A stretch of 64,000 nucleotides of DNA. It comes from a virus. Each line of letters starts with the position of its first letter. The stretch's first letter is position 1. The notes below the pieces were generated by a model. It ran no database searches. It was not told where the DNA came from and saw nothing but the letters and a program-made list of their open reading frames with translations. Location: positions 30,776-94,775 of the IMG/VR virus record IMGVR_UViG_3300022074_000013, one strand, 5' to 3'. Below are positions 1 to 64,000 of the stretch, in pieces. The translations under genes and the position numbers were made by a program.

Positions 1-1980
1 GAAACAAACGCTGGTGTCGCAACATTTGACGGAACAGACTTTACTGTATCAGCTGGTGATGTCACGGTAAACGCAGAAAGAATTCAAGATATCGTTGGTG
101 CAATGGTATCAGGAAATACTGAAAGTGGTATCACAGTTACATATGAAGACGGTGACGGTACTTTAGACTTCTCTACTACACTAGGTGGTCTTGCTGGTAC
201 TTCTGATAATATCACAGAAGGTTCAACAAATTTATTCCTTACCAACGAAAGAGTAGACGATAGAGTAAACGCACTATTGACTGCTGGTACAAACATGTCA
301 TTGACATATGACGATGCAGCTAATACTTTAACAATTGCGTCTTCGGGTAAAACAGAAGAAGAAATAGAAGACATTGTTGGTGCACAACTTGCTACAAACG
401 GTTCACACACAAATATCACTGCAACATATGACGATGCTGGTGACGGTGCGGTAGACCTTGCAATTACAGACGCAACAATCAGAGGAAAGGTTTCCGTAAC
501 AGATTCAGGTGGAGACGGTTCACTTGCATACAATAACTCTACAGGTGTTATCACATATACAGGCCCAAGTGCGTCAGAAGTAAGAGCACATATCTCAGGT
601 GGAACAGGTGTTACTGTATCAAGTGGTGAAATTGCAATTGGACAAGCAGTTGCAACAAGTTCAAATGTAACTTTCGCAGACGTAGCTGCAACAGGTAATT
701 TGACAGTTACAGGTAACTTAGATGTAAACGGAACAACCACAACTTTAGACACTACAAACTCAACAATTACAGATAGATTGATTGAGTTAGGAAATGGTAC
801 AACAGGAACACCTGCAAATGATATGGGTATTGTTCTTGAAAGAGGAGACTCAGACAACGCATTTATAGGTTGGGATGAAAGTGCAGACAAATTCTTAGTA
901 GGTACAGGTTCATTTACAGGTGCAAGTACAGGTGACTTAACAGTTACTACAGGAACACTTGTAGCAAACTTAGAAGGTAACGTAACTGGTAACGTAACTG
1001 GTGACTTGACTGGTAACGTAACTGGTAACGTTAGTGGAACTGCAGCTACAGTAACAGGTGCAGCTCAAACAAACATTACAAGTCTTGGAACTCTTACAGC
1101 ATTAACAGTAGACGATATTAGTATTGACGGTTCAAAGATATCTATAGCCGATAACTCAGCAACTGCTCTTACCATTTCAGAAGGTAGTAATGACTATTTA
1201 ACTTTTAATACTACAGACTCAGCAGAAACAATATTATTAGGAAAACCTCTTGATACAAATGGTAATGCAATTATTTTTGATGTAGATGGTGATACATCAA
1301 TTGCTGGTTCACCTATTGATGATATGTTGATATTTAAATCTGGTGGAGCTTCATGGTTATTAGCTTCTGCAAATGTTGGTTTATCACCAAATGTTGCATT
1401 CCCCCTTGGTAATTCAAGTTATCCGTTTACCCATTTATATGTGGACAATATTTTTGTTGATGGTAATACAATTAAATCAGAAAATTCAGATGGCGATTTA
1501 ATATTTAAAGGCAACGATGGCGGTTCAGAAATAACTGCTCTTACACTTGATATGTCTGAAGCAGGTGCAGCTACTTTTAATGCAGGAGTAACTGCTACTA
1601 CATTTACAGGTGCATTAACTGGTAACGTTACTGGTAACTTAACTGGTAATGTCACAGGTAATGTTAGTGGAACTTCAGGTTCAACAACAGGTAATGCCGC
1701 TACAGCAACTGCATTACAAAATGCAAGAACAATCAACGGAGTATCTTTTGACGGAACTGGAAACGTAACAACCTTGACTGCAGGAACAGGTGTTTCTGTA
1801 TCAGGAACCGAAGTTGCAATCGGACAAGCAGTTGCTACAAACAGTAACGTGACCTTTAATCAGATACACACCGACTACGCAAGTAATAGTGGACAAGTTG
1901 CAAGGAACATTTACCAATCAACTTCTGCTCCAAGTGGTGGAGACGGACAAGTCGGCGACTTATGGATTTTATACTCTTAA
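1..1980 (+). CDS. Tail-fibre-like repetitive structural protein (5' end outside window)
   Basis: The frame is open from base 1, so the gene begins upstream; the first internal Met is at base 103. The protein is made of Thr/Gly/Asn/Val-rich beta-type repeats. A unit with ERIQDIVGA and a T.TYDDAGDG-type motif recurs, followed by short [12 protein letters not shown] tandem runs at about 960-1040 and 1620-1675. It ends in a conserved [17 protein letters not shown] type tail. Such repeats are common in large tail-fibre or adhesin-like proteins of marine T4-like phages. I infer a virion surface role in host recognition; no enzymatic domain is visible. Confidence 0.75.
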
Positions 1981-2003
1981 TAAGGGTAACAGGATAATAT
2001 AAT

Positions 2004-3377
2004 ATGGCATCAGGCTCACAGAAGGTTAAAACACCTACAGGCTGGAACGCAACTCAAGGTGCGTGGGTTAAAACGCCTGACGGTTGGCGTGCAGTAGAGC
2101 AAGTCTATATTAAAACGCCTGACGGGTGGAATAATGCTAGTGGTCAAGAAGATACACAACAACCTGCTCGAAGACCTGCAACTGGTAGACTTCAAGCACA
2201 AAGACCTGCAACTGGTCAATTACAGGCACAAAGACCTGCAATAGGAACAACACCTGCAAGAAGACCTGCGACTGGTAGACTTCAAGCACAAAGACCTGCA
2301 TCAGGACAGTCGCCAAGCACTTATCAGGCGCAAGGAAGATATCCATATCCTGCCAATGCACAGGCACCTTATCCTGCTAATGGACAACAGCCAGGCACAT
2401 ATCCTGCTAACGCTCAGACGCCTGGCACATATCCTGCAAATGCTAGAGGAAGATATCCTGCTAACGGACAATCGCCAGGCACATATCCTGCTAATGCGAG
2501 ACAGCCAGGAACTTATCAGGCAAGATATCCATTTACTTATCCTGCTAACTCACAAAGTCCATTTACGTATCAGGCAAGATATCCATTTACATACCCTGCT
2601 AACTCACAGTCACCATTTACGTATCAGGCAAGATATCCGTTTATTGCACCTACAACATATCAGGCACCTACAACGTATCAGGCAAGATATCCATTTATTA
2701 CACCTGCGAGACAACCTTTCACTTTCTCATTCATGAAAGACGGGATAGTTTATAACGGTCAGAATCCTTTTACTACAAGTGCAAGGGGTAGGTATCCTGC
2801 TAATACAACGTATCCTGCTAACACGAATACAAATGCACGTGGAAGATATCCTGCCAACGCAAGGCAGCCAGGAACTTATCAGAATAACGCAAGAGGAAGA
2901 TACCCTGCTAATGCAAGACAGCCAGGCACATATCAAAACAATGCACGTGGAAGATATCCTGCGAACTCACAGTCACCATTTACTTATCAGACGCCTTATA
3001 GAACTCCGTTTACATATCAGGCAAGATATCCATTTACATATCAAGCGTCTTATAGAATTCCGTCTACTTATCAGGCGTCTTATAGAACACCGTTTACGTA
3101 TCAGGCAAGACAACCTAGCACGTATCAAGCACAAGGAAGATATCCGTATCCTGCTAACGCACAGACATCATATAATTTCCAACAGAACTATCAGAACCCA
3201 TACCCGTTCCAACAGAATTATCAAAATCCGTATCCGTTCCAACAGAACTATCAGAACCCGTATCCGTTCCAACAGAACTATCAGAACCCGTACCCATACC
3301 AGCAGAACTATCAAAACCCTGTTCAACGTTGGGACGGTGTGTTACAACAACAATGGCCTGCAACACCTATTTCGTAA
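2004..3377 (+). CDS. Low-complexity Pro/Ala/Tyr/Gln repeat protein, probably virion-associated
   Basis: 457 residues with no recognised enzymatic domain. The N-terminus has three KTPxGW units (about residues 8-42). Then come RPATG/LQAQ repeats, many PANA/YPAN and YQARYPF units, and a C-terminal block of QQNYQNPYPF repeats (about 390-440). A Shine-Dalgarno-like AACAGGA precedes the ATG. It lies directly after the fibre-like gene, which suggests a fibre accessory or cell-surface-binding role, but that is inference. The DNA repeats also keep other frames open for long stretches (for example 2779-3399); I treat those as by-products of the repeat. Confidence 0.7.
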   Translation: MASGSQKVKTPTGWNATQGAWVKTPDGWRAVEQVYIKTPDGWNNASGQEDTQQPARRPATGRLQAQRPATGQLQAQRPAIGTTPARRPATGRLQAQRPASGQSPSTYQAQGRYPYPANAQAPYPANGQQPGTYPANAQTPGTYPANARGRYPANGQSPGTYPANARQPGTYQARYPFTYPANSQSPFTYQARYPFTYPANSQSPFTYQARYPFIAPTTYQAPTTYQARYPFITPARQPFTFSFMKDGIVYNGQNPFTTSARGRYPANTTYPANTNTNARGRYPANARQPGTYQNNARGRYPANARQPGTYQNNARGRYPANSQSPFTYQTPYRTPFTYQARYPFTYQASYRIPSTYQASYRTPFTYQARQPSTYQAQGRYPYPANAQTSYNFQQNYQNPYPFQQNYQNPYPFQQNYQNPYPFQQNYQNPYPYQQNYQNPVQRWDGVLQQQWPATPIS

Positions 3378-3380
3378 CAC

Positions 3381-3410
3381 ACTAAATATACTCACATAAG
3401 TGAGATTTTT
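3381..3410 (+). promoter_or_regulatory. Late-promoter-like box with a short hairpin
   Basis: ACTAAATA at 3381-3388 resembles the T4 late box. It is followed by a 5-bp hairpin CTCAC-ATAA-GTGAG (3391-3404) and a T-rich run. This could be a weak terminator or a late promoter for the next gene; the stem is too short to decide. Confidence 0.3.
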
Positions 3411-3413
3411 ATT

Positions 3414-4940
3414 ATGACAGAAATTGACCATTTAATTGATTTTATTCCATTTCGCCTAGACTGGACGCAAGAAAGTGTTCGTAGACAACTCTTTTATAAG
3501 AGCGGTCACCATATTGGCAATATTCCTGTTAACGAAGACGGTTCTATTGATACTGAATGTGACACATATAAAGTTGTACAATACTTTGTAGATAATGTTT
3601 ATGTTCCTAATGTGAAATTAGTAACTTGGGGTGATATTAAAAAGTGCGGATTCATGCCTTTGGAATCATTTGGATTAGACTATCAAGCGTCTAATTATTT
3701 AAAGTATATTCCTAATTTCCATACTTACGGTGCTAGTATGAAAAAAATAACTACCGCAACGGGAGATATTACTGGTGGAAATGAAGATGGAAATGATATA
3801 ACTGGTTCGGGATTTTATCATGGGTGTAAAGGACATTGGTTATTACATGATATTCAGAAGAATGGTTTAAATCAACCGATAACTATTGTATTACAAAAAA
3901 GCGGAAGAAACGATAGAATTGAATACAACCCACATATACACCCTGGCTCAGTACGACAAGGTGTATTCGGTGCGACAGACGATGAAAGTATGACCTGTAT
4001 TGTTTGGGACGCATATAACGCCTTTGATTGGATAGAACCTTTAACTACTGATGAGTGGTTAAGAAGTTTTACTACACCACAGTTTGACGGCATGAGACCG
4101 ACACAATTACATGTATCTTACAATTATACTAGTATTGAAGTGCAAACTTCGGGTGAATGGAATAATGGAAGGTCAGAACCCGATAGACAATGGAGAGAAA
4201 AAGTAAAGGATTTTTCTAAAAAGGTATCAGAAAAATTCAATGGAAAACCTTTAAACATATATCTTGGGTATGATTCAAGACATGAAGATATAACAGACGT
4301 ACAAATAAATTCTATTAATCAAGCATGTCAAAGAGCAGTTAATGACTCACAGTGTAGATTTGAACCTGAAATAAAACTACTTGACGTATCAAAGATTCCC
4401 GAATATACTAGAGAGTACGCAAATCAATCGACAGAATTTACTTATAGCAGATTCTTAATTCCATACTTAGAAAATTATGAAGGGTTTAGTATATTCATAG
4501 ATAATGATTTTGTATGGAAACAACCTTGGTATGAAATGTTTTATTTTCTACACCCCGACAATGCAGTAGCATGTGTTCAATATGAATATGAACTAGAAAA
4601 AATGTCTAAGACTAAAATGGGTGGTGAAGAGAATGTTATGTATCCTAAAAAGTTGTGGTCTAGTTTCATGATATTTAATAATGCTCATGAAGACTGTAAA
4701 AAATTAACACCCGAAGTTGTAAATACTGCGAGTGGTCAATACTTACACCAGTTTGAATGGACTGATAGTATTGATAGAATCCCTGACAAATATGTCTTTA
4801 CAGAAGGCATGTCAGACGAAGATAAAAGATATCATGCGGTGCATTATACAAGAGGTGGCCCATGGATAAAAGATATGGACTGTAGTGACATATCGCAATT
4901 AAAGTTATACGAAAAGTATAAAAATATACTCAATAAATAA
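3414..4940 (+). CDS. Two-domain protein: possible ParB-like N-terminus and GT8-like glycosyltransferase C-terminus
   Basis: 508 residues. The C-terminal half (about 278-495) looks like a family 8-type nucleotide-sugar glycosyltransferase. It opens with an IYLGYDSR strand and carries a FIDNDF metal-binding DxD equivalent at about residues 363-365. It also has LWSSFMIFNN and a closing VHYTRGGPW motif. The N-terminal half (about 135-200) has a GLNQPI...HPGSVR pattern reminiscent of ParB/Srx-type domains, which I hold only loosely. Placed beside fibre genes, it could modify virion proteins or host surface glycans. The acceptor cannot be told from sequence. Confidence 0.6.
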   Translation: MTEIDHLIDFIPFRLDWTQESVRRQLFYKSGHHIGNIPVNEDGSIDTECDTYKVVQYFVDNVYVPNVKLVTWGDIKKCGFMPLESFGLDYQASNYLKYIPNFHTYGASMKKITTATGDITGGNEDGNDITGSGFYHGCKGHWLLHDIQKNGLNQPITIVLQKSGRNDRIEYNPHIHPGSVRQGVFGATDDESMTCIVWDAYNAFDWIEPLTTDEWLRSFTTPQFDGMRPTQLHVSYNYTSIEVQTSGEWNNGRSEPDRQWREKVKDFSKKVSEKFNGKPLNIYLGYDSRHEDITDVQINSINQACQRAVNDSQCRFEPEIKLLDVSKIPEYTREYANQSTEFTYSRFLIPYLENYEGFSIFIDNDFVWKQPWYEMFYFLHPDNAVACVQYEYELEKMSKTKMGGEENVMYPKKLWSSFMIFNNAHEDCKKLTPEVVNTASGQYLHQFEWTDSIDRIPDKYVFTEGMSDEDKRYHAVHYTRGGPWIKDMDCSDISQLKLYEKYKNILNK

Positions 4941-4958
4941 GAATAGAGGTAATATATT

Positions 4959-5516
4959 ATGAATCAACTTGTTTTTACAGAAGATAACAATCTTCACATC
5001 ACCAAACCAAACGGTTTGAGATACCAATTTGACAATGTCGAAAAACCAAATTTAGGTTTTGATTTTGACGTTATTGTTTATGACGGAGACAGCGAATTTA
5101 AAATTGTCGGTTACAACGATGACATTCCTTTCGATGAACAGGATAAACATGCACTTGTAGACGAAGAAAGAGACGCTATCGAACAGTTTATTGAACAGTC
5201 AGAACCACCAAATGGTATGTCCTTAAACAATCAGTTTATGGCAGACTTAGAAAATTTAACTCACGACAAAATAGAAGACTGTGCAATAAGATATAATTTT
5301 AGAAATCTTAACGAATGTGTATATGCTGGACGAGAAGGTTCTAATCATACGTATAGGTCAGAAGCACGTAGAGTTTTAGAATATGCAGATGCAACTTGGT
5401 CAATATGTTTTCAAACGCAAGAAGAAATAATGGCAACAAGAGAAGACCATTTGAAACCTTTTGACGAATACGTAGTAGTGTTGCCTGAAACAGTATCACC
5501 AAATAATATTTGTTAA
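4959..5516 (+). CDS. Hypothetical acidic protein
   Basis: 185 residues, acidic, not recognised. The ATG is preceded by GAGGT at a normal distance, and an AATAAATA late-box variant lies at 4933-4940. A C-terminal segment with EARRVLEYADATWS and EEIMATREDHLKPFDEY looks helical and is somewhat like tail-fibre assembly or chaperone-type proteins. That would fit its position after fibre genes, but it is only a suggestion. No membrane segment is seen. Confidence 0.6.
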   Translation: MNQLVFTEDNNLHITKPNGLRYQFDNVEKPNLGFDFDVIVYDGDSEFKIVGYNDDIPFDEQDKHALVDEERDAIEQFIEQSEPPNGMSLNNQFMADLENLTHDKIEDCAIRYNFRNLNECVYAGREGSNHTYRSEARRVLEYADATWSICFQTQEEIMATREDHLKPFDEYVVVLPETVSPNNIC

Positions 5517-5517
5517 A

Positions 5518-6279
5518 GTGAACGTTGTCTACCACGACAAACCTTTCAGACTAACGAAAGATAATTATCCGTTAGGGGATACCTTTCATGTTATCGATAA
5601 TTATTTGGCGGACGAATTACACCACCATTGGGATAAGTCATTAGTCGCAAGTAACCTTTGGTCTAAAACTAATCAAGTTGCGTCCGATAGTAAAACAGGA
5701 TTACCACATCATTCCTTTTGGGGTGGAACATTTTTTAGAGATGTTCCTAATCATGAACACGTAGATTGGTGTCAAGGAAATCAGATAAATCGTTCAGATA
5801 CTTACTTTGCTTCATATTTTAATACTAGAGTAATGAATGACTTTGGTTTTCGTTGGGTTGAGTTTGATTACATGGGTTTGAATTCACAAACTCAAGGACT
5901 AGACGGTACATGTCATAATGATTGTGCGCCTGAATGTGAGTGGAACATATCTTTTTTGTATTACTTAAATACATTTTGGAATCCTAAATGGGGCGGTGAC
6001 TTAAGAGTGTATGATGAAAATATTGGTAGCGGTGTTGCAGAAGAAATGAACAAACACGAAATAGGAAGAATAGAATTTAAACCAAACAGATTACTTATGT
6101 TTGACGGAAGGATACCTCATGGTGCAGAAGCACCAAAACCTTCTGCAAGATATGTAGATAGACGTTCATGTGTATTGCGTGGTTCAGAAATAAGATTAGT
6201 ACCTCAAGAAGAACAAAGAAAAGAAGTTGCACCAAGACAACTAAGATATCAGAGATATATGAGATATGCCGACAATTGA
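5518..6279 (+). CDS. 2-oxoglutarate/Fe(II)-dependent oxygenase
   Basis: 253 residues starting at GTG one base after the previous stop; no ATG is available before the conserved core. The double-stranded beta-helix iron site is visible: CHNDCAPECEWN (HxD, about 142-144), then WGGDLRVYD, and distally PNRLLMFDGRIPHGAEAP with the second His. A following Arg-rich stretch (RYVDRRSCVLRG) would bind 2-oxoglutarate. This is one of five such enzymes in the window. The substrate is unknown; related phage enzymes are usually annotated as prolyl-hydroxylase-like. It overlaps the next gene by 14 bases. Confidence 0.85.
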   Translation: MNVVYHDKPFRLTKDNYPLGDTFHVIDNYLADELHHHWDKSLVASNLWSKTNQVASDSKTGLPHHSFWGGTFFRDVPNHEHVDWCQGNQINRSDTYFASYFNTRVMNDFGFRWVEFDYMGLNSQTQGLDGTCHNDCAPECEWNISFLYYLNTFWNPKWGGDLRVYDENIGSGVAEEMNKHEIGRIEFKPNRLLMFDGRIPHGAEAPKPSARYVDRRSCVLRGSEIRLVPQEEQRKEVAPRQLRYQRYMRYADN

Positions 6280-7135
6280 GTTTAAAACATATAATGATAC
6301 CGCATTTGAATTAATGCGTCCTGTACCTGCAAGTAAAATGCAACCCGATTGGTGGAAAAAATCTAAAGTGCATATGATTGATAAAGGGGTGGTTGGGATA
6401 TCATTAAGAGCTTGTCCTGCAATGCATGATTGGTTATCAACAGGATATTATATCGCAACAAATAGAGATATACATTGTGAATTCAATCAAACTCTTGTAA
6501 GTGGTGGTGATTGGCATGCTACCGTTCCGCCTGACGGTGAAAATTTTGAAGCTTCATATGCTTCACCTACACATTCAAAACACCAACTAATGAATGATAA
6601 TTTCTCATTCTTAAAAGGAGATGGTTCTGATGAAAATCCTCATGACGCATTCAAATTTAGAGTACCTTGGTCTGTAGTAACACCGCCTGGCTATTCTTGT
6701 TTATATCTTGACCCCTTTTTACATCAGAATAAATATTTTAGAACATGGCAAGGAACAATGGATACTGATATGTTTAATACCTTAACAGATAATACGCAGA
6801 TTATTATGTATCCATTAAGTGACAAGTCTTTTGTTATACCTAAAGGAACACCCATAGTACAGATAGTTCCTTATAGGAGAGAACAGTGGACTGCGTCTTA
6901 TATTAACATGGACGGGAGTGCATATATAAATGAAGTAAGTCATTTAACAAGTGAATACGGCAAACCTTCAATATCTGAATTGTGTGAAGTTGAGGGTGAT
7001 GCAAGTTCGCCAGACGGACAGGTGCCTGGCGGATTTTACAGAAAATACATGTGGACGACTAAAGCAAAAAACTTTAAGGACGCTCCACCTAATGAATGCC
7101 CCTTTGACCCAAAAACAGGAGAAATGAAAAAGTGA
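6266..7135 (+). CDS. Conserved phage protein of DUF6065 type, function unknown
   Basis: 289 residues. The N-terminus (IEFKTYNDTAFELMRPVPASKMQPDWW) and the middle (a TPPGYSCLYLDP strand and IPKGTPIVQIVPYRRE) match, from memory, a family in marine T4-like phages labelled DUF6065. That family lies next to 2-oxoglutarate oxygenases, as here. The fold looks all-beta, cupin-like. It overlaps the preceding oxygenase by 14 bases and the next gene by 4, so the three are translationally coupled. No catalytic residues can be assigned. Confidence 0.65.
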   Translation: MPTIEFKTYNDTAFELMRPVPASKMQPDWWKKSKVHMIDKGVVGISLRACPAMHDWLSTGYYIATNRDIHCEFNQTLVSGGDWHATVPPDGENFEASYASPTHSKHQLMNDNFSFLKGDGSDENPHDAFKFRVPWSVVTPPGYSCLYLDPFLHQNKYFRTWQGTMDTDMFNTLTDNTQIIMYPLSDKSFVIPKGTPIVQIVPYRREQWTASYINMDGSAYINEVSHLTSEYGKPSISELCEVEGDASSPDGQVPGGFYRKYMWTTKAKNFKDAPPNECPFDPKTGEMKK

Positions 7136-7770
7136 AATACGAAGGATATACAGAGTTCGAGGCTAATAAAACTAAAGGTGATAACAATGTTGGAGTTGAT
7201 ATCGATAGTTTATACGAAGGACAAACTAATGTTCAAATAGAAGGTTTTGATGTAGGTACAGACGCCAGTACACCTGCTTTTTATATTTGGAATTCTATGA
7301 ACTGGCACGAAGATACTTATTGTGGTTGGAAAACTTTTAAAGGTGAACAAGACCATAATACACTGTCAACAGTATGGGAAACGAGGTGGTGGCATTCAAT
7401 CCAACCAGCACCTTACAAGTATGTGGGTGGCCCTTATAGAGCTGCTGTTGCAGATTATACTTTTGGTGTGTTTGGATTATTCTTTTGTCAAAGGTTTGTT
7501 CCAATTACAGATTTGAGAGTCACTTATGACAAAGCAATTAAAGTAGGTGATACTATAGAATGTGTAATAACAAACACTGTAATTGAAAATGACATTTTGA
7601 AACAAGAGTTAATTCAAAGAATTTACGGTAGTGATGAAATTGTTGGTCGTGCTTGGGCAAGTCACTTCATGAAGAAGAAAGAAGACTATAAAGAAAAACA
7701 ACAAGACTTAACTGAATTAAATGGTGACGGTAATCGTGACCGAGGAAGGTACGGGGAAGATGTCAGTTAG
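7132..7770 (+). CDS. Hotdog-fold thioesterase-like protein (tentative)
   Basis: 212 residues from a GTG that forms a GTGA overlap with the previous stop. Residues about 128-182 (RVTYDKAIKVGDTIEC, then ELIQRIYGSDEIVGRAWASHF) follow the strand pattern of hotdog acyl-thioesterases or dehydratases: R..Y..P.KVGD, then a helper strand, then an 'R.a.a...F' strand. The N-terminal half is unrecognised and Trp-rich. The catalytic Asp/Glu of known thioesterases cannot be placed with confidence. The gene sits between two 2-oxoglutarate oxygenase loci, so it may act on an acyl or small-molecule substrate. Confidence 0.45.
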   Translation: MKYEGYTEFEANKTKGDNNVGVDIDSLYEGQTNVQIEGFDVGTDASTPAFYIWNSMNWHEDTYCGWKTFKGEQDHNTLSTVWETRWWHSIQPAPYKYVGGPYRAAVADYTFGVFGLFFCQRFVPITDLRVTYDKAIKVGDTIECVITNTVIENDILKQELIQRIYGSDEIVGRAWASHFMKKKEDYKEKQQDLTELNGDGNRDRGRYGEDVS

Positions 7771-8521
7771 ATTACTGTTTCCACATTACGTATTTCAAAG
7801 AAATATGTTAGACCCAAATCTTGACGAAAGTCAAGGATATGATTTGGAGTATAACGAAATGTTAGTTGCAGAAGTTGACGCAATGCGTAAGCGTGACCCT
7901 AAAGGTAGACTTGTATCTAATTCACCTAACCCTGCTACAATGCATAGGTCGGGTTGGCAGTCTAATGACGGTTGTGAAAGTAGTCCAGTCTTTCAGAAAT
8001 GTATGAATCGTATCAGTAAGTTTTTTTCTGACGAGGTTTTACCTTTTCATGGTATTCAAAATTCTAATGGTCTTAAAATGAGGCCAGGCAATTCATGGGC
8101 AAACATAAATGAAACTATGTCTTGGAATAGACCTCATACTCATAATGGTTGTTGGTATTCAGGTGTTTTATATCTAAAAGCAGACGGAGATGAAGGTAAC
8201 TTTTCTGCAATTGATACAGACTCTAAAGTTCTGTCTATGTTTCCGCACCACCAAAGAGTTAGAACTAATTGGGACGTTCAACCTAGAACAGGAGATATTC
8301 ATATATTTTCTAGTGGTTTAATGCATATGGTTGAACCTAATATGACTGACAAAGAAAGATATAGCATATCGTTCAATATGGATTTACATGACGTGGTAGG
8401 CCCAACTGGATTCTTTCCTGATAATGGTGCTGGTTACTTTGGTCAAGACTTTACTGTTGATGAATGGAATCCTGATGAATTTTCATTTAATTTAGACGAA
8501 AGAGGAAATCCAATACGTTAA
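7760..8521 (+). CDS. 2-oxoglutarate/Fe(II)-dependent oxygenase
   Basis: I start at the ATG at 7760 (MSVRLLFPHYVF) rather than upstream at 7721. GGGGAAG sits just before 7760 and the family core begins there; the overlap with the previous gene is then 11 bases. About 253 residues. The core shows SWNRPHTHNGCWYSGVLYLK (iron-site His pair), then GDIHIFSSGLMHMVEPN and ERYSISFNM with the distal His and the oxoglutarate Arg. It resembles the putative 2OG-Fe(II) oxygenase family common in marine phages. The substrate is unknown. Confidence 0.85.
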   Translation: MSVRLLFPHYVFQRNMLDPNLDESQGYDLEYNEMLVAEVDAMRKRDPKGRLVSNSPNPATMHRSGWQSNDGCESSPVFQKCMNRISKFFSDEVLPFHGIQNSNGLKMRPGNSWANINETMSWNRPHTHNGCWYSGVLYLKADGDEGNFSAIDTDSKVLSMFPHHQRVRTNWDVQPRTGDIHIFSSGLMHMVEPNMTDKERYSISFNMDLHDVVGPTGFFPDNGAGYFGQDFTVDEWNPDEFSFNLDERGNPIR

Positions 8522-8543
8522 TTCCATAAATAACCGTATGGAA
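8522..8543 (+). promoter_or_regulatory. Late promoter interrupted inverted repeat at the 8538 start
   Basis: CATAAATA (8525-8532) lies 5 bases before the ATG at 8538, so a T4-type late start falls on the A of the ATG. TTCCATA (8522-8528) and TATGGAA (8537-8543) form a perfect 7-bp repeat. Only read-through RNA would contain both arms. Confidence 0.65.
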
Positions 8544-8807
8544 GAAAACCTAATAGCCTTTGACGCACACTTACTTTGGAATATAGTTCTAACCTTTATT
8601 CTCATGCCTTTAGGTTTCTTAATCCGTAACCTATTATCTGAACAAAAAAGAATTGATATTCTTATCAATAAAACACGTGAAGAAGTCGCCAAAGACTACG
8701 TAACACGTGAACAACTATCCAAAGAACTAGAAAGATTAATGGATACCTTAGACAGAATCGATACCAAAATCGATAGACTACAGAATAAAACTTACTTCCA
8801 AGAATAA
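8538..8807 (+). CDS. Small membrane-anchored coiled-coil protein
   Basis: 89 residues. There is one hydrophobic segment (about residues 12-32, LLWNIVLTFILMPLGFLI). It is followed by a charged heptad-type helix with REQLSKELERLMDTLDRIDTKIDRLQ. The topology resembles the two small proteins before the curli genes (42819 and 43117) and small holin-like or membrane-tethering proteins, but no family is recognised. Its own late promoter predicts a leaderless transcript. It lies immediately before the neck gene 13. Confidence 0.65.
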   Translation: MEENLIAFDAHLLWNIVLTFILMPLGFLIRNLLSEQKRIDILINKTREEVAKDYVTREQLSKELERLMDTLDRIDTKIDRLQNKTYFQE

Positions 8808-8811
8808 TTCT

Positions 8812-8845
8812 TATAAATAGTAGTATTAAAGGAAAATACTACTAT
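8812..8845 (+). promoter_or_regulatory. Late promoter overlapping an 11-bp hairpin that hides the gene 13 ribosome site
   Basis: TATAAATA is at 8812-8819. ATAGTAGTATT (8817-8827) pairs perfectly with AATACTACTAT (8835-8845), leaving AAAGGAA in the loop and part of the gene 13 ATG in the stem. The predicted late start at about 8825 removes most of the left arm. Only upstream transcripts would fold the full stem. Confidence 0.75.
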
Positions 8846-9659
8846 GGCCGCACCAAATTCTAAAGACACATTTAAACAGTACATCAAGCGTGCTCTTGGA
8901 GCTCCAGTAATAGAAATCAATATAGATGATGACCAACTGGACGACAGAGTAGACGAAGCATTACAATACTTTCGTGAATATCATTATGACGGTAGTATCA
9001 AAACATATTTAAAACACCAATTGAGTGCTAACGATATCGCTGGATTAAAAACAGACGAAACGTTTACAGAAAACGCAGCTGGTACTCACGCAAAAACAGA
9101 CCAACAATATAAACAACAACAAAACTATATTGTTTTACCTGAGTTTATATTATCAGTTATAAACATATTTCCATTTGCAGATAAACATAATCTTAATATG
9201 TTTGATATTAGATATCAATTAAGACTCAACGACATATACGATTTAACAAACACTAGTATTCTATACTATGAAATGGTTCAACAGCATATCAGTATGTTAG
9301 ACCAAATCTTAGTGGGTCAAACACCTATCAGATACAATACTCACATGAATAGACTATATCTTGACATGGACGCTGACCAAATCAACGCAGGTGAGTTTAT
9401 CATTATAGAGTGTTACAGAAAGATAGACCCAAATGATTTTACAGACATATACAATGACATGTGGTTGAAAAGATATGCAACTGCTTTGGTCAAGTATCAA
9501 TGGGGACAGAACTTATCTAAGTTTGGTGGTATCGCACTGCCAGGCGGAGTGGTGCTTGAACCCGATAACATAAAGACAGAAGCACTAGAAGAAAAAACAA
9601 GGTTAGAGGAAGAATCTAGATTGAACTACGAAATGCCTGTATTAGATATGATGGGGTAA
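8844..9659 (+). CDS. 13: Neck protein gp13 (head completion)
   Basis: 271 residues. The N-terminus (DTFKQYIKRALGAPVIEINIDDDQLDDRVDEAL) and the QYFREYHYDG segment are characteristic of T4-like gp13. This protein forms part of the neck that closes the filled head and accepts the tail. The length is close to the T4 protein. It is followed by 14, 15, 16 and 17 in the canonical order with only a few bases between genes. Translation is probably governed by the hairpin over its start. Confidence 0.92.
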   Translation: MAAPNSKDTFKQYIKRALGAPVIEINIDDDQLDDRVDEALQYFREYHYDGSIKTYLKHQLSANDIAGLKTDETFTENAAGTHAKTDQQYKQQQNYIVLPEFILSVINIFPFADKHNLNMFDIRYQLRLNDIYDLTNTSILYYEMVQQHISMLDQILVGQTPIRYNTHMNRLYLDMDADQINAGEFIIIECYRKIDPNDFTDIYNDMWLKRYATALVKYQWGQNLSKFGGIALPGGVVLEPDNIKTEALEEKTRLEEESRLNYEMPVLDMMG

Positions 9660-9662
9660 TAA

Positions 9663-10529
9663 ATGCCAACTAACGTATTCTTTAACCATGCAGTTCAGAG
9701 TGAACAACATCTATATGAAGATTTAGTTGTTGAATCTCTTAGAATGTATGGACAAGAGACATTCTACTTACCAAGACAGATAGTTGAAACAGATACTATT
9801 TTTGACGAAGACGTGCAGTCCAAATTTGGTGACGCATACTCAGTAGAAATGTACATTGAAAACGCCGAAGGATTTGAGGGCGAAGGCGACCTCATGTCTA
9901 AATTTGGTGTAGAGATACGTGACCAAGCAACATTTGTTTTATCGGTAAGAAGTTGGGAAAGGTTTGTCGCCACAGACCAAAATTTAGCAACTAGTCTTAG
10001 ACCTAACGAAGGAGATTTAATTTATCTTCCTTTATCAGGTTCATTATTTGAAATTAAATTTGTAGAACACGAACAGCCTTTCTATCAAGTAGGTAAACTA
10101 TTTGTATTTAAACTACAGGCAGAACTATTTGAATACGCAGGTGAAGATTTTGATACTGGTTCAGACGCAGACTTTGTTGAGGCAGAACAAGCATACAGAG
10201 TTGACTTGAGAATGACCGCTGATGCATCACCACCAAGTCCATATACTCTTGGTGAAAATGTAACATTAAATGGAACTGTTGTAGGTGAGGTTGTTGGATT
10301 TAGAGCTGACATAGCACCTGGCCAATTAGAAGTAATACACGTAACTACTACATTTAAAGTTGGTGATACTATTGTTGGTGCAAGTTCGGGTACTTCAAGA
10401 GTTATCAATAGTATAGAAGATGTGATATCTATGTCTCAGGACGGAAATGCTCAGAACTTAGACTTTGAAGGTAAAGCAGATAACTATCTAGACTTCTCAG
10501 AAACGAATCCATTTGGTGAGGTTACATAA
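9663..10529 (+). CDS. 14: Neck protein gp14
   Basis: 288 residues. The start PTNVFFNHAVQSEQHLYEDLVVE and the GQETFYLPRQIVETD segment are signature T4-like gp14. With gp13 it makes the head-tail connector. A C-terminal region (about 185-255) with repeated Gly/Val/Thr strands (GTVVGEVVGF, VGDTIVGASSGTSRVI) looks like an inserted beta domain. The stop overlaps the first base of gene 15. Confidence 0.92.
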   Translation: MPTNVFFNHAVQSEQHLYEDLVVESLRMYGQETFYLPRQIVETDTIFDEDVQSKFGDAYSVEMYIENAEGFEGEGDLMSKFGVEIRDQATFVLSVRSWERFVATDQNLATSLRPNEGDLIYLPLSGSLFEIKFVEHEQPFYQVGKLFVFKLQAELFEYAGEDFDTGSDADFVEAEQAYRVDLRMTADASPPSPYTLGENVTLNGTVVGEVVGFRADIAPGQLEVIHVTTTFKVGDTIVGASSGTSRVINSIEDVISMSQDGNAQNLDFEGKADNYLDFSETNPFGEVT

Positions 10530-11575
10530 TGTTTGGTACACGTTTTTATAACGAAACAATGAAACGAGCAGTTTCAATATTTGGAACTTTGTTCAATAAC
10601 ATTGACGTTGCTGATATTAAAACAGACGGAACTGTTTTGAATATAAGAAAGGTTCCCATAAGTTATGGCCCAAAAGCAAAGTTTCTTGCGAGACTTCAAA
10701 ACGAAACAAATCTGAATGACGGAAACAGAACTGCTATCTCATTACCTAGAATAGCATTTGAAATTTCAGGTATCGAATACGATACGTCTAGACAAAACAA
10801 TAAACTAATTAGAAATACTAAGAATACTCAAGAGACTGATAAAGTCAATCGTAGGTTTCAATATGCACCTGCACCATATAATATAAACTTTACATTGTCT
10901 GTAATGGCAAACAAGATGAATGACGCATTACAGATAGTAGAACAGATACTTCCATATTTTCAACCCGATTACACAGTCACCATGAAAATGATAGACGATA
11001 TGTCTGATAATAGAGACGTTCCTGTCATTTTAAATTCAGTATCGTTTGAAGATACTTATCAAGGTGGTTTCGAGGAAAGACGTACAATTACATATGACTT
11101 AGAATTTCAAATGCAGTTATACTTTTTTGGCCCTGTTTATCAAGGTAAGATTATTAAAAACGTTATCGAAAGAGATTACATTGGTGACGGTAATACAGGA
11201 TTTACATCTTCCGAAATAACTAGCGCAGGTCTTGTAAAAGAAGTTAAAAGTTATGAACCTGCATTTGAAAATAGAACTAACAATGCGGTTTCAAATTCTT
11301 CAACAGTTACATTTACAACAGCACTAGACGCTGATATAAGTGTAGGAGACGAAGTATTTGGAACTGGAAATACAACTAATCCAACTATAAGTAGTATTGC
11401 AACTGATAAACTAAGTATGGTTCTTAGTGCAAATATTACTCTTGACGCAAACAAGAGTTTGAAATTTGTTGGTTCAGTAAATACTAATGATACGTTTGTA
11501 GTAGCGGAAACAGTTTCATTCTATGACGATGGAACAAACAAAACCTACACAGACAACTTAACAGATGATGCATAA
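10529..11575 (+). CDS. 15: Tail sheath stabiliser and completion protein gp15
   Basis: 348 residues. The FGTRFYNETMKRAVSIFGTLFN opening, VPISYGPKAKFLARL and the YDLEFQMQLYFFGPV segment match T4-like gp15, which caps the tail and joins it to the neck. It is longer than T4 gp15: a C-terminal extension (about residues 235-345) of Thr/Ser/Val-rich strands resembles the insert in gp14 here. Both could be added surface domains. Confidence 0.92.
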   Translation: MFGTRFYNETMKRAVSIFGTLFNNIDVADIKTDGTVLNIRKVPISYGPKAKFLARLQNETNLNDGNRTAISLPRIAFEISGIEYDTSRQNNKLIRNTKNTQETDKVNRRFQYAPAPYNINFTLSVMANKMNDALQIVEQILPYFQPDYTVTMKMIDDMSDNRDVPVILNSVSFEDTYQGGFEERRTITYDLEFQMQLYFFGPVYQGKIIKNVIERDYIGDGNTGFTSSEITSAGLVKEVKSYEPAFENRTNNAVSNSSTVTFTTALDADISVGDEVFGTGNTTNPTISSIATDKLSMVLSANITLDANKSLKFVGSVNTNDTFVVAETVSFYDDGTNKTYTDNLTDDA

Positions 11576-11577
11576 TT

Positions 11578-11991
11578 ATGACAAAAAAAGTAGACGAAAA
11601 GTTAAACGACTTGCTCGATATTAACACCTCTTTAAAAAAAGAAACCAAAGCGGTTCCTGTGATTCGACCTGATAAAGAGCAGAACATAGAGACTGACTAC
11701 AGGTATGCGAGAGAACACCTCTACGACCTCATAGAACGAGGCCAAGACGCAATTGACGGTATCCTAGACCTATCTAAAGAGACAGAACACCCACGTGCCT
11801 ACGAGGTTGCAGGACAGTTAATTAAGACTGTAGGGGAAACTGCAGAGAAACTTATAGACCTTCAAAGTAAAATGAAGAAACTAGAACAAGACGATACTAA
11901 AATCAGAGACCAACATAATCATTTATACGTGGGGTCAACCAGTGAACTACAAAAGTTCCTAAAGAAAAATAATGGTACAAGCGAAGAATGA
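11578..11991 (+). CDS. 16: Terminase small subunit gp16
   Basis: 137 residues, strongly helical. DYRYAREHLYDLIERGQDAIDGILDLSKE, then PRAYEVAGQLIKTVGETAEKLIDLQ, is the conserved gp16 coiled-coil core. gp16 regulates the packaging ATPase and recognises the DNA concatemer. It overlaps gene 17 by 20 bases, as is usual for a coupled terminase pair. Confidence 0.92.
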   Translation: MTKKVDEKLNDLLDINTSLKKETKAVPVIRPDKEQNIETDYRYAREHLYDLIERGQDAIDGILDLSKETEHPRAYEVAGQLIKTVGETAEKLIDLQSKMKKLEQDDTKIRDQHNHLYVGSTSELQKFLKKNNGTSEE

Positions 11992-13573
11992 AGGTTATCT
12001 AGGCAACACGCAAATTAAACGTGTTGGTATAGAAACCAAATATACAGAAGAAGAGTTAGCGGAATACATGAAGTGTTCCAAAGACCCATGCCATTTTATT
12101 GAACAATACACACAGATTATCTCTCTTGACGAAGGTATGGTTCCATTCAAACTTCGTGGATATCAGGATAAACTAATTCAACATTACGACAGTAATAGAT
12201 TCAGTGTCGTACTTGCAAGTAGACAGAGTGGTAAATCAATCACCTCATGTGCATATCTATTGTGGTTCTTATTGTTCCACCCCGAAGTAACTGTAGCTGT
12301 ACTTGCAAACAAAGGTGCGATTGCGAGAGAAATGATAGCACGTATCGTAACTATGTTAGAGTCTGTTCCATTTTTCTTACAGCCAGGCGTAAAGATTTTA
12401 AACAAAGGTAATATAGAGTTTGGTAACGATAGTAAGGTTGTTGCAGCTGCAACTTCCAGTAGTAGTATCCGTGGACTCTCAATAAATATGTTGTACCTTG
12501 ATGAGTTTGCATTCGTAGACGATGCAGAGACATTCTATACTGCAACATATCCCGTTATTACATCAGGTAAAGATTCAAAGGTTATTATTACTTCCACTGC
12601 AAACGGTGTGGGTAATATGTTTCATAAAATATACGAGAGTGCAGTACATGGACAATCAGAATACAAAGACTTCACAATTAACTGGTATGACGTGCCAGGC
12701 AGAGACGAAGCATGGAAAGAACAAACAATTGCAAACACCTCAGAAGCACAGTTTGAACAAGAGTACGGAAACTCGTTTTTGGGAACTGGTAACACTCTCA
12801 TTAACTCGAATACTTTACTTGGGTTAAAAGCATATGACCCTGAATGGTCAAAAGAAGAATTCTACATGTATGAAAAACCCATAGAAGGTCACCAATATGT
12901 TATGTGTTGTGACGTTGCGAAAGGGAGAGGTATCGACTTCTCAACGTTTAGTATCTTTGACGTATCTTCTAAACCATTCAAACAAGTTGCGACATTTAGA
13001 AACTCTTTAATATCACCATTATTGTTTCCCGATTTGATTGCAAAGTATGGTAAAGCATATAATGACGCAACTGTTATCATAGAAAACAATAATGAAGGAA
13101 GTATTGTTGCGTCACAATTGCATTATGATTTAGAATATCCTAATGTTTTCGTACAAGGACAACTAAAAGCAGAAGATATTGGTGTAACAATGTCTAGAAA
13201 AATCAAAAGAATTGGTTGTTCTACATTAAAAGAACTATTAGAAGAAGATAGATTGCAATTATTAGACAGATGGACTATCACTGAGCTCATGACTTTTGTA
13301 AATAAGGGTAGAAGCTTTGAGGCTGATAGAGGTTATCATGACGATATGGTAATGACATGTGTACTATTTTCATGGTTTGTAACTACAGATTACTTCTATC
13401 ATTTAACAAATTATCAAGTCAAAGAGTTGTTATATTCTGAACAGCAGAAACTTATTGAAGAGGATATGTTACCTGCAGGGATTTTCGGGGACAGACCGAT
13501 AGAAGAAGAGTCTTTTGTAGATAGTTCAGGGGATAGGTGGTTTGCTGACCCGTTAGACAATATAAAGTTATAA
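11972..13573 (+). CDS. 17: Terminase large subunit gp17 (packaging ATPase/nuclease)
   Basis: 533 residues. The ATPase has Walker A ASRQSGKS (about residue 88) and Walker B MLYLDEFAFVDD (about 176). The coupling motif is IITSTANG. The C-terminal RNase H-like headful nuclease begins with CCDVAKGRGIDFST and has later acidic residues in a VIIENNNEG strand and a YHDDMVM motif. It drives DNA into the prohead and cuts the concatemer. The stop overlaps the late promoter of gene 18. Confidence 0.95.
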   Translation: MVQAKNEGYLGNTQIKRVGIETKYTEEELAEYMKCSKDPCHFIEQYTQIISLDEGMVPFKLRGYQDKLIQHYDSNRFSVVLASRQSGKSITSCAYLLWFLLFHPEVTVAVLANKGAIAREMIARIVTMLESVPFFLQPGVKILNKGNIEFGNDSKVVAAATSSSSIRGLSINMLYLDEFAFVDDAETFYTATYPVITSGKDSKVIITSTANGVGNMFHKIYESAVHGQSEYKDFTINWYDVPGRDEAWKEQTIANTSEAQFEQEYGNSFLGTGNTLINSNTLLGLKAYDPEWSKEEFYMYEKPIEGHQYVMCCDVAKGRGIDFSTFSIFDVSSKPFKQVATFRNSLISPLLFPDLIAKYGKAYNDATVIIENNNEGSIVASQLHYDLEYPNVFVQGQLKAEDIGVTMSRKIKRIGCSTLKELLEEDRLQLLDRWTITELMTFVNKGRSFEADRGYHDDMVMTCVLFSWFVTTDYFYHLTNYQVKELLYSEQQKLIEEDMLPAGIFGDRPIEEESFVDSSGDRWFADPLDNIKL

Positions 13574-13576
13574 ATA
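13569..13576 (+). promoter_or_regulatory. Late promoter of the tail sheath gene
   Basis: A perfect TATAAATA. It is followed by a leader with a strong AACAGGAGAAAAA ribosome site before the ATG at 13616. The leader resembles that of gene 22 (TATAAATAAAA-AGTAAAC...AACAGGAGAAAAA), so the two highly expressed genes share one leader type. Confidence 0.8.
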
Positions 13577-13615
13577 AAACAGTAAACAACTTTTGACATT
13601 AACAGGAGAAAAAGT

Positions 13616-15646
13616 ATGGCATTTCAAGTATCACCAGGCGTACAGGTTAAAGAGATTGACCTTACAAATGTTGTGCCTGCAGTATCCAGTACAACTGGTG
13701 CTTTCGCAGGGACATTCCAATGGGGCCCTGTTGATGAAGTAGTAACAATTTCAGACCAAAAGGGACTAGTAGAGAATTTTCACGAACCTGCTAACACCAA
13801 CGGAGCTGCAGAGGACTACTATTCAGCTGAAGGATTTTTAAGATATGGTTCTTCTCTAAGAGTAGTTAGAATAAACTCTACAGGATTGTTTAGTGCGAAT
13901 TCAGCTGGACATGGTTCAACGCTAATAAAGAATAGTGACGAATATGTTCAATCTTACCAAAGTGGTGCCTTATCAGGTACAGCAGGAAGGTGGGTAGCCC
14001 GTCACGCAGGAGTTTTAGGAAACTCCTTAAAAGTATCTGTTTGTTCAACAGCAACTGCCTTCGAGACAGACAACGCTGGAACATCTACAGGAAATAACGC
14101 AGTTGGAGCGCTTTCAATAACAGGTGTTGCAAACGCAACTACATTGTTTAGAGTAAGAGATATTATCACATTTGATAATCACTTAGGACAAGAATACAGA
14201 ATTACCGCAAGTTCAGGTACAACTCTTACTATTGAAGCAATTAACCAACCTGCAAACACAGGATTAACAACAGCAGTTGACGGTTCAAGTACACCAGTCA
14301 ATATAAACAGGAAATGGGAGTTCCATTCTTTCTTTGATAAAGCTCCAGGCACTTCCGCATCTGCAGCTGCTGTCGGTGCATCATTAGACGAATGTCACGT
14401 AGTAGTAAGTGACGAAGACGGTGTGTGGAGTGGAACTCAAAACGAAGTTCTAGAAACATTCGGTTTCGTATCACTTGCAAGTGACGCTAAAGACGCTCAA
14501 GGTGCATCAAACTACTACAGAGACGTAATTGAAAGAAAATCAACATACGTATACTGGGCAGGTCACTCTACAGGAGATGACGGTTCACCAGTAACTGGTA
14601 CTCACGATAGTGGTAATGAACACAGAACATTAGCAGAATCTTTATCAGATGGTTTCGGTGTAATGACTCTTCCAGTAAATGACACACTTTCAGGTGGTTC
14701 AAATGGTAGAATGCCAACAGCCGCTGAGAAGTTCGGTGCATGGTCAACACACTTCGGTGACGCTGAAACAGTAGATATCTCATTCTTAATCGTAGGTTCT
14801 TCAAGAACTGATAACGGTTCGGGAACAGAACAAGATATCTTAACAGATTGGACAACTTTAACAAACCAAGCGATTCTTCTTTGTGAATCTAGAAAAGATT
14901 GTATGGCAATCGTATCACCAAGAAAGAATGACGTAGTTGGAGTTTCCTCAGAATCAACACAATCCGCAAATGTAATTGCCTCCGCTAATACTGCAACAAG
15001 TTCTTCTTATTCAGTTATGGATAGTGGTTGGTTATACATTTACGAAAGATATAACGACAAATACTGTTGGATTCCAGGCAATGGACATACTGCAGGTCTA
15101 ATGGCAAGAAGTGACTTATTAAGAGACCCATGGTTCTCACCTGCTGGTTTCTCAAGAGGTCAATACTTAGGTGTAACTAAACTTGCATTTAATCCTTCAC
15201 AATCGTCTAGAGACGACTTATACAGTGCAAGGGTTAACCCAATTGTTACATTCCCAGGCCAAGGAACAGTCCTATTTGGTGACAAAACTATGTTATCAAC
15301 ACCTTCTGCATTCGATAGAATCAATGTAAGAAGATTGTTCATAGTCCTAGAAAAGGCAATCGCAACTGCCGCTAAAGCACAACTCTTTGAATTCAATGAC
15401 GCATTCACAAGAGCACAGTTTAGAGCTGCTGTAGAACCTTTCTTAAGAGACGTGAAGAACAGACGTGGTCTTGTAGATTTCCAAGTATTATGTGACGAAA
15501 CAAACAACACTGATAGTGTTATCGATAGAAATGAATTTGTATGTTCTATCTTCGTTAAACCTAACAGGTCGATTAACTTCATTACATTGAACTTTGTTGC
15601 CGCTAGAAGTGGTGTAGAGTTTAGTGAATTATACGGTGCAGTCTAA
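13616..15646 (+). CDS. 18: Tail sheath protein gp18
   Basis: 676 residues, the size of T4 gp18. It opens with FQVSPGVQVKEIDLTNVVPAVSSTTGAFAG, the conserved sheath start. The conserved C-terminal domain includes ISFLIVGSS, YNDKYCWIPGNGHTAGLMAR, RINVRRLFIVLEKAI and a FINFITLNFVAARSGVEFSE type end. It polymerises around the gp19 tube and contracts on infection. It has its own late promoter. Confidence 0.95.
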   Translation: MAFQVSPGVQVKEIDLTNVVPAVSSTTGAFAGTFQWGPVDEVVTISDQKGLVENFHEPANTNGAAEDYYSAEGFLRYGSSLRVVRINSTGLFSANSAGHGSTLIKNSDEYVQSYQSGALSGTAGRWVARHAGVLGNSLKVSVCSTATAFETDNAGTSTGNNAVGALSITGVANATTLFRVRDIITFDNHLGQEYRITASSGTTLTIEAINQPANTGLTTAVDGSSTPVNINRKWEFHSFFDKAPGTSASAAAVGASLDECHVVVSDEDGVWSGTQNEVLETFGFVSLASDAKDAQGASNYYRDVIERKSTYVYWAGHSTGDDGSPVTGTHDSGNEHRTLAESLSDGFGVMTLPVNDTLSGGSNGRMPTAAEKFGAWSTHFGDAETVDISFLIVGSSRTDNGSGTEQDILTDWTTLTNQAILLCESRKDCMAIVSPRKNDVVGVSSESTQSANVIASANTATSSSYSVMDSGWLYIYERYNDKYCWIPGNGHTAGLMARSDLLRDPWFSPAGFSRGQYLGVTKLAFNPSQSSRDDLYSARVNPIVTFPGQGTVLFGDKTMLSTPSAFDRINVRRLFIVLEKAIATAAKAQLFEFNDAFTRAQFRAAVEPFLRDVKNRRGLVDFQVLCDETNNTDSVIDRNEFVCSIFVKPNRSINFITLNFVAARSGVEFSELYGAV

Positions 15647-15657
15647 GGGAGAAATAA

Positions 15658-16155
15658 ATGGCAACAATAGATGAATTTAAAGCGCAACTAATCGCTGGTG
15701 GCCCTAGAGCTAATAGGTTCCGAGTCTTCATACCTAGAACAGGTAATAAGATAGAGTTTCTATGTCAAGCTGCTCAGATTCCCGCTATGACTGTCGGTCA
15801 GGTCACAGTTCCATTCAGAGGAATGAACTTGAAACTTGCTGGAGACAGAACCTTTGAACCATGGGCAGTTACTGTAATCAACGATGTTGAATTCAGTGTA
15901 AGAAATGCCCTAGAATCATGGCAGTTGGATATCAGTCAGTTAGACTCAGGTATCGGTGCGATTAATAACGATTACTTGTTATCACGAGCATTCGTTGAAC
16001 AGTTAAACAAAGATGACTCAGTCCTTGCGAGATACGAATTCTTCAATATGTTCCCTCAAAATATCGGTGGTATTGAACTGAATATGGGAACTGCTGACGA
16101 AGTTGAAACTTTTGAAGTTTCATTTGACTATTCTCACTGGGAAAGAGTTATTTAA
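15658..16155 (+). CDS. 19: Tail tube protein gp19
   Basis: 165 residues, close to T4 gp19 (163). ANRFRVFIPRTGNKIEFLCQAAQIP, VTVPFRGMNLKLAGDRTFEPW and the ending ETFEVSFDYSHWER are the tube fold signature. It forms the inner tail tube. GGGAG precedes the ATG. A second protein of the same fold lies at 21892. Confidence 0.95.
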   Translation: MATIDEFKAQLIAGGPRANRFRVFIPRTGNKIEFLCQAAQIPAMTVGQVTVPFRGMNLKLAGDRTFEPWAVTVINDVEFSVRNALESWQLDISQLDSGIGAINNDYLLSRAFVEQLNKDDSVLARYEFFNMFPQNIGGIELNMGTADEVETFEVSFDYSHWERVI

Positions 16156-16184
16156 TTAAAGTGAAATACACCCTTTTAGGGGAG

Positions 16185-16192
16185 TATAAATA
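16185..16192 (+). promoter_or_regulatory. Late promoter 5 bases before the portal start codon
   Basis: TATAAATA ends 5 bases before the ATG at 16198, so the predicted transcript begins at the start codon. A GGGGAG lies upstream of the box (16179-16184), usable only by read-through RNA and rather far from the ATG. Confidence 0.65.
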
Positions 16193-16197
16193 TTAGT

Positions 16198-17733
16198 ATG
16201 GAAATTTTTGGGTTTGAAATATCCCGTAAAAAGGATGAACTACGAAGCATAGAGGTGTCTAAGGCACCTTCCTTCGTCCCCCCTGTTGAAGATGACGGTA
16301 CACCCGTCATTCAACAACAACCAGGCGGGTTCATATCAGGTGGAGCATATGGTTCCTACATTGATATGGAAGGTGGTATCAAGAATGAGGTTGGTCTCAT
16401 TACAAGATACCGTGAAATATCTCTAATCCCTGAGTGTGACTCAGCGATTGAAGATATTGTTAATGAGTGTATTACATCGGATTCTCAAGACAAGATTGTA
16501 TCACTCGACCTCAGAAACGTAAAACTTTCTGATAGTATCAAAAACAAGATACATGACGAGTTTAATCATATTCTTGCCTTAATGAAGTTCAATCAGAACT
16601 CTCACGAATTATTCCGAAAATGGTACATAGATGGAAGGATATACTTCCATAAGGTCGTTGACGGCAAACGTCCGAAAGCAGGTATTGTAGACCTAAGAAA
16701 CATTGACCCACTTAAAATTAAGAAGGTCAGAAATGTAATCAAAGGTAAATCGGACAAAGCAGGTGTTGACGTAATAAAACAAGTTGAAGAATTTTTTGTC
16801 TTCAACGATAAAGGTTTTGATAAATCTTCAGCGAATGACGGAACGTCCGTGAAGATTGCTCCCGAAGCAGTATCATATACTACATCGGGTTTATTAGACT
16901 ACACAAAGAACGTAGTCATTGGGTATCTTCATAAAGCATTGAAGACTGCAAACCAGTTATCAATGATGGAAGACGCACTAGTTATCTATAGGATATCACG
17001 TGCACCCGAAAGAAGGATTTTCTACATTGACGTAGGTAACCTTCCAAAGGCAAAAGCAGAACAGTATTTGTCTGAGGTTATGAACAAGTATAGAAATAAA
17101 CTTGTTTACAATGCAGACACAGGTGAAATCAAAGATGATAGAAAACATATGTCTATGTTGGAAGATTTTTGGTTACCTAGGAGAGAAGGTGGACGTGGGA
17201 CAGAGATAACAACTTTGCCAGGCGGACAAAATCTCTCGGAGATAGAAGACATTGAATACTTTAAGTCGAAGTTATACAAGAGTTTAAGTATTCCAGCTTC
17301 TAGAATGGAAGCAGACGCAGGATTCAATTTGGGACGTGCGTCCGAAATCCAAAGAGATGAACTTAAGTTTAATAAGTTCACGAATAGACTTCAAAAGAAG
17401 TTTAGTAGAGTATTTGTTGACGTTTTAAGAACTCAATTGATACTAAAAGAAATTGTAAGTGGCGAAGAATTTGACAAAATGGTCAAAGACTTCGTACAGT
17501 TTGATTATGCTAGCGATAACCACTTCGCAGAGTTGAAAGACGCTGAAATTATGCGTGAGAGACTTGAGACTTTATCAACCGTAGACGAGTATGTTGGTAA
17601 GTATTATTCTCAGGAGTTTGTACGTAAGAATATCTTAATGCAAACAGAAGAAGAAATGAAACTTATGGACAAACAAATGGAAGACGAGGGTGGAGACGAA
17701 GAAGGTGGTGACGATGAATTTGGGGGATTTTAA
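16198..17733 (+). CDS. 20: Portal vertex protein gp20
   Basis: 511 residues. GLITRYREISLIPECDSAIEDIVNE, LKIKKVRNVIKG, RISRAPERRIFYIDVGNLPKAKAEQYL and a DFWLPRREGGRGTEITTLPGG segment are hallmark gp20. It forms the dodecameric DNA channel, the nucleus for prohead assembly and the docking site of the terminase. The acidic C-terminal tail (DEGGDEEGGDDEFGGF) is usual. Confidence 0.95.
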   Translation: MEIFGFEISRKKDELRSIEVSKAPSFVPPVEDDGTPVIQQQPGGFISGGAYGSYIDMEGGIKNEVGLITRYREISLIPECDSAIEDIVNECITSDSQDKIVSLDLRNVKLSDSIKNKIHDEFNHILALMKFNQNSHELFRKWYIDGRIYFHKVVDGKRPKAGIVDLRNIDPLKIKKVRNVIKGKSDKAGVDVIKQVEEFFVFNDKGFDKSSANDGTSVKIAPEAVSYTTSGLLDYTKNVVIGYLHKALKTANQLSMMEDALVIYRISRAPERRIFYIDVGNLPKAKAEQYLSEVMNKYRNKLVYNADTGEIKDDRKHMSMLEDFWLPRREGGRGTEITTLPGGQNLSEIEDIEYFKSKLYKSLSIPASRMEADAGFNLGRASEIQRDELKFNKFTNRLQKKFSRVFVDVLRTQLILKEIVSGEEFDKMVKDFVQFDYASDNHFAELKDAEIMRERLETLSTVDEYVGKYYSQEFVRKNILMQTEEEMKLMDKQMEDEGGDEEGGDDEFGGF

Positions 17734-17736
17734 TAA

Positions 17737-17916
17737 ATGACTGAAATAGCAAAAAAGATAGTTGACGAAATAGAACAAGGTAAGTTGCAAGACGCTAAGG
17801 ATTCTATTTTTGACGGCATTAAAGAGAAAGCTGCCCAAGCAGTGGACATGAAGAGAGTGGAAGCAACGGTTGATTGGATGAAAAATGAACCTGAAGCTAC
17901 AGCAGAGGAAGAGTAA
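17737..17916 (+). CDS. 67: Small prohead core protein, gp67-like
   Basis: 59 residues starting 3 bases after the portal stop. The frame reads MTEIAKKIVDEIEQGKLQDAK and ends NEPEATAEEE, helical and acidic at the C-terminus. Size, charge and position between 20 and 21 match the T4 gene 67 prohead core protein. The assignment rests mainly on synteny. The next ATG directly abuts its stop. Confidence 0.65.
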   Translation: MTEIAKKIVDEIEQGKLQDAKDSIFDGIKEKAAQAVDMKRVEATVDWMKNEPEATAEEE

Positions 17917-18213
17917 ATGAAATCTTTTGCATCTATATCAAGAGAACTTTATGAGGCGAAATTTAAGTTGCCTAAAAAACATAAAGAACTTAAAGTAGAT
18001 ACAATGAAAACTGGTGGAAAGACCTACAACATTACCTATAGTAAAATGGGTAAAGACATTTACGCATTCGTTAATAATAATGAAACAGGGCCTTACAAGG
18101 ACTTGAAGGACGCAGAAAAATCTGTGAAGGAATTATCCAAACTCTTTAAACAAATGAATTTTGAAGGGGTAACAGAAGAGGAAATTTTCAATGAAATTAA
18201 TTTCAGAGTATAA
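17917..18213 (+). CDS. 68: Prohead core protein, gp68-like
   Basis: 98 residues, Lys-rich, with KTYNITYSKMGKDIYAFVNNN and a following amphipathic helix. In T4 the order is 20-67-68-21, and this gene occupies the 68 position with about the right size. I see no motif that proves it. The N-terminal KSFASISRELYEAKFKLPKK could include a prohead protease cleavage region. It overlaps gene 21 by 23 bases. Confidence 0.55.
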   Translation: MKSFASISRELYEAKFKLPKKHKELKVDTMKTGGKTYNITYSKMGKDIYAFVNNNETGPYKDLKDAEKSVKELSKLFKQMNFEGVTEEEIFNEINFRV

Positions 18214-18835
18214 CGAAGCAAAACCATTAATCGAATCAAAAGAAAATGGTAAAAAAGATTACTTTATCGAAGGTGTCTTTATGCAAGCAGACATAAAGAA
18301 TCGTAACGGAAGAATCTATCCCAAAGAAATCATGGCAAAAGAAGTCAATCGTTACGTAAAAGAATTCGTAAACGAACAAAGAGCATTCGGTGAGTTAGGA
18401 CACCCCGAAGGGCCAACAATCAATTTAGACAAAGTATCCCACATGATTACCGAACTTCACGAAGACGGTAGTAATTGGGTAGGTAAAGCAAAAATTTTGA
18501 GCACTCCAAATGGTGAGATTGTAAAAAATCTTATCAATGACGGTGCAAAACTAGGTGTCTCTTCAAGAGGACTTGGTTCATTAGAACAAAAATCAGACGC
18601 ACAGTATGTGAAGTCGGACTTTCAACTTGCAACTGCAGGTGATATTGTCGCAGACCCTTCAGCGCCAGATGCCTTCGTAGACGGTATCATGGAAGGTGTT
18701 GAGTGGATTATGGACAATGGAATCCTAAAAAGACAAGAAATGGAGTCTATGAGAGAAGTTTTAAAGAACGAAAAGCAGGTTAGACTTGAAGAAACAAAAA
18801 TTAATTTATGGAAAACGTTCGTTAAGAACTTATAA
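18191..18835 (+). CDS. 21: Prohead core scaffold protease gp21
   Basis: 214 residues, like T4 gp21 (212). Conserved blocks are KNRNGRIYPKEIMAKEVNRY, FGELGHPEGPTINLDKVSHMI with the catalytic His, GVSSRGLGS with the catalytic Ser, and DIVADPSAPDAFVDGIMEG. It cleaves scaffold and capsid proteins during maturation. It is coupled to the upstream gene by overlap. Confidence 0.95.
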   Translation: MKLISEYNEAKPLIESKENGKKDYFIEGVFMQADIKNRNGRIYPKEIMAKEVNRYVKEFVNEQRAFGELGHPEGPTINLDKVSHMITELHEDGSNWVGKAKILSTPNGEIVKNLINDGAKLGVSSRGLGSLEQKSDAQYVKSDFQLATAGDIVADPSAPDAFVDGIMEGVEWIMDNGILKRQEMESMREVLKNEKQVRLEETKINLWKTFVKNL

Positions 18836-18837
18836 CA

Positions 18838-18845
18838 TATAAATA
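18838..18845 (+). promoter_or_regulatory. Late promoter of scaffold gene 22
   Basis: A perfect TATAAATA just after the gene 21 stop. It is followed by AGTAAAC and AACAGGAGAAAAA before the ATG at 18874, the same leader type as gene 18. Confidence 0.8.
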
Positions 18846-18873
18846 AAAAAGTAAACTCAAACAGGAGAAAAAT

Positions 18874-20238
18874 ATGGCAGAGTTAGATACAAACCAAGAT
18901 GAGCTATTAGAGGCAGGACAACCTGACGCTAAAGCTGAGAAAGGTGACAAAAACCCGCCTAAGCAAGGTTCAAGTGATTCCGCTAAAATAGAAAGTGGAA
19001 AAGCTGAAGTCGTCAAACCCGAAGAAAATCCTGTTGACAAAGCTGTCGATTCTGTAGATAAAGCAGAAGATGGAGTCAAAGAGATTTCCGCAGACCCACA
19101 ACAAAAGGGTGAAGGGAAACCTGATAAGGCTGAAAAAATCAAAGAAGGCGAAGGCGCTGACGAAGAAGCAGAAGTTTCTGAAGCAGAAGAAAAAGTTCCT
19201 TCCAAGATGGAAACAATCAAAGCTATGGTCAACACAATGAAGGAAATGAATAAAGAAGACCTTCAAGGTATTTTCTCTTCTATTTCAGAAGATGAGGTTG
19301 ACGAGTCTTTGACTAAGGCAGAAATCGCAAGAAACATTGTCGAACTAGTTAAAAAACTAGATGACGAAAAGGTTCAAGAGATGTACGGCAAGATGAAAGG
19401 TGTCGAGGACGAAGAGGAAGAAGACGAAGACAAGAAGATGAAAAAAGAATCTGTTGACGAAGAAACTTCCGAAGAACTCGAATCTAAACTTGTAGAGATT
19501 GAAATTGAAGACGACCTAAATGCAATCTCAGAAGCATTAGACTTGTCAGAAGAGAACCGAGAAAAAGCTAAAACAATCTTTAAAGCTGCAGTATCAAGTA
19601 AAGTTGCAGAAGTTGAAAAAGGATTGAAAGAAGCTTACGAAACAGAATTACAAACCTCAGTAGATAAGGTCAAAGCCGACTTAAGTGAAGCAGTTGACAA
19701 ATACTTGTCTTACGTTGCTGACGAGTGGACGAAAGAAAACGAATTAGCTATCGAGAGAGGTTTGAAAGCTGAAATGACTGAAAACTTTATTTCAGGATTG
19801 AAAACATTGTTCGTAGAACATTATGTTGACGTTCCCGAAGATAAGTATGACGTGATTGATGAGCTTTCTAATCGTCTCGATGAGATGGAAGTTAAACTTG
19901 ACTCCGAAGTTCAAACAAATATGGACATCGCAGAAGAGTTGAACACTCTCAAGAGAGAAAATGTGGTAAGGGATGCGTCTTCGGACTTAACTGAATCACA
20001 GAAAGAGAAATTAGAATCACTTGCAAACGGTGTAGACTTCAATGACGAAGCTGACTTCCAAGAGAAGATTGGTGAAATCAAAGAAGCATACTTCGGTATT
20101 GAAGGTGAATCTATTTCTGAGGATACCGTAGTTGAAGAAGGAACTGGAACGCTTGAAGATGAAAACTCTTCACCTGTTATAGACCCTTCCCTTCAAAGGT
20201 ATTCTGACGCAATTAGTAAACTAAAACCATTAGGTTAA
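18874..20238 (+). CDS. 22: Prohead core scaffolding protein gp22
   Basis: 454 residues, much longer than T4 gp22 (269). The N-terminal 200 residues are extremely charged (Glu/Lys/Ala/Asp runs). The second half carries the scaffold features: DLSEENREKAKTIFKAAVSSK, EKGLKEAYE and a repeated coiled-coil. The position between 21 and 23 settles the identity. The long acidic extension occurs in marine T4-like phages and may mimic a DNA-like charge inside the prohead. Confidence 0.9.
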   Translation: MAELDTNQDELLEAGQPDAKAEKGDKNPPKQGSSDSAKIESGKAEVVKPEENPVDKAVDSVDKAEDGVKEISADPQQKGEGKPDKAEKIKEGEGADEEAEVSEAEEKVPSKMETIKAMVNTMKEMNKEDLQGIFSSISEDEVDESLTKAEIARNIVELVKKLDDEKVQEMYGKMKGVEDEEEEDEDKKMKKESVDEETSEELESKLVEIEIEDDLNAISEALDLSEENREKAKTIFKAAVSSKVAEVEKGLKEAYETELQTSVDKVKADLSEAVDKYLSYVADEWTKENELAIERGLKAEMTENFISGLKTLFVEHYVDVPEDKYDVIDELSNRLDEMEVKLDSEVQTNMDIAEELNTLKRENVVRDASSDLTESQKEKLESLANGVDFNDEADFQEKIGEIKEAYFGIEGESISEDTVVEEGTGTLEDENSSPVIDPSLQRYSDAISKLKPLG

Positions 20239-20258
20239 TTTAAAGGAGATTAAAAACA

Positions 20259-21572
20259 ATGTTTTTATCTGAAAACTTACAGGAAAAGTGGCAACCTATC
20301 CTAGAGCATTCTGATTTGCCAAAAATCGAAGACTCTTACAAGAAGGCTGTTACCGCAGTAATCCTAGAAAACCAAGAAAAAGCTCTTAACGAAGATAGAG
20401 TTTCTCTTGACGAAGCTGCACCTTTAAATGCTACTGGCAGTTCTGCTGTATCTAACTGGGATCCAATCCTAATTAGTCTAGTAAGACGAGCTATGCCTAA
20501 CTTGGTTGCTTACGACATTTGTGGTGTTCAACCAATGACTGGGCCAACAGGACTTATCTTTGCTATGAAAGCAAGGTATAACGACTATCCGACTCAAGGA
20601 CGTGAAGGTAAAACTGAAGCTTTAGGGCTTGACGAACCTCATACTCCTTATTCGGCTGCTGCTCAGACAACTTCAGCTGGTGCATTAACAGCTGCAATCA
20701 GTGACCCATTTGACACTAGTTCGCCTTCTTATGAAGACACAACTGGTTCAGGTATGTCTACTGCAACTGCAGAAGCATTAGGTGATGTCGAAGCTTCCAA
20801 CGGATTCGCTCAAATGGCTTTCACAATTGAGAAAGCTACAGTAACTGCTAAATCAAGAGCACTTAAAGCGGAATATACTTTAGAATTGGCACAAGACCTT
20901 AAAGCAATTCACGGTCTAGACGCTGAATCTGAACTCGCTAACATACTATCATCTGAAATCCTTGCGGAAATCAACAGAGAAGTAGTAAGAAACGTTAACA
21001 TACAAGCTAAAGTAGGTGCATCTGCAACTGCTTCTGCTGGTACTTTCAACTTAGATGTTGATGCTAACGGACGTTGGTCAGTTGAGAAATTCAAAGGTCT
21101 ATTATTCCAAATAGAAAGAGAATCAAATGTAATCGCAAAAGAAACAAGACGTGGTAAAGGTAACTTTATCCTTTGTTCTTCTGACGTTGCATCTGCTTTA
21201 TCAATGGCTGGTGTATTAGATTATACTCCTGCGCTTAACACTGACATTAACGTTGACGATACTGGTAATACTTTTGCTGGTGTTCTAAACGGTAGAGTTA
21301 AAGTTTATATCGACCCATATGCTGGTGTTGATTACTTGACTGTCGGTTACAGAGGGTCTAACCCTTATGACGCTGGACTTTTCTATTGCCCATACGTTCC
21401 ATTACAAATGGTTCGTGCCGTTGGTGAGAATACTTTCCAACCAAAAATTGGTTTCAAAACTAGATACGGAATGGTATCTAACCCATTCGTAGGTTCTACA
21501 CCTGCTAATGGTCTAGCTTCTGCTGGTACAAACCAATACTACAGAAAGTTCGCAGTATCTAACATTCTATAA
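20259..21572 (+). CDS. 23: Major capsid protein gp23
   Basis: 437 residues, HK97 fold. NWDPILISLVRRAMPNLVAYDICGVQPMTGPTGLIFAMKARY is the classic gp23 marker. Later come EKATVTAKSRALKAEYTLELAQDLKAIHGLDAESELANIL and KIGFKTRYGMVSNPF. The N-terminal 50-60 residues would be removed by gp21. AAGGAG precedes the ATG. The gene is closed by two strong terminators. Confidence 0.96.
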   Translation: MFLSENLQEKWQPILEHSDLPKIEDSYKKAVTAVILENQEKALNEDRVSLDEAAPLNATGSSAVSNWDPILISLVRRAMPNLVAYDICGVQPMTGPTGLIFAMKARYNDYPTQGREGKTEALGLDEPHTPYSAAAQTTSAGALTAAISDPFDTSSPSYEDTTGSGMSTATAEALGDVEASNGFAQMAFTIEKATVTAKSRALKAEYTLELAQDLKAIHGLDAESELANILSSEILAEINREVVRNVNIQAKVGASATASAGTFNLDVDANGRWSVEKFKGLLFQIERESNVIAKETRRGKGNFILCSSDVASALSMAGVLDYTPALNTDINVDDTGNTFAGVLNGRVKVYIDPYAGVDYLTVGYRGSNPYDAGLFYCPYVPLQMVRAVGENTFQPKIGFKTRYGMVSNPFVGSTPANGLASAGTNQYYRKFAVSNIL

Positions 21573-21600
21573 AGAATAGTTACTCAACCGAAATTAAAAA

Positions 21601-21624
21601 CCCCAGTTCGCTGGGGTTTTTTTT
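21601..21624 (+). terminator. Intrinsic terminator 1 after gene 23
   Basis: CCCCAG-TTCG-CTGGGG (21601-21616) followed by eight T. It has a 6-bp GC-rich stem with a stable UUCG loop. A preceding A-run could make it bidirectional. Confidence 0.93.
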
Positions 21625-21676
21625 GTTCTAAATAAAAGTGATACAAATCATTCGTGCAGGACGGTAGTATCTAAAA

Positions 21677-21697
21677 CCCCACTTCGGTGGGGTTTTT
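21677..21697 (+). terminator. Intrinsic terminator 2 after gene 23
   Basis: CCCCAC-TTCG-GTGGGG (21677-21692) followed by five T, 52 bases after the first terminator and of the same design. Backup termination would protect the following recombination genes from capsid-level transcription. Confidence 0.92.
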
Positions 21698-21752
21698 CTT
21701 TTTTGTGTCTCAATTGTGACAGTTGTGTGACACTTTCGTGTCTATATACTAT

Positions 21753-21872
21753 ATGGCGTATATAAAACAAATAAACAAAAGATTTCATAAATTTATGAAG
21801 TGCGGTAGACTACCCAAGGTTATCAAACTAGCAGGACTCAGTGAGTTAAAGTTAGAATCAGAACAGTCTTAG
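21753..21872 (+). CDS. Possible 39-residue basic peptide
   Basis: An ORF in the otherwise empty 21698-21891 stretch: MAYIKQINKRFHKFMK, then CGRLPKVIKLAGLSELKLE. It is basic and probably helical. No ribosome site precedes the ATG and no relative is recognised. It may be a real small gene or chance. The rest of the gap shows only the late box at 21879. Confidence 0.3.
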   Translation: MAYIKQINKRFHKFMKCGRLPKVIKLAGLSELKLESEQS

Positions 21873-21878
21873 AAATTA

Positions 21879-21886
21879 CCTAAATA
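21879..21886 (+). promoter_or_regulatory. Late-type promoter 5 bases before the 21892 start
   Basis: CCTAAATA ends 5 bases before the ATG, the same spacing as for gene 20. It is embedded in a small palindrome TACCT-AAAT-AGGTA (21877-21890). Confidence 0.55.
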
Positions 21887-21891
21887 GGTAT

Positions 21892-22428
21892 ATGACTACG
21901 ATTAACAAATCTATACTTCAAAAGAACAACTTTAGACTTCTCATCGATAAAGTTCCAACGGTGGAATACTTCGTGCGTACTGCAAATATTCCTGGCATAT
22001 CATTCAGTGAGACTGCTGTACCAGCAGGTATAGGACTGGACGCATATTTTCCAGGCGATAAAGTTGAATTTGAAAAGTTATCTGTATCGTTTTTGGTAGA
22101 CGAAGATTTACAGAACTTCAAAGAAGTATATGATTGGATGGATTCTATTGTACCTATACAAGACCCGTCTAAGTACAAAACACTTGTTGGTACAACTGCA
22201 ACAGCAACAAACCAGTTTTCAAGTGCAGGTAATGACCTAAGTCAATATAGCATGATTACACTCGTACTAAATACAAATAAGAATATACCAAACAGATTCT
22301 TTAAATTTTATGACGCATTTCCAACGTCACTAAGTGGATTGGAACTTGCATCAGGAGAGAGTGGTGAAGCTGTAATATGTACAGTAGACTTTAGATTTAC
22401 TTATTATGAGATAGGAACCACTAGTTAA
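21892..22428 (+). CDS. Tail-tube-fold protein (gp19-like, possibly the gp3 tail completion protein)
   Basis: 178 residues. It parallels gp19 of this phage along its length: NNFRLLIDKVPTVEYFVRTANIPG against the gp19 NRFRVFIPRTGNKIEFLCQAAQIP, then a matching PGDKVEFEKLSVSFLVDED strand and a final TVDFRFTYYEI strand. A tail protein in this position (between 23 and uvsY) is common in marine T4-like phages and is sometimes called gp3, whose T4 size (176) fits. I am sure of the fold family, less of the exact role. Confidence 0.75.
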   Translation: MTTINKSILQKNNFRLLIDKVPTVEYFVRTANIPGISFSETAVPAGIGLDAYFPGDKVEFEKLSVSFLVDEDLQNFKEVYDWMDSIVPIQDPSKYKTLVGTTATATNQFSSAGNDLSQYSMITLVLNTNKNIPNRFFKFYDAFPTSLSGLELASGESGEAVICTVDFRFTYYEIGTTS

Positions 22429-22444
22429 AAACACATTTTCGTGA

Positions 22445-22450
22445 TATAAT
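22445..22450 (+). promoter_or_regulatory. TATAAT promoter of uvsY, leaderless spacing
   Basis: TATAAT ends 6 bases before the ATG at 22457, so a sigma70-type start (+1) falls on the A of the ATG. No Shine-Dalgarno sequence is present. The -35 region is weak. Confidence 0.65.
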
Positions 22451-22456
22451 TATAGT

Positions 22457-22900
22457 ATGAACTTAGAAGAGCTACGCAAAGAGTGGGCTAAGGATTGTGA
22501 AGTTGACGATATCGAACTAGATAAATCGTCTCTAGAAGTCCCCAAACTACACGCAAAATATCAAGAATTCTTGACCGATAATATATTGGTTCTCAAGAAC
22601 TTAGAATTCCAATACAATATCCTGCTTAAAAATAAGTGGTTATGGTATAACGGAAAGATGTCTGAGGAACAAATAAAAGAACTTGGTTGGGAAGACGACC
22701 CCTTTGACGGTCTCAAAGTCATGAAGAATGATATGCAGATATGGTATAACGCTGACCAAGACTTACAAAGAATGAATGGTAAAGTGGAGTATCAAAAAAT
22801 CGTTATCAACTTCTTGAAAGAGTGTATGCAAAATATCACTTGGAGACACCAAACGATTAAGAATACAATCGACTGGCGAAAGTTTATGGCGGGACAATGA
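22457..22900 (+). CDS. uvsY: Recombination mediator UvsY
   Basis: 147 residues, close to T4 UvsY (137). EELRKEWAKDCEVDDIELDKSSLEVPKLHAKYQEFL, YNGKMSEEQIKELGWE and IKNTIDWRKFMAG are family blocks. It loads the UvsX recombinase onto gp32-coated single-stranded DNA. It overlaps the next gene by 4 bases. Confidence 0.95.
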   Translation: MNLEELRKEWAKDCEVDDIELDKSSLEVPKLHAKYQEFLTDNILVLKNLEFQYNILLKNKWLWYNGKMSEEQIKELGWEDDPFDGLKVMKNDMQIWYNADQDLQRMNGKVEYQKIVINFLKECMQNITWRHQTIKNTIDWRKFMAGQ

Positions 22901-23601
22901 TACTCAATAATTATATGTTTACAGCACCTGAATTCTTTACTAGAGAAGAAGTTGCACAAATACATCAACATGCCAAAGGAATTCCATTAGATTTAGGACG
23001 TACAGGAAACGGACAAATGAATGACCCTGATAGGGCACCTGACTCAGTAGACATGTCCGTGGCAGCTGAAATAAGACAATCAAAGGTAAAATGGTTTCTT
23101 GGTCAAGACCCAAGGTATAGAATGCCTGACAATATCATGGAAAAGATTAATGAGATTGTTGCCCAAGGAATGGACGAGTGTGGTTGGAACTTCAATTTAT
23201 CTTGGATAGAAAACTTTCAATACACAATCTACGACTACGAACCTGATTTACCTACAGGTGATTTCTATACATGGCATACAGACCATGGTGGTGAGTCAAT
23301 CATGAGTATGGAAGGAATGCCAGAACACAGAAAGATTAGTATGACTATACAATTATCTGACCCTTTAGATTATGAAGGTGGTAAGTTTCAATGGTTAGAA
23401 CCAAATCCACAGTTTGATAAAATTAAGTTTGGTGATAAAAAACTTGATATCGATAAAGCAGTAAGAACTTTACCATTCAGTGCACAAGCAATCGGTTCAA
23501 TATGTTTATTTCCAAGTTGGTTATATCACCAAGTCACACCAGTAACGAGAGGAACTAGAGTATCAATAGTAGGTTGGTACAACGGCCCAGCATGGACTTA
23601 A
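22897..23601 (+). CDS. 2-oxoglutarate/Fe(II) oxygenase, prolyl-hydroxylase (PKHD)-like
   Basis: 234 residues. The iron motif HTDHGG (about 127-132) follows IENFQYTIYDYEPDLPTGDFYTW. KISMTIQLSDPLDYEGGKFQW and the distal FPSWLYHQVTPVTRGTRVSIVGW supply the second His and the oxoglutarate Arg. This is the PKHD-type hydroxylase arrangement. The position between uvsY and uvsW, overlapping both, recurs in marine T4-like phages as I recall. The substrate is unknown. Confidence 0.88.
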   Translation: MILNNYMFTAPEFFTREEVAQIHQHAKGIPLDLGRTGNGQMNDPDRAPDSVDMSVAAEIRQSKVKWFLGQDPRYRMPDNIMEKINEIVAQGMDECGWNFNLSWIENFQYTIYDYEPDLPTGDFYTWHTDHGGESIMSMEGMPEHRKISMTIQLSDPLDYEGGKFQWLEPNPQFDKIKFGDKKLDIDKAVRTLPFSAQAIGSICLFPSWLYHQVTPVTRGTRVSIVGWYNGPAWT

Positions 23602-24995
23602 AAATTTCTAAAGTCAATGAAGTCTTTATGAAGATTTCGTGTGACGACTCAATCGCTAAAGACTTGCACGATTACTTTTCATTTAAAGTACCTAACGCAA
23701 AATTTATGCCTTCCTATAAAAATAGACGTTGGGACGGTAAAGTATATCTGTTCAGTATCAAGACACACAAAATCTATATTGGATTACTTCCATACATTGC
23801 TGAGTTCTGTGAAGAAAGACAATACAAGTATTCGGTAGAAGAAGACGTTATTACTAAGAATGAAATTACCGAAGACGAATACAATAAGTTTATAGACCAA
23901 TTAAACCTACCGTTTGAACCTAGAGATTATCAAAAGGAAGCATTTCTAAAGAGTATCGAATACGGAAGAAAGTTACTAGTATCACCGACTGCGAGTGGTA
24001 AGTCATTAATCATTTATTTACTTGCACGTTATTATAATAAAAAAACAATTGTCATTGTACCTACTACTTCTTTGGTAGAACAAATGACAAAAGATTTTCA
24101 GGAGTATGGATATGATAAAGAAATTTGCAAAATATACAGCGGGCAACCTGTATTCGATTCAGACATTACGATTACAACTTGGCAGTCTTTATCTAAAGCA
24201 CCTACTGACGTTCTTGCGAAGTTTGAAGTTGTTGTCGGAGACGAAGCCCACCTCTTCAAAGCAAACGTCCTCAAAGGAATCCTCGAAAAAATGAGAAGTA
24301 CCGCAGTACGTTTTGGTACTACAGGTACGTTAGACGGTACAGAAGTCCACAGGCTACAGTTAGAAGGACTCTTTGGGCCAGCGACTAAGGTTATATCAAC
24401 TTTCGACCTTATTGAGGAAGGTACAATTGCAAGTATAGACATTGACGTTATCATATTGGAACATGAGAAAACTGCTAAGTTAAAGTATCAGGACGAAATG
24501 GATTACTTAGTAGGGAATCAAAAGAGAAATGATTTCATATGTAATCTTGTTTACTCACTAAAAGGGAACACACTTTGTTTGTTTCAGTATGTAGAAAAAC
24601 ATGGATTTGTTTTATACACATTAATGAAAGAAAGAATAGATAATCTTCATTATGTTTATGGTGGAACTGATACAAAAGATAGAGAAGAGATTAGAGGATT
24701 GGTAGAGAAACAAGATGACGCCTGTATTCTTGCGTCATATGGCACCTTCAGCACTGGTGTTAATATAAAGAAGATAGATAACATAATTTTTGCTTCGCCT
24801 TCTAAATCTAGAATACGTAACTTACAATCCATTGGACGTGGATTGAGAAAGGGTAATGGTAAAGAAAATCTAAGACTATTTGATATCGCAGACGATTTGT
24901 GGGGAGACAACTACACATTACGTCACTTAAAAGACCGTATAAATATTTACAACGAGGAACAATTTCCTTATAACATTAAACAATTTAAATTATGA
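23592..24995 (+). CDS. uvsW: ATP-dependent helicase UvsW
   Basis: I start at the ATG at 23592 (MDLKISKVNEVF); the frame extends upstream only through non-ATG codons inside the oxygenase. About 467 residues. The N-terminal DNA-binding part has PNAKFMPSYKNRRWDGKVYLF. Motif I is SPTASGKS, motif II is GDEAH, motif III is TGTLDG, and the second RecA domain ends in QSIGRGLRKG. It unwinds branched DNA and R-loops and helps shift from origin to recombination-driven replication. Confidence 0.95.
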   Translation: MDLKISKVNEVFMKISCDDSIAKDLHDYFSFKVPNAKFMPSYKNRRWDGKVYLFSIKTHKIYIGLLPYIAEFCEERQYKYSVEEDVITKNEITEDEYNKFIDQLNLPFEPRDYQKEAFLKSIEYGRKLLVSPTASGKSLIIYLLARYYNKKTIVIVPTTSLVEQMTKDFQEYGYDKEICKIYSGQPVFDSDITITTWQSLSKAPTDVLAKFEVVVGDEAHLFKANVLKGILEKMRSTAVRFGTTGTLDGTEVHRLQLEGLFGPATKVISTFDLIEEGTIASIDIDVIILEHEKTAKLKYQDEMDYLVGNQKRNDFICNLVYSLKGNTLCLFQYVEKHGFVLYTLMKERIDNLHYVYGGTDTKDREEIRGLVEKQDDACILASYGTFSTGVNIKKIDNIIFASPSKSRIRNLQSIGRGLRKGNGKENLRLFDIADDLWGDNYTLRHLKDRINIYNEEQFPYNIKQFKL

Positions 24996-25528
24996 ACCAA
25001 CTAAATATAGATATGGATAACGTAACATCTTTAGCACCAAACAAGTATGAGGTAATCAAACTCAAGACTGGTTTAGATATAGTCGGAATGGTAAGAGATT
25101 CACAGGAAGGTATACACATTACACTTCCTATGATATGTCAATTACAATTGACTCAAACTAATGATACCCTATCAACGTTTATTCCTTATGCACCTCTCAG
25201 TGCAGAACCGACTTTATTCATTCCCGACAATCACATTGTACATAGGAATAAACTTAACGAGCAATTCGTTAAATACTATGACAATGCATCTGCTAGGTGG
25301 TTAGAAATGGTTGAGAACGGAACCATACCAGTTAAGTCAGGAAAAGAATATCAAGACGATATAAAAGCATATGTGGATAGAGCAATGCAGAGTATCATGG
25401 ACGCAACTGGAGGCCCAATCACACCCGAAGAACTCAGGAGATTGGAAATATTGGAAGATGAAGATTTTGATTTAGAAACAGAGTATGAACAACATCTGAT
25501 TACTAAAGGCAAAAAGATTCTTCACTAA
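24992..25528 (+). CDS. Conserved phage protein with LSm-like N-terminus (function unknown)
   Basis: 178 residues. The N-terminal part reads KYEVIKLKTGLDIVGMVRD, then ITLPMICQLQ, the strand pattern of an Sm/LSm-like barrel, which I offer as a weak structural suggestion. The C-terminal half is helical and acidic (PEELRRLEILEDEDFDLETEYEQ). It overlaps uvsW by 4 bases and the next gene by 1, so it is part of the uvsY-uvsW operon. Confidence 0.6.
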   Translation: MNQLNIDMDNVTSLAPNKYEVIKLKTGLDIVGMVRDSQEGIHITLPMICQLQLTQTNDTLSTFIPYAPLSAEPTLFIPDNHIVHRNKLNEQFVKYYDNASARWLEMVENGTIPVKSGKEYQDDIKAYVDRAMQSIMDATGGPITPEELRRLEILEDEDFDLETEYEQHLITKGKKILH

Positions 25529-25776
25529 TGGCAATTTGGTATTTAAATATGTTACAAGAAGACGAACAAGGTATGAAACAGTTCGACCATTTGTTACACC
25601 AGTATTGGAGTGACGATAAGTTGAAAAAGGCAGAGGTATATGTAACTGACCAAGGGTATGGTTGCAGGTATTACGAAGACCATATGTGGAAGAAGGATAT
25701 CGTGTATAAGAATCATTCTGAATCATATGCAGAGTCAGCTGCTGAGAATTATGTCTTAGGAATTTTACAGTTATAA
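25528..25776 (+). CDS. Hypothetical small protein
   Basis: 82 residues, with many Tyr, Asp and Trp: DDKLKKAEVYVTDQGYGCRYYEDHMWKKDIVY. It looks like a small alpha/beta fold followed by a helix (SYAESAAENYVLGIL). It is translationally coupled to the preceding gene. Function not recognised. Confidence 0.6.
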   Translation: MAIWYLNMLQEDEQGMKQFDHLLHQYWSDDKLKKAEVYVTDQGYGCRYYEDHMWKKDIVYKNHSESYAESAAENYVLGILQL

Positions 25777-25808
25777 ATAAAACGGATTGATATAACATTC
25801 AGTTATAT
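25772..25808 (+). promoter_or_regulatory. Late promoter with hairpin in its leader
   Basis: TATAAATA at 25772-25779. The leader holds ATATAAC-ATTCA-GTTATAT (25790-25808), a 7-bp stem near the predicted 5' end. Further on, TGGAGAAACC gives a good ribosome site before 25841. Confidence 0.65.
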
Positions 25809-25840
25809 TGTTTCATTAACCCTGTTTATATGGAGAAACC

Positions 25841-26014
25841 ATGACCACAATTGCATACGCAATGAAGAGCATGGTGCGAAAGGTTGACGGACTAAGAGAA
25901 AATGGCATTTATTGCCGATTCTGCGATGCAGTGCAAATGGTCACACTAATGACTCTTCCAATAGCGATACCTTTTATAATAATGTATCTTACGATACTAC
26001 AGTATAGATTGTAA
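25841..26014 (+). CDS. Small membrane protein with CxxC
   Basis: 57 residues preceded by GGAG and a late promoter. The N-terminus is basic, then comes a YCRFC motif (residues 24-28). A hydrophobic segment with MVTLMTLPIAIPFIIMYL (about 33-54) probably crosses the inner membrane. No family is recognised. The 88 bases after it (26015-26102) show nothing I can name. Confidence 0.5.
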   Translation: MTTIAYAMKSMVRKVDGLRENGIYCRFCDAVQMVTLMTLPIAIPFIIMYLTILQYRL

Positions 26015-26102
26015 TCATTATATAAGCTAGCTTGTCGGGGCGACATAGTTAGGATATCAGATAGAAATGATTCTGTCTAGATACTTTTTACATTAAATTA
26101 TT

Positions 26103-26366
26103 ATGAGTAAACGAAAAATCTTAGATTCTTGGAAAAGACCAATAGAAGTAGAGGACTCCGATTCCGATATAATTCCTGAACAGTTAAAGTTCCAATTCCA
26201 ACCTAGAGACGCTACACCTGAACAGATTGCTAAATGGCAAGAGACGGAAGGTAAATGGTGGGCGGATAGAGCTTTATTGTTTGTTGCAATTGCGTCAGTG
26301 ATACAGTTTTCTGCAATGGGTATGATGTTGTTATCCTTTTATCTGATACAACTTTCAGTTGGATAA
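26103..26366 (+). CDS. Small membrane protein
   Basis: 87 residues. A polar N-terminus (DSWKRPIEVEDSDSDIIPEQLKFQ) is followed by one membrane segment (about 57-83, LLFVAIASVIQFSAMGMMLLSFYLI). Function unknown. The stop falls inside a GATAAATA late-like box (26362-26369) ahead of gene 55. No ribosome site is clear, so the start is the first ATG by default. Confidence 0.5.
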   Translation: MSKRKILDSWKRPIEVEDSDSDIIPEQLKFQFQPRDATPEQIAKWQETEGKWWADRALLFVAIASVIQFSAMGMMLLSFYLIQLSVG

Positions 26367-26371
26367 ATACT

Positions 26372-26410
26372 AAAAACCCTCTTACATATTAGTAAGTATT
26401 AACATATAAT
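26372..26410 (+). promoter_or_regulatory. AAAAACCC/TATAAT promoter of sigma factor gene 55
   Basis: AAAAACCC (26372-26379), TTACAT -35 (26382-26387), 17-bp spacer, TATAAT (26405-26410). There are 6 bases to the ATG at 26417, so the mRNA is predicted leaderless. The A-run to TATAAT distance (33 bases) recurs at other replication genes. Confidence 0.7.
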
Positions 26411-26416
26411 AGATAC

Positions 26417-26989
26417 ATGACTAAAAAAACCACTGATAAGAAACAAGCGGAACATTACGTAAATAACAAAGAGTTTACAGCTGCCGTTGCGGAGTACAAT
26501 GCGTCCGTTAAACTTGCAGAAGAAAAAGGTAAACAACCACCACGTATGACAGAATATATTGGTGAGTGTATTTACAAGATTGCAACCCGTTTGTCCACAC
26601 GTCCAAATTTCATTAACTATACCTATAGAGATGAAATGATTTGTGACGCTATAGAAAACTGTCTACAGTATATAAACAACTTCAACGTTGAAAAATCTAA
26701 CAATGCATTCGCATACGTTACACAAATTTGTTACTATGCATTCCTAAGACGTATTCAAAAAGAAAAGAAACAAGTCTTTATCAAGCAAAAACAGATAGAA
26801 GAAGCGGGTATTACAATGGACGCTTATACTACTATTGACGGTTCTCATGACCCTACATTTGTAAATACAAACGTAGAATGGATGCAGGAACACATGAACC
26901 ACGTGGAATATGAACCACGTAAAAGTAAAAAGAAGTCAGGTAAAGCAAAAGCAAATCTTGACCAAGACTTGAGCAAAAACAACACTTAA
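26417..26989 (+). CDS. 55: Late-transcription sigma factor gp55
   Basis: 190 residues, T4 size (185). PRMTEYIGECIYKIATRLSTRPNFINYTYRDEMICDAIENCLQYINNF is the conserved sigma region 2-like core. It is followed by FAYVTQICYYAFLRRIQKEKKQ. It recognises the TATAAATA boxes found through this window, so it is the direct switch for the virion genes and probably the curli genes. It overlaps gene 47 by one base. Confidence 0.94.
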   Translation: MTKKTTDKKQAEHYVNNKEFTAAVAEYNASVKLAEEKGKQPPRMTEYIGECIYKIATRLSTRPNFINYTYRDEMICDAIENCLQYINNFNVEKSNNAFAYVTQICYYAFLRRIQKEKKQVFIKQKQIEEAGITMDAYTTIDGSHDPTFVNTNVEWMQEHMNHVEYEPRKSKKKSGKAKANLDQDLSKNNT

Positions 26990-28056
26990 TGAAAATAGCT
27001 ATTTTGAATGACACACATTGCGGTGTCAGGAACGATATGGTTGAAATGTCTGATTATCAGGGACGTTTCTATAAAGAGATATTCTTTCCATATCTAGACC
27101 AACACGATATCAAACATATCATTCATATGGGTGATTATTTTGATAGACGAAAATTCATAAACTTTGCGTCCATGCAAAGAAACATTGAGCACTTTGTAAA
27201 ACCTATGATAGAAAGAGGTATTACAATGGACTTGATAATAGGTAACCATGATACCTATTATAAGAACACTAACGAAGTAAACTCACCTGCCTTATTACTA
27301 TACGGTCAACCTAATATCACTGTACATGAAGAACCTGTAGTTAAAGAATATGACGGTTTAGATGTTGCACTTGTTCCATGGATTAATAATGAAAACTATG
27401 CAGACAATATAGAGTTCTTTCAATCCGCACCAGCACCAATCTGTATGGGACACTTTGAAATAGAAGGTGCCATGATGAATCCTGCAATGGTATGTTCACA
27501 CGGATTAAACCCAAGTTACTTGAAGAGATTTGAAAAAGTTTACAGTGGTCACTTCCACCACAAAACAGACGTAGAGAATATACGCTACGTAGGTTCACAA
27601 ATGCAATTCACTTGGTCAGATTTTGGAGACGAAAAATATTTCCATATCTTTGATACTGATACAAGAGAAATGTTACCTGTGCATAATCCACTAACAATGT
27701 TTGAAAAGGCATTCTATAATGATACCGAAGAATCTTTTGAATCGATTGCTAATGACGATTATGAAAAGTACAGAGGAAAGTTTGTAAAGGTAATCGTAAT
27801 AGAAAAGGAGAACCCATATTGGTTTGATACATTCCTAGACAAACTTCATGGTGTCAATCCGTTACACGTATCAGTTGTAGACGATAACAAACACATGGAC
27901 TTCTTTGATGATGAAGAAATAGAAAATGTTGAAGACACATTGACTATCTTATCAAAGTACGTTGAAGGTCTAGAGATACAAGGTAAGAAAAAAGAACTAG
28001 ACAAAATAATGAAGTCACTGTACCATGAAGCATTGGAAGAACATAACTTTTTATGA
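26989..28056 (+). CDS. 47: Recombination endonuclease subunit gp47 (Mre11/SbcD-like)
   Basis: 355 residues. Phosphoesterase motifs are in order: LNDTHCG, HMGDYFDRR, IIGNHDTYY, MGHFEIEG and YSGHFHHKT. With gp46 it resects DNA ends and degrades host DNA. It overlaps gene 46 by 4 bases. Confidence 0.95.
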   Translation: MKIAILNDTHCGVRNDMVEMSDYQGRFYKEIFFPYLDQHDIKHIIHMGDYFDRRKFINFASMQRNIEHFVKPMIERGITMDLIIGNHDTYYKNTNEVNSPALLLYGQPNITVHEEPVVKEYDGLDVALVPWINNENYADNIEFFQSAPAPICMGHFEIEGAMMNPAMVCSHGLNPSYLKRFEKVYSGHFHHKTDVENIRYVGSQMQFTWSDFGDEKYFHIFDTDTREMLPVHNPLTMFEKAFYNDTEESFESIANDDYEKYRGKFVKVIVIEKENPYWFDTFLDKLHGVNPLHVSVVDDNKHMDFFDDEEIENVEDTLTILSKYVEGLEIQGKKKELDKIMKSLYHEALEEHNFL

Positions 28057-29768
28057 TAAATTTTAAAAAAGTAAGATACAAAAATCTATTATCAAGTGGT
28101 AACAAGTTTACCGAAATACGATTAGACAAACACCAAACGACTCTTATATTAGGTGAGAACGGCAGTGGTAAGTCTACACTTCTTGACGCTTTATGTTTTG
28201 GATTGTATGGACGTGGGTTTCGTAATCTAAAGAAAGATTTACTTATCAATAGTATCAACGAGAAAGGTCTAGAAGTAGAGATTGAATTCTCTATTGGTAC
28301 AAAACAATACAAGGTAATCCGTGGTGCAAAACCAAACAAGTTTGAATTATATCTTGATGACGTAATGCTTAATCAAGACGCAAACGTAAGAGACTACCAA
28401 GAACACTTAGAAAAACAAATTCTGAAAATGAGTTTCCGCTCATTTACACAGGTCGCAATATTAGGTTCTGCTAACTTTACTCCGTTCATGCAGTTGAAAG
28501 CAAAGGACAGAAGAAACTTAGTGGAAGACCTATTGGATATCTCTATATTCTCTACTATGCAAGACATACTAAGGAAAAGGATATCAACACATCAAAATGA
28601 AATCACTGAGACTAGTCATGAAATCAATATTATGGAAGAGAGGATTCATGGATTGAATGAGCAACTTAATGTACTACGTGAAAACCGAGAGAGTAAAATC
28701 TTAAAGTATGAATCCACAGTAGGGGAAACCCAAGATAACATTAATCAACTCATGGAGAACATAGATGAAAAGACGCAAGATGTGGTGGCGCAAGCACGAC
28801 TTATCGAGGATAAAGATACTAAAGAAAATAAACTCACAGAACTTATGGACTTGGAACGACAACTCGAAACGGCTCGTAAGAAAACAATTAGAGAAATCAA
28901 ATTCTACGAAGACAATGACGAATGTCCCACCTGCGAGCAGTCCTTAGATGAAACGCACAAGAAAGAACACATTGAACAGAAGGAGACTAAGAAGACGGAG
29001 TTGTCAACTGCTATCGAAGAAATTGAAAAACAAATCGGAGAGTGTTCAAGAAGACTTGAAGAAATAAGAGAAATTCAATCTAAGATAGAAGAGATACAGA
29101 AAAAAATAAGTCTCTTACAAACAGAAGTAGTATCCAATCAAAAGTATATTACTAAACTGCAAAAAGAAATCGAAGACCTAAAAGGTGAAGCAACTGCAGG
29201 TTCAGATGCAGAAGATAAAATTGTAGATTCAGAAGATAAACTCGAAGTTCTTTTACAGAAGAAAGAAACACAAACAGAAACTTCTCACTACTATGATATC
29301 GCTTCAACACTTCTTAGAGACCAAGGTGTAAAACAAAAGATTATCAAACAGTATGTTCCTATTATGAACAAACTAATCAACAAATATCTAGCACAACTAG
29401 AGTTCTATGTTGGTTTTGAGATTGACGAATCTTTTGAAGAAACAATCAAATCTAGATTCAGAGACGTATTCAAATACGATAATTTCTCTCAGGGTGAAAA
29501 GATGAGAATTGACTTATCATTACTATTCACTTGGAGAAGTATTGCAAGAATGAAAAATAGTGTTAACACTAATTTACTTATTCTTGACGAAGTATTTGAT
29601 AGTAGTTTAGATAGTGCTGGTACAGACGACTTCTTAAAACTATTGAATGGTATGCCTGAAAGAACAAACGCATTTATCATATCTCATAAAGGGGACGCAT
29701 TGTATGATAAGTTCAATGACGTACTACGTTTTGAGAAATATAAGAACTTTTCAAGGGTTATGGAGTGA
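28053..29768 (+). CDS. 46: Recombination endonuclease subunit gp46 (Rad50/SbcC-like)
   Basis: 571 residues. Walker A is GENGSGKSTLLD near residue 35. Long coiled-coil arms flank a zinc hook CPTCEQ (about 293-298). The ABC signature is FSQGEKMRIDLSLLF and Walker B is LLILDEVFDSSLD. It is the ATPase partner of gp47. The stop overlaps the GATAAATA box before the next gene. Confidence 0.95.
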   Translation: MINFKKVRYKNLLSSGNKFTEIRLDKHQTTLILGENGSGKSTLLDALCFGLYGRGFRNLKKDLLINSINEKGLEVEIEFSIGTKQYKVIRGAKPNKFELYLDDVMLNQDANVRDYQEHLEKQILKMSFRSFTQVAILGSANFTPFMQLKAKDRRNLVEDLLDISIFSTMQDILRKRISTHQNEITETSHEINIMEERIHGLNEQLNVLRENRESKILKYESTVGETQDNINQLMENIDEKTQDVVAQARLIEDKDTKENKLTELMDLERQLETARKKTIREIKFYEDNDECPTCEQSLDETHKKEHIEQKETKKTELSTAIEEIEKQIGECSRRLEEIREIQSKIEEIQKKISLLQTEVVSNQKYITKLQKEIEDLKGEATAGSDAEDKIVDSEDKLEVLLQKKETQTETSHYYDIASTLLRDQGVKQKIIKQYVPIMNKLINKYLAQLEFYVGFEIDESFEETIKSRFRDVFKYDNFSQGEKMRIDLSLLFTWRSIARMKNSVNTNLLILDEVFDSSLDSAGTDDFLKLLNGMPERTNAFIISHKGDALYDKFNDVLRFEKYKNFSRVME

Positions 29769-29774
29769 TAAATA
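29767..29774 (+). promoter_or_regulatory. Late-like box before the di-iron gene
   Basis: GATAAATA, 4 bases before the ATG at 29779, one base tighter than the leaderless late starts seen elsewhere. No ribosome site other than GGAG upstream of the box. Confidence 0.4.
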
Positions 29775-29778
29775 AACG

Positions 29779-30843
29779 ATGCAAATATTAAAAACAGAAA
29801 CACCCAAAGAAGTACGAGACTTTCCAGCGAAAGAAGAACTAAACCCTACAGACGTTGTAGAGATATTCCAAACACCTTTAACAGGTTCTTACAATTGGGA
29901 CTACACAGTCCAAGATAATCGTATCAAAAAACTATACGAACTAGGTAAGAAGTTAAATTGGAATGTAGAAGTTGACGTTGATTGGTCACCGCCATTCAAA
30001 CCAATGACATCTGAGTTCTTTGAATTCCAAGACAATCAATGGAAGAATCACGAACAATACAAAACATTAACCCAAGAAGAAAAGGAAGAATTTCACCAAG
30101 ATTTAAATTCATGGTCAGTAAGTCAATTCCTTCATGGAGAACAAGGTGCATTATTAGTTGCGTCACAATTAGCCAGTTGTGCACCCACATTCAATGCAAA
30201 ACTCTATGCAGCTTCTCAGACATTTGACGAAGCACGACATGTCGAAGCTTTTAACAAATATCTACAGACAAGACTCAAACGTTCATGGCCAATTGGCAGA
30301 AGTCTAAAAGGATTACTTGATAAAATTTTAACTGACCCACGTTGGGATTTAAAATTTATAGGTATGCAAGTTGTCATTGAAGGTTTAGCATTAGCCGCTT
30401 TTCAAGCAAGTCGAGAAACAAGTACCGACCCTGTATACAAAGAAATGATAGGACTTATCATTAGGGACGAAGCAAGACATGTAACTTTTGGTATCAACTA
30501 TCTAACTGATTTTGTCCAAACACTTTCAGAAGAAGAACAAATAGACAGGGCAAACTTTGCCTTGGAAGCATGTACTGTAAGTAGAAATAGACTTAAACCA
30601 ACTGCTGTATGGGAAAAGTATGGATTTGACGTTGATTATACATTAGACTACGAAAAACATAATATCTTTACCTCACAATTCCAAGACATACTATTTACTA
30701 GAATCATGCCAAACCTTAAAAAGATTGGACTACTGCGTGAAGAACTTATACCTGAATACGAAAAGTTAGGTGTTATGGGATACGCAGAAGGTGACAGTGA
30801 TTATGAAACAAGTTGGGAAGAATTATCGAAACCACTTAAGTGA
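29779..30843 (+). CDS. Ferritin-like di-iron protein (oxygenase- or R2-like)
   Basis: 354 residues. It has the complete carboxylate-bridged di-iron set: E121 in GEQGALL, E151-x-x-H154 in DEARHVEAF, E201 in VIEGLAL, and E231-x-x-H234 in RDEARHVTFG. This is the ferritin/ribonucleotide-reductase R2/bacterial oxygenase pattern. The rest does not look like phage NrdB, and no NrdA is nearby, so an oxygenase or R2-like oxidase role is more likely. The substrate is unknown. It is a candidate metabolic gene carried by the phage. Confidence 0.8.
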   Translation: MQILKTETPKEVRDFPAKEELNPTDVVEIFQTPLTGSYNWDYTVQDNRIKKLYELGKKLNWNVEVDVDWSPPFKPMTSEFFEFQDNQWKNHEQYKTLTQEEKEEFHQDLNSWSVSQFLHGEQGALLVASQLASCAPTFNAKLYAASQTFDEARHVEAFNKYLQTRLKRSWPIGRSLKGLLDKILTDPRWDLKFIGMQVVIEGLALAAFQASRETSTDPVYKEMIGLIIRDEARHVTFGINYLTDFVQTLSEEEQIDRANFALEACTVSRNRLKPTAVWEKYGFDVDYTLDYEKHNIFTSQFQDILFTRIMPNLKKIGLLREELIPEYEKLGVMGYAEGDSDYETSWEELSKPLK

Positions 30844-30846
30844 AAA

Positions 30847-30854
30847 TATAAATA
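30847..30854 (+). promoter_or_regulatory. Late promoter, leaderless spacing
   Basis: A perfect TATAAATA ending 5 bases before the ATG at 30860. No ribosome site lies between. Confidence 0.7.
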
Positions 30855-30859
30855 GTATT

Positions 30860-32242
30860 ATGAAGTCTTTCTCACAATTCACAGACAAAATTACCGTAAC
30901 GAATCCTAAGCATGTGATTCGTGAGTTAACTGTGTCACCACACTACAAAAACAGAAACGGATTCAATCCTTATTATGTTCTAGACATAGACGATAAAGAT
31001 GTCAAAGCAACAGTAGGTGCAGGAAAGATACTTTATAAATCAGTAGAGAATCCTACAGGTGAACTTCTCAAAAAATTAGGTAATGGTAAATACTATTTTC
31101 AAGTAGAACTAGACGGTTCTGATACTCCGTATTACATTCAATCAACTAAAGCAAAAGTCAAAGCACACTTTGGAAGTAAGAGTAGAAAGGATTCAACTGC
31201 TTCTTCCAACGTGAATGAATTACTAACCGTACACTTCTTAATACACCCCGACCAAATTCAAAATCAATTTGACTTTGAGAAATGGGTTGCAGGACAAAGT
31301 GGCGGAACAGGAGTTCTTGCAGGTTCAGGAAAAGAAGTCACCTATGAAGACATAGTTATGTTATTAGATAAAGACGAAACTTCATTGAGAGATATTCTAA
31401 TCGGAATGAACAATGCAAAAGCAGTTGCAAAAGATTTAAAAGGAAGGTCAATCAAAAATGTATATTGGGTTCCAAGAGGTAAACCTGCAGGGATAGGTGG
31501 TAAGAATCCTTCGGACGTTATCGTTCAAACTGCAGACGGATATCAAGGATACTCTAACAAGATATCAGGTGGTGCAGACGCTACACCTAAAATCAATACA
31601 AACTTAGTTGCATTCTATTCTAAAGTAGGAGATAAGGGACAACTTGGTAGAATTAAATCTATGATTGATAACGCATGGGTCAAAGCGACTTCCATGATAG
31701 ACCCCAAATATAAGAATGCTCACAAAGCAATCAACTCATTTAATATCAAGAAAGAAAAGTATAGTGAGTCCTCTTCACAAAGAGCATTCGCTACAATAGC
31801 AAAAGAATTCCAAAAAGATAAATTAGATTTCTATTCAAAAGATTTCTATTGGCCTTTTAGGAATGCTTTACTAGACGACTTTTCAAAATATGTTTCTTCA
31901 CCAAGAAACCTACTATACTTTTTGAATACTATAGGTTACTATACATATGACGACCCTAATTCAACACCATGTCCATATAAACTATTGATAGGTAGTGAGA
32001 AGGGTTCAACAATTAAAGACGTTAGTGGAGACGACAGTTTTAGACAAATGTTAATGTCAGATAATGCTAGTGATTTTAGTAAAATAAAATCTTCGTATGA
32101 CGGTAAACAACAAACGTTTAAGTTGTCTTGGCATTATAAACCTTTAAAGATTGACGCAACCATGCCAGTTGTTTTAAGAACTAGACAAGCAGGGGGTTGG
32201 TCAGGTAAATCTTTATATGTAACCAGTAGTGGAATAAAATAA
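30860..32242 (+). CDS. Hypothetical protein, possible nuclease-like fold
   Basis: The start at 30860 (MKSFSQFTDKITVT) is set by the late promoter 5 bases upstream; the frame extends further into the previous gene but without reason. 460 residues, not recognised. A central stretch NPSDVIVQTADGYQGYSNKISGG has the acidic-strand-then-x-x-K spacing of PD-(D/E)xK type nucleases. That is a weak analogy. The C-terminus is rich in Lys, Ser and aromatic residues. Late expression suggests a virion or packaging-stage role. Confidence 0.6.
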   Translation: MKSFSQFTDKITVTNPKHVIRELTVSPHYKNRNGFNPYYVLDIDDKDVKATVGAGKILYKSVENPTGELLKKLGNGKYYFQVELDGSDTPYYIQSTKAKVKAHFGSKSRKDSTASSNVNELLTVHFLIHPDQIQNQFDFEKWVAGQSGGTGVLAGSGKEVTYEDIVMLLDKDETSLRDILIGMNNAKAVAKDLKGRSIKNVYWVPRGKPAGIGGKNPSDVIVQTADGYQGYSNKISGGADATPKINTNLVAFYSKVGDKGQLGRIKSMIDNAWVKATSMIDPKYKNAHKAINSFNIKKEKYSESSSQRAFATIAKEFQKDKLDFYSKDFYWPFRNALLDDFSKYVSSPRNLLYFLNTIGYYTYDDPNSTPCPYKLLIGSEKGSTIKDVSGDDSFRQMLMSDNASDFSKIKSSYDGKQQTFKLSWHYKPLKIDATMPVVLRTRQAGGWSGKSLYVTSSGIK

Positions 32243-32243
32243 T

Positions 32244-32855
32244 ATGTATGAACTAGTTGAAGAGGCCGCAAAGGTCTTACGTAATCCTACTGAAAAGTTT
32301 GATTTCGATAATCCGCAAACAGACCCAAAAGAATTACAAGCAGGTCTCGTAGAAACCATGGGAAAATATGGTGGACTTGGTTTAAGTGCTAATCAAGTCG
32401 GTGTAGACCTGAGTGTTTTTGTTATGCAAACACAGGACGAAGGAATCGTTGCATTTTTCAATCCTGAGTTAGTTCAGATATCTCAAGAAACAGAAATGAT
32501 GAAGGAAGGTTGTCTTTCTTTTCCCGACATATATATTATGCTCAAGCGACCAAAAGTAGTTGTAATGGACTACCAAACAGTTGACGGTGAAAAACGTTCA
32601 ATAAAGTTAGAAGGATTGGGTGCAAGGTGTGTGCAACATGAAATAGACCACTTAAATGGTATTATATTTTTACAACGTGCATCACAATTAAAAATAGAAC
32701 GTGCTCTAAAATCAAGACCAAAAGAAAGAGCAAAGAGATTAGAATATGAACAACGCAGAGCAATCGCAGAAGCCCTACGAACCGCAAATGCTGAAAAATC
32801 TGTTGACTCCGAACGAGTGCCAACAGATAATACACTTTCACAAAACGCATCATAA
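32244..32855 (+). CDS. def: Peptide deformylase
   Basis: 203 residues. All three metal/active-site motifs are present: GLGLSANQVG (motif 1), EGCLSFP (motif 2, metal Cys) and QHEIDHLNG (motif 3, HExxH). It removes the N-formyl group from nascent proteins. Phage-encoded deformylases are known in marine phages. The last 110 bases overlap the next gene, so the extended C-terminus after about residue 165 is constrained by two reading frames. Confidence 0.93.
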   Translation: MYELVEEAAKVLRNPTEKFDFDNPQTDPKELQAGLVETMGKYGGLGLSANQVGVDLSVFVMQTQDEGIVAFFNPELVQISQETEMMKEGCLSFPDIYIMLKRPKVVVMDYQTVDGEKRSIKLEGLGARCVQHEIDHLNGIIFLQRASQLKIERALKSRPKERAKRLEYEQRRAIAEALRTANAEKSVDSERVPTDNTLSQNAS

Positions 32856-33369
32856 CTTAAGAACCGTAGGAAACGGTGCTGGTTACAAGGGTATAAGATT
32901 TTGTCATGTCCAAACACAATGGGTACGAACTCTAATAGATAGAGTTTGGATACGATTAGTTGCTCAAGTTTATAAAACCCAAGGTAAAATTGTTTATCCC
33001 GAAATGATTGGAATCAATGAATGGGTTATTGGTGGATATCAAGACCCACATTTAGATACTTACTCTACGCAGTCAGAACACTTACCAAACTTTGACCCCA
33101 ACGAAAAACAAAGAGAGTGGACTTGTATTTTATATTTAAATGATAATTTCTCAGGTGGTGAAACTTATGTACCTAACGGAGAAACTTTTGTTCCTGAAAC
33201 AGGTGCAGGATTATTGTTTCAAGGCATTTACATAGAACATGGTGTAAACAAGATACGAAGAAACCAACGACATACTCTTTCATTTTGGTTTTCCGATAAT
33301 CAAGATAGGTGTATGCCTTTTCACGCAATTACTGATTTAACACAGAATGAAGAAACATTGAGATTATGA
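32746..33369 (+). CDS. 2-oxoglutarate/Fe(II)-dependent oxygenase
   Basis: 207 residues from 32746. An alternative ATG at 32788 (MLKNLLTPNECQQII) would begin right at the conserved domain and reduce the overlap with def to 68 bases. Core: GGYQDPHLDTYS (HxD), EWTCILYLNDNFSGGETY, GAGLLFQGIYIEHGVNKI with the distal His, and RHTLSFWF with the oxoglutarate Arg. It forms a tandem pair with the next gene, probably by duplication. The substrate is unknown. Confidence 0.85.
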   Translation: MNNAEQSQKPYEPQMLKNLLTPNECQQIIHFHKTHHNLRTVGNGAGYKGIRFCHVQTQWVRTLIDRVWIRLVAQVYKTQGKIVYPEMIGINEWVIGGYQDPHLDTYSTQSEHLPNFDPNEKQREWTCILYLNDNFSGGETYVPNGETFVPETGAGLLFQGIYIEHGVNKIRRNQRHTLSFWFSDNQDRCMPFHAITDLTQNEETLRL

Positions 33370-33953
33370 TTGATTTTAATTTCATAACAATTCCCGAAGT
33401 AATAACATCAGAAGAAGCAAAAGAATTAATCCATTTTCATAAAACACATAAACACTTATGTTCAGAAGATAACAATTCTCAGTATGACGGCAGAAAAATA
33501 CAAATAGAAAATATCAAAACTCAATGGATTCGTGAAATCGTAAGAAGACTTGAGTACATGGTAATAAGTGAAGTAGGACAATATGGGTCTAAAGTCTTTC
33601 CTGAACAAGCAGAGATTATGTGTCAACCAATCGGTTCTGAGATTACACCTCATACAGACGTATACGATTCTCAAGAAACAGGAGAACAGGTTATTCCCAA
33701 ATCAGAATGGGCGGCTGTATTGTACCTTAATGATTCAGAAGACGATTATAAAGGGGGTAAACTAAGATTCACACCATGTGAATCGATACCTATGGGGTTA
33801 GAATACGAGCCCCACGCAAGAGAAATGGTCGTATTCCAAGGAATGAAATTTGAACATTCCGTCACCAAAGTGTACCGTGGAGACAGGTACACCCTACCTA
33901 TGTGGTTCACCACAGATTTTAGAGATATAAGACCCGAATTCCCAAACCCTTGA
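33366..33953 (+). CDS. 2-oxoglutarate/Fe(II)-dependent oxygenase, paralogue of the preceding gene
   Basis: 195 residues, 4-base overlap with the upstream oxygenase. The same ground plan: an EEAKELIHFHKTHKHL opening parallels NECQQIIHFHKTHHNL of its neighbour. It also has ITPHTDVYDS (HxD), WAAVLYLNDSEDDYKGGKL, VVFQGMKFEHSVTKV and RYTLPMWF. The two enzymes may differ in substrate, as the metal-site loops diverge. Confidence 0.87.
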   Translation: MIDFNFITIPEVITSEEAKELIHFHKTHKHLCSEDNNSQYDGRKIQIENIKTQWIREIVRRLEYMVISEVGQYGSKVFPEQAEIMCQPIGSEITPHTDVYDSQETGEQVIPKSEWAAVLYLNDSEDDYKGGKLRFTPCESIPMGLEYEPHAREMVVFQGMKFEHSVTKVYRGDRYTLPMWFTTDFRDIRPEFPNP

Positions 33954-33969
33954 TTCTAAAGGGAAAATG

Positions 33970-34021
33970 AGCTGTTGACAATGACATGCCTTTTTTGGTA
34001 GCCTATACCTGTAATGAGAAA
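33970..34021 (+). promoter_or_regulatory. Repeated promoter block, copy 1
   Basis: About 52 bases repeated at 34157 and 37001: AGCTGTTGACAATGACATGC, then a T6 run, TAGCCTATAC, and a GAGAAA end. -35 TTGACA (33975-33980), 18-bp spacer, -10-like TAGCCT (33999-34004). It serves the small gene at 34034. Confidence 0.7.
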
Positions 34022-34033
34022 AAGGAGTTCAAA

Positions 34034-34153
34034 ATGAGCTGTGGATACAGGGAGATGTTCCTTGAAAAATACTTTGAAGAAGGTATAGAGAAAGGAATGT
34101 CAGAAGAAGAGGCGGCCGCATACGCTTTGAAATGTGCGGAAGAAATGGAGTAA
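34034..34153 (+). CDS. 39-residue acidic peptide
   Basis: MSCGYREMFLEKYFEEGIEK, then GMSEEEAAAYALKCAEEME. A strong AAAGGAG lies 6 bases before the ATG, with its own promoter block just upstream, so it is very likely expressed. It is acidic and helical; the EEGIEKGMSEEEAAAYA stretch resembles small helical phage peptides. Function unknown. Promoter copy 2 begins at its stop. Confidence 0.6.
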   Translation: MSCGYREMFLEKYFEEGIEKGMSEEEAAAYALKCAEEME

Positions 34154-34156
34154 ATG

Positions 34157-34209
34157 AGCTGTTGACAGTGACAGCACTTTTTTAGTAAGCTAGCCGTATG
34201 AATGAGAAA
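34157..34209 (+). promoter_or_regulatory. Repeated promoter block, copy 2
   Basis: TTGACA (34162-34167), 18 bases, TAAGCT (34186-34191), then 6 bases to the ATG at 34198. There is no Shine-Dalgarno sequence in the gap, so the predicted transcript is leaderless. The block runs into the coding region (GAGAAA at 34204-34209). Confidence 0.7.
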
Positions 34210-36597
34210 CTAACCACACAAAAAGACAACCTTGCGAGACTAATGGCGGGTGAAAATCTGACCGTAGTCCATAAAAGGATACCTACTGCATATTTTGATG
34301 TAAAGAATAGGGTTCTTGCATGTCCTATATTTAAGAATGATATCAGTCCTGCTTTATATGACTTGTTTATGGGTCATGAAGTTGGACATGCATTGAACAC
34401 ACCTTATGAAGGTCTTCACAGTGCACTAGAAAAAAACAGAACATTAAAAGGATATCTTAACGTTATTGAGGACGTTAGGATTGAGAAAGCAATCAAGAAC
34501 AAATACCCTGGCTTGAGACCTCAGTTCTTCAAAGCATACAAAGAGTTGATTCAAAGAGACTTCTTTGGAATCAAGGGTAAAGACGTAAACAAACTTTCAC
34601 TAATTGATAGAATCAACCTACTTACTAAAGTGGGTTCTACTGCAGGTTGTGAGTTTACGCCAGAAGAATTCAAGTTTGTTGAAATGGCAGAAGCATGTGT
34701 AACTTGGGAAGACGTTGTTGTCTGTGCTCAGGCAATCTATGATTGGTCTAAAGAAAACGAACAAAGAACTCAAGAAGACCAAGCGGTCTCTACTCTTCCA
34801 CAAGATGACTTTGACTTCGATGATGAAGATGAAGAAGAAGGTGAAGAGGGTGAATCAGGTGGATTTGGAGACAATGAAGAAGATGAAGAGGGTGACGATG
34901 AGTCACAGGGTTCTTCAAGTGAAGAGGGTGACTCTCTTCCTGACGCTCCTGAAACAGAAGAAGGTGAAGGTGAAGAGAGTGATGAAGAGTCAGAAGAAGA
35001 AGAAGGTGGACAAGGTGATATCTCTGCTAAACAAGGTGGTACATCTGCAAACATTCCCGAAGGTTCTCATTCTGATGATGAAGACGGTGCAAGGGAATCA
35101 ATCACTGAATACAATGCACACAACAATGAAGGTGAGTTTCTAGAAGACGCTCCGATTGTTAGACAAACTATCAATCTCGGAGACTCTAAAATGTTCGGGA
35201 AAGATGGCGAAGCAGAACACATGGTTGTGTCTTCTGAGGAAATTGTCAAAGAATTCAAATCTTGGTATGAAGAAGAACATGCAGACATAGGTTTCACTAT
35301 TGAAGCTGCTAACTTCTCTTACAAGAAAATCGTAGACAAAAACAAATCTCTAATCTCTCACATGGCGAAAGAATTTGAGATGAAACAGAATGCAATGAGA
35401 AGCGTTAAAGCGTTTCAAGGTAAGACTGGAAAACTTGATATGAATGCTGTTGCTAAGTATCAAGTTATGGACGATATCTTCAAGAGGGTTACTTACCTTC
35501 CTGACGGTAAAAACCATGGTGTCGTAGTTCTTCTTGATTGGAGTGGTTCTATTCATTCTTCCGTCAAAAACTTACTGGAACAATCTTTCATTCTTGCTGA
35601 GTTCTGTAAAAAGGTAAACATTCCTTACAAAGTGTATGCTTTCTCTGACCAATGGAAAACTGCTGAAAAAGAATACGGAAGAAGAGATAGTGCTTTACTT
35701 GAACTGTTTTCTAATGGTAAAAGTAAAATGACTCAAAAAGAAATGCAAACAGTGTTTGGAATTATCTACAACCAGTACATTACTGCTGAGACTAGAAACT
35801 GGAACAAGTCAGAAGAGATTCTTCAAGAATGGTTTGGTAAGTTGTTTGAAGGTAAATCATTTTGGGGTTATGTAAATGGTTTGGACGCCCCATACAAAGT
35901 CAGACTTGGTGGAACACCACTTAACAATTCACTTCTTGCAATGAGAAAAATTCTTCCTGAGTTTAGAAATGACAATCAATTAGAGAAACTAATTCTTACA
36001 GTAATTACTGACGGGTTTTCTCATGAGAGTGACCACCTAAGAAGTGGTTACGGTATGGAAGGTTTGAAAGACCAATTGAAAGAAGGCGAAGACACTTGGG
36101 ATATAGAAAAACACACTTACATTGTTGACCCTTATTCAAGAAAAACTTATGAATACAATGTTCCTAGAAAAAATTCTAACTATAGTAGATACGAAAGAAA
36201 TGACTGGGACAAAACTGCTAACCTGCTTCACTGGTTGCATGAAGAAACTGGTGTCACGGTTACTGGATACTTTGCTCTTGACAGAAAACAAGATTTCTAC
36301 GGTCTTCACAATGCATGTAATGACTTGAAAAAAGAAATCGAAAACAAGTTCGGATACGATGACGGTTACAGAAAAACTTGGGGTCAAATCAGAAAAGAAG
36401 GTTTGGTATTCAAGACTCATGGTTACGGAAAACTTTTTGTTTGCTGTTCCTCGAACTTGAAAACTATCAATGACGAATTGTCAGATGACTTGATAGGTGC
36501 TAAGAAATCAACACTGCTATCTAACTTCAAGAAAAACAGAAGTGGCAAAGTTGGTTCAAGATTTTTAACTAATGAATTTATAAAGGAGATTGCATAA
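34198..36597 (+). CDS. CobT-like protein: zinc-peptidase-like N-terminus, acidic linker, von Willebrand A domain
   Basis: 799 residues. The N-terminus holds an HEVGH (HExxH) motif with a following ..VIEDVRIE acidic segment, as in zinc metallopeptidase-like domains. Residues about 205-300 are an almost pure Glu/Asp/Gly/Ser linker. The C-terminal half has a VWA domain with the MIDAS motif LLDWSGSIHS and a TVITDGFSHES strand. Acidic linker plus VWA is the plan of CobT, partner of the AAA ATPase CobS; a CobS-like gene follows at 37077. Together they probably form a MoxR/VWA-type chaperone or chelatase. The true substrate is unknown. Confidence 0.7.
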   Translation: MNEKLTTQKDNLARLMAGENLTVVHKRIPTAYFDVKNRVLACPIFKNDISPALYDLFMGHEVGHALNTPYEGLHSALEKNRTLKGYLNVIEDVRIEKAIKNKYPGLRPQFFKAYKELIQRDFFGIKGKDVNKLSLIDRINLLTKVGSTAGCEFTPEEFKFVEMAEACVTWEDVVVCAQAIYDWSKENEQRTQEDQAVSTLPQDDFDFDDEDEEEGEEGESGGFGDNEEDEEGDDESQGSSSEEGDSLPDAPETEEGEGEESDEESEEEEGGQGDISAKQGGTSANIPEGSHSDDEDGARESITEYNAHNNEGEFLEDAPIVRQTINLGDSKMFGKDGEAEHMVVSSEEIVKEFKSWYEEEHADIGFTIEAANFSYKKIVDKNKSLISHMAKEFEMKQNAMRSVKAFQGKTGKLDMNAVAKYQVMDDIFKRVTYLPDGKNHGVVVLLDWSGSIHSSVKNLLEQSFILAEFCKKVNIPYKVYAFSDQWKTAEKEYGRRDSALLELFSNGKSKMTQKEMQTVFGIIYNQYITAETRNWNKSEEILQEWFGKLFEGKSFWGYVNGLDAPYKVRLGGTPLNNSLLAMRKILPEFRNDNQLEKLILTVITDGFSHESDHLRSGYGMEGLKDQLKEGEDTWDIEKHTYIVDPYSRKTYEYNVPRKNSNYSRYERNDWDKTANLLHWLHEETGVTVTGYFALDRKQDFYGLHNACNDLKKEIENKFGYDDGYRKTWGQIRKEGLVFKTHGYGKLFVCCSSNLKTINDELSDDLIGAKKSTLLSNFKKNRSGKVGSRFLTNEFIKEIA

Positions 36598-36752
36598 TGA
36601 CTTTTGAAGAATTTGTAAAACACATGTTCGTTGAGAACTGTATGGAAAGGAAAGCATGGGGTGAGAAACCTTTTGCTGACGTGAGTGAATATTATTCGTG
36701 GGGAACTAACTCAAGTTTCCTCGTAAAACTATGGAGTGAGAAATATGCTTAA
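36597..36752 (+). CDS. Hypothetical 51-residue protein
   Basis: It starts in a TAATG overlap with the CobT-like stop; AAGGAG lies 15 bases upstream. MTFEEFVKHMFVENCMERKA, then SEYYSWGTNSSFLVKLWSEKY. Aromatic-rich, no recognised family. Coupling suggests co-production with the CobT-like protein. Confidence 0.5.
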   Translation: MTFEEFVKHMFVENCMERKAWGEKPFADVSEYYSWGTNSSFLVKLWSEKYA

Positions 36753-37002
36753 GACTAGAGACCCATTGAGGGTAGACCCAATTTACTATATCAACATTGA
36801 CGGTATGAATCATTCTGCTTTCGCAGACGCTGTTATGGACGTAGGAGACCCGCCCTGCGTAGCGAATGACTGCGATAGGGTATCCAAATGTGCTGAAGAG
36901 GGTGTAGAGTGCTTCGCATTCAGGATATGGGTCAATAATGGTGGTGATTTGAACGAAAAACAGGTCAAAAAAATGGGAAAATTACTTCAACCATGCAAAT
37001 AG
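36745..37002 (+). CDS. Hypothetical Cys-rich small protein
   Basis: The start ATG at 36745 (MLKTRDPLRVDPIYYINID) has GGAGTGAG directly upstream; a GTG 9 bases earlier is less likely. 85 residues, with Cys in PPCVANDCDRVSKCAEEGVECF and a final PCK. The clustered Cys could bind metal, which would fit a neighbouring chelatase-like pair, but this is speculation. Its stop overlaps promoter copy 3. Confidence 0.5.
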   Translation: MLKTRDPLRVDPIYYINIDGMNHSAFADAVMDVGDPPCVANDCDRVSKCAEEGVECFAFRIWVNNGGDLNEKQVKKMGKLLQPCK

Positions 37003-37052
37003 CTGTTGACAGTGACATGCATTTTTTGTTAGCCTATACACATGATGAGAAA
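37001..37052 (+). promoter_or_regulatory. Repeated promoter block, copy 3
   Basis: TTGACA (37006-37011), 18 bases, TAGCCT (37030-37035), then the shared TATAC and GAGAAA. The predicted start at about 37042 gives a 35-base leader with AAGGAG before the CobS-like gene. Confidence 0.72.
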
Positions 37053-37076
37053 TAAATTAATAACTAAGGAGACTAT

Positions 37077-38360
37077 ATGAGCGCATCTTATGATAAAAAT
37101 GAGTCGATTTCCGTTGACGGTAAATCGTTTCATTACACGCCTGACAGGAAAGAGTTCCTAGAAGGTCTAATAGGTAAGTATCCTAATCAGACTTCCTTTA
37201 CGAAGGAAGAGATTGAGACACTAGGACACGTACCTTACTGGTTGAACAATACCAAAAGGTATCCGTTCAAAACGTCCACCGACAACGGGACTATCTTCAA
37301 TCTTGAAGCAGTTGTGAGTGGTTACAATGGTGGTTATGAACCTGAGACAGTGGTTCCTATCGCACCAGTTAAATCTGCCCCGATTCCTGCGGTTGCAAAA
37401 CCCCAGCAGTCACCAGTCGCAATGAAGACTGAAATGGCAGATATCAACCTCTTGAATGATAATGTAAAAATCATTCCTGAGAAAATGTCTAACTATGTTC
37501 CTTTTGGTCACTTTTCTGACGTTAAGAACATAATCAAGTCTGATATTTTCTTTCCAGTATTTGTTACTGGATTGAGTGGTAACGGTAAAACCTTAATGGT
37601 TGAACAAGTTTGTGCTCAATTGAAGAAGGAACTTTACAGGGTCAACATTACGATTGAGACTGACGAAGATGATTTAATGGGTGGTCACACTCTTGTCAAT
37701 GGTAACATTGTCTACAGAGAAGGCCCTGTTATCAAGGCAATGAGAAAAGGCGCTGTCCTTCTTCTTGACGAAGTTGACTTGGGTTCAAACAAGTTGATGT
37801 GTCTTCAATCAGTTCTTGAGGGTAAAGGATACCTAATCAAGAAAACTGGTGAGTGGGTTACTCCTGCTAAAGGTTTCACTATTCTTGCTACTGCAAATAC
37901 CAAAGGACAAGGTTCTGATGACGGTAAGTTTGTAGGGACTCAAATCATGAACGAAGCAATGCTTGAAAGATTTGCGGTCACAATGCAACAGGAATATCCA
38001 CCTGTAGTGACTGAGAGAAAAATCCTTTCTAAGGAAATGGCTCTAAGTGGTGATGTTGATATGGACTTCTGTGAGAAGTTGGTTGACTGGGCGGACGTTA
38101 TCAGAAAAACTTTCTATGAAGGTGCGATTGATGATGTTGTGACTACTAGAAGGTTGGTTCACATTGTGAATGCTTTCAGAATGTTTGGTGACAAACTCAA
38201 GTCTATTGAGATGTGCATATCTAGGTTCGATGAAGAGACTAGAATGTCTATCCTTGACCTCTACACTAAGATTGACGCTGGTGTTAATCCTTTTGAAGAG
38301 GTTGTTGAAGAGGGTTCAGAAGAAAATTCTGAAAACCCTCTAGACGAAGTTGACTTCTAG
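37077..38360 (+). CDS. cobS: CobS/MoxR-like AAA+ ATPase
   Basis: 427 residues. The AAA core (about 145-345) has Walker A GLSGNGKTLM, DEDDLMGGHTLVNG, Walker B VLLLDEVDLG and sensor ILATANTKGQG. This matches the phage CobS-like ATPases widespread in T4-like cyanophages, where the name comes from the aerobic cobaltochelatase subunit. No CobN is seen, so cobalamin synthesis is doubtful. A chaperone role with the CobT-like VWA protein is more cautious. The C-terminus also carries the promoter of the next gene. Confidence 0.82.
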   Translation: MSASYDKNESISVDGKSFHYTPDRKEFLEGLIGKYPNQTSFTKEEIETLGHVPYWLNNTKRYPFKTSTDNGTIFNLEAVVSGYNGGYEPETVVPIAPVKSAPIPAVAKPQQSPVAMKTEMADINLLNDNVKIIPEKMSNYVPFGHFSDVKNIIKSDIFFPVFVTGLSGNGKTLMVEQVCAQLKKELYRVNITIETDEDDLMGGHTLVNGNIVYREGPVIKAMRKGAVLLLDEVDLGSNKLMCLQSVLEGKGYLIKKTGEWVTPAKGFTILATANTKGQGSDDGKFVGTQIMNEAMLERFAVTMQQEYPPVVTERKILSKEMALSGDVDMDFCEKLVDWADVIRKTFYEGAIDDVVTTRRLVHIVNAFRMFGDKLKSIEMCISRFDEETRMSILDLYTKIDAGVNPFEEVVEEGSEENSENPLDEVDF

Positions 38361-38369
38361 ACATATAAT
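38332..38369 (+). promoter_or_regulatory. AAAACCC/TATAAT promoter before the clamp genes
   Basis: AAAACCCTC from 38332 lies within the CobS-like coding end. TATAAT (38364-38369) is 6 bases before the ATG at 38376, again leaderless spacing. CCC to TATAAT is 28 bases, identical to 26372 and 50521. Confidence 0.65.
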
Positions 38370-38375
38370 AATGGT

Positions 38376-38663
38376 ATGAGTATTAATTACAAATACAACG
38401 AGAGAGAACTCTTAAAGGAGTTCTCTTCGTATATAGACAAGACTTATGACCAACACTATAGTCATAATCAATTTCAGGCGACTGAATTTATTATGGACAG
38501 TGGTCATGGTGAGGGATTTTGTATCGGGAACATTATGAAATATGCACAACGATACGGAAAAAAAGATGGGTATAACAGAGCAGACCTTTTGAAAGTAATC
38601 CACTATGGATTCCTTGCTCTAAACAATCATGATAGGAGACTAAAAAGTGATGAAGATAAGTAA
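38376..38663 (+). CDS. DUF3310-like small protein
   Basis: 95 residues. GFCIGNIMKYAQRYGKKDGYNRADLLKVIHYGFLAL is the DUF3310 core, a small helical family common in phages with unknown function, sometimes labelled nucleotide-kinase-like. It overlaps the clamp gene by 14 bases. Transcription is predicted to start exactly at its ATG. Confidence 0.75.
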   Translation: MSINYKYNERELLKEFSSYIDKTYDQHYSHNQFQATEFIMDSGHGEGFCIGNIMKYAQRYGKKDGYNRADLLKVIHYGFLALNNHDRRLKSDEDK

Positions 38664-39315
38664 TGAAACTAAGGAAGTTCTAAAGAACTTCTCAACTATA
38701 AACTCTGGCATCAAAGTAGGTGCTGGAAACAAATTGGAGACTATCTCTAATATGAAAAATATTCTTGCAGTGGCAACGGTAAATGAATCGTTCCCTCAAG
38801 GATTTTCTGTGTATAACCTGCCTGAATTTTTGGGTGCAACGTCTTTATTTGAAGACCCCGACTTTCAATTCAACGATGCAGCTATGACTATTACGGATAA
38901 CAATTCGTCAATGTCATATTTCTATGCTTCCGAAGGAATGGTAACTTCACCTGAGAAAATGATTACAATGCCAGAGGCAGAAATTGTATTCGATATCAGT
39001 AGCACACTATTGAGTGACTTGAACAAAGCGTCAAGTGTTTTGGGTGTTAGTGATTTGGTTCTTGAATCAGACGGTACAAATATATCATTGACCGTCAAGG
39101 ATAAAAAGAACACGACTACAAACACGTTCAGTAGAATCGTGGGCACTGGAAATGGTGCTTCGTTCTCTATGAACTTTAAGATTGAGAACCTAAAAGTTCT
39201 TGCAGGTAACTATACAGTATCTGTATCAAGTAAAGGTATATCCCATTTCAAGAATAAGGATATTGACCTAGAGTATTTTATTGCACTGGAACCTGATTCA
39301 AAATATAGTGCCTAA
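38650..39315 (+). CDS. 45: Sliding clamp gp45
   Basis: The start ATG at 38650 (MKISNETKEVLKNFSTINSG) matches the known gp45 opening; a GTG 3 bases upstream is less likely. 221 residues, T4 size. It forms the trimeric DNA clamp for polymerase and, with gp55, activates late transcription. TAGGAGAC lies upstream within the DUF3310 gene. Confidence 0.94.
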   Translation: MKISNETKEVLKNFSTINSGIKVGAGNKLETISNMKNILAVATVNESFPQGFSVYNLPEFLGATSLFEDPDFQFNDAAMTITDNNSSMSYFYASEGMVTSPEKMITMPEAEIVFDISSTLLSDLNKASSVLGVSDLVLESDGTNISLTVKDKKNTTTNTFSRIVGTGNGASFSMNFKIENLKVLAGNYTVSVSSKGISHFKNKDIDLEYFIALEPDSKYSA

Positions 39316-39322
39316 AGGCATA

Positions 39323-39452
39323 TATAATAATGTGTTAGTGTTATGCCAGTCTCTGTAATACTTTCGGGAGTGACCCCTTCTCATCACACAACTAGGGTGG
39401 GTCACGCCGTAAAATCGGTGGGGATTTTACAACCTTTTAACGAGACTAAATT
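39323..39452 (+). promoter_or_regulatory. TATAAT promoter and structured leader of gene 44
   Basis: TATAAT (39323-39328) predicts a start near 39335 and a leader of about 118 bases, exceptional in this compact genome. Two stems are seen: GTGACCC/GGGTCAC (39370-39376 with 39399-39405) and a perfect 8-bp GTAAAATC/GATTTTAC (39409-39416 with 39423-39430) shortly before the start. No strong Shine-Dalgarno sequence follows. Possibly a translational operator. Confidence 0.6.
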
Positions 39453-40400
39453 ATGAACAATGAATTTTTATTTGTAGAGAAGTATCGTCCTCAAAAGATT
39501 GACGACTGTATACTTCCAAGTGACCTGTATGCCACATTCAAAGACATAGTAGAAACGGGTGAGATACCTAATCTTATGTTGAATGGTACTGCAGGTTGTG
39601 GTAAAACAACTGTAGCGAAGGCACTTTGTAATGAACTAGGTGCAGACTTTATAGTTGTCAACGGTTCTGATGAAGGTAGATTGATTGATACCTTGAGAAC
39701 CAAAATCAAAAACTTTGCGTCCACCACCAGTTTGTCTGGCGGCCCTAAAGTAGTTATTCTAGACGAAGCAGACTACATTAGTGCCGAATCTGTGCAACCT
39801 GCTCTGCGTGGATTCATTGAAGAGTTCAGTTCTAATTGCAGGTTCATTATGACTTGTAATTTCAAGAACAGAATTATCAATCCTTTGCATTCAAGATGTA
39901 CTGTGATTGACTTCAAGATTCCTAGTAGTGAAAAACCTAGACTTGCAAGTGTGTTCTTAGCAAGACTCATGGAGATATGTACGCTAGAAGAAATCAAGTT
40001 CAACAAGGACGTACTTGCTGAACTTATCATGAAATTCTTTCCCGACTTTAGACGTTGTCTAAATGAGGTTCAAAGATATGGTATCGGTGGTGAAATCGAT
40101 ACTGGATTACTTTCTACTCTTGCAGAAGAGAAGATTACGCCATTGATAAATACACTCAAAGAAAAGAAGTGGACTGAAATGCGTAAGTGGGTCGGTGAAA
40201 ATTCTGACAATGATTTATCTGTAATGTATAGAAAGATTTTTAACGCACTCGAACATAAACTCGAACCTGCCTCAATACCTGCATGTGTTTTAATCATAGC
40301 AGACTATCAGTACAAGACTGCATTTGCAGCTGATTCTGAAATTAATTTAGTTGCATGTTTGACCGAGATTATGTCGGAGTGTAAATTTAGGAGTAAGTAA
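39453..40400 (+). CDS. 44: Clamp loader large subunit gp44
   Basis: 315 residues, T4 size (319). FVEKYRPQKIDDCILP start, Walker A GTAGCGKTT, Walker B VVILDEADYI, and the SRC motif PLHSRCTVIDF. It loads gp45 with gp62. It ends in a TAATG overlap with a peroxiredoxin gene that separates it from 62. Confidence 0.95.
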   Translation: MNNEFLFVEKYRPQKIDDCILPSDLYATFKDIVETGEIPNLMLNGTAGCGKTTVAKALCNELGADFIVVNGSDEGRLIDTLRTKIKNFASTTSLSGGPKVVILDEADYISAESVQPALRGFIEEFSSNCRFIMTCNFKNRIINPLHSRCTVIDFKIPSSEKPRLASVFLARLMEICTLEEIKFNKDVLAELIMKFFPDFRRCLNEVQRYGIGGEIDTGLLSTLAEEKITPLINTLKEKKWTEMRKWVGENSDNDLSVMYRKIFNALEHKLEPASIPACVLIIADYQYKTAFAADSEINLVACLTEIMSECKFRSK

Positions 40401-40930
40401 TGTTAGGAATGCTAACTGTAGGTGACCAATTCCCGCCTGTAAAATTAAATGGAATTGACGCTAACAATGACTTCGTTGAAGTTCAAATCGCTGAGGGTTA
40501 TACGCCACTCAAACATGAGTGGACAGTAGTTTACTTTTATCCAAAAGACTTTACTTTTATCTGTCCAACTGAGATTGCTGGTATGGACATATTAGTTGAC
40601 CATGCAAACGTGATTGGTATTTCAGGTGATAATGAATTCTGTAAGTCTGCTTGGAAACAAGCGAATGGTGTTATTAGAGAAATCAAACACACACTTGCGG
40701 CTGATTGTGGACTCAAATTATCTTCTGAACTTGGCATTGTCAATGAAGAACAAGGTGTCTGTAATCGTGCAACATTTATCTTTGATAAAGATAGAGTCAT
40801 TCAACACGTATCAGTCAATGGATTATCTACTGGTAGAAATGCTCAAGAAGTTCTTAGAACTTTGAAAGCAATTCAAGCTGGTGGATTGACTGGTTGTGAA
40901 TGGAACGAAGGAGACGATTTCGTTGCATGA
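40400..40930 (+). CDS. Peroxiredoxin (AhpC/TSA family)
   Basis: 176 residues. WTVVYFYPKDFTFICPTE gives the peroxidatic Cys55 with its conserved Pro/Thr surroundings. The later Arg lies in CNRATFIFDKD. A C-terminal Cys166 (GLTGCEWNEGDDF) is the likely resolving residue of a typical 2-Cys enzyme. It reduces peroxides using thioredoxin or glutaredoxin. The site, translationally coupled between the two clamp-loader subunits, is unusual. It probably protects replication from oxidative stress during infection. Confidence 0.92.
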   Translation: MLGMLTVGDQFPPVKLNGIDANNDFVEVQIAEGYTPLKHEWTVVYFYPKDFTFICPTEIAGMDILVDHANVIGISGDNEFCKSAWKQANGVIREIKHTLAADCGLKLSSELGIVNEEQGVCNRATFIFDKDRVIQHVSVNGLSTGRNAQEVLRTLKAIQAGGLTGCEWNEGDDFVA

Positions 40931-41202
40931 GTGAGTTTGATGAAATAGTACAACGTCAACGAGAACTTCTCGAAGCAGAAGAGTGGGCGAAAGGAGTACA
41001 TACCTTACAAATACATAGGTTGTATTCCATGTTCTATGAAACAGAAGAATCCGAAAAATTTCTCGATAACGGTTATGTTACTGATATTACATATAACAGT
41101 GGCGTAACCATAAGAGAACAAAATGGAAAAGAGGTATACAAATTTGGAGAAGAATTGAAAGGTGAAGACCTTGTAGATTCTTTTAGAAGTCACACTGCAT
41201 GA
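40927..41202 (+). CDS. Hypothetical protein between peroxiredoxin and gene 62
   Basis: The start ATG at 40927 (MSEFDEIVQRQRELLEAEEWA) makes an ATGA overlap with the peroxiredoxin stop; the earlier in-frame non-ATG start is not needed. 91 residues: a helical acidic N-terminus, then strands (YVTDITYNSGVTIREQNGKEVYKFG). Not recognised. It overlaps gene 62 by 4 bases. Confidence 0.6.
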   Translation: MSEFDEIVQRQRELLEAEEWAKGVHTLQIHRLYSMFYETEESEKFLDNGYVTDITYNSGVTIREQNGKEVYKFGEELKGEDLVDSFRSHTA

Positions 41203-41597
41203 AGAAAACTAATCCGTTTGATTTTGTTAAATCTGTATCCCATACCAAAAAAGATATTATGGTGGACGATATTGCTGAGAAGCAGTATGCACCATTCATA
41301 ACTAATAAAGCATTATCCTATCACCAAGACGCAGTTTATTTTGCAAATGAAATGAACATACGTCATGGTGTAGATAACCGCCTTCAATACCTTTTTTATC
41401 TAAATATACTAAGGAAAAGACAAAGATTTTCAACTTGGTCTAAACCCTATATTAGTAAAAAGTTAGATACAATCAAGGACTACTATCAAGTAAGTAACTT
41501 AAAAGCAAAGGAATATTTGGAAGTTCTTACTGATAAGCAGGTTCGTGAATTGAAAAAAAGAATGACAAAAGGTGGCAAGGATAATGGAAAGTTATGA
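41199..41597 (+). CDS. 62: Clamp loader small subunit gp62
   Basis: 132 residues, shorter than T4 gp62 (187) but typical for marine relatives. PFDFVKSVSHTKKDIMVDD, then YFANEMNIRHGVDNRLQYLFYLNILRKRQRFSTWSK are conserved. It bridges gp44 subunits. It overlaps regA. Confidence 0.9.
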   Translation: MKKTNPFDFVKSVSHTKKDIMVDDIAEKQYAPFITNKALSYHQDAVYFANEMNIRHGVDNRLQYLFYLNILRKRQRFSTWSKPYISKKLDTIKDYYQVSNLKAKEYLEVLTDKQVRELKKRMTKGGKDNGKL

Positions 41598-42000
41598 GAA
41601 TGAAGTCAAAGACTTAATTGAAGTTACATTCCCCGAAAAAGACGATTTTTTAAAGATACGTGAGACTCTCACTAGGATTGGTGTAGCGTCACGTAAAGAA
41701 CAAGAGTTATATCAGTCTTGCCATATCCTACACAAACGTGGGAAGTATTACATAACCCACTTCAAAGAACTATTCATACTGGACGGTAAACCTAGTAACC
41801 TAGACGAGAATGATATTGGTAGAAGGAATACCATTATCAACCTTCTACAACAATGGAGCCTACTTAAAGTATTGAATCCTGACAGTATCAAAGAACCTAC
41901 CGCACCTCTATCACAGATTAAAATCATTCCTTTTAAAGAGAAAAAGGAATGGATTCTCACACCTAAATACAATATCGGTAACAATAAAGCACCCGAATAG
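41584..42000 (+). CDS. regA: Translational repressor RegA
   Basis: I take the ATG at 41584 (MESYENEVKDLIEVTFPEKDDFLKIRETLTRIGVA), with AAGGAT upstream, over a GTG 12 bases earlier. About 138 residues. LYQSCHILHKRGKYYITHFKE and EWILTPKYNIG are the family blocks. It represses early mRNAs by binding at start regions. The structured gene 44 leader is a possible target here. Confidence 0.93.
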   Translation: MESYENEVKDLIEVTFPEKDDFLKIRETLTRIGVASRKEQELYQSCHILHKRGKYYITHFKELFILDGKPSNLDENDIGRRNTIINLLQQWSLLKVLNPDSIKEPTAPLSQIKIIPFKEKKEWILTPKYNIGNNKAPE

Positions 42001-42021
42001 ATAAATATCCCTACAAGGATA
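42000..42021 (+). promoter_or_regulatory. Late-type promoter overlapping a short hairpin
   Basis: GATAAATA (42000-42007) starts at the last base of the regA stop. TATCC (42006-42010) can pair with GGATA (42017-42021), which holds the AAGGA ribosome site. The predicted start near 42013 removes the left arm. Confidence 0.45.
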
Positions 42022-42027
42022 CATTAC

Positions 42028-42258
42028 ATGTTTGGATTTATTTTAACGATTTTAAAGAATATCGTGCTTAAGTTAGCAACAACTGGAGCATTCAACTTTA
42101 TGATGCCGACTCTACTAAAAGTAGACAAGTGGTGTGAAGAGAAAATTGGATTAGATATTATTAAACAAGAGCAGAGGTGGTTTGAGAAGTATCCACTGCT
42201 CAAAAAAAGAATTGAGGTTTTAGAGTCTAAAGTAGAAGACCTTCAATCTCAAAAATAA
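42028..42258 (+). CDS. Small protein with hydrophobic N-terminus and coiled-coil C-terminus
   Basis: 76 residues. FGFILTILKNIVLKLATTGAFNFMMPTLL is weakly hydrophobic or amphipathic. A helix follows with YPLLKKRIEVLESKVEDLQSQ. Not recognised. It is the first of a run of small membrane or coiled-coil proteins leading into the curli genes. Confidence 0.55.
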   Translation: MFGFILTILKNIVLKLATTGAFNFMMPTLLKVDKWCEEKIGLDIIKQEQRWFEKYPLLKKRIEVLESKVEDLQSQK

Positions 42259-42267
42259 GGAGAATCT

Positions 42268-42462
42268 ATGTTAAAAGCAAAACTAGATTTAGTAATGAGT
42301 TGGGTAAAATCAAGAATCGGAGAACGTACCTCATGGGACGGTGCTACGATTATAGCAATATCAGTGTTAGTGCTCGTAGCTGCACCGATTGTTAAACTAT
42401 TGGCTTGGCCCGCTTTAGCTTATGGAATTTATACTCTTTGCAAAGAAGAGAATTTAGTGTAA
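42268..42462 (+). CDS. Small membrane protein
   Basis: 64 residues, AAGGAG before the ATG. One or two membrane segments (about 25-58, ATIIAISVLVLVAAPIVKLL and AWPALAYGIYTL). It resembles short conserved phage membrane proteins but I cannot name a family. The stop is followed by an AATAAATA late-like box. Confidence 0.55.
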   Translation: MLKAKLDLVMSWVKSRIGERTSWDGATIIAISVLVLVAAPIVKLLAWPALAYGIYTLCKEENLV

Positions 42463-42490
42463 TAAATATAATTAAATAATGGAGAATATC

Positions 42491-42751
42491 ATGGAACTAT
42501 CTACGTGGGTGATACTTTTGATTATCGCAGTACCTGTACTATTCGTTTTAAACGATAAGTATGGTTGGATTGATAGTGCAGTGGGTAAACCACCAGCACC
42601 TGCAGAAGAACCAACTTTTAAAGCGCCTTCTGCTAACAAACTTATGAAGTTTACTAAAAAAGAACTTATTGAGTTTGCGGAAAACAACAACATTGTTGTT
42701 ACACCTTCCAAAACCAAGTCTGAGATTATCAAACAAATCAGAAAAAAATAA
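42491..42751 (+). CDS. Membrane-anchored protein with SAP/HeH-like C-terminal helix pair
   Basis: The ATG at 42491 (MELSTWVILLIIAVPVLFVL) has GGAG upstream; the ATG 12 bases earlier contains that site. 86 residues. There is an N-terminal membrane segment, a Pro-rich linker (GKPPAPAEEP), then FTKKELIEFAENNNIVVTPS and KTKSEIIKQI. These have the helix-extension-helix look of SAP/HeH DNA-binding motifs. It could tether DNA to the membrane; inference only. Confidence 0.5.
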   Translation: MELSTWVILLIIAVPVLFVLNDKYGWIDSAVGKPPAPAEEPTFKAPSANKLMKFTKKELIEFAENNNIVVTPSKTKSEIIKQIRKK

Positions 42752-42796
42752 GTATTAAGGGTGGAAATTATTCTGCCCTAAATACAACTTCCAACC

Positions 42797-42824
42797 GTCC
42801 ATATCTATAAATAGTCGTATGGAC
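42797..42824 (+). promoter_or_regulatory. Late promoter inside an inverted repeat, head of the curli cluster
   Basis: TATAAATA (42806-42813) ends 5 bases before the ATG at 42819. GTCCATA (42797-42803) and TATGGAC (42818-42824) pair perfectly around it and cover the start codon. This is the only clear promoter directly upstream of csgF/csgG. Confidence 0.75.
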
Positions 42825-43112
42825 ATATTTCAATTTTTAAGTGAAGTCGGAATCCCTATCGGGACTGCGGTAGTGATGGCTTTCTTTATCTATCTGACCT
42901 TAAAATATATTTTTGAGTCTGTACTGGGTCAGATTTCGTCCACCGAAAACATTATAAGCATGCTCGAAACACGAGCACGTGTTATGAATAATGATATTAT
43001 TAAAATAGATTTATTAGTAAGTAGTGCATTAGAACTAGCACCACCAATTGACCGTGTTGCTAGAGCAGAAAACTTTGTTGAGGATGGAAGTATAGACGCC
43101 AGACGAGACTAA
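42819..43112 (+). CDS. Small membrane protein, holin-like topology
   Basis: 97 residues. An N-terminal membrane segment (IPIGTAVVMAFFIYLTLKYIF) is followed by a helical cytosolic or periplasmic part (STENIISMLETRARVMNNDIIKIDLLVS). The next gene is similar in plan (opening 'FGFP/VGIP' before the membrane segment), so the two look like diverged paralogues. Their start of the curli cluster under a late promoter suggests a role in lysis timing or membrane organisation. No family is proven. Confidence 0.55.
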   Translation: MDIFQFLSEVGIPIGTAVVMAFFIYLTLKYIFESVLGQISSTENIISMLETRARVMNNDIIKIDLLVSSALELAPPIDRVARAENFVEDGSIDARRD

Positions 43113-43116
43113 GACC

Positions 43117-43413
43117 ATGGAAAATCTTGCTCAATTAATCGCAGAGTTTGGGTTTCCAGTTGTAATGTCTATGGGTATGGGATACTTCATATGGTATGTT
43201 TGGAAATTCATTACCATTGAAGTTAAACCAGCACTCGGACGCATGTTTACAGCAAGTATAAAATTGACTGACCAGCTAAGAATGCTAGACCAAGACATGC
43301 TTCGTCTTCAAGAAAAGGTGAACACTGTTTTGGAATATCGTGAGCGCCAAGAACTTTTGCAGGACGCAAAAGAAAAGCAGGCACTCGAAGAGGTAACAAA
43401 TGAAAAGAAGTAA
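43117..43413 (+). CDS. Small membrane coiled-coil protein, YvrJ/holin-like
   Basis: 98 residues. ENLAQLIAEFGFPVVMSMGMGYFIWYVWKF resembles the start of YvrJ-type and related small holin-like proteins. A long heptad helix follows (LTDQLRMLDQDMLRLQEKVNTVLEYRERQEL). It overlaps csgF by 14 bases, so it is co-translated with the curli pore genes. Confidence 0.55.
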   Translation: MENLAQLIAEFGFPVVMSMGMGYFIWYVWKFITIEVKPALGRMFTASIKLTDQLRMLDQDMLRLQEKVNTVLEYRERQELLQDAKEKQALEEVTNEKK

Positions 43414-43891
43414 AATTTTTGGTATAACATTTGCAATGATAACACTATGTGTCATTTCTCCGACAGTACAATCAGACGAACTGGTACATAAATTTAAAAA
43501 CCCCAGCTTTAGTGGCGTGGGAACTTCTGCCCATTACTTGACAATTGAGAATCAGGAGAAGTCTAGGACAGACAAGATTGCTGAGGACATTAGGGCAGCT
43601 CTTTTGAAACAGCAAAGAGAAGCAGAAAATACAGTTTTAGCCAAATTCATAAGGAATTTGGAATCGAGAATCTATGCTCAGCTATCAAAACAGTTAGTTG
43701 AAAACATGTTCTCAAACGAAGAAGGTGCAAACTACGGAACGTTTACACTGGAAGGAAATACAATTACTTACGAAAGGAAGAACATATGTACTGATGACGG
43801 ACTATGTGACGATTGGATTGTAATGACAATTGTCGGTAGTGACGGAACTACAACAACTATTGAAATTCCAATTGGTACTGGGGGTTTTTAG
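43400..43891 (+). CDS. csgF: Curli assembly protein CsgF-like
   Basis: 163 residues with a signal peptide (SKIFGITFAMITLCVISPTVQS). The mature start DELVHKFKNPSFSG parallels the CsgF N-terminus 'FxNPxFGG' that inserts into the CsgG pore. The C-terminal domain (GTFTLEGNTITYERKN...DDWIVMTIVGSDGTTTTIEIP) matches the CsgF beta domain. In curli systems CsgF binds CsgG at the outer membrane and couples secretion to nucleation. A longer helical middle and a Cys pair (ICTDDGLCDD) are distinctive. It overlaps csgG by one base. Confidence 0.88.
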   Translation: MKRSKIFGITFAMITLCVISPTVQSDELVHKFKNPSFSGVGTSAHYLTIENQEKSRTDKIAEDIRAALLKQQREAENTVLAKFIRNLESRIYAQLSKQLVENMFSNEEGANYGTFTLEGNTITYERKNICTDDGLCDDWIVMTIVGSDGTTTTIEIPIGTGGF

Positions 43892-44799
43892 TGAAGAATC
43901 TTTTATTAGTTGGAGTGCTCGGACTCTTGCTATCTAGTTGTGCAGGGATACCGCACATGAAAGATTCCTGTACATCTCTGATAATGAATGAGTACGGAGA
44001 ATGTATTGAAGAGCCTGAAGCAATCAAACTTCCAGCATATGCATTATTATTAGATTTACCAGCCGCTGAGGTTATGCCAGTGGTTGCTGTTTATGGGTTT
44101 AAAGACCTAACAGGACAAAGAAAAAGACAAGACGGTGTCGCAACATTTAGTACAGCAGTCAGTCAAGGAGTGACTGCAATGTTGATAGACGCACTCAAAA
44201 CTGCAGGGGGTGGAAGTTGGTTCCGTGTAGTTGAAAGAGAAGGATTAGATAATCTTGTACGTGAAAGACAAATAGTCAGAAGTACAAGAGAACAATTTCA
44301 AGAAGAGGGTGAAAGTAAAGAAACTATTCAACCTCTTTTATTTGCTGGCATCATACTCGAAGGTGGAATTATAGGGTATGATACCAATATGGAAACTGGT
44401 GGCCGAGGTGCAAGAACATTAGGGATTGGACACTCGACTGCTTATCGTAGAGATACGATTGTCGTTTCTTTAAGAGCAGTTAGTACACTTACTGGTGAAG
44501 TTCTTATGAACGTTCAGACCAAGAAGACTGTACTAAGTGTATCGCAAGGATTCGATGTATTTAAATTTGTAGATATGGATACCCAACTCATTGAAATTGA
44601 GGACGGTGTGACAGAGAATGAGTCGGTGACTTTTGCAACGAGGGCTGCTATAGAAGCTGCTGTTCTAGAAATGATTTATCAAGGACACGATAGAAAATAC
44701 TGGACAATTGACGGCCGACATAGACACCCTCATAAAATAGATGGCGGTAATGAAAGACATGCCATCGAGGAGAATAAAGACGAATATGAAAATGAATAA
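43891..44799 (+). CDS. csgG: Curli secretion channel CsgG-like lipoprotein
   Basis: 302 residues from GTG overlapping the csgF stop. Lipoprotein signal with lipobox LSSC (Cys17). The core VVAVYGFKDLTGQRKR, FSTAVSQGVTAMLIDALK, WFRVVEREGLDNLVRERQIVR is textbook CsgG. GILLEGGIIGYDTN type strands and RDTIVVSLRAVSTLTGEVL follow. CsgG forms a nonameric outer-membrane pore. With CsgF encoded directly upstream, a complete CsgGF pore could be made. The Lol pathway of the host would be needed. Confidence 0.93.
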   Translation: MKNLLLVGVLGLLLSSCAGIPHMKDSCTSLIMNEYGECIEEPEAIKLPAYALLLDLPAAEVMPVVAVYGFKDLTGQRKRQDGVATFSTAVSQGVTAMLIDALKTAGGGSWFRVVEREGLDNLVRERQIVRSTREQFQEEGESKETIQPLLFAGIILEGGIIGYDTNMETGGRGARTLGIGHSTAYRRDTIVVSLRAVSTLTGEVLMNVQTKKTVLSVSQGFDVFKFVDMDTQLIEIEDGVTENESVTFATRAAIEAAVLEMIYQGHDRKYWTIDGRHRHPHKIDGGNERHAIEENKDEYENE

Positions 44800-45511
44800 A
44801 CTAAAATTATGTTTAGGTTTATTGTTTGCAATGTCTGTAATGCCTCTTTTAGCTGATGACGACAACGAAATATTTTTGCAACAATCAGGTGATACGTTAA
44901 CATTAACGATTGACCAAGTTGGTTACGGAAATAAATTCGGTGGAACTATAGTAAACGGTCAGGTTGCTACTGATATGATTTTGACAGGTACAACGAATAC
45001 GTTCAACCTTGACCAAATCGGTAACAGCAACCAACTATTCGGGCCTGTTGTGTTAGATAGTTCTACCATTAATATGGTATTCACTGGTGACAGTAATATC
45101 TTTGATTGGAATATAGGCGATACTGGTGATTCTGATAACTCAAACATCAATGTCGCAGTTACAGGTAGCAGTAACACTTGGGATTATGACCAAGGTTATG
45201 CCGCTAGTGCTAACTATTTGGATTTTGATTTAACGCTAATAGGAGATTCAAACGATTTCTTTATAGACATAGATTCAGACCAAGCTAAATGGGAAATGGA
45301 AATTACTGGTGACAGTAATAACGTTGACACAAAACAACTTGACGCATCTGACCATGAATTAAAAGTGGTTCATACGGGTGATAGTATCAATATGGATATT
45401 ATTCAACAGTCAGGTACATGTGGAAATAAAACATGCCCAGGCAAGATTGACTTACAGTTGAGTTCTGATAATGCTACAGTTACAATTAACCAAAAAGATA
45501 CTAACGATTAG
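44786..45511 (+). CDS. Curlin-like secreted repeat protein 1
   Basis: I choose the ATG at 44786 (MKMNKLKLCLGLLFAMSVMP), which starts a signal peptide ending ...PLLA and has GAGGAG upstream; longer frames are not needed. About 241 residues. Repeats of the curlin type: TIDQVGYGNKF, FNLDQIGNSNQLFG, then many TGDSN/TGSSN units spaced about 20-30 residues. It ends IIQQSGTCGNKTCPG with two Cys. It is acidic (Asp-rich). It is the probable cargo of the CsgGF pore. Confidence 0.75.
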   Translation: MKMNKLKLCLGLLFAMSVMPLLADDDNEIFLQQSGDTLTLTIDQVGYGNKFGGTIVNGQVATDMILTGTTNTFNLDQIGNSNQLFGPVVLDSSTINMVFTGDSNIFDWNIGDTGDSDNSNINVAVTGSSNTWDYDQGYAASANYLDFDLTLIGDSNDFFIDIDSDQAKWEMEITGDSNNVDTKQLDASDHELKVVHTGDSINMDIIQQSGTCGNKTCPGKIDLQLSSDNATVTINQKDTND

Positions 45512-46604
45512 TGCTATACTTCTGTCGTATCCCTCTTATGCGGATACGATAGGAGACATAGTCGAACAAACTGGTATTGGAAACATTATCAGAGAAGGTA
45601 ATAAAATACCCTCTACTGATTTTCCTAGTATAAACCTCTATGACGAGGCGGAAACTGGGAATGGGAGAATGCTAATTGAGTTCTTAGACGAAGAAGAACT
45701 TGCATTAACAGAACATACACTGGTCTACATAGACGAAGTATATTATGACCCTAATCCCGACTTATCGAAAATGTCGATGAGAATGGTAATGGGTACAGCT
45801 CGTTTTGCCTCAGGTAAACTAGGTAAAATGAATAAATCGAACATTGCGATTTCTACGCCAACTGCTAACATAGCGATTAATGGCACAGATTTTACGACAA
45901 CCATCGATGAACTCGGGCGAAGTCTTATTATACTTTTGCCTGACGCAAATGGTGACGCATCAGGTTCGATTACAGTTAGTAATGAATCGGGTACAGACGT
46001 AGTATTAGAAGAAGCATATCAAGCCACAATGGTATCTACTTTAAATTCATACCCAACTGCACCTGTAGTAATAAACAATATTACATCAAGTTTGATTAAT
46101 AATATGTTTATTGTGAGTCAACCCAAAGATATTTCTAGGGTGATAGAGGAGTCTGCTACAGAATCAAATGACGGTGGTATCTTGGACGTAGACTTTTTAG
46201 AGTTTGACGGTCTTGATGCAGACGCATTGAAAGACTCAGAAGGTGAATTAGAATTTACTGAATTAGATATAGACCTATTAGATGTTGACTTTTTACAGGA
46301 CTTACTTGATATTGTAGAAGAGTTAGATAGGAAAGTAGGGATAAACAGAACTGCAGACAGTGGTGGAAATACATTTGGAATAGAAGGTACTGCTATAGGT
46401 TTTGATAAAGACACGCAGTACAATACAATAGTTGATACAGGAAGTGGATTGGTTACGTTCTATCGTGAAGTAAACGGAACCATAAGTATTAAATTACCAG
46501 TAGACGCAATGGCACAAATAGTGACCGTAACTAACGAAAAGGAGAGTGTAATTAATATGGGTGGCGACCAAGCAATCAATATTATTATTACACAACAAAA
46601 TTAA
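45471..46604 (+). CDS. FecR-domain secreted protein
   Basis: 377 residues. Signal peptide LTKKILTISAILLSYPSYA, then a FecR domain: NGRMLIEFLDEEELALTEHTLVYIDEV, MVMGTARFASGKLGK, NIAISTPTANIAINGTDF. Unlike sensor FecR proteins it has no cytoplasmic anti-sigma part or membrane anchor, so it is periplasmic or exported. A very acidic Leu/Asp repeat (about 235-290) follows. FecR and CHASE2-cyclase genes are often neighbours in bacteria, as here. It overlaps the curlin-like gene by 41 bases. Confidence 0.82.
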   Translation: MLQLQLTKKILTISAILLSYPSYADTIGDIVEQTGIGNIIREGNKIPSTDFPSINLYDEAETGNGRMLIEFLDEEELALTEHTLVYIDEVYYDPNPDLSKMSMRMVMGTARFASGKLGKMNKSNIAISTPTANIAINGTDFTTTIDELGRSLIILLPDANGDASGSITVSNESGTDVVLEEAYQATMVSTLNSYPTAPVVINNITSSLINNMFIVSQPKDISRVIEESATESNDGGILDVDFLEFDGLDADALKDSEGELEFTELDIDLLDVDFLQDLLDIVEELDRKVGINRTADSGGNTFGIEGTAIGFDKDTQYNTIVDTGSGLVTFYREVNGTISIKLPVDAMAQIVTVTNEKESVINMGGDQAINIIITQQN

Positions 46605-46744
46605 TGAGCCAAAAACAACAACAGCAAAGACTTAGATTTCAAGAAAAGAAAATTAAAGACCAAGCAGAAACAATTGCAGAACAACAAAAAAGAATAGAAG
46701 AGTGGATAAAACAACAACAAGACCCACGTCACAATCAAGAATGA
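46604..46744 (+). CDS. 46-residue Gln/Lys-rich coiled-coil peptide
   Basis: MSQKQQQQRLRFQEKKIKDQ, then AETIAEQQKRIEEWIKQQQDP. It starts in a TAATG overlap with the FecR stop and ends in an ATGA overlap with the next curlin-like gene, so it is probably translated as a link in the operon. Highly helical; role unknown. Confidence 0.55.
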   Translation: MSQKQQQQRLRFQEKKIKDQAETIAEQQKRIEEWIKQQQDPRHNQE

Positions 46745-47409
46745 AAATAACTGGAACTCATTTAGGGATTGCAGTAATTTTATTGTTCTTTGTAGGACAG
46801 TGCTTTGCTGGTGACGAACATAATCATGTGCACATAGACCAAGTTGCTGACGGTGATAATGCAAATGTTAACATTACGCAGATAGGATATGATAACCATA
46901 TCGATTTTACTTTTGCACATGCTAACAACACTTTTACTCTATCCCAATCAGGGAATGGTAACTCAATCTCTTGGGTATCATACTGGGGTTCAGGAAGAAC
47001 TTGGGGTGGTGATGTTGACGGTACTGGTAACACAGAAACAGTAACACAGATTGACGGTGCTACATACGGTAGACACATATGGGGTAACAATAACGAAGTT
47101 GACGTTTACCAAAATGGAACTCACGAATTCAATTTAGACATTCACGTTAATGGTGTAGAACACGAAAACTGGCAAGAAGGTTCAGGAAGTCATTACGCAC
47201 ACATATACTATTATCAAAATTCACATGATTCAATCACAGATATTGAACAAAAAGGAAGTGGTAGTCATCAAGCAAGAATAACACTACAAGGTTCAGAACA
47301 TACTAATTTAAATCTATTACAACAAGGTTCGACTAATCAGTCATACAATATAACAAATACCTGCCATACAGTAGGTGGTTGCAGTATAAACGTTTCTCAG
47401 GGCAACTAA
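46741..47409 (+). CDS. Curlin-like secreted repeat protein 2
   Basis: Start at 46741 (MKITGTHLGIAVILLFFVGQ), a signal peptide ending QCFA; the frame upstream overlaps the small gene and is not needed. 222 residues. Curlin-type units QxGxxN: NITQIGYDNHI, FTLSQSGNGNSI, VDVYQNGTHEF, ITDIEQKGSGSHQ, LNLLQQGSTNQ. His- and Asn-rich, with a final CHTVGGC Cys pair as in curlin-like protein 1. The two may be major and nucleator subunits, like CsgA and CsgB. Confidence 0.75.
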   Translation: MKITGTHLGIAVILLFFVGQCFAGDEHNHVHIDQVADGDNANVNITQIGYDNHIDFTFAHANNTFTLSQSGNGNSISWVSYWGSGRTWGGDVDGTGNTETVTQIDGATYGRHIWGNNNEVDVYQNGTHEFNLDIHVNGVEHENWQEGSGSHYAHIYYYQNSHDSITDIEQKGSGSHQARITLQGSEHTNLNLLQQGSTNQSYNITNTCHTVGGCSINVSQGN

Positions 47410-47412
47410 ATA

Positions 47413-47451
47413 AAAAACCCTCTTATAATTACTCAAACATTGAGGTATAAT
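47413..47451 (+). promoter_or_regulatory. AAAAACCC/TATAAT promoter of the SleB-cyclase pair
   Basis: AAAAACCC (47413-47420), -35-like TTATAA (47423-47428), TATAAT (47446-47451), same geometry as 26372 and 50521. There are 7 bases to the ATG at 47459, so nearly or fully leaderless. It separates these two genes from the late curli operon in time. Confidence 0.65.
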
Positions 47452-47458
47452 AGTGTAT

Positions 47459-47947
47459 ATGAAACTAATAAATATCTTAGTATTTTGTGCGCTTCTTTTA
47501 GGAGCTACAAAAGTGGAAGGTTTAGAACTAGAGATGGACACTCATTGTCTTGCTCAAAACATATATTTTGAAGCAGGTAATCAACCTCTTGCAGGACAGA
47601 TTGCAGTTGCTAACGTAGTTTTAAATCGTGTAGAACATGATAAATTTCCCGATTCAATTTGTGGAGTAGTTTATCAAACAAAAGAATGGCGAACCTCTTG
47701 GACAGGTAAGACCATTCCTAAATTAGGAATGTGTCAGTTCTCTTGGTTTTGTGATGGCAAATCAGACAAACCAAAAGACAGTAAAACTTGGGCGGAGAGT
47801 TTAAAACTTGCAGACGAAATACTGGACGGTCAGTATTTTGATTTGACAGAAGGTGCAATGTGGTATCATGCGTATTATATACAACCATATTGGAGTCAAC
47901 ATTTAAACGAGACAGTACAAATATCCGCACATATATTCTATAGGTAA
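47459..47947 (+). CDS. SleB-like cell wall hydrolase (Hydrolase_2)
   Basis: 162 residues from the ATG at 47459; a GTG 6 bases earlier is possible. Signal peptide KLINILVFCALLLGATKVEG. The domain has CLAQNIYFEAGNQPLAGQIAVANVVLNRV with the catalytic Glu, then ICGVVYQTKEW, CQFSWFCDG and AMWYHAYYIQPYW. SleB/CwlJ enzymes are lytic transglycosylase-like murein hydrolases. Secreted to the periplasm, it could open the wall for the CsgG pore or take part in lysis, in addition to the lysozyme at 53553. Confidence 0.88.
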   Translation: MKLINILVFCALLLGATKVEGLELEMDTHCLAQNIYFEAGNQPLAGQIAVANVVLNRVEHDKFPDSICGVVYQTKEWRTSWTGKTIPKLGMCQFSWFCDGKSDKPKDSKTWAESLKLADEILDGQYFDLTEGAMWYHAYYIQPYWSQHLNETVQISAHIFYR

Positions 47948-47952
47948 AATCT

Positions 47953-49803
47953 ATGTATAAATGGTGGACGGTTTTAATAACCATCGCTCTTCTAGCAGGT
48001 CTTCGTATATCAGACCCGTTTCTCATGGAGTCAATCCGACTCAACTATTTTGACTTTTTACAAACTCAAAAGGAACCTATACAGGTTGACGATATTGTAT
48101 TAGTTGACATAGACGAAAAGACATTAGAAAAATACGGACAGTTCCCATTCCCTAGAGGCGTATGGGCAGACATGATAAATCAAACGTCCGAAACAAATCC
48201 TTCCGTCCTTACTGCTACATTTGCACAACCTGATAGATTCGGGGAAGACGAAGAACTTAGACAAGCATTAGGAAACAGACTTTCCCTTCTTTCTGCCTCA
48301 CCAACTAATCAAAAAGATACTGGAAGTGCACCATATATTGGTATTGCAAAGTTAGGTAAAGGTGACCCTGCAAACTGGTTATACAGTTATGAGGGTATCT
48401 CTAGTCCCATACAACCCCTACAGGAGGCGGTTTACGGTGTAGGTACTGTAAGTGCTTCACCTTCTATAGACGGAACTGTACGTGCAGTTCCACTCGCTGT
48501 CATGGCGAATGGACAGATATATCCTTCTCTCGCACTAGAAACATTGAGAGTTATGAATGGTCAACAGTCCTACAATATAAAGATTACGCCTGAGGTTGGT
48601 GTAGAATGGGTTAGGATAGGTAGACTACCACCATTAACAGTACAACCTAATGCAGACTTTAATATTGCATTTTGGAATCAGTTTGAACGTGTCAGTGCAG
48701 TGGACAAAATCCCTGCAGATAAAATCCTTATATGGGGTCTGACTGCTTCAGGTCTGAGTAATCCAGTTTCAACCCCAATGGGTGCAATGTATCCCCATGA
48801 AGTACAAGCGAATTTAATTCAGACCGTCTTGACAGGATTCCAAATACAACGATTCTACTATCTTGAATTTCTTGAAATTTTTCTTGTTCTGTTTTCGTCT
48901 CTAGTAATACTGGCAATGGTCTACAGACTTCCCACAGTTCTTTCGGGGATAGGGAGTCTAAGTGTCGTTGGATTGCAGGCGTATACGGGGTATTACGTTT
49001 GGATTGAGAACTTGATTTTGCTCGATGTCTTTTACTCATCAGTTGCCTCATTGTTAGTTTTTGGTCACGCATCTTTCAACAAATACTTCACTACGTATCA
49101 ATTGAAAGAACAAATAAAGAAACAGTTCCAAAAATATTTATCGCCTGACATGGTTGAAGAACTACAGAAAAATCCTGAACTATTGAAATTAGGTGGAGAT
49201 AGAAAGGAACTTTCCTTCCTTTTTGCCGACATTGTTGGCTTCACTCCCATAAGCGAAAAGTATATGAAAGAAGATGACCCCGAAGGATTGGTTGAACTTA
49301 TCAACAAATTCCTAGACGCAATGTCAAAAGTCGTTCTTGCACATGGCGGAACCATCGACAAATATATGGGCGATTGTTTGATGGCATTTTGGAATGCCCC
49401 TTTGGATTGTCCAAACCACGCTGAAATGGCGGTTAGAAGTGCTATGGAAATTGAACTGCTTACTGAACAAATGAACAAGGAACTCAAAGAACAGGGATAT
49501 GATTTACCACCCGTTGTAATTGGCACAGGAATAAATACTGGCCCATGCATCGTAGGAAACATGGGAAGTGAGGCAAGATTCGATTATTCAGTTGTCGGTG
49601 ATGCAGTTAATCTAGGTGCACGTCTTGAAGTTCAAACAAGAACATTTGATACACCTATTATCCTTTCACAATACACACTTGACCAATTGCCTGACGATAT
49701 CAAAGTAAAAGAACTTGATAAAATAACTGTAAAAGGTAAAGAAGAACCTGTTACCATTTACGCACCATACTTTAAACGCACAATTAGAAAACTAAAGAAA
49801 TGA
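47953..49803 (+). CDS. CHASE2-domain class III adenylate cyclase
   Basis: 616 residues. The N-terminal membrane segment is WWTVLITIALLAGLRI. A periplasmic CHASE2 sensor (about 25-295) has DDIVLVDIDEKTLEKYGQFPFPRGVWADMI. Three membrane helices follow (about 300-372), then a class III cyclase domain. The metal Asp pair lies in LFADIVGFTPIS and KYMGDCLMAFW, with the transition-state Asn/Arg in VVGDAVNLGARLE. The Lys/Asp at the purine-recognition positions favour ATP. All catalytic residues seem intact. It would make cAMP in response to an envelope signal. Next to FecR and curli genes this is a signalling module, very unusual in a phage. Confidence 0.92.
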   Translation: MYKWWTVLITIALLAGLRISDPFLMESIRLNYFDFLQTQKEPIQVDDIVLVDIDEKTLEKYGQFPFPRGVWADMINQTSETNPSVLTATFAQPDRFGEDEELRQALGNRLSLLSASPTNQKDTGSAPYIGIAKLGKGDPANWLYSYEGISSPIQPLQEAVYGVGTVSASPSIDGTVRAVPLAVMANGQIYPSLALETLRVMNGQQSYNIKITPEVGVEWVRIGRLPPLTVQPNADFNIAFWNQFERVSAVDKIPADKILIWGLTASGLSNPVSTPMGAMYPHEVQANLIQTVLTGFQIQRFYYLEFLEIFLVLFSSLVILAMVYRLPTVLSGIGSLSVVGLQAYTGYYVWIENLILLDVFYSSVASLLVFGHASFNKYFTTYQLKEQIKKQFQKYLSPDMVEELQKNPELLKLGGDRKELSFLFADIVGFTPISEKYMKEDDPEGLVELINKFLDAMSKVVLAHGGTIDKYMGDCLMAFWNAPLDCPNHAEMAVRSAMEIELLTEQMNKELKEQGYDLPPVVIGTGINTGPCIVGNMGSEARFDYSVVGDAVNLGARLEVQTRTFDTPIILSQYTLDQLPDDIKVKELDKITVKGKEEPVTIYAPYFKRTIRKLKK

Positions 49804-50018
49804 CATTCAAAGAAGTCCAAGACAAATTATATCAAAAAGAAATGACAGTAGAATATCAATCATTAACTTCAAACAAAATACACACCCTTGCCTGCACTGT
49901 AGAAAAAAAGTTTCAGACTATGGGAGATAAGATTGTAGTTATGGGCATACACGAACCTACATATCATGATATTGAAATAAATACAATTATTTCAATAAAA
50001 CCCCTTGAAAAATTATAA
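49800..50018 (+). CDS. Hypothetical small protein
   Basis: 72 residues, 4-base overlap with the cyclase. TFKEVQDKLYQKEMTVEYQSLTSNKIHTLACTVEKKFQTMGDKIVVMGIHEPTYHDIEINTIISIKPLEK looks like a small beta-barrel (Sm- or KOW-like) of the kind conserved in T4-like phages next to Hsp20. Not assigned. It may be part of the SleB-cyclase transcript. Confidence 0.55.
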   Translation: MTFKEVQDKLYQKEMTVEYQSLTSNKIHTLACTVEKKFQTMGDKIVVMGIHEPTYHDIEINTIISIKPLEKL

Positions 50019-50035
50019 TTCAGCATTATATAATG

Positions 50036-50069
50036 TATAAATACTTTTGCAATGCCCATTAGGGGTTGC
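50036..50069 (+). promoter_or_regulatory. Late promoter and 5'-end hairpin of hsp20
   Basis: TATAAATA (50036-50043). The predicted start near 50049 places a hairpin at the very 5' end: GCAATGCCC pairs with GGGGTTGC (50049-50069, one bulge, ATTA loop). AAGGAG follows before the ATG. The hairpin may stabilise the message. Confidence 0.65.
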
Positions 50070-50102
50070 ATAATATAAACTTGCTTAATAAAGGAGAAAA
50101 CT

Positions 50103-50522
50103 ATGACTATCTATGACGATGTCTTCGGGAAATCATTCCCATTCGCAATCGGGTTCGACAGAACTCTTCAACTATTAAATCGTGCAGAAAACATGCATGA
50201 TTCAACAAACTACCCGCCATACAACATTATAAAAAATGACGATGAGGACTTTTCAGTTCAACTTGCAGTTGCTGGTTTTGACAAGACGGAAATCTCTGTT
50301 ACTAAAGAGAAGAACCAACTTATCATTGAGGGTAAAAAGGAAGCAGACGAGGAAATAGAGTATGTCCATAAAGGACTTGCTACTCGTTCATTCAAAAGAA
50401 GTTTCACTTTAGCAGACGATATTGTAATTGATTCTGCTTGGTGTGATAACGGTATTTTGAGTGTTCAGTTGATTAGGGAAATACCCGAAGAAGACAAACC
50501 TCAAGAAATCAAAATTTCTTAA
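50103..50522 (+). CDS. hsp20: Small heat shock protein Hsp20
   Basis: 139 residues. An IbpA-like start (IYDDVFGKSFPFAIGFDR) and alpha-crystallin domain: YPPYNIIKNDDEDFSVQLAVAGFDKTEISVTKEKNQLIIEGKK and ATRSFKRSFTLADDI. A holdase chaperone, widespread in marine T4-like phages, thought to help virion protein folding. It has a late promoter and a strong ribosome site. Confidence 0.93.
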   Translation: MTIYDDVFGKSFPFAIGFDRTLQLLNRAENMHDSTNYPPYNIIKNDDEDFSVQLAVAGFDKTEISVTKEKNQLIIEGKKEADEEIEYVHKGLATRSFKRSFTLADDIVIDSAWCDNGILSVQLIREIPEEDKPQEIKIS

Positions 50523-50574
50523 AAACCCACTATACAGACATACGCTTGTTTAGTATAATAGGTGTATGTCTGTA
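50521..50574 (+). promoter_or_regulatory. TATAAT promoter inside an 11-bp inverted repeat
   Basis: AAAAACCC (50521-50528), TATACA -35 (50531-50536), TATAAT (50554-50559), 6 bases to the ATG at 50566. TACAGACATAC (50533-50543) pairs perfectly with GTATGTCTGTA (50564-50574), which includes the start codon. Read-through RNA would hide the start; the local transcript lacks the left arm. Confidence 0.75.
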
Positions 50575-51702
50575 ATTCTATCTAAAGAAGATTCTCTTTA
50601 CGCCTCGCAAATCTATATAGATTTCTATAATGGGTTTGACCGTATTGACGATTATCTACGTAAAATCAAATTAGAACGTGTTGCTAATCTACCAACGTCA
50701 TTGCCTGGCATGGGGCCAGAAGATGATATGTTTAGTGACTTCACAATGCACCCTCATGACATGGAATTTGAATGTAGAGTCTTATCAAATGACCTATATG
50801 ATAACTACCTAGAAATCACCACGTCTCATGCTTTAGAGAAGTCAATTCCTGGCAAGACATTGAAGTGGGTTGTGTATGAAAAAAACACAAACAAGATTAT
50901 GGGTTTTATTAGATTCGGTTCACCAACAATTAATTCTAAACCTAGAAATGTTATGTTAGGTAAACCTTTAGATACTATGTGTAAAGATACAATGAAGAGG
51001 TTCAATGATTCGGTTATTATGGGATTCACCATTGTCCCTACTCAACCATTTGGATATAATTATCTTGGTGGTAAGTTACTTGCAGCTATATGTTGTTCAC
51101 ACCATGCTAGAAGAACATTAAACAAAAAATACAATACAAAATTTTGTGGTTTTGAAACAACTTCTTTATACGGTTCGTCAAAGACTTCTTCACAGTATGA
51201 CGGTATGAAACCTTTCTTAAGATTTAAAGGATTGACCGTATCAGATTTTGTGCCTTCTATTAATGACCAAAACTATAGAGACTTGAAGTATTGGTTTGAA
51301 ACTAAAAATGACGGTAAACCATTAGTTCATGATGACGCTTCGTCAAGAAAAATGAAGACTATTCAGAAACAAATTTCTATGATAAAGAACTCACTAAATA
51401 TACACGACAAAGAAAAGTTAAAAGAATTCAATCAAGCATTTGAAAATGCAAAAGGTCTAACGGAACAGAAGAGACAATACTTTTCAAATTATGGTTATGA
51501 GAATGTAGTGGATTATTTAAATCTAGAAACAGACGAATTAAAGAAAGCACCCAACTATGATAGATACGAGTTAGAAGGTGTAGTTGACTGGTGGAAAAAA
51601 CTTGCTGGTAAAAGATATGACAAACTTAAATCCGAAAACAGACTCAGAACTGAACTAGAAACATGGAATGTTAATGCAGAAAACATTGACATTATCCGAT
51701 AA
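50566..51702 (+). CDS. Unassigned protein, acyltransferase/DUF4338-like core (tentative)
   Basis: 378 residues. The middle (about 95-225) reads KWVVYEKNTNKIMGFIRFGSP, then SVIMGFTIVPTQPFGYNYLGGKLLAAICCS and FCGFETTSLYGSS. This pattern, a GxIxxG strand followed by a 'GGKLLA' helix, is like the GNAT-related DUF4338 domain, but I cannot verify it. The C-terminal 120 residues are helical and Lys-rich. Tightly controlled by its own promoter and hairpin. Immediately followed by a tRNA gene. Confidence 0.5.
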   Translation: MSVILSKEDSLYASQIYIDFYNGFDRIDDYLRKIKLERVANLPTSLPGMGPEDDMFSDFTMHPHDMEFECRVLSNDLYDNYLEITTSHALEKSIPGKTLKWVVYEKNTNKIMGFIRFGSPTINSKPRNVMLGKPLDTMCKDTMKRFNDSVIMGFTIVPTQPFGYNYLGGKLLAAICCSHHARRTLNKKYNTKFCGFETTSLYGSSKTSSQYDGMKPFLRFKGLTVSDFVPSINDQNYRDLKYWFETKNDGKPLVHDDASSRKMKTIQKQISMIKNSLNIHDKEKLKEFNQAFENAKGLTEQKRQYFSNYGYENVVDYLNLETDELKKAPNYDRYELEGVVDWWKKLAGKRYDKLKSENRLRTELETWNVNAENIDIIR

Positions 51703-51707
51703 GTTAA

Positions 51708-51781
51708 GCGGAGATAGTGTAATAGCAACACGCTGTGGTTCCACCACAGAGACGATAGTGCAATCCTATCTCTCCGCTCCA
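51708..51781 (+). tRNA. tRNA-Gly (anticodon UCC)
   Basis: A full cloverleaf by hand: acceptor GCGGAGA/TCTCCGC, D-stem GTGT/ACAC, anticodon stem CTGTG/CACAG with loop GTTCCAC (anticodon TCC at 51740-51742), T-stem GATAG/CTATC with loop TGCAATC. Discriminator T and an encoded CCA end. U73 fits glycine. The T loop lacks the usual TTC start and loop position 32 is G, so it is slightly irregular. It reads GGA, a frequent codon in this AT-rich phage. Confidence 0.9.
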
Positions 51782-51789
51782 GTTTCAAT

Positions 51790-52713
51790 ATGAGTAGAAA
51801 CATACCAACACAGGCAGTTGACCAATATGATTTCCTAGAACACAGAAGGAAACAAGAAGAAAAACATTGGAATAAAAAAAGTAATGAACTCAAACCTCTT
51901 GACTCGATTCTTACAGTTGAAATTAATACTACTGAGTTGTGCAACAGGACATGTGTCTTTTGTCCAAGACATGACCCAACAGTATTTCCCAACAGGAATC
52001 TCCATCTTACGATTAAAGGTGCTAGAACCATTGCAGAAGAATTAGGAGAAAATCAGTATTCAGGTAAAATATCATTCAGTGGGTTCGGAGAAAATTTATT
52101 GAATCCAAACTTTGTAGAGATAGTTAAAGAGTTTAGATTTAATTTACCAATGGCAACAATTGAATGTAATACAAATGGAGACAAACTTACAGAAAAGTAT
52201 GTTGAAAGATTGTATAAAGCAGGACTAGATTTACTGTACATAAATTTGTATGACGGTATAGAACAAATGACACACTTTGAAAAAATGCTAAAGAATGTCA
52301 GAGAAGATATGTATAAATTTAGAATGCATTGGGGAGACTTTGAGAAACATGGATTGATTCTCAATAACCGTAGTGGGGTAATTGACTGGGTTGGGATAGA
52401 AGAAACAGACATTACTTCTTTGAAAGGCAAACCTTGTCATTACCCCTTCTACAAAATGTTTGTTGATTGGAACGGTGATGTTCTATTTTGTTCAAACGAT
52501 TGGGGGAGAGAACATGTTGTAGGTAACTTGCTACAGTCAACATTACATGACGTTTGGTTCAGTAAACCTATGACAAAGATTCGTAAAAGATTAATGAAAG
52601 GTGATAGAAGTCAATCACCTTGTAATAAATGCAGTGTAGACGGTTCACTGTTCGGCAAACCGTCTTTTGATTTGGTAAAAGAATATTATGAAAGTAGCAA
52701 TAACAGGAAGTAG
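51790..52713 (+). CDS. Radical SAM protein with SPASM-like C-terminus
   Basis: 307 residues. The cluster motif CNRTCVFC (CxxxCxxC, about residues 52-59) sits after VEINTTEL. The FSGFGENLLNPN strand follows. The C-terminal region HYPFYKMFVDWNGDVLFCSNDW and SPCNKCSVDG binds a second cluster as in SPASM enzymes. These modify peptides or small molecules. It overlaps the following dehydrogenase gene by 26 bases, so the two may act in one pathway. The substrate is unknown. Confidence 0.9.
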   Translation: MSRNIPTQAVDQYDFLEHRRKQEEKHWNKKSNELKPLDSILTVEINTTELCNRTCVFCPRHDPTVFPNRNLHLTIKGARTIAEELGENQYSGKISFSGFGENLLNPNFVEIVKEFRFNLPMATIECNTNGDKLTEKYVERLYKAGLDLLYINLYDGIEQMTHFEKMLKNVREDMYKFRMHWGDFEKHGLILNNRSGVIDWVGIEETDITSLKGKPCHYPFYKMFVDWNGDVLFCSNDWGREHVVGNLLQSTLHDVWFSKPMTKIRKRLMKGDRSQSPCNKCSVDGSLFGKPSFDLVKEYYESSNNRK

Positions 52714-53254
52714 TGGTCTAGCAAAGACAATTAAAGACACACTAGAAGCAACACCATTTAAAGGTGATACTATAGAAGTACATACACCACGTATGGAAGA
52801 TATCACAATGAATGGTATGAACTGGTGGGGTTGGGCTAATGTTGACGTTTTGATTAATTTTGCACATGACGAATTTGAACAAACAAAGATACTTCAATAC
52901 GCACATGATTCTTGGGTAGATAAAGGAAACAAATATATTATTAATTTTTCTTCAAGAGCTGCTCAACCAAACATATCAAAAGGTTATCTCTATTCAGCTG
53001 CTAAAGCGTCTCTCAATCATTTAGCAAATAACCTACAATACAACTCAGATAAAAAATACAAAATGACAACTTTAAATCTAGGTCTTCTTAATTCACCTAT
53101 GCCTAGTATCTCACGTCAAGAAGTTGCTGGACTGGTTTATAAGTTGATTACAAGTTATCCTGAAATAGAAATAGCAGACATGACAATTCAAGCACACCAT
53201 AATTATAAAGGTGTACAGGAAATGAAGTCATTTCAAAAAGGAGAATTGCATTGA
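52688..53254 (+). CDS. Short-chain dehydrogenase/reductase-like protein
   Basis: 188 residues. KVAITGSSGLAKTI is a TGxxGxG-type nucleotide site, and YLYSAAKASLNHLANNL holds the YxxxK pair with an upstream INFSSRAAQ Ser. It is shorter than most SDR enzymes (about 250) and ends without the substrate-cap region. It probably uses NAD(P)H. Coupled with the radical SAM gene. Confidence 0.82.
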   Translation: MKVAITGSSGLAKTIKDTLEATPFKGDTIEVHTPRMEDITMNGMNWWGWANVDVLINFAHDEFEQTKILQYAHDSWVDKGNKYIINFSSRAAQPNISKGYLYSAAKASLNHLANNLQYNSDKKYKMTTLNLGLLNSPMPSISRQEVAGLVYKLITSYPEIEIADMTIQAHHNYKGVQEMKSFQKGELH

Positions 53255-53556
53255 GTAACAGACCACATTTAATTGGTGAAATGTATAGAGTAGTAGAGAA
53301 TCCTAATCAAAGGGACGAAGAACACTATGCTATAGAAATTATAAAGGGTGAATTCAAAGACACCGTTTATCAATATGGAAAGGTGGAATTCGTAGAAGGA
53401 AAACCTGAACTAAATTTTCAGAGAACTATTAGAAGAGTTCCCGAAGGTATGGACTTGTCAGATTTAGAAAAAGACAATGACCTAAATAACCTCATGGGAG
53501 ATATTCTAGTAGAACTCCTAGAAGAACAAGTCGCAAGAAGCGAGGAGAAAAAATGA
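53251..53556 (+). CDS. Hypothetical conserved phage protein
   Basis: 101 residues. Start TTG at 53251 with GGAG 7 bases upstream; it overlaps the previous stop (TTGA) and no ATG fits before the conserved part. YRVVENPNQRDEEHYAIEIIKGEFKDTVYQYGKVEFVEG looks like a small beta sheet, then helices rich in acidic residues. Not named; related proteins accompany lysozyme genes in marine T4-like phages, as far as I recall. Confidence 0.6.
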   Translation: MSNRPHLIGEMYRVVENPNQRDEEHYAIEIIKGEFKDTVYQYGKVEFVEGKPELNFQRTIRRVPEGMDLSDLEKDNDLNNLMGDILVELLEEQVARSEEKK

Positions 53557-53999
53557 ACGTAGAAAGATGTAAAGAAGCGATTAAGAGGCACGAAGGTGAA
53601 GTGCTAGAAATTTATATTGACTCATTGGGATTTAAAACTCTCGGTGTTGGACATTTATGTCAACCCGAAGACCCTGAGTACGATTGGGAAGTTGGTACTG
53701 CAGTTTCGCAAGAAGTTGTAGACGCATACTATGACTCAGACTTTGATAAACATATGGACGAAACAGTTCATGTTATCGGAGAAGACGTTTGGTACGATTT
53801 GCCAGGCGACATTAGAGAAGTCTTGGTTAACATGTGTTTCAACTTAGGTGGAACTAGACTGGGTAAATTCAAGAATATGTTGAATGCAGTTGAAGACCAT
53901 GATTGGGAAAGAATGGCTGTTGAAATGGAAGATAGTCGTTGGTTTAAACAAGTAGGACGCAGGAGTGTAGAACTACAAGAAACAGTTAGGAATGTATGA
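53553..53999 (+). CDS. e: T4-type lysozyme (endolysin, GH24)
   Basis: 148 residues. The catalytic triad is visible: Glu in IKRHEGEVLEIYIDSLG, Asp in the same stretch, Thr in TLGVGHL. NMCFNLGGTRLGKFKNMLNAVEDHDWERMAVEMEDSRWFKQVGRRS matches T4 lysozyme. It cuts murein at lysis. It has no signal peptide, so a holin is needed; small membrane proteins at 42-43 kb are candidates. Overlaps both neighbours by 4 bases. Confidence 0.93.
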   Translation: MNVERCKEAIKRHEGEVLEIYIDSLGFKTLGVGHLCQPEDPEYDWEVGTAVSQEVVDAYYDSDFDKHMDETVHVIGEDVWYDLPGDIREVLVNMCFNLGGTRLGKFKNMLNAVEDHDWERMAVEMEDSRWFKQVGRRSVELQETVRNV

Positions 54000-54232
54000 T
54001 TGATTTTCACGACAAAGTATTAAATGCGATTGTGCAACAAGCAGACGCAATGATTTCAAAACACAAAATTAATGTTGAGGTATTAACAAAGAATGCAAGT
54101 GGTGTTGCAGAACACCCTGACTTAATGAAGACAGTGGAAGATGAGTTATCTCAAATAGCACACTGGAAGGATATTAAGGACGTTGCAATCAATAACTTTG
54201 ATTTTCATTCTAAAAAGAATCTTGTAGAATAG
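53996..54232 (+). CDS. Hypothetical helical protein
   Basis: 78 residues, all helical in appearance (FHDKVLNAIVQQADAMISKHKINVEVLTKN). It starts in an ATGA overlap with the lysozyme stop. No recognised family. The promoter of DNA polymerase begins just before its stop. Confidence 0.55.
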   Translation: MIDFHDKVLNAIVQQADAMISKHKINVEVLTKNASGVAEHPDLMKTVEDELSQIAHWKDIKDVAINNFDFHSKKNLVE

Positions 54233-54256
54233 AACAAACTGTAGTATAATTACAGT
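54212..54256 (+). promoter_or_regulatory. TATAAT promoter of DNA polymerase, leaderless spacing
   Basis: AAAAA (54212-54216), TTGTAG -35 (54222-54227), TATAAT (54245-54250), 6 bases to the ATG at 54257. ACTGTA/TACAGT (54238-54243, 54251-54256) flank the -10 as a 6-bp inverted repeat ending at the start codon. Confidence 0.72.
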
Positions 54257-56755
54257 ATGGATTTTTACACTAATGTAGCACGCACACGAGACAAGATATT
54301 AGTAACAGGTTATCAAGGCAATAAGAAGGTAAAACTTCAAGTTGCCTATCGACCTAATCACTACGTCAAATCTAAGAAAGGACAAACCGCTTATAGGTCT
54401 TTAGACGGACAACCACTTGAGGTTGTGAATCTAAATTCTATGGGTGGTGCACGTAAGTTCAGAGAACAATATGAACAAGTGGAAGGATTTGATATCCACG
54501 GTTATGACCGTTATGTCTACACTTATATTGCAGATAAGTTTCAAGGTACAATAGAACCTAATACCAAACTCATTCGTGTCGCCTCACTTGATATTGAGTG
54601 TGAGTGTGAAGAAGGGTTTCCTGACCCTATGGAAGCGAAAGAGAAAGTCAACGCAATCACAATCAAACCATTCGGTAAGAACTCAGTTACATTTGGAATC
54701 GGCCCATGGGACGCACCTGACAATGTTGACTATGTCGATTGTCAAGATGAAGCATTCTTACTAGAAGCATTTATAAAGTATTGGGACAAACAATCATTTG
54801 ATATCATAACTGGTTGGAATGTAAACTCATTTGATATTACATATCTTTGTAATCGTATTGATAGATTATTTGGTGACGGGTATCACAAAAAACTTTCGCC
54901 TTGGAGAATGTCAGACGTAAGAGAATTCACTCAGTATGGATATCAAAAGAATCAAGTATACAATCTCTATGGTGTGAATGTTCTTGACTATCTTGAACTG
55001 TATAGAAAAAATACATTTATCAAACAAGAGAGTTACAAACTTGACCACATAGCACAAGTTGAACTGGGTAAAGGAAAACTAGATTATTCAGAGTACGGTT
55101 CTTTACACACATTATACAGAACTAATTATCCGTTGTTCTTAGAATACAATGTCCGTGACGTAGAACTGATTGAAGAACTGGAAGACAAACTTGGTTTCAT
55201 TGAGTTGATTCAATCAATGGCGTATACTGCTAAGTGTAATTATGCAGACACATTTGGAATGGTGAAATATTGGGAAACCATTATTTACAACTTCCTCAAG
55301 GAACAAGGAATCCAAACACCACCACAGAAATTACGTGGACAAGAAAAGACCAATAAGATTGAGGGTGCTTACGTAAAAGAACCATTGGTTGGCGGTCATG
55401 ACTGGGTTGTAAGTTTCGACTTGAACTCATTGTATCCACATATTATTATGCAGTATAATATCTCGCCTGAAAAAATGATTAGGGGTAAGGTAGATACTTC
55501 TGTAGAAAAATTACTTACTGGTAAACAGACAATCAAAGGTGATTATGCTGTAACACCAAACGGTGCACAATTCAAAAAAGACAAACAAGGTTTTCTTCCT
55601 GAACTCATGGAACAATTCTATGACGAAAGAAAGTTATGGAAGAAGAAAATGATTGGATATCAAATTGAACTGGAAAGTGTTTCGGATAAGAAACAACGTA
55701 CAGTTTTAGAAACAAAAATCAAACGTGCGTATAACAACCAACAAGTTCGTAAGATTGCATTGAACAGTGCTTATGGTGCTCTTGCTAATCAGTGGTTTGC
55801 ATTCTTTTCTGTAGACCTTGCAGAAGCAATTACGACTTCGGGTCAGTTGATTATTCAGTGGGGTGAGAAAACAATCAATGATTGGTTGAATCAAGTTCTC
55901 AAGACAGAAGACAAAGACTATGTGATTGCAATCGATACTGATTCATTGTATATCACTCTTGACGATTTAGTGAAACAAGTCTTTCCCGAAGATACACCGA
56001 AGGCAAAAATTATTGACTTCATTAATACTATCTCAGAAGATACTATTGAACCTGTACTTGCAAAAGGATATGATAAACTTGCAAAAGATACAAATGCATT
56101 CCAACAGAAAATGCAAATGGGTCGTGAGGTAATTGCAGACAGAGGTATTTGGACTGCTAAGAAGAGATACATTCTTAACGTACATGATAACGAAGGAGTC
56201 AGACTCAGAGAACCTAAACTGAAAATGATGGGCATAGAAACTGCAAAGTCTTCTACACCACAATGGGTTAGAGGTAAACTTACAGACGCATTTAATGTTG
56301 TCATGAATGGAACAGAACAAGACCTATGGGAGTTTGTAGAAAAAGCACGAAGAGACTTTAGAACGCTACCGCCTGAGGACGTTGCATTCCCTAGAGGTTG
56401 CCGTGGTCTCAGACAATACTCAGATAGAACAACTATCTACAGTAAAGGAACACCAATACATGTGAGAGGTGCATTGTTATACAATCATTTACTTACACAG
56501 AAGAATCTTGACATGAGATACGAAGTAATCAAAGAAGCAGAACAATTACATTTCTCATATTTGACTACACCGAATCCTATCAATGAGAATGTGATATCTT
56601 TCATTGGAGCGTTACCAAAAGAATTTGACCTGCATAGATTTATTGACCATGACAAACAGTTTGATAAAGCATTTGTTGAACCACTAAAAGCAGTCATTGG
56701 ACTAGTAGGTTGGAATCCTGAACCAGTTGCAAGTTTAGATAGTTTCTTTACATAA
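54257..56755 (+). CDS. 43: DNA polymerase gp43 (family B)
   Basis: 832 residues. Proofreading exonuclease: Exo I SLDIECECEE, Exo II NVNSFDITYL, Exo III EYNVRDVELIEEL. Polymerase: motif A SFDLNSLYPHII, motif B KIALNSAYGALANQWF, motif C AIDTDSLYI. Slightly shorter than T4 gp43 (898). It replicates the genome with clamp gp45. The predicted mRNA starts at the ATG. Confidence 0.96.
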   Translation: MDFYTNVARTRDKILVTGYQGNKKVKLQVAYRPNHYVKSKKGQTAYRSLDGQPLEVVNLNSMGGARKFREQYEQVEGFDIHGYDRYVYTYIADKFQGTIEPNTKLIRVASLDIECECEEGFPDPMEAKEKVNAITIKPFGKNSVTFGIGPWDAPDNVDYVDCQDEAFLLEAFIKYWDKQSFDIITGWNVNSFDITYLCNRIDRLFGDGYHKKLSPWRMSDVREFTQYGYQKNQVYNLYGVNVLDYLELYRKNTFIKQESYKLDHIAQVELGKGKLDYSEYGSLHTLYRTNYPLFLEYNVRDVELIEELEDKLGFIELIQSMAYTAKCNYADTFGMVKYWETIIYNFLKEQGIQTPPQKLRGQEKTNKIEGAYVKEPLVGGHDWVVSFDLNSLYPHIIMQYNISPEKMIRGKVDTSVEKLLTGKQTIKGDYAVTPNGAQFKKDKQGFLPELMEQFYDERKLWKKKMIGYQIELESVSDKKQRTVLETKIKRAYNNQQVRKIALNSAYGALANQWFAFFSVDLAEAITTSGQLIIQWGEKTINDWLNQVLKTEDKDYVIAIDTDSLYITLDDLVKQVFPEDTPKAKIIDFINTISEDTIEPVLAKGYDKLAKDTNAFQQKMQMGREVIADRGIWTAKKRYILNVHDNEGVRLREPKLKMMGIETAKSSTPQWVRGKLTDAFNVVMNGTEQDLWEFVEKARRDFRTLPPEDVAFPRGCRGLRQYSDRTTIYSKGTPIHVRGALLYNHLLTQKNLDMRYEVIKEAEQLHFSYLTTPNPINENVISFIGALPKEFDLHRFIDHDKQFDKAFVEPLKAVIGLVGWNPEPVASLDSFFT

Positions 56756-56762
56756 TAAATAG

Positions 56763-56784
56763 ACCCTTTTCATAAATAAAGGGT
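56763..56784 (+). promoter_or_regulatory. Late-type promoter within an inverted repeat
   Basis: CATAAATA (56771-56778). ACCCTTT (56763-56769) and AAAGGGT (56778-56784) pair perfectly and end at the ATG of 56785. The predicted start (about 56784) leaves out the left arm. Confidence 0.65.
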
Positions 56785-57246
56785 ATGTATGAATATAGAG
56801 CAAAAATTTTAAAAGTCATAGATGGTGACACTGTTGATGTGGATATCGACCTAGGTTTTGGCGTAGTCTTAACAGACGAAAGAGTCAGAATGATGGGCAT
56901 CGATACACCCGAAAGCCGTACTAGAGATAAAGTTGAAAAAACTTTTGGTAAAGCTTCAAAGGCACGTCTGATTGAAATTTTAGGCAAAGAAACTATATTA
57001 CAAACGCAAATTAATAGAAATGGCGAAGATATGAAGGGGAAGTTCGGTAGAATATTAGGTGACTTCCAAATTGAAATTGACGGTGAAACTAAACTTGCTA
57101 CCCAAGTATTAGTAGAAGAGGGACATGCAGTTCCTTATTTTGGTGGTTCAAAAGAAGAGATTCGAGAACAACATATGATTAATAGAAAAAGATTAATTGA
57201 CGAAGAAGTTGTAATAATGTCTTATGATAAAGCAGGAGTTCAATAA
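56785..57246 (+). CDS. Staphylococcal-nuclease-like (thermonuclease) protein
   Basis: 153 residues. SNase fold: AKILKVIDGDTVDVDIDLGFG, RVRMMGIDTPES, then GKFGRILGDF with catalytic Arg, and a helix with a C-terminal EEGHAVPYFGG. Catalytic Asp, Glu and Arg appear kept. No signal peptide, so it acts inside the cell, perhaps on host DNA or RNA. Its late-type promoter is unexpected for host DNA breakdown. Confidence 0.87.
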   Translation: MYEYRAKILKVIDGDTVDVDIDLGFGVVLTDERVRMMGIDTPESRTRDKVEKTFGKASKARLIEILGKETILQTQINRNGEDMKGKFGRILGDFQIEIDGETKLATQVLVEEGHAVPYFGGSKEEIREQHMINRKRLIDEEVVIMSYDKAGVQ

Positions 57247-57416
57247 TGTTAATTGAGTGGATGGACGTATTTTATATAACCATGATAGGTATAATATTTG
57301 CATTCATAATTCACATTGAAACAGAACTCCATACGATTAAGACTATGATTGAAGAAGTCATAAAGTTTGATGAGTCTAAAAGAATTAAAAACGGTAACGG
57401 GCATAAAAAAGATTAG
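57246..57416 (+). CDS. Small membrane protein
   Basis: 56 residues, starting in a TAATG overlap with the nuclease. MLIEWMDVFYITMIGIIFAF, then IIHIETELHTIKTMIEEVIK: one membrane segment and a helical tail, in the style of the other small membrane proteins here. Role unknown. Confidence 0.5.
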   Translation: MLIEWMDVFYITMIGIIFAFIIHIETELHTIKTMIEEVIKFDESKRIKNGNGHKKD

Positions 57417-57454
57417 AAAACCCCTTACAGAAATTTATTATACATAGTATAATA
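57417..57454 (+). promoter_or_regulatory. AAAACCCC/TATAAT promoter of uvsX with dyad over the -10
   Basis: AAAACCCC (57417-57424), TTACAG -35 (57425-57430), TATAAT (57448-57453). TATTATAC-ATA-GTATAATA (57436-57454) is an 8-bp dyad covering the -10. Unlike its relatives it has a short leader with GGAG before 57478. Confidence 0.65.
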
Positions 57455-57477
57455 GGTATACATTATGGAGAAGTGTT

Positions 57478-58533
57478 ATGTCATTTATTAAAGACTTAGT
57501 AAAGTCCACTGGGAACGAATACGCTAGTGTTGTTTCCGATGGCGTGGCTGCTGGAGACGTTGACTCGTTTATTGATACGGGTTCTTATATCTTCAACGCC
57601 TTATTGAGTGGTTCACTAAAAGGTGGATTACCTAAAAACAAAATCACTGCACTTGCAGGTGAGTCTGCCACTGGTAAGACTTTCTTTGCATTGGGTATGG
57701 TCAAACAATTCTTGGAAGACCACCCTGAAGCTGCTGTGATTTACTTTGAATCAGAATCTGCACTAACGAAAGATATGATTGAGGAAAGAGGAATCGATTC
57801 CAATCGTATAGTTATCGTGCCTGTAGTGACGGTTCAAGAATTCAGAAACCAATCGCTGAATATACTTGATAAGTATCTTGAGACAGAAGAGTCAGAACGT
57901 CCACCTATGATGTTTGTACTTGATTCTCTTGGTATGCTATCAACTACTAAAGAGATTGAAGATACTGCAGAAGGAAAAGAGACAAGAGATATGACTCGAG
58001 CACAAATTACTAAGGGTGCATTCAGAGTTCTAACTCTTAAACTTGGACGTGCAAAAGTGCCAATGATTGTAACCAATCACACTTATGACGTTATAGGTTC
58101 CATGTTCCCACAAAAAGAAATGGGTGGTGGTTCAGGTCTTAAGTATGCGGCCTCTTCAATTATATTCTTGTCAAAAAGGAAAGAGAAGGACGGTACAGAA
58201 ATCATTGGTAATATCATTCATTGTAAGAATGCTAAATCAAGATTGACTGTGGAAAACAGAATGGTAGATGTCAGACTTACATATGATAAAGGTCTTGATA
58301 GATACTATGGGTTACTTGACCTTGCACTTGCCTTTGACGTATTCAAAAAACAAGGAACGAGAGTTCTTTTACCAACAGGTAAAACAGAATACGGTAAGAC
58401 AATCAATAACAATCCTGAAAAGTATTTTACAGAAGACGTTATGGATAAATTAGAAGAAGTAGTTAATGAGTATTTTAAGTATGGAAAATCAAGCGAGACT
58501 GGAACAGACGATTCTCAAGAATCTAGTTCTTAA
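57478..58533 (+). CDS. uvsX: Recombinase UvsX (RecA-like)
   Basis: 351 residues. Walker [41 protein letters not shown] Walker B, and [23 protein letters not shown] loop 2-like. It catalyses strand exchange with UvsY. Gene 41 starts within its 3' end. Confidence 0.95.
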
Positions 58534-59869
58534 CGAAACATTTAGTAGAAAAGTATTACCCTACATTAAGGGTTCGTATTTCACTGAGATGGACGAAAGG
58601 ACTGTCTTCTCAGAGATATCTGATTACTTTTTAAAGTTCAACCAGCCCCCTACAACTGAGGCACTTCTCATAAATCTAGATAGTAATGAAGAGTTATCTG
58701 ATAACATTCTAGGTTCAGCAAAATCAGTTGTAGCGGGGTTCGGTTCTTTTGAGGAAGATACTCCTGTAGAATGGTTGACGGAAGAAACTGAGAAGTGGTG
58801 CCAAGACAGAGCAATCTATCTTGCACTTATGGACAGTATTGAAGTCGTAGACAAAAAGTCTCAAAGGTCTACAGGTGAGATTCCTGAATTATTGAAAGAC
58901 GCCTTATCAGTTACATTTGACGCAAACGTAGGTCATAATGTATTAGAAGACTCGGAGAAAAGATTTGAGTTTTATACTACAGAAGAAGAGAAGATACCAT
59001 TTGATTTGGAATACTTCAACAAAGTGACTAAGGGTGGATTACCAAACAAAACTTTGAACATTTGTCTCGCAGGAACAGGTGTTGGTAAATCACTATTCAT
59101 GTGTCACTGTGCTTCTGCTCACTTACTTATGGGTAAGAATGTATTGTACATTACCATGGAAATGGCAGAAGAAAGAATCGCAGAAAGAATCGATTCAAAC
59201 ATTATGAATGTACCAATCAAAGAACTGCCTGATATGTCTAAGTCAATGTATGGTAAGAAGATTGAAAAACTAAAAGACAAAACAAAAGGTAGAGTATTCA
59301 TTAAAGAATATCCTACAGCAGCTGCTCATGTTGGACACTTTAGACACTTACTACAAGAACTAGAACTCAAGAAAGATTTTAAACCCGATATAATCTATAT
59401 CGATTATCTAAACATATGTGGGTCATTACGTATCAGACCTGGCGCTGGTGCAAACTCTTACACATTGGTCAAGAGTATTGCTGAAGAAATGCGTGGTCTT
59501 GCGGTTGAATATGACGTGCCCATTATGAGTGCAACACAAACTACAAGAAGTGGTTTTGGTTCTACCGATATTGGTTTAGAAGATACCTCAGAATCATTTG
59601 GATTACCTGCAACAGCAGACTTTATGTTTGCTTTGATTACGTCTGAGGAACTAGAAGAGTTAGACCAAATGGTGGTCAAACAATTGAAAAACAGATACAA
59701 CGACCCTACAGTATTCAAAAGATTTGTTTTGGGTGTTGATAGAAGTCGTATGAAATTCTATGACTGTGAACAAGAAGCACAGGAAGAACTCGTTGATAGT
59801 GCAATTGCACAGGAAGACGACACGCCTGTAATGGACAGAAATGAGAAATTCAAGGACTTTAAAATATAA
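58466..59869 (+). CDS. 41: Replicative helicase gp41 (DnaB-like)
   Basis: 467 residues from 58466, overlapping uvsX by 68 bases; an ATG at 58481 ([15 protein letters not shown]) is equally possible. Walker A is [12 protein letters not shown], then [18 protein letters not shown], Walker [12 protein letters not shown] and [12 protein letters not shown], with the arginine finger region [24 protein letters not shown]. It unwinds the fork ahead of gp43. Confidence 0.95.
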
Positions 59870-59870
59870 A

Positions 59871-59900
59871 AATACCTAAATAGTAAGACAGTATGGTATT
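59871..59900 (+). promoter_or_regulatory. Late-like box within a short inverted repeat
   Basis: CCTAAATA (59875-59882) lies between AATACC (59871-59876) and GGTATT (59895-59900), 6 bp. The predicted start near 59888 excludes the left arm. The ATG is at 59904. Confidence 0.4.
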
Positions 59901-59903
59901 ATT

Positions 59904-60080
59904 ATGGCAAAGAATTTGAAATCGCAAGAAGTTCTAGACTTACTACAACAGAAAGTTAGTTTGAAAAAGGAATTAAGACTTGCAAGAAAACAAAAAGACT
60001 CTAATGAGGTGCAACGCCTCAATGGTGCCATATCTTCTATTGACAAACACCTTAGTTCGACACCATTACAGAAATCATAA
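59904..60080 (+). CDS. 58-residue coiled-coil protein
   Basis: MAKNLKSQEVLDLLQQKVSL, then KKELRLARKQKDSNEVQRLN, and a tail ending LSSTPLQKS. Basic and helical, with a good heptad pattern. Not recognised. An out-of-frame ATG at 59893 is less likely. The stop overlaps the next late promoter. Confidence 0.5.
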   Translation: MAKNLKSQEVLDLLQQKVSLKKELRLARKQKDSNEVQRLNGAISSIDKHLSSTPLQKS

Positions 60081-60119
60081 ATAGTAGACAAACACTTCAA
60101 AAGGTGGTAGCCTACTATT
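60076..60119 (+). promoter_or_regulatory. Late promoter with start-blocking inverted repeat
   Basis: CATAAATA (60076-60083). AATAGTAG (60080-60087) and CTACTATT (60112-60119) pair perfectly, with AAGGTGG in the loop and the ATG of 60120 next to the right arm. The predicted late start near 60089 removes the left arm. Confidence 0.68.
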
Positions 60120-61325
60120 ATGGCAGTTAAAAATTTACATTTAGAACATTTAGAAGACGAGATTATCAATAATGGTATTGATGGTGGACGTTCTGCTATC
60201 TATTTCCTTATGGAACTACGCAAAATGCTCAAGGGTAATAGTAGTTCACGTGTTAACATGACTGTCAAATGGGACGGTGCACCTGCTATATGGGCAGGGC
60301 CTCACCCCGAATCAGGTGAGTTCTTTGTTGCAAAGAAATCTTTATTCACCCAAAAACAATTACACTATAAATCAGAACAAGAAATCAAAGACGCACCTGA
60401 ACTTACAGGTGACCTAGAAGAAAAATTCCTTACTTCATTTAGATATCTTTCAAAAGTAGGCATGAAAGAAATCCTACAAGGTGATTTAATGTATACTAAT
60501 GATAAAGGTTCTACTAAATTTGATGACGGTAAGTACATTACATTCCAACCTAATACAATTCTATACGCAGTCAAAGAAGATTCAGACTTAGGTAAAAGGA
60601 TTAAGAAATCAAAAATGGGTATCGTATTTCATACCACATACAGTGGTTCTACCATAGAAGGATTAGGTGCTAAATTTGGTGCAAATATAAGTGGACTAAA
60701 ACAAGGTGACGTTTGGATAGATGACGCAACATATAAAGACGTTAGTGGTACAGGTTCAATGACTGCTAAAGAAGCAATGCATTTATCTAAGATACTAACC
60801 GCAACAGGTAAAGCATTCCATGGAATCAAGAAAAATGATTTAACTAAGTTCCAAAAAGTTATGGCAACTATGGAATCAAAAGGTGCTTCGGGGGCAACAT
60901 ATAAAACATATGCTAACTCACTTATACGTACAGGTGGTAAATTCAAACCAAACTCTCAAGACTACATAAACTATGTTGGTAAATATTGGGAAGAAAAAAT
61001 AGTTGCAAAAGTAAAACAAGAAAAGACTAAGAATATCAAAAGAGAGATTGGACAAGATTTAATTAAAGAATTAAATGGATTAAGAAAAATGATTGATAAT
61101 CTTACTGCTTTCCAATCATATTTGGTAGAAGGTAAAATGTTAATTATCAATTGTCTTAACAGAGTTAAGGGTATAGGAACATTCAAGAAAACAAACAAGG
61201 GATTTGAAGTAGTAAATCCCGAAGGTTACGTAGCAATCGATAAAGAAGGTGGTGCTGTTAAACTGGTAGACCGTATGGAATTTGCCTATAATAACTTCAC
61301 TGCACAAAAGAATTGGGATAAATAG
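60120..61325 (+). CDS. KxDG nucleotidyltransferase/ligase-like protein
   Basis: 401 residues. The N-terminal part has VNMTVKWDGAPAIWAG, a KxDG motif like the nucleotidylated Lys of ATP-dependent DNA/RNA ligases. It is followed by a GDLMYTND strand (motif III-like) and SKMGIVFHTTYSG. This matches, as I recall, DUF6267-type proteins of marine T4-like phages. The C-terminal half is helical and Lys-rich. It could seal or cap nucleic acid, but motifs IV and V are not certain. It heads a group of three genes ending with a nucleotidyltransferase-kinase. Confidence 0.6.
   Translation: MAVKNLHLEHLEDEIINNGIDGGRSAIYFLMELRKMLKGNSSSRVNMTVKWDGAPAIWAGPHPESGEFFVAKKSLFTQKQLHYKSEQEIKDAPELTGDLEEKFLTSFRYLSKVGMKEILQGDLMYTNDKGSTKFDDGKYITFQPNTILYAVKEDSDLGKRIKKSKMGIVFHTTYSGSTIEGLGAKFGANISGLKQGDVWIDDATYKDVSGTGSMTAKEAMHLSKILTATGKAFHGIKKNDLTKFQKVMATMESKGASGATYKTYANSLIRTGGKFKPNSQDYINYVGKYWEEKIVAKVKQEKTKNIKREIGQDLIKELNGLRKMIDNLTAFQSYLVEGKMLIINCLNRVKGIGTFKKTNKGFEVVNPEGYVAIDKEGGAVKLVDRMEFAYNNFTAQKNWDK
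61317..61324 (+). promoter_or_regulatory. Late-type box, leaderless spacing
   Basis: GATAAATA ends 5 bases before the ATG at 61330 and overlaps the previous stop. No ribosome site in the gap. Confidence 0.5.
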
Positions 61326-61329
61326 AAGT

Positions 61330-62166
61330 ATGTATGACGATTTAATAATAGAAGACGCAGAATACCAAGGTAAGAAGGTCAAACTGAATGACCCTATCAG
61401 AAACCCTAGTGGTAGTAAAAAGAAGTTCAAGGTCTACGTTAAGAACGATAAAGATAATGTCGTTAAGGTTGAGTTTGGTGACCCTAATATGGAAATCAAA
61501 CGTGACGACCCCAAGAGATTAAAAGCATATCGTGCTAGAATGAACTGTGATACAGACCCAGGCCCAAAATGGAAAGCAAACTATTGGTCTTGTTGGCAAT
61601 GGAGAGCAAACGCACCAGTAGATGACGATGTCAAATATGACTTTGAATATTTCTTAGGTGAAGTAGTATCAATGAAAACTAGACTGAAAATGAAACAGGC
61701 ATTCAAGAAGAACAAAGCAAAGATACTAAGAGCAAGAAAGAAAGCTGCTAAGAAACCACAACTACAGAAAGGTCAGATAGAAAAGAAAGCAGAATTACAG
61801 GCACGTAAAGCAATAGAAAAGAAAATTCTTAAAGGTAAATCCAAGAAAGATTTAGGTGTTGGTGCAAAAGCAGCCCTTGAAAAACAAATGGCGAAGAAAC
61901 AAAAAGCAATCAAGAAGATTGCTATGAAGATACGTAAAGACGTAATCGCAAAAGAGAAAGCAAAAATCAAAAAGAAACTTGGGGGTGTGAATGAAGAGTT
62001 TGCATTACCAAAATATCCAGCACAAACTGATATCAAATTTAAAGAGGATGATTGGGTAATTGGTGACCCTGAAAAGGGATATGAGTATGACACCTCTAAG
62101 ACTGGTGACCAAAACATGGAAATCATGAATGACTTGGTGGATAAAGAAAGGGAGACAATGAAGTGA
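61330..62166 (+). CDS. Conserved phage protein with basic helical middle
   Basis: The start at 61330 (MYDDLIIEDAEYQGKKVKLN) is set by the late box 5 bases before; the frame upstream is inside the previous gene. 278 residues. The N-terminal domain is KKFKVYVKNDKDNVVKVEFGDPNMEI with ARMNCDTDPGPKWKANYWSCWQW. A Lys/Ala helix (about 115-215) and an acidic tail follow. The N-terminal domain is common in marine T4-like phages, function unknown. It could bind DNA through the basic helix. Confidence 0.65.
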   Translation: MYDDLIIEDAEYQGKKVKLNDPIRNPSGSKKKFKVYVKNDKDNVVKVEFGDPNMEIKRDDPKRLKAYRARMNCDTDPGPKWKANYWSCWQWRANAPVDDDVKYDFEYFLGEVVSMKTRLKMKQAFKKNKAKILRARKKAAKKPQLQKGQIEKKAELQARKAIEKKILKGKSKKDLGVGAKAALEKQMAKKQKAIKKIAMKIRKDVIAKEKAKIKKKLGGVNEEFALPKYPAQTDIKFKEDDWVIGDPEKGYEYDTSKTGDQNMEIMNDLVDKERETMK

Positions 62167-63449
62167 AATCTTTTAGGTCATTTAACGAGGCAAAAGAAAA
62201 GGGTGCTACATTTACATTTGGTAGATTCAATCCACCCACCACTGGTCACGCAAAACTAGTCAAGAAGTTGGAACAATCTTCCAAAGGTGGTTATGTGCCT
62301 TTAATTTACACTTCACATTCAAGTGACCCTAAAAAGAATCCTCTTAGTTACAAACAAAAAATTACATACCTCAAGAAGTTCTTTCCTAAGATTGGTGTTA
62401 TCAATACACCTGCACGAACTATCTTTGAAATTGTAGTAGACCTACACAACAAAGGATATACGAATGTACGTATGGTTGTAGGTTCAGATAGAGTCAAAGA
62501 GTTTGATATGCTTGTTAAGAAGTATAACGGAAAAAAAGGAAGACACGGTTTCTACAAATTCAATTCAATCGACATTATATCTGCTGGTGAACGTGACCCT
62601 GACGCAGATGACGTATCAGGAATGAGTGCAAGTAAAATGAGAGCACTTGCTGGTGAAGGAGACTTTGACGCATTCCAAGAAGGTGTTCCAAGTAAAAACA
62701 AAAGATTGGCACAGTCATTATATAAAGACGTTAGAACTGGTATGGGTATCAAAGAAGAAACTATACCTTGGTATATCAGAGAAGATTTGATTATGGAAGG
62801 TGTTTATGACCAAGGAATATTCAAAGCAGTATTTCTTATGGGTGGGCCAGGCAGTGGTAAATCCACAGTTGTAGATAGACTTGCACTAAAACCACTAGGT
62901 TTAAAACTTGTAAACACGGACAAAGCATTTGAAGTGGGACTAAAGAAAGCAGGTTTGGGACTTGACTTAAGAGGTGCAGACTTCTCTAAAGTTGACCCTG
63001 TACGTGCGAAAGCAAAGAAGATTACAGGTATGAATCTAGATAATTATATTGAAGGAAGACTAGGACTTATATTTGATACCACAGCTGCTAAGTCAAGCAA
63101 GATTGCAAACTATAAAAAGATGTTAGACAAACTAGGATACGATTATAAAATGGTATTCGTAAATACTTCTTTAGATAACGCACAAGCAAGAAACGATATG
63201 AGAGCAAGAAAACTACCACCTGAAATAGTAAAGGGTGATTGGGACGCCTCACAAAAAAATGCAAGTAAATTTAGAGCAATGTTCAAGAAAGATTTTGTAG
63301 AGATAACAAATAATGATGATGTTAAATCATTAGAAAAGAAAGCAGACCAGTTGTATAGTAAACTACTGACATGGACAAGTAAGTTCCCTAGTAACAAAAT
63401 GGCAATGGCATGGAGAGAACAAGAACTTCTTAAAAAGAAGTCTAAATAA
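62163..63449 (+). CDS. Nucleotidyltransferase-kinase fusion (NMNAT/NadR-like)
   Basis: 428 residues from GTG in a GTGA overlap. The N-terminal domain: ATFTFGRFNPPTTGHAKLV (HxGH-type motif, TGH), VRMVVGSDRVKEFD and SGMSASKMRALA (ISSTxxR-like), the cytidylyltransferase/NMNAT fold. The C-terminal domain (about 220-380): FLMGGPGSGKSTVVDRL P-loop, LIFDTTAAKS and a nucleotide-kinase-like lid. The fusion resembles NadR (NMN adenylyltransferase plus ribosylnicotinamide kinase), which would link it to NAD salvage, though other nucleotides are possible. Confidence 0.82.
   Translation: MKSFRSFNEAKEKGATFTFGRFNPPTTGHAKLVKKLEQSSKGGYVPLIYTSHSSDPKKNPLSYKQKITYLKKFFPKIGVINTPARTIFEIVVDLHNKGYTNVRMVVGSDRVKEFDMLVKKYNGKKGRHGFYKFNSIDIISAGERDPDADDVSGMSASKMRALAGEGDFDAFQEGVPSKNKRLAQSLYKDVRTGMGIKEETIPWYIREDLIMEGVYDQGIFKAVFLMGGPGSGKSTVVDRLALKPLGLKLVNTDKAFEVGLKKAGLGLDLRGADFSKVDPVRAKAKKITGMNLDNYIEGRLGLIFDTTAAKSSKIANYKKMLDKLGYDYKMVFVNTSLDNAQARNDMRARKLPPEIVKGDWDASQKNASKFRAMFKKDFVEITNNDDVKSLEKKADQLYSKLLTWTSKFPSNKMAMAWREQELLKKKSK
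63441..63448 (+). promoter_or_regulatory. Late-like box, leaderless spacing
   Basis: TCTAAATA ends 5 bases before the ATG at 63454. Overlaps the previous stop. Confidence 0.45.
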
Positions 63450-63453
63450 ACAT

Positions 63454-64000
63454 ATGAGAGTAACAAAAACTTACAAACAATCTGAATGGTTAGTAGAAGG
63501 CCCCGAAGAAGCAGCCTCTCTTAAAGCAGACCAAGCACGTGAAGTTGAAGATTTAAAACGAAGACACGAAGACGAAGTTGAAAATTTAAAACTGAAACAC
63601 GAAAGAGAGTCGGAAAGACAATCAAAAAAAGACGAAGCAGAAGCTGAAAGAGAATCACAACAAGAAGATACTTTACCTGATATCGAAGATTCAAAATATT
63701 TACAAGACGCTGTTGACGAAGGTAAGTTAGTTAGTAGTGTAGACAATGTACTTGATATTATTGTTAAAAAACTTAAATCTGAAATGGGTAAAAGATATAA
63801 GAAAGATGCAAAAGACGGAATAACATTTATTAGTTCTATAGCAAAAATGGTAGGAATTGTAGTATCTGATAAGAAACAAGGGAAAAACAGATTGTTCTTA
63901 AAACAAGGTGATGAATTAGAAGAAGGACTTTGGGACAATATCAGAAAGAAAAGAGCTCGTGGTGAAAAGATGAGAAAGAAGGGTGAAAAAGGAGCTCCAA
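63454..64000 (+). CDS. Coiled-coil structural-type protein (3' end outside window)
   Basis: Open from ATG 63454 through the end of the window, at least 182 residues. MRVTKTYKQSEWLVEGPEEA, then a charged coiled coil (EVEDLKRRHEDEVENLKLKHERE). A compact domain follows with YLQDAVDEGKLVSSVDNVLDII. The last visible part, LWDNIRKKRARGEKMRKKG, is a conserved Lys/Arg motif seen in marine T4-like phage proteins. Function unknown; late-type promoter suggests a virion or packaging role. Confidence 0.65.
   Translation, partial: MRVTKTYKQSEWLVEGPEEAASLKADQAREVEDLKRRHEDEVENLKLKHERESERQSKKDEAEAERESQQEDTLPDIEDSKYLQDAVDEGKLVSSVDNVLDIIVKKLKSEMGKRYKKDAKDGITFISSIAKMVGIVVSDKKQGKNRLFLKQGDELEEGLWDNIRKKRARGEKMRKKGEKGAP

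Follow-up and report, generated by a model that had tools for sequence, protein, structure and literature searches.

Curli (type VIII) secretion genes, which in bacteria encode a machine exporting sticky amyloid fibres, are common in marine viruses: csgG represents the commonest adherence-type gene among seawater phages (PMC11309003), and viral curli proteins were present at all 65 GOV2.0 stations (PMC9599517). The module treated here is itself already published from pelagiphages and methylophages, including its FecR and cyclase genes (Zaragoza-Solas 2020, Buchholz 2022, and especially Wittmers 2022). In pelagiphages of the HTVC008M and HTVC023P type, it comprises one or two small proteins, CsgF, CsgG, a CsgA/B-like protein, FecR, a second CsgA/B-like protein, and an adenylate cyclase, and is located near gp32/tail genes (PMC9599517). 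The curli operon of the methylophage Melnitz has the same order as the locus below, including FecR, two curlin-repeat proteins, and the cyclase; its authors reported csgA/csgB to be lacking and doubted the pairing of CsgF with CsgG (PMC9004378). Published proposals on their function build on the names histidine kinase and iron regulator FecR, neither of which finds support in the sequence. The Escherichia coli curli operon (csgBAC/csgDEFG) has in common with them the CsgG channel, CsgF, and curlin-repeat cargo.

The module and its viral relatives

The window analyzed here, a stretch of 64,000 nucleotides, comes from a virus record of 94,775 bp (IMGVR_UViG_3300022074_000013) with T4-type genes for tail sheath, portal, major head protein, clamp loader, regA, DNA polymerase, and UvsX; the carrier is a marine T4-type virus of bacteria. 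Its curli locus consists of the following features.

42806..42813, + strand: putative T4-type late promoter TATAAATA, 13 nt upstream of the sm1 ATG
42819..43112, + strand: sm1, small membrane protein, 97 aa (phrog_18771, 4.5e-23)
43117..43413, + strand: sm2, 98 aa, paralogue of sm1 (phrog_18771, 2.1e-24)
43400..43891, + strand: CsgF homologue (PF10614, 2.3e-14), neck peptide FKNPSFSG kept
43891..44799, + strand: CsgG outer-membrane lipoprotein channel (PF03783, 1.7e-53; lipobox LSSC)
44741..45511 (longest ORF), + strand: curlin-like 1, mature part predicted at 44855-45508
45471..46604, + strand: FecR-domain secreted protein (PF04773, 2.6e-6), C-terminal motif found in 60/63 homologues
46604..46744, + strand: Gln-rich coiled-coil ORF, 46 aa
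46702..47409 (likely start 46741), + strand: curlin-like 2 (Curlin_rpt, 8.8e-7), C-terminal CHTVGGCSINVSQGN
47453..47947, + strand: SleB/CwlJ-type wall hydrolase with signal peptide (PF07486, Hydrolase_2, 3.3e-28)
47953..49803, + strand: CHASE2 and class III adenylate cyclase (PF05226, 3e-32; PF00211, Guanylate_cyc, 4.4e-19)

All ten ORFs between 42819 and 49803 were confirmed, with small gaps or overlaps between them, although the longest-ORF starts lie too far upstream for three genes, whose likely starts are near 44786-44792, 46741, and 47459. The first-pass annotation had counted all ten as one co-directional module. Nine of them are retained, namely sm1, sm2, CsgF, CsgG, curlin-like 1, the FecR-domain protein, curlin-like 2, the SleB/CwlJ hydrolase, and the CHASE2 adenylate cyclase; the coiled-coil ORF, absent in the near relative L027 and unannotated in HTVC008M and Melnitz, is dispensable in relatives and possibly not a module gene. 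The arrangement is not due to chance, since gene order is identical in 83/83 viral loci, which also bears out the expected linkage in related phages. Eight core genes are all present in 58 of these 83 loci, the remainder being truncated by contig ends, bar one or two loci. One "Salmonella phage" record with csgG (OR851715) was taken as host DNA and excluded; it is a 1.5-kb contig without annotation whose pore sequence is of enterobacterial type.

Compared to the pelagiphage module, the one in the window differs by its insertion point between regA and hsp20 and by a SleB gene placed between curlin-like 2 and the cyclase; in Melnitz, by contrast, the wall hydrolase is found about 8 kb away. A set of this composition had been thought to go further than known systems, which is not supported, as two CsgA/B-like genes, FecR, and the adenylate cyclase were all described by Wittmers et al. 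(PMC9599517) and SleB alone is additional. As to function, our preferred reading, to which we assign a probability of roughly 0.55, is a late-expressed, phage-encoded type VIII export module of alphaproteobacterial type that would deliver cargo to the host surface with the aid of a periplasmic FecR partner and a cyclase sensing the envelope.

Exporter, cargo, and late expression

The proposed curli-like export module is corroborated by Pfam matches for CsgF, CsgG, and the curlin repeat, and by a profile match of 1.2e-63 to solved CsgG. The CsgF profile had no match among solved structures; an FxxPxFxG peptide is found in 70 of 71 distinct CsgF proteins, and Melnitz CsgF keeps it as well (FGSPSFSG). 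Phage CsgF, which is a new observation, thus retains the putative CsgG-anchoring peptide; in E. coli CsgF, the Phe residues matching this neck peptide are required for CsgG binding and function (PMC10133297). Of the type VIII components, the CsgG channel and a CsgF with CsgG-binding neck peptide are therefore present, but the CsgE gate is not: none was detected in the 94.8-kb record, which may be incomplete. CsgE is an accessory of the E. coli type, published as absent from pelagiphages too. The term "complete", used for the module at first, needs qualifying for this lack of CsgE. In further contrast to the E. coli operon, the module genes lack CsgC and CsgD and add sm1, sm2, FecR, SleB, and the cyclase.

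Two curlin-type cargo proteins had likewise been suggested, and both are upheld. Only curlin-like 2 matches Curlin_rpt; curlin-like 1 gave nothing above the cut-off in Pfam and no significant match to solved structures in the PDB, but profile comparison shows its homology to curlin-like 2 (hhalign 98.6%). Its AlphaFold model is confident, all-beta, and solenoid-like (pLDDT 87.6, pTM 0.84), as the original proposal demanded of a curlin, and its top viral structure match is labeled "Curlin associated" (TM 0.80); rows from annotated phage records had been excluded from the alignments used for structure prediction. Signal-peptide-like N-termini were found in CsgF, the FecR protein, both curlins, and SleB. 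Furthermore, a terminal motif [IVLA]x[IVLA]xQ ends curlin-like 1 (66/71), FecR (60/63), and curlin-like 2 (48/55), as compared to none of the other module genes and 13/940 other phage ORFs.

Late timing is supported by a promoter element, a further new observation: NATAAATA occurs ≤60 nt upstream of sm1 in 44 of 63 distinct loci (1.1 expected). In the window, this predicted late element has 25 copies on the + strand and one on the − strand and precedes the sheath, portal, and scaffold genes. The sm1 transcript is possibly leaderless.

Small proteins, enzymes, and FecR

Both small proteins have one N-terminal hydrophobic helix followed by a helix-rich tail, with a DxR[RK]D end conserved in the alignment of sm1. 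They were published as histidine kinases, a label that was rejected, as none of 36 sm1/sm2 members (97-98 aa) matched a kinase family (HisKA/HATPase) in Pfam or NCBIfam. By sequence, the published "histidine kinases" are small one-helix proteins found essentially only alongside the curli module, which had not been noted before.

Their size and single helix also invite a different explanation, in which the module is a lysis-timing or egress pore that controls when the cell opens: sm1/sm2 would be holins or pinholins, the outer membrane would be permeabilized by CsgG, and SleB would serve to cut the wall. Such a pinholin or secretin role was put forward by Buchholz 2022 (PMC9004378) and agrees with the late promoter, with a weak match of sm2 to the holin family phrog_4898 (9.4e-4), and with SleB belonging to the wall hydrolases. 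A general phage holin as main reading was nonetheless dropped, since in a search of 50,697 phage records sm2 turned up only in those that bear curli genes. Among the best 80 IMG/VR loci, csgG/F lies within ≤4 kb in 75 and the cyclase in 4 more, making 79/80 curli-linked, unlike a general holin. The presence of a pair of conserved cargo proteins together with the neck peptide of CsgF moreover suits export rather than a bare pore, and a separate T4-type lysozyme without signal peptide is encoded at 53553, outside the module. SleB has a Hydrolase_2 domain and predicted export (N-terminus hydrophobic and signal-like in 12/12 distinct homologues). Its placement within the module is restricted to the window and 18 close relatives, most relatives lacking it there; this insertion in a single lineage, signal peptide included, is new. 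Altogether, we regard a lysis pore as unlikely.

The cyclase carries, as judged from its residues, the catalytic metal Asp pair, the substrate Lys/Asp, and a CHASE2 domain, one conserved Asn being lost in Melnitz-type cyclases. CyaD1 without CHASE2 produces cAMP constitutively (PMC5498481).

The FecR protein is by architecture not an iron regulator. It does possess the FecR fold (Foldseek to FecR-type domains, 2e-4), in part similar to an anchoring domain of cell surfaces with solved structure (5ix9), yet a transmembrane anti-sigma regulator was rejected, as the N-terminal peptide is signal-like and no membrane helix follows past residue 60 in 57/57 proteins. Its model (mean pLDDT 69) continues from the fold through an acidic low-confidence linker to a C-terminal beta module ending IIITQQN. 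That this putatively secreted protein has no other membrane segment, and that its last strand resembles those of both curlins, is new. Profile comparison (hhalign P 0.003, probability 10%) does not suffice to establish that the FecR C-terminus is homologous to curlins, and the idea of a plug or anchor consequently rests on the motif and a moderate model. The N-terminal EQTGIGN, also considered as a curlin repeat, was ruled out because it is the ordinary beginning of the FecR fold. Also unlikely is a specific version of the plug, in which the folded domain would remain below the CsgG pore, the acidic linker would thread through it, and the curlin-like last strand would seed the outside fibre, so that FecR gauges amyloid export and the CHASE2 cyclase senses plug engagement and signals it by cAMP.

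An ungated CsgG could conceivably also admit nutrients or cofactors to the infected cell, tuned by FecR and the cyclase (Zaragoza-Solas 2020; Wittmers 2022, PMC9599517). The missing CsgE fits this proposal; it leaves the curlins, their conserved ends, and CsgF unexplained, and the FecR architecture described above speaks against it, making it improbable. Improbable as well is progeny adhesion, with curlins made through the same exporter coating released virions or debris rather than the cell; promoter-based late expression together with structural genes would speak for it, whereas signal peptides and a dedicated exporter indicate the cell envelope and count against it.

Cellular relatives and proposed role

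A chromosomal operon of Hyphomonas sp. TMED17 has csgF, csgG, curlin, fecR, and the CHASE2 cyclase in the same order as the module in the window, but lacks sm genes and SleB, has a single longer curlin, and its FecR is without the IxIxQ end. It is the only bacterial genome found with the whole operon. In addition, alphaproteobacterial FecR-domain genes adjoin a CHASE2 cyclase without neighboring csgG and without the phage-type C-terminal part of FecR; among other FecR loci, 9/29 lie beside a cyclase of the module type without csgG. Both this operon and the curli-free pairs are new, and the former weakens the notion that FecR and the cyclase were later viral additions. Two separate phage captures were also considered and set aside: in the trees Hyphomonas falls beside or within the phage group, but tests still allow all phages to form one clade (p-AU 0.38 for CsgG, 0.31 for FecR).

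Under the export reading, both curlins would cross the outer membrane via CsgG-CsgF, with CsgF sitting in the CsgG mouth by its Phe-containing peptide, and stack as surface fibres on the infected cell. FecR would be a periplasmic partner rather than a transcription regulator, possibly a plug or anchor whose folded domain stays periplasmic while its linker and last strand associate with the cargo. The CHASE2 cyclase, its partner in curli-free bacteria, may read the envelope state into cAMP, with sm1 and sm2 as dedicated inner-membrane helpers, and exported SleB could open or remodel the wall locally. Melnitz-infected cultures showed no clumping (PMC9004378), which counts against fibres. Also counted against export were the missing CsgE, curlin-like 1 lacking a significant solved-structure match, the Asn loss in Melnitz-type cyclases, and the single bacterial operon.

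The first-pass annotation had suggested lysis control, adhesion, or superinfection exclusion as possible roles, which look alike at the level of sequence. The likeliest benefit of late export would be a surface coat altering the contacts that a dying cell has with competing phages and with its neighbours. Read in this way, with cargo exported late, FecR secreted, and the cyclase sensing the envelope, the module leads to concrete tests, and the Hyphomonas operon offers a cellular system for studying the non-phage part of the module. If FecR indeed acted as plug and gauge, this would be a pore reporting its own secretion state, carried by viruses and first evolved in alphaproteobacteria.

A curli-type module in a T4-type phage

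The window spans bases 30776-94775 of a virus record of 94,775 bp. Its genes for tail sheath, portal, scaffold and major head protein are T4-type, and the virus record also encodes a clamp and clamp loader, regA, a DNA polymerase and UvsX, the polymerase being closest to those of Synechococcus T4-type phages (48 % identity). The features discussed here are listed below, sm1 being the first of two small membrane protein genes (sm1, sm2) that open the module.

Curli module, flanking genes and late elements (window coordinates)
16185-16192: late element TATAAATA, ending 5 nt before the portal gene ATG
41572-42000: regA, on the upstream side of the module, with three small ORFs between
42806-42813: late element TATAAATA, ending 5 nt before the sm1 ATG
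42819-49803, + strand: curli module, between regA with the three small ORFs and the Hsp20 gene
50103: Hsp20 gene, on the downstream side of the module

Pfam and PHROGs matches within the module comprise CsgF, CsgG, FecR, Hydrolase_2, CHASE2 and a class III cyclase, with curlin repeats matched in the second curlin. In the surroundings, an AhpC/TSA-type peroxiredoxin gene (40400-40930) sits between two T4-type clamp-loader subunit genes; the protein encoded at 50566-51702 partially matches DruA (Druantia; PF14236, 1.4e-8) and strongly matches phrog_19197, a phage family of unknown function; and a radical SAM/SPASM gene (51790-52713) adjoins a tRNA-Gly gene (51708-51781), with a short-chain-dehydrogenase-like fragment (52688-53254) beside it.

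csgF, csgG and a curli cluster were reported in pelagimyophages (Zaragoza-Solas 2020, PMC7029224), and a T4-like genome of a virus attributed to marine Bacteroidetes likewise has curli genes (PMC7198788). For the methylophage Melnitz, clumping was not seen and a role in lysis timing was proposed (Buchholz 2022, PMC9004378). In both podo- and myophages, Wittmers 2022 (PMC9599517) found the complete set, FecR, a pair of curlin-like genes, cyclase and 'HK' included, and stated that bacterial curli operons are without FecR, cyclase and HK; the roles put forward there were superinfection exclusion, sibling capture, import or recombination. The first-pass annotation had presented the module as going beyond known sets; the module is indeed real and highly conserved, but in view of these papers the central claim is a rediscovery, with SleB as the new variant.

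Gene order and late elements

Module genes were located with home-made profiles, one per gene, in loci comprising 80 from a CsgG-profile search of IMG/VR, plus those of the pelagiphage HTVC008M and of Melnitz. The order sm1-sm2-csgF-csgG-cur1-fecR-cur2-(SleB)-cyclase was found in 83/83 loci, with all eight core genes present in 58 of the 83; nearly all incomplete loci end at a contig edge, and the cyclase is absent from two in which about 1.2 kb (L072) and 0.1 kb (L030) remain past curlin 2. Among these 83 loci, SleB lies within the module solely in that of the window and in 18 loci closely related to it. Sm-bearing contigs of 217-358 kb (L222, L198, L176, L195) also carry CsgG, three of the four together with a T4-type Gp23 head gene, and the module thus extends to very large T4-type contigs. 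On L222, L230, L241 and L191, the cyclase is on the strand opposite to sm1/sm2, and these contigs thus carry the module in split or rearranged form. Module contigs inside bacterial bins (L086, L089, L088, L087, L095, L103, L115; bins of Sphingobacteriales, Synechococcus, Rhodobacteraceae, Pelagibacter and Pirellulales) are most likely misbinned phage contigs, and the 1.5-kb GenBank contig OR851715 (L004), an unverified 'Salmonella phage' with an enterobacterial-type csgG, is probably host DNA.

Of 63 distinct loci, 44 have the T4-type late element NATAAATA in the 60 nt preceding sm1 (1.1 expected); in the window the element occurs in 25 copies on the + strand and one on the −, and it also precedes the sheath, portal and scaffold genes. 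With T4 promoter spacing, an element ending five bases before an ATG would place the mRNA start at or near that ATG. Since the element-to-ATG spacing at sm1 is identical in many related loci, the 5-nt distance suggests that the sm1 and portal late mRNAs are leaderless, starting at or near the ATG.

Proteins of the module

sm1 (97 aa) and sm2 (98 aa) are paralogues, each having a single hydrophobic stretch at the N-terminus followed by a helix-rich tail. Their published reading as 'HK' (histidine kinase) is not supported, as no kinase family of Pfam or NCBIfam was matched by any of 36 members. Among 50,697 phage records, sm2 was found in HTVC008M and Melnitz only, both of which carry curli genes, and of the best 80 IMG/VR sm loci, 75 lie within 4 kb of csgG or csgF and four more have the cyclase; both proteins are thus dedicated to the module.

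The CsgF motif FxxPxFxG is kept in 70/71 distinct proteins, its two Phe aligning with E. coli F26 and F31. Because F26 and F31 are required for CsgG binding or function in E. coli (PMC10133297), this conservation speaks against the suggested loss of CsgF-CsgG pairing in phages. CsgG itself matches solved channels along its length, with a conserved Phe or Leu and changed neighbouring residues at the pore constriction; CsgE was not found in the 94.8-kb virus record.

Curlin 1 and curlin 2 are homologous (hhalign 98.6 %). The predicted structure of curlin 1 is all beta at high confidence, with phage 'Curlin associated' proteins as top viral matches (E 2e-5, TM 0.80); no PDB entry matched significantly, the weak top matches being mostly beta-solenoids. 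The FecR protein begins with a signal-like segment and contains no other membrane segment; its model comprises a FecR domain, an acidic low-confidence stretch (188-276) and a C-terminal beta module. In Foldseek, the FecR domain matches PupR (E 2e-4) and another anti-sigma FecR domain (E 7e-4), and the model also matches the cell-surface anchoring domain 5ix9 (64 columns, E 0.013). The chain end [IVLA]x[IVLA]xQ is found in FecR (60/63), curlin 1 (66/71) and curlin 2 (48/55), these sequences being mutually related and hence not independent events, as compared to 13/940 other phage ORFs and 0 other module proteins; profile comparison did not establish homology between the FecR C-terminal end and the curlins.

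SleB may need no holin in order to act from the periplasm, because it has its own signal-like N-terminus (12/12 distinct homologues). It is not the sole wall enzyme, given a separate T4-type lysozyme at 53553 that is without such an N-terminus. Its closest phage relatives are the wall hydrolases of Melnitz and a Roseobacter phage. In the Melnitz cyclase (L003:12499-14547), the conserved catalytic-site Asn is lost (GDSVSTAAR) and a C-terminal extension is present.

Cellular relatives and origin

Hyphomonas sp. TMED17 carries csgF-csgG-curlin-fecR-CHASE2 cyclase, in that order, on a 705-kb contig (L091) with chromosomal neighbours. The curli-FecR-cyclase set accordingly exists outside phages, against the statement of Wittmers 2022 (PMC9599517). 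Unlike the phage module, this operon is without sm1/sm2, and the chain end of its FecR, in contrast to phage FecR, does not fit [IVLA]x[IVLA]xQ. A full-length FecR relative was found in one of 299 genomes of the order, that of TMED17 alone. A cyclase-family gene adjoins FecR in 9/29 other FecR loci (CHASE2 in six, a cyclase domain in the covered part of the other three), none of the nine with csgG within 1.4 kb, and the FecR-cyclase pairing therefore exists independently of curli. In the CsgG and FecR trees, Hyphomonas is placed beside or inside the phage group and monophyly of the phage sequences is not rejected, which makes transfer from cell to phage probable, although short of proof.

Summed up, these genes constitute a real, highly conserved, late-type and phage-borne curli export module with a predicted function at the cell surface, to which the present analysis adds the SleB variant, a revised reading both of sm1/sm2 and of FecR, and the Hyphomonas operon as a candidate cellular relative.
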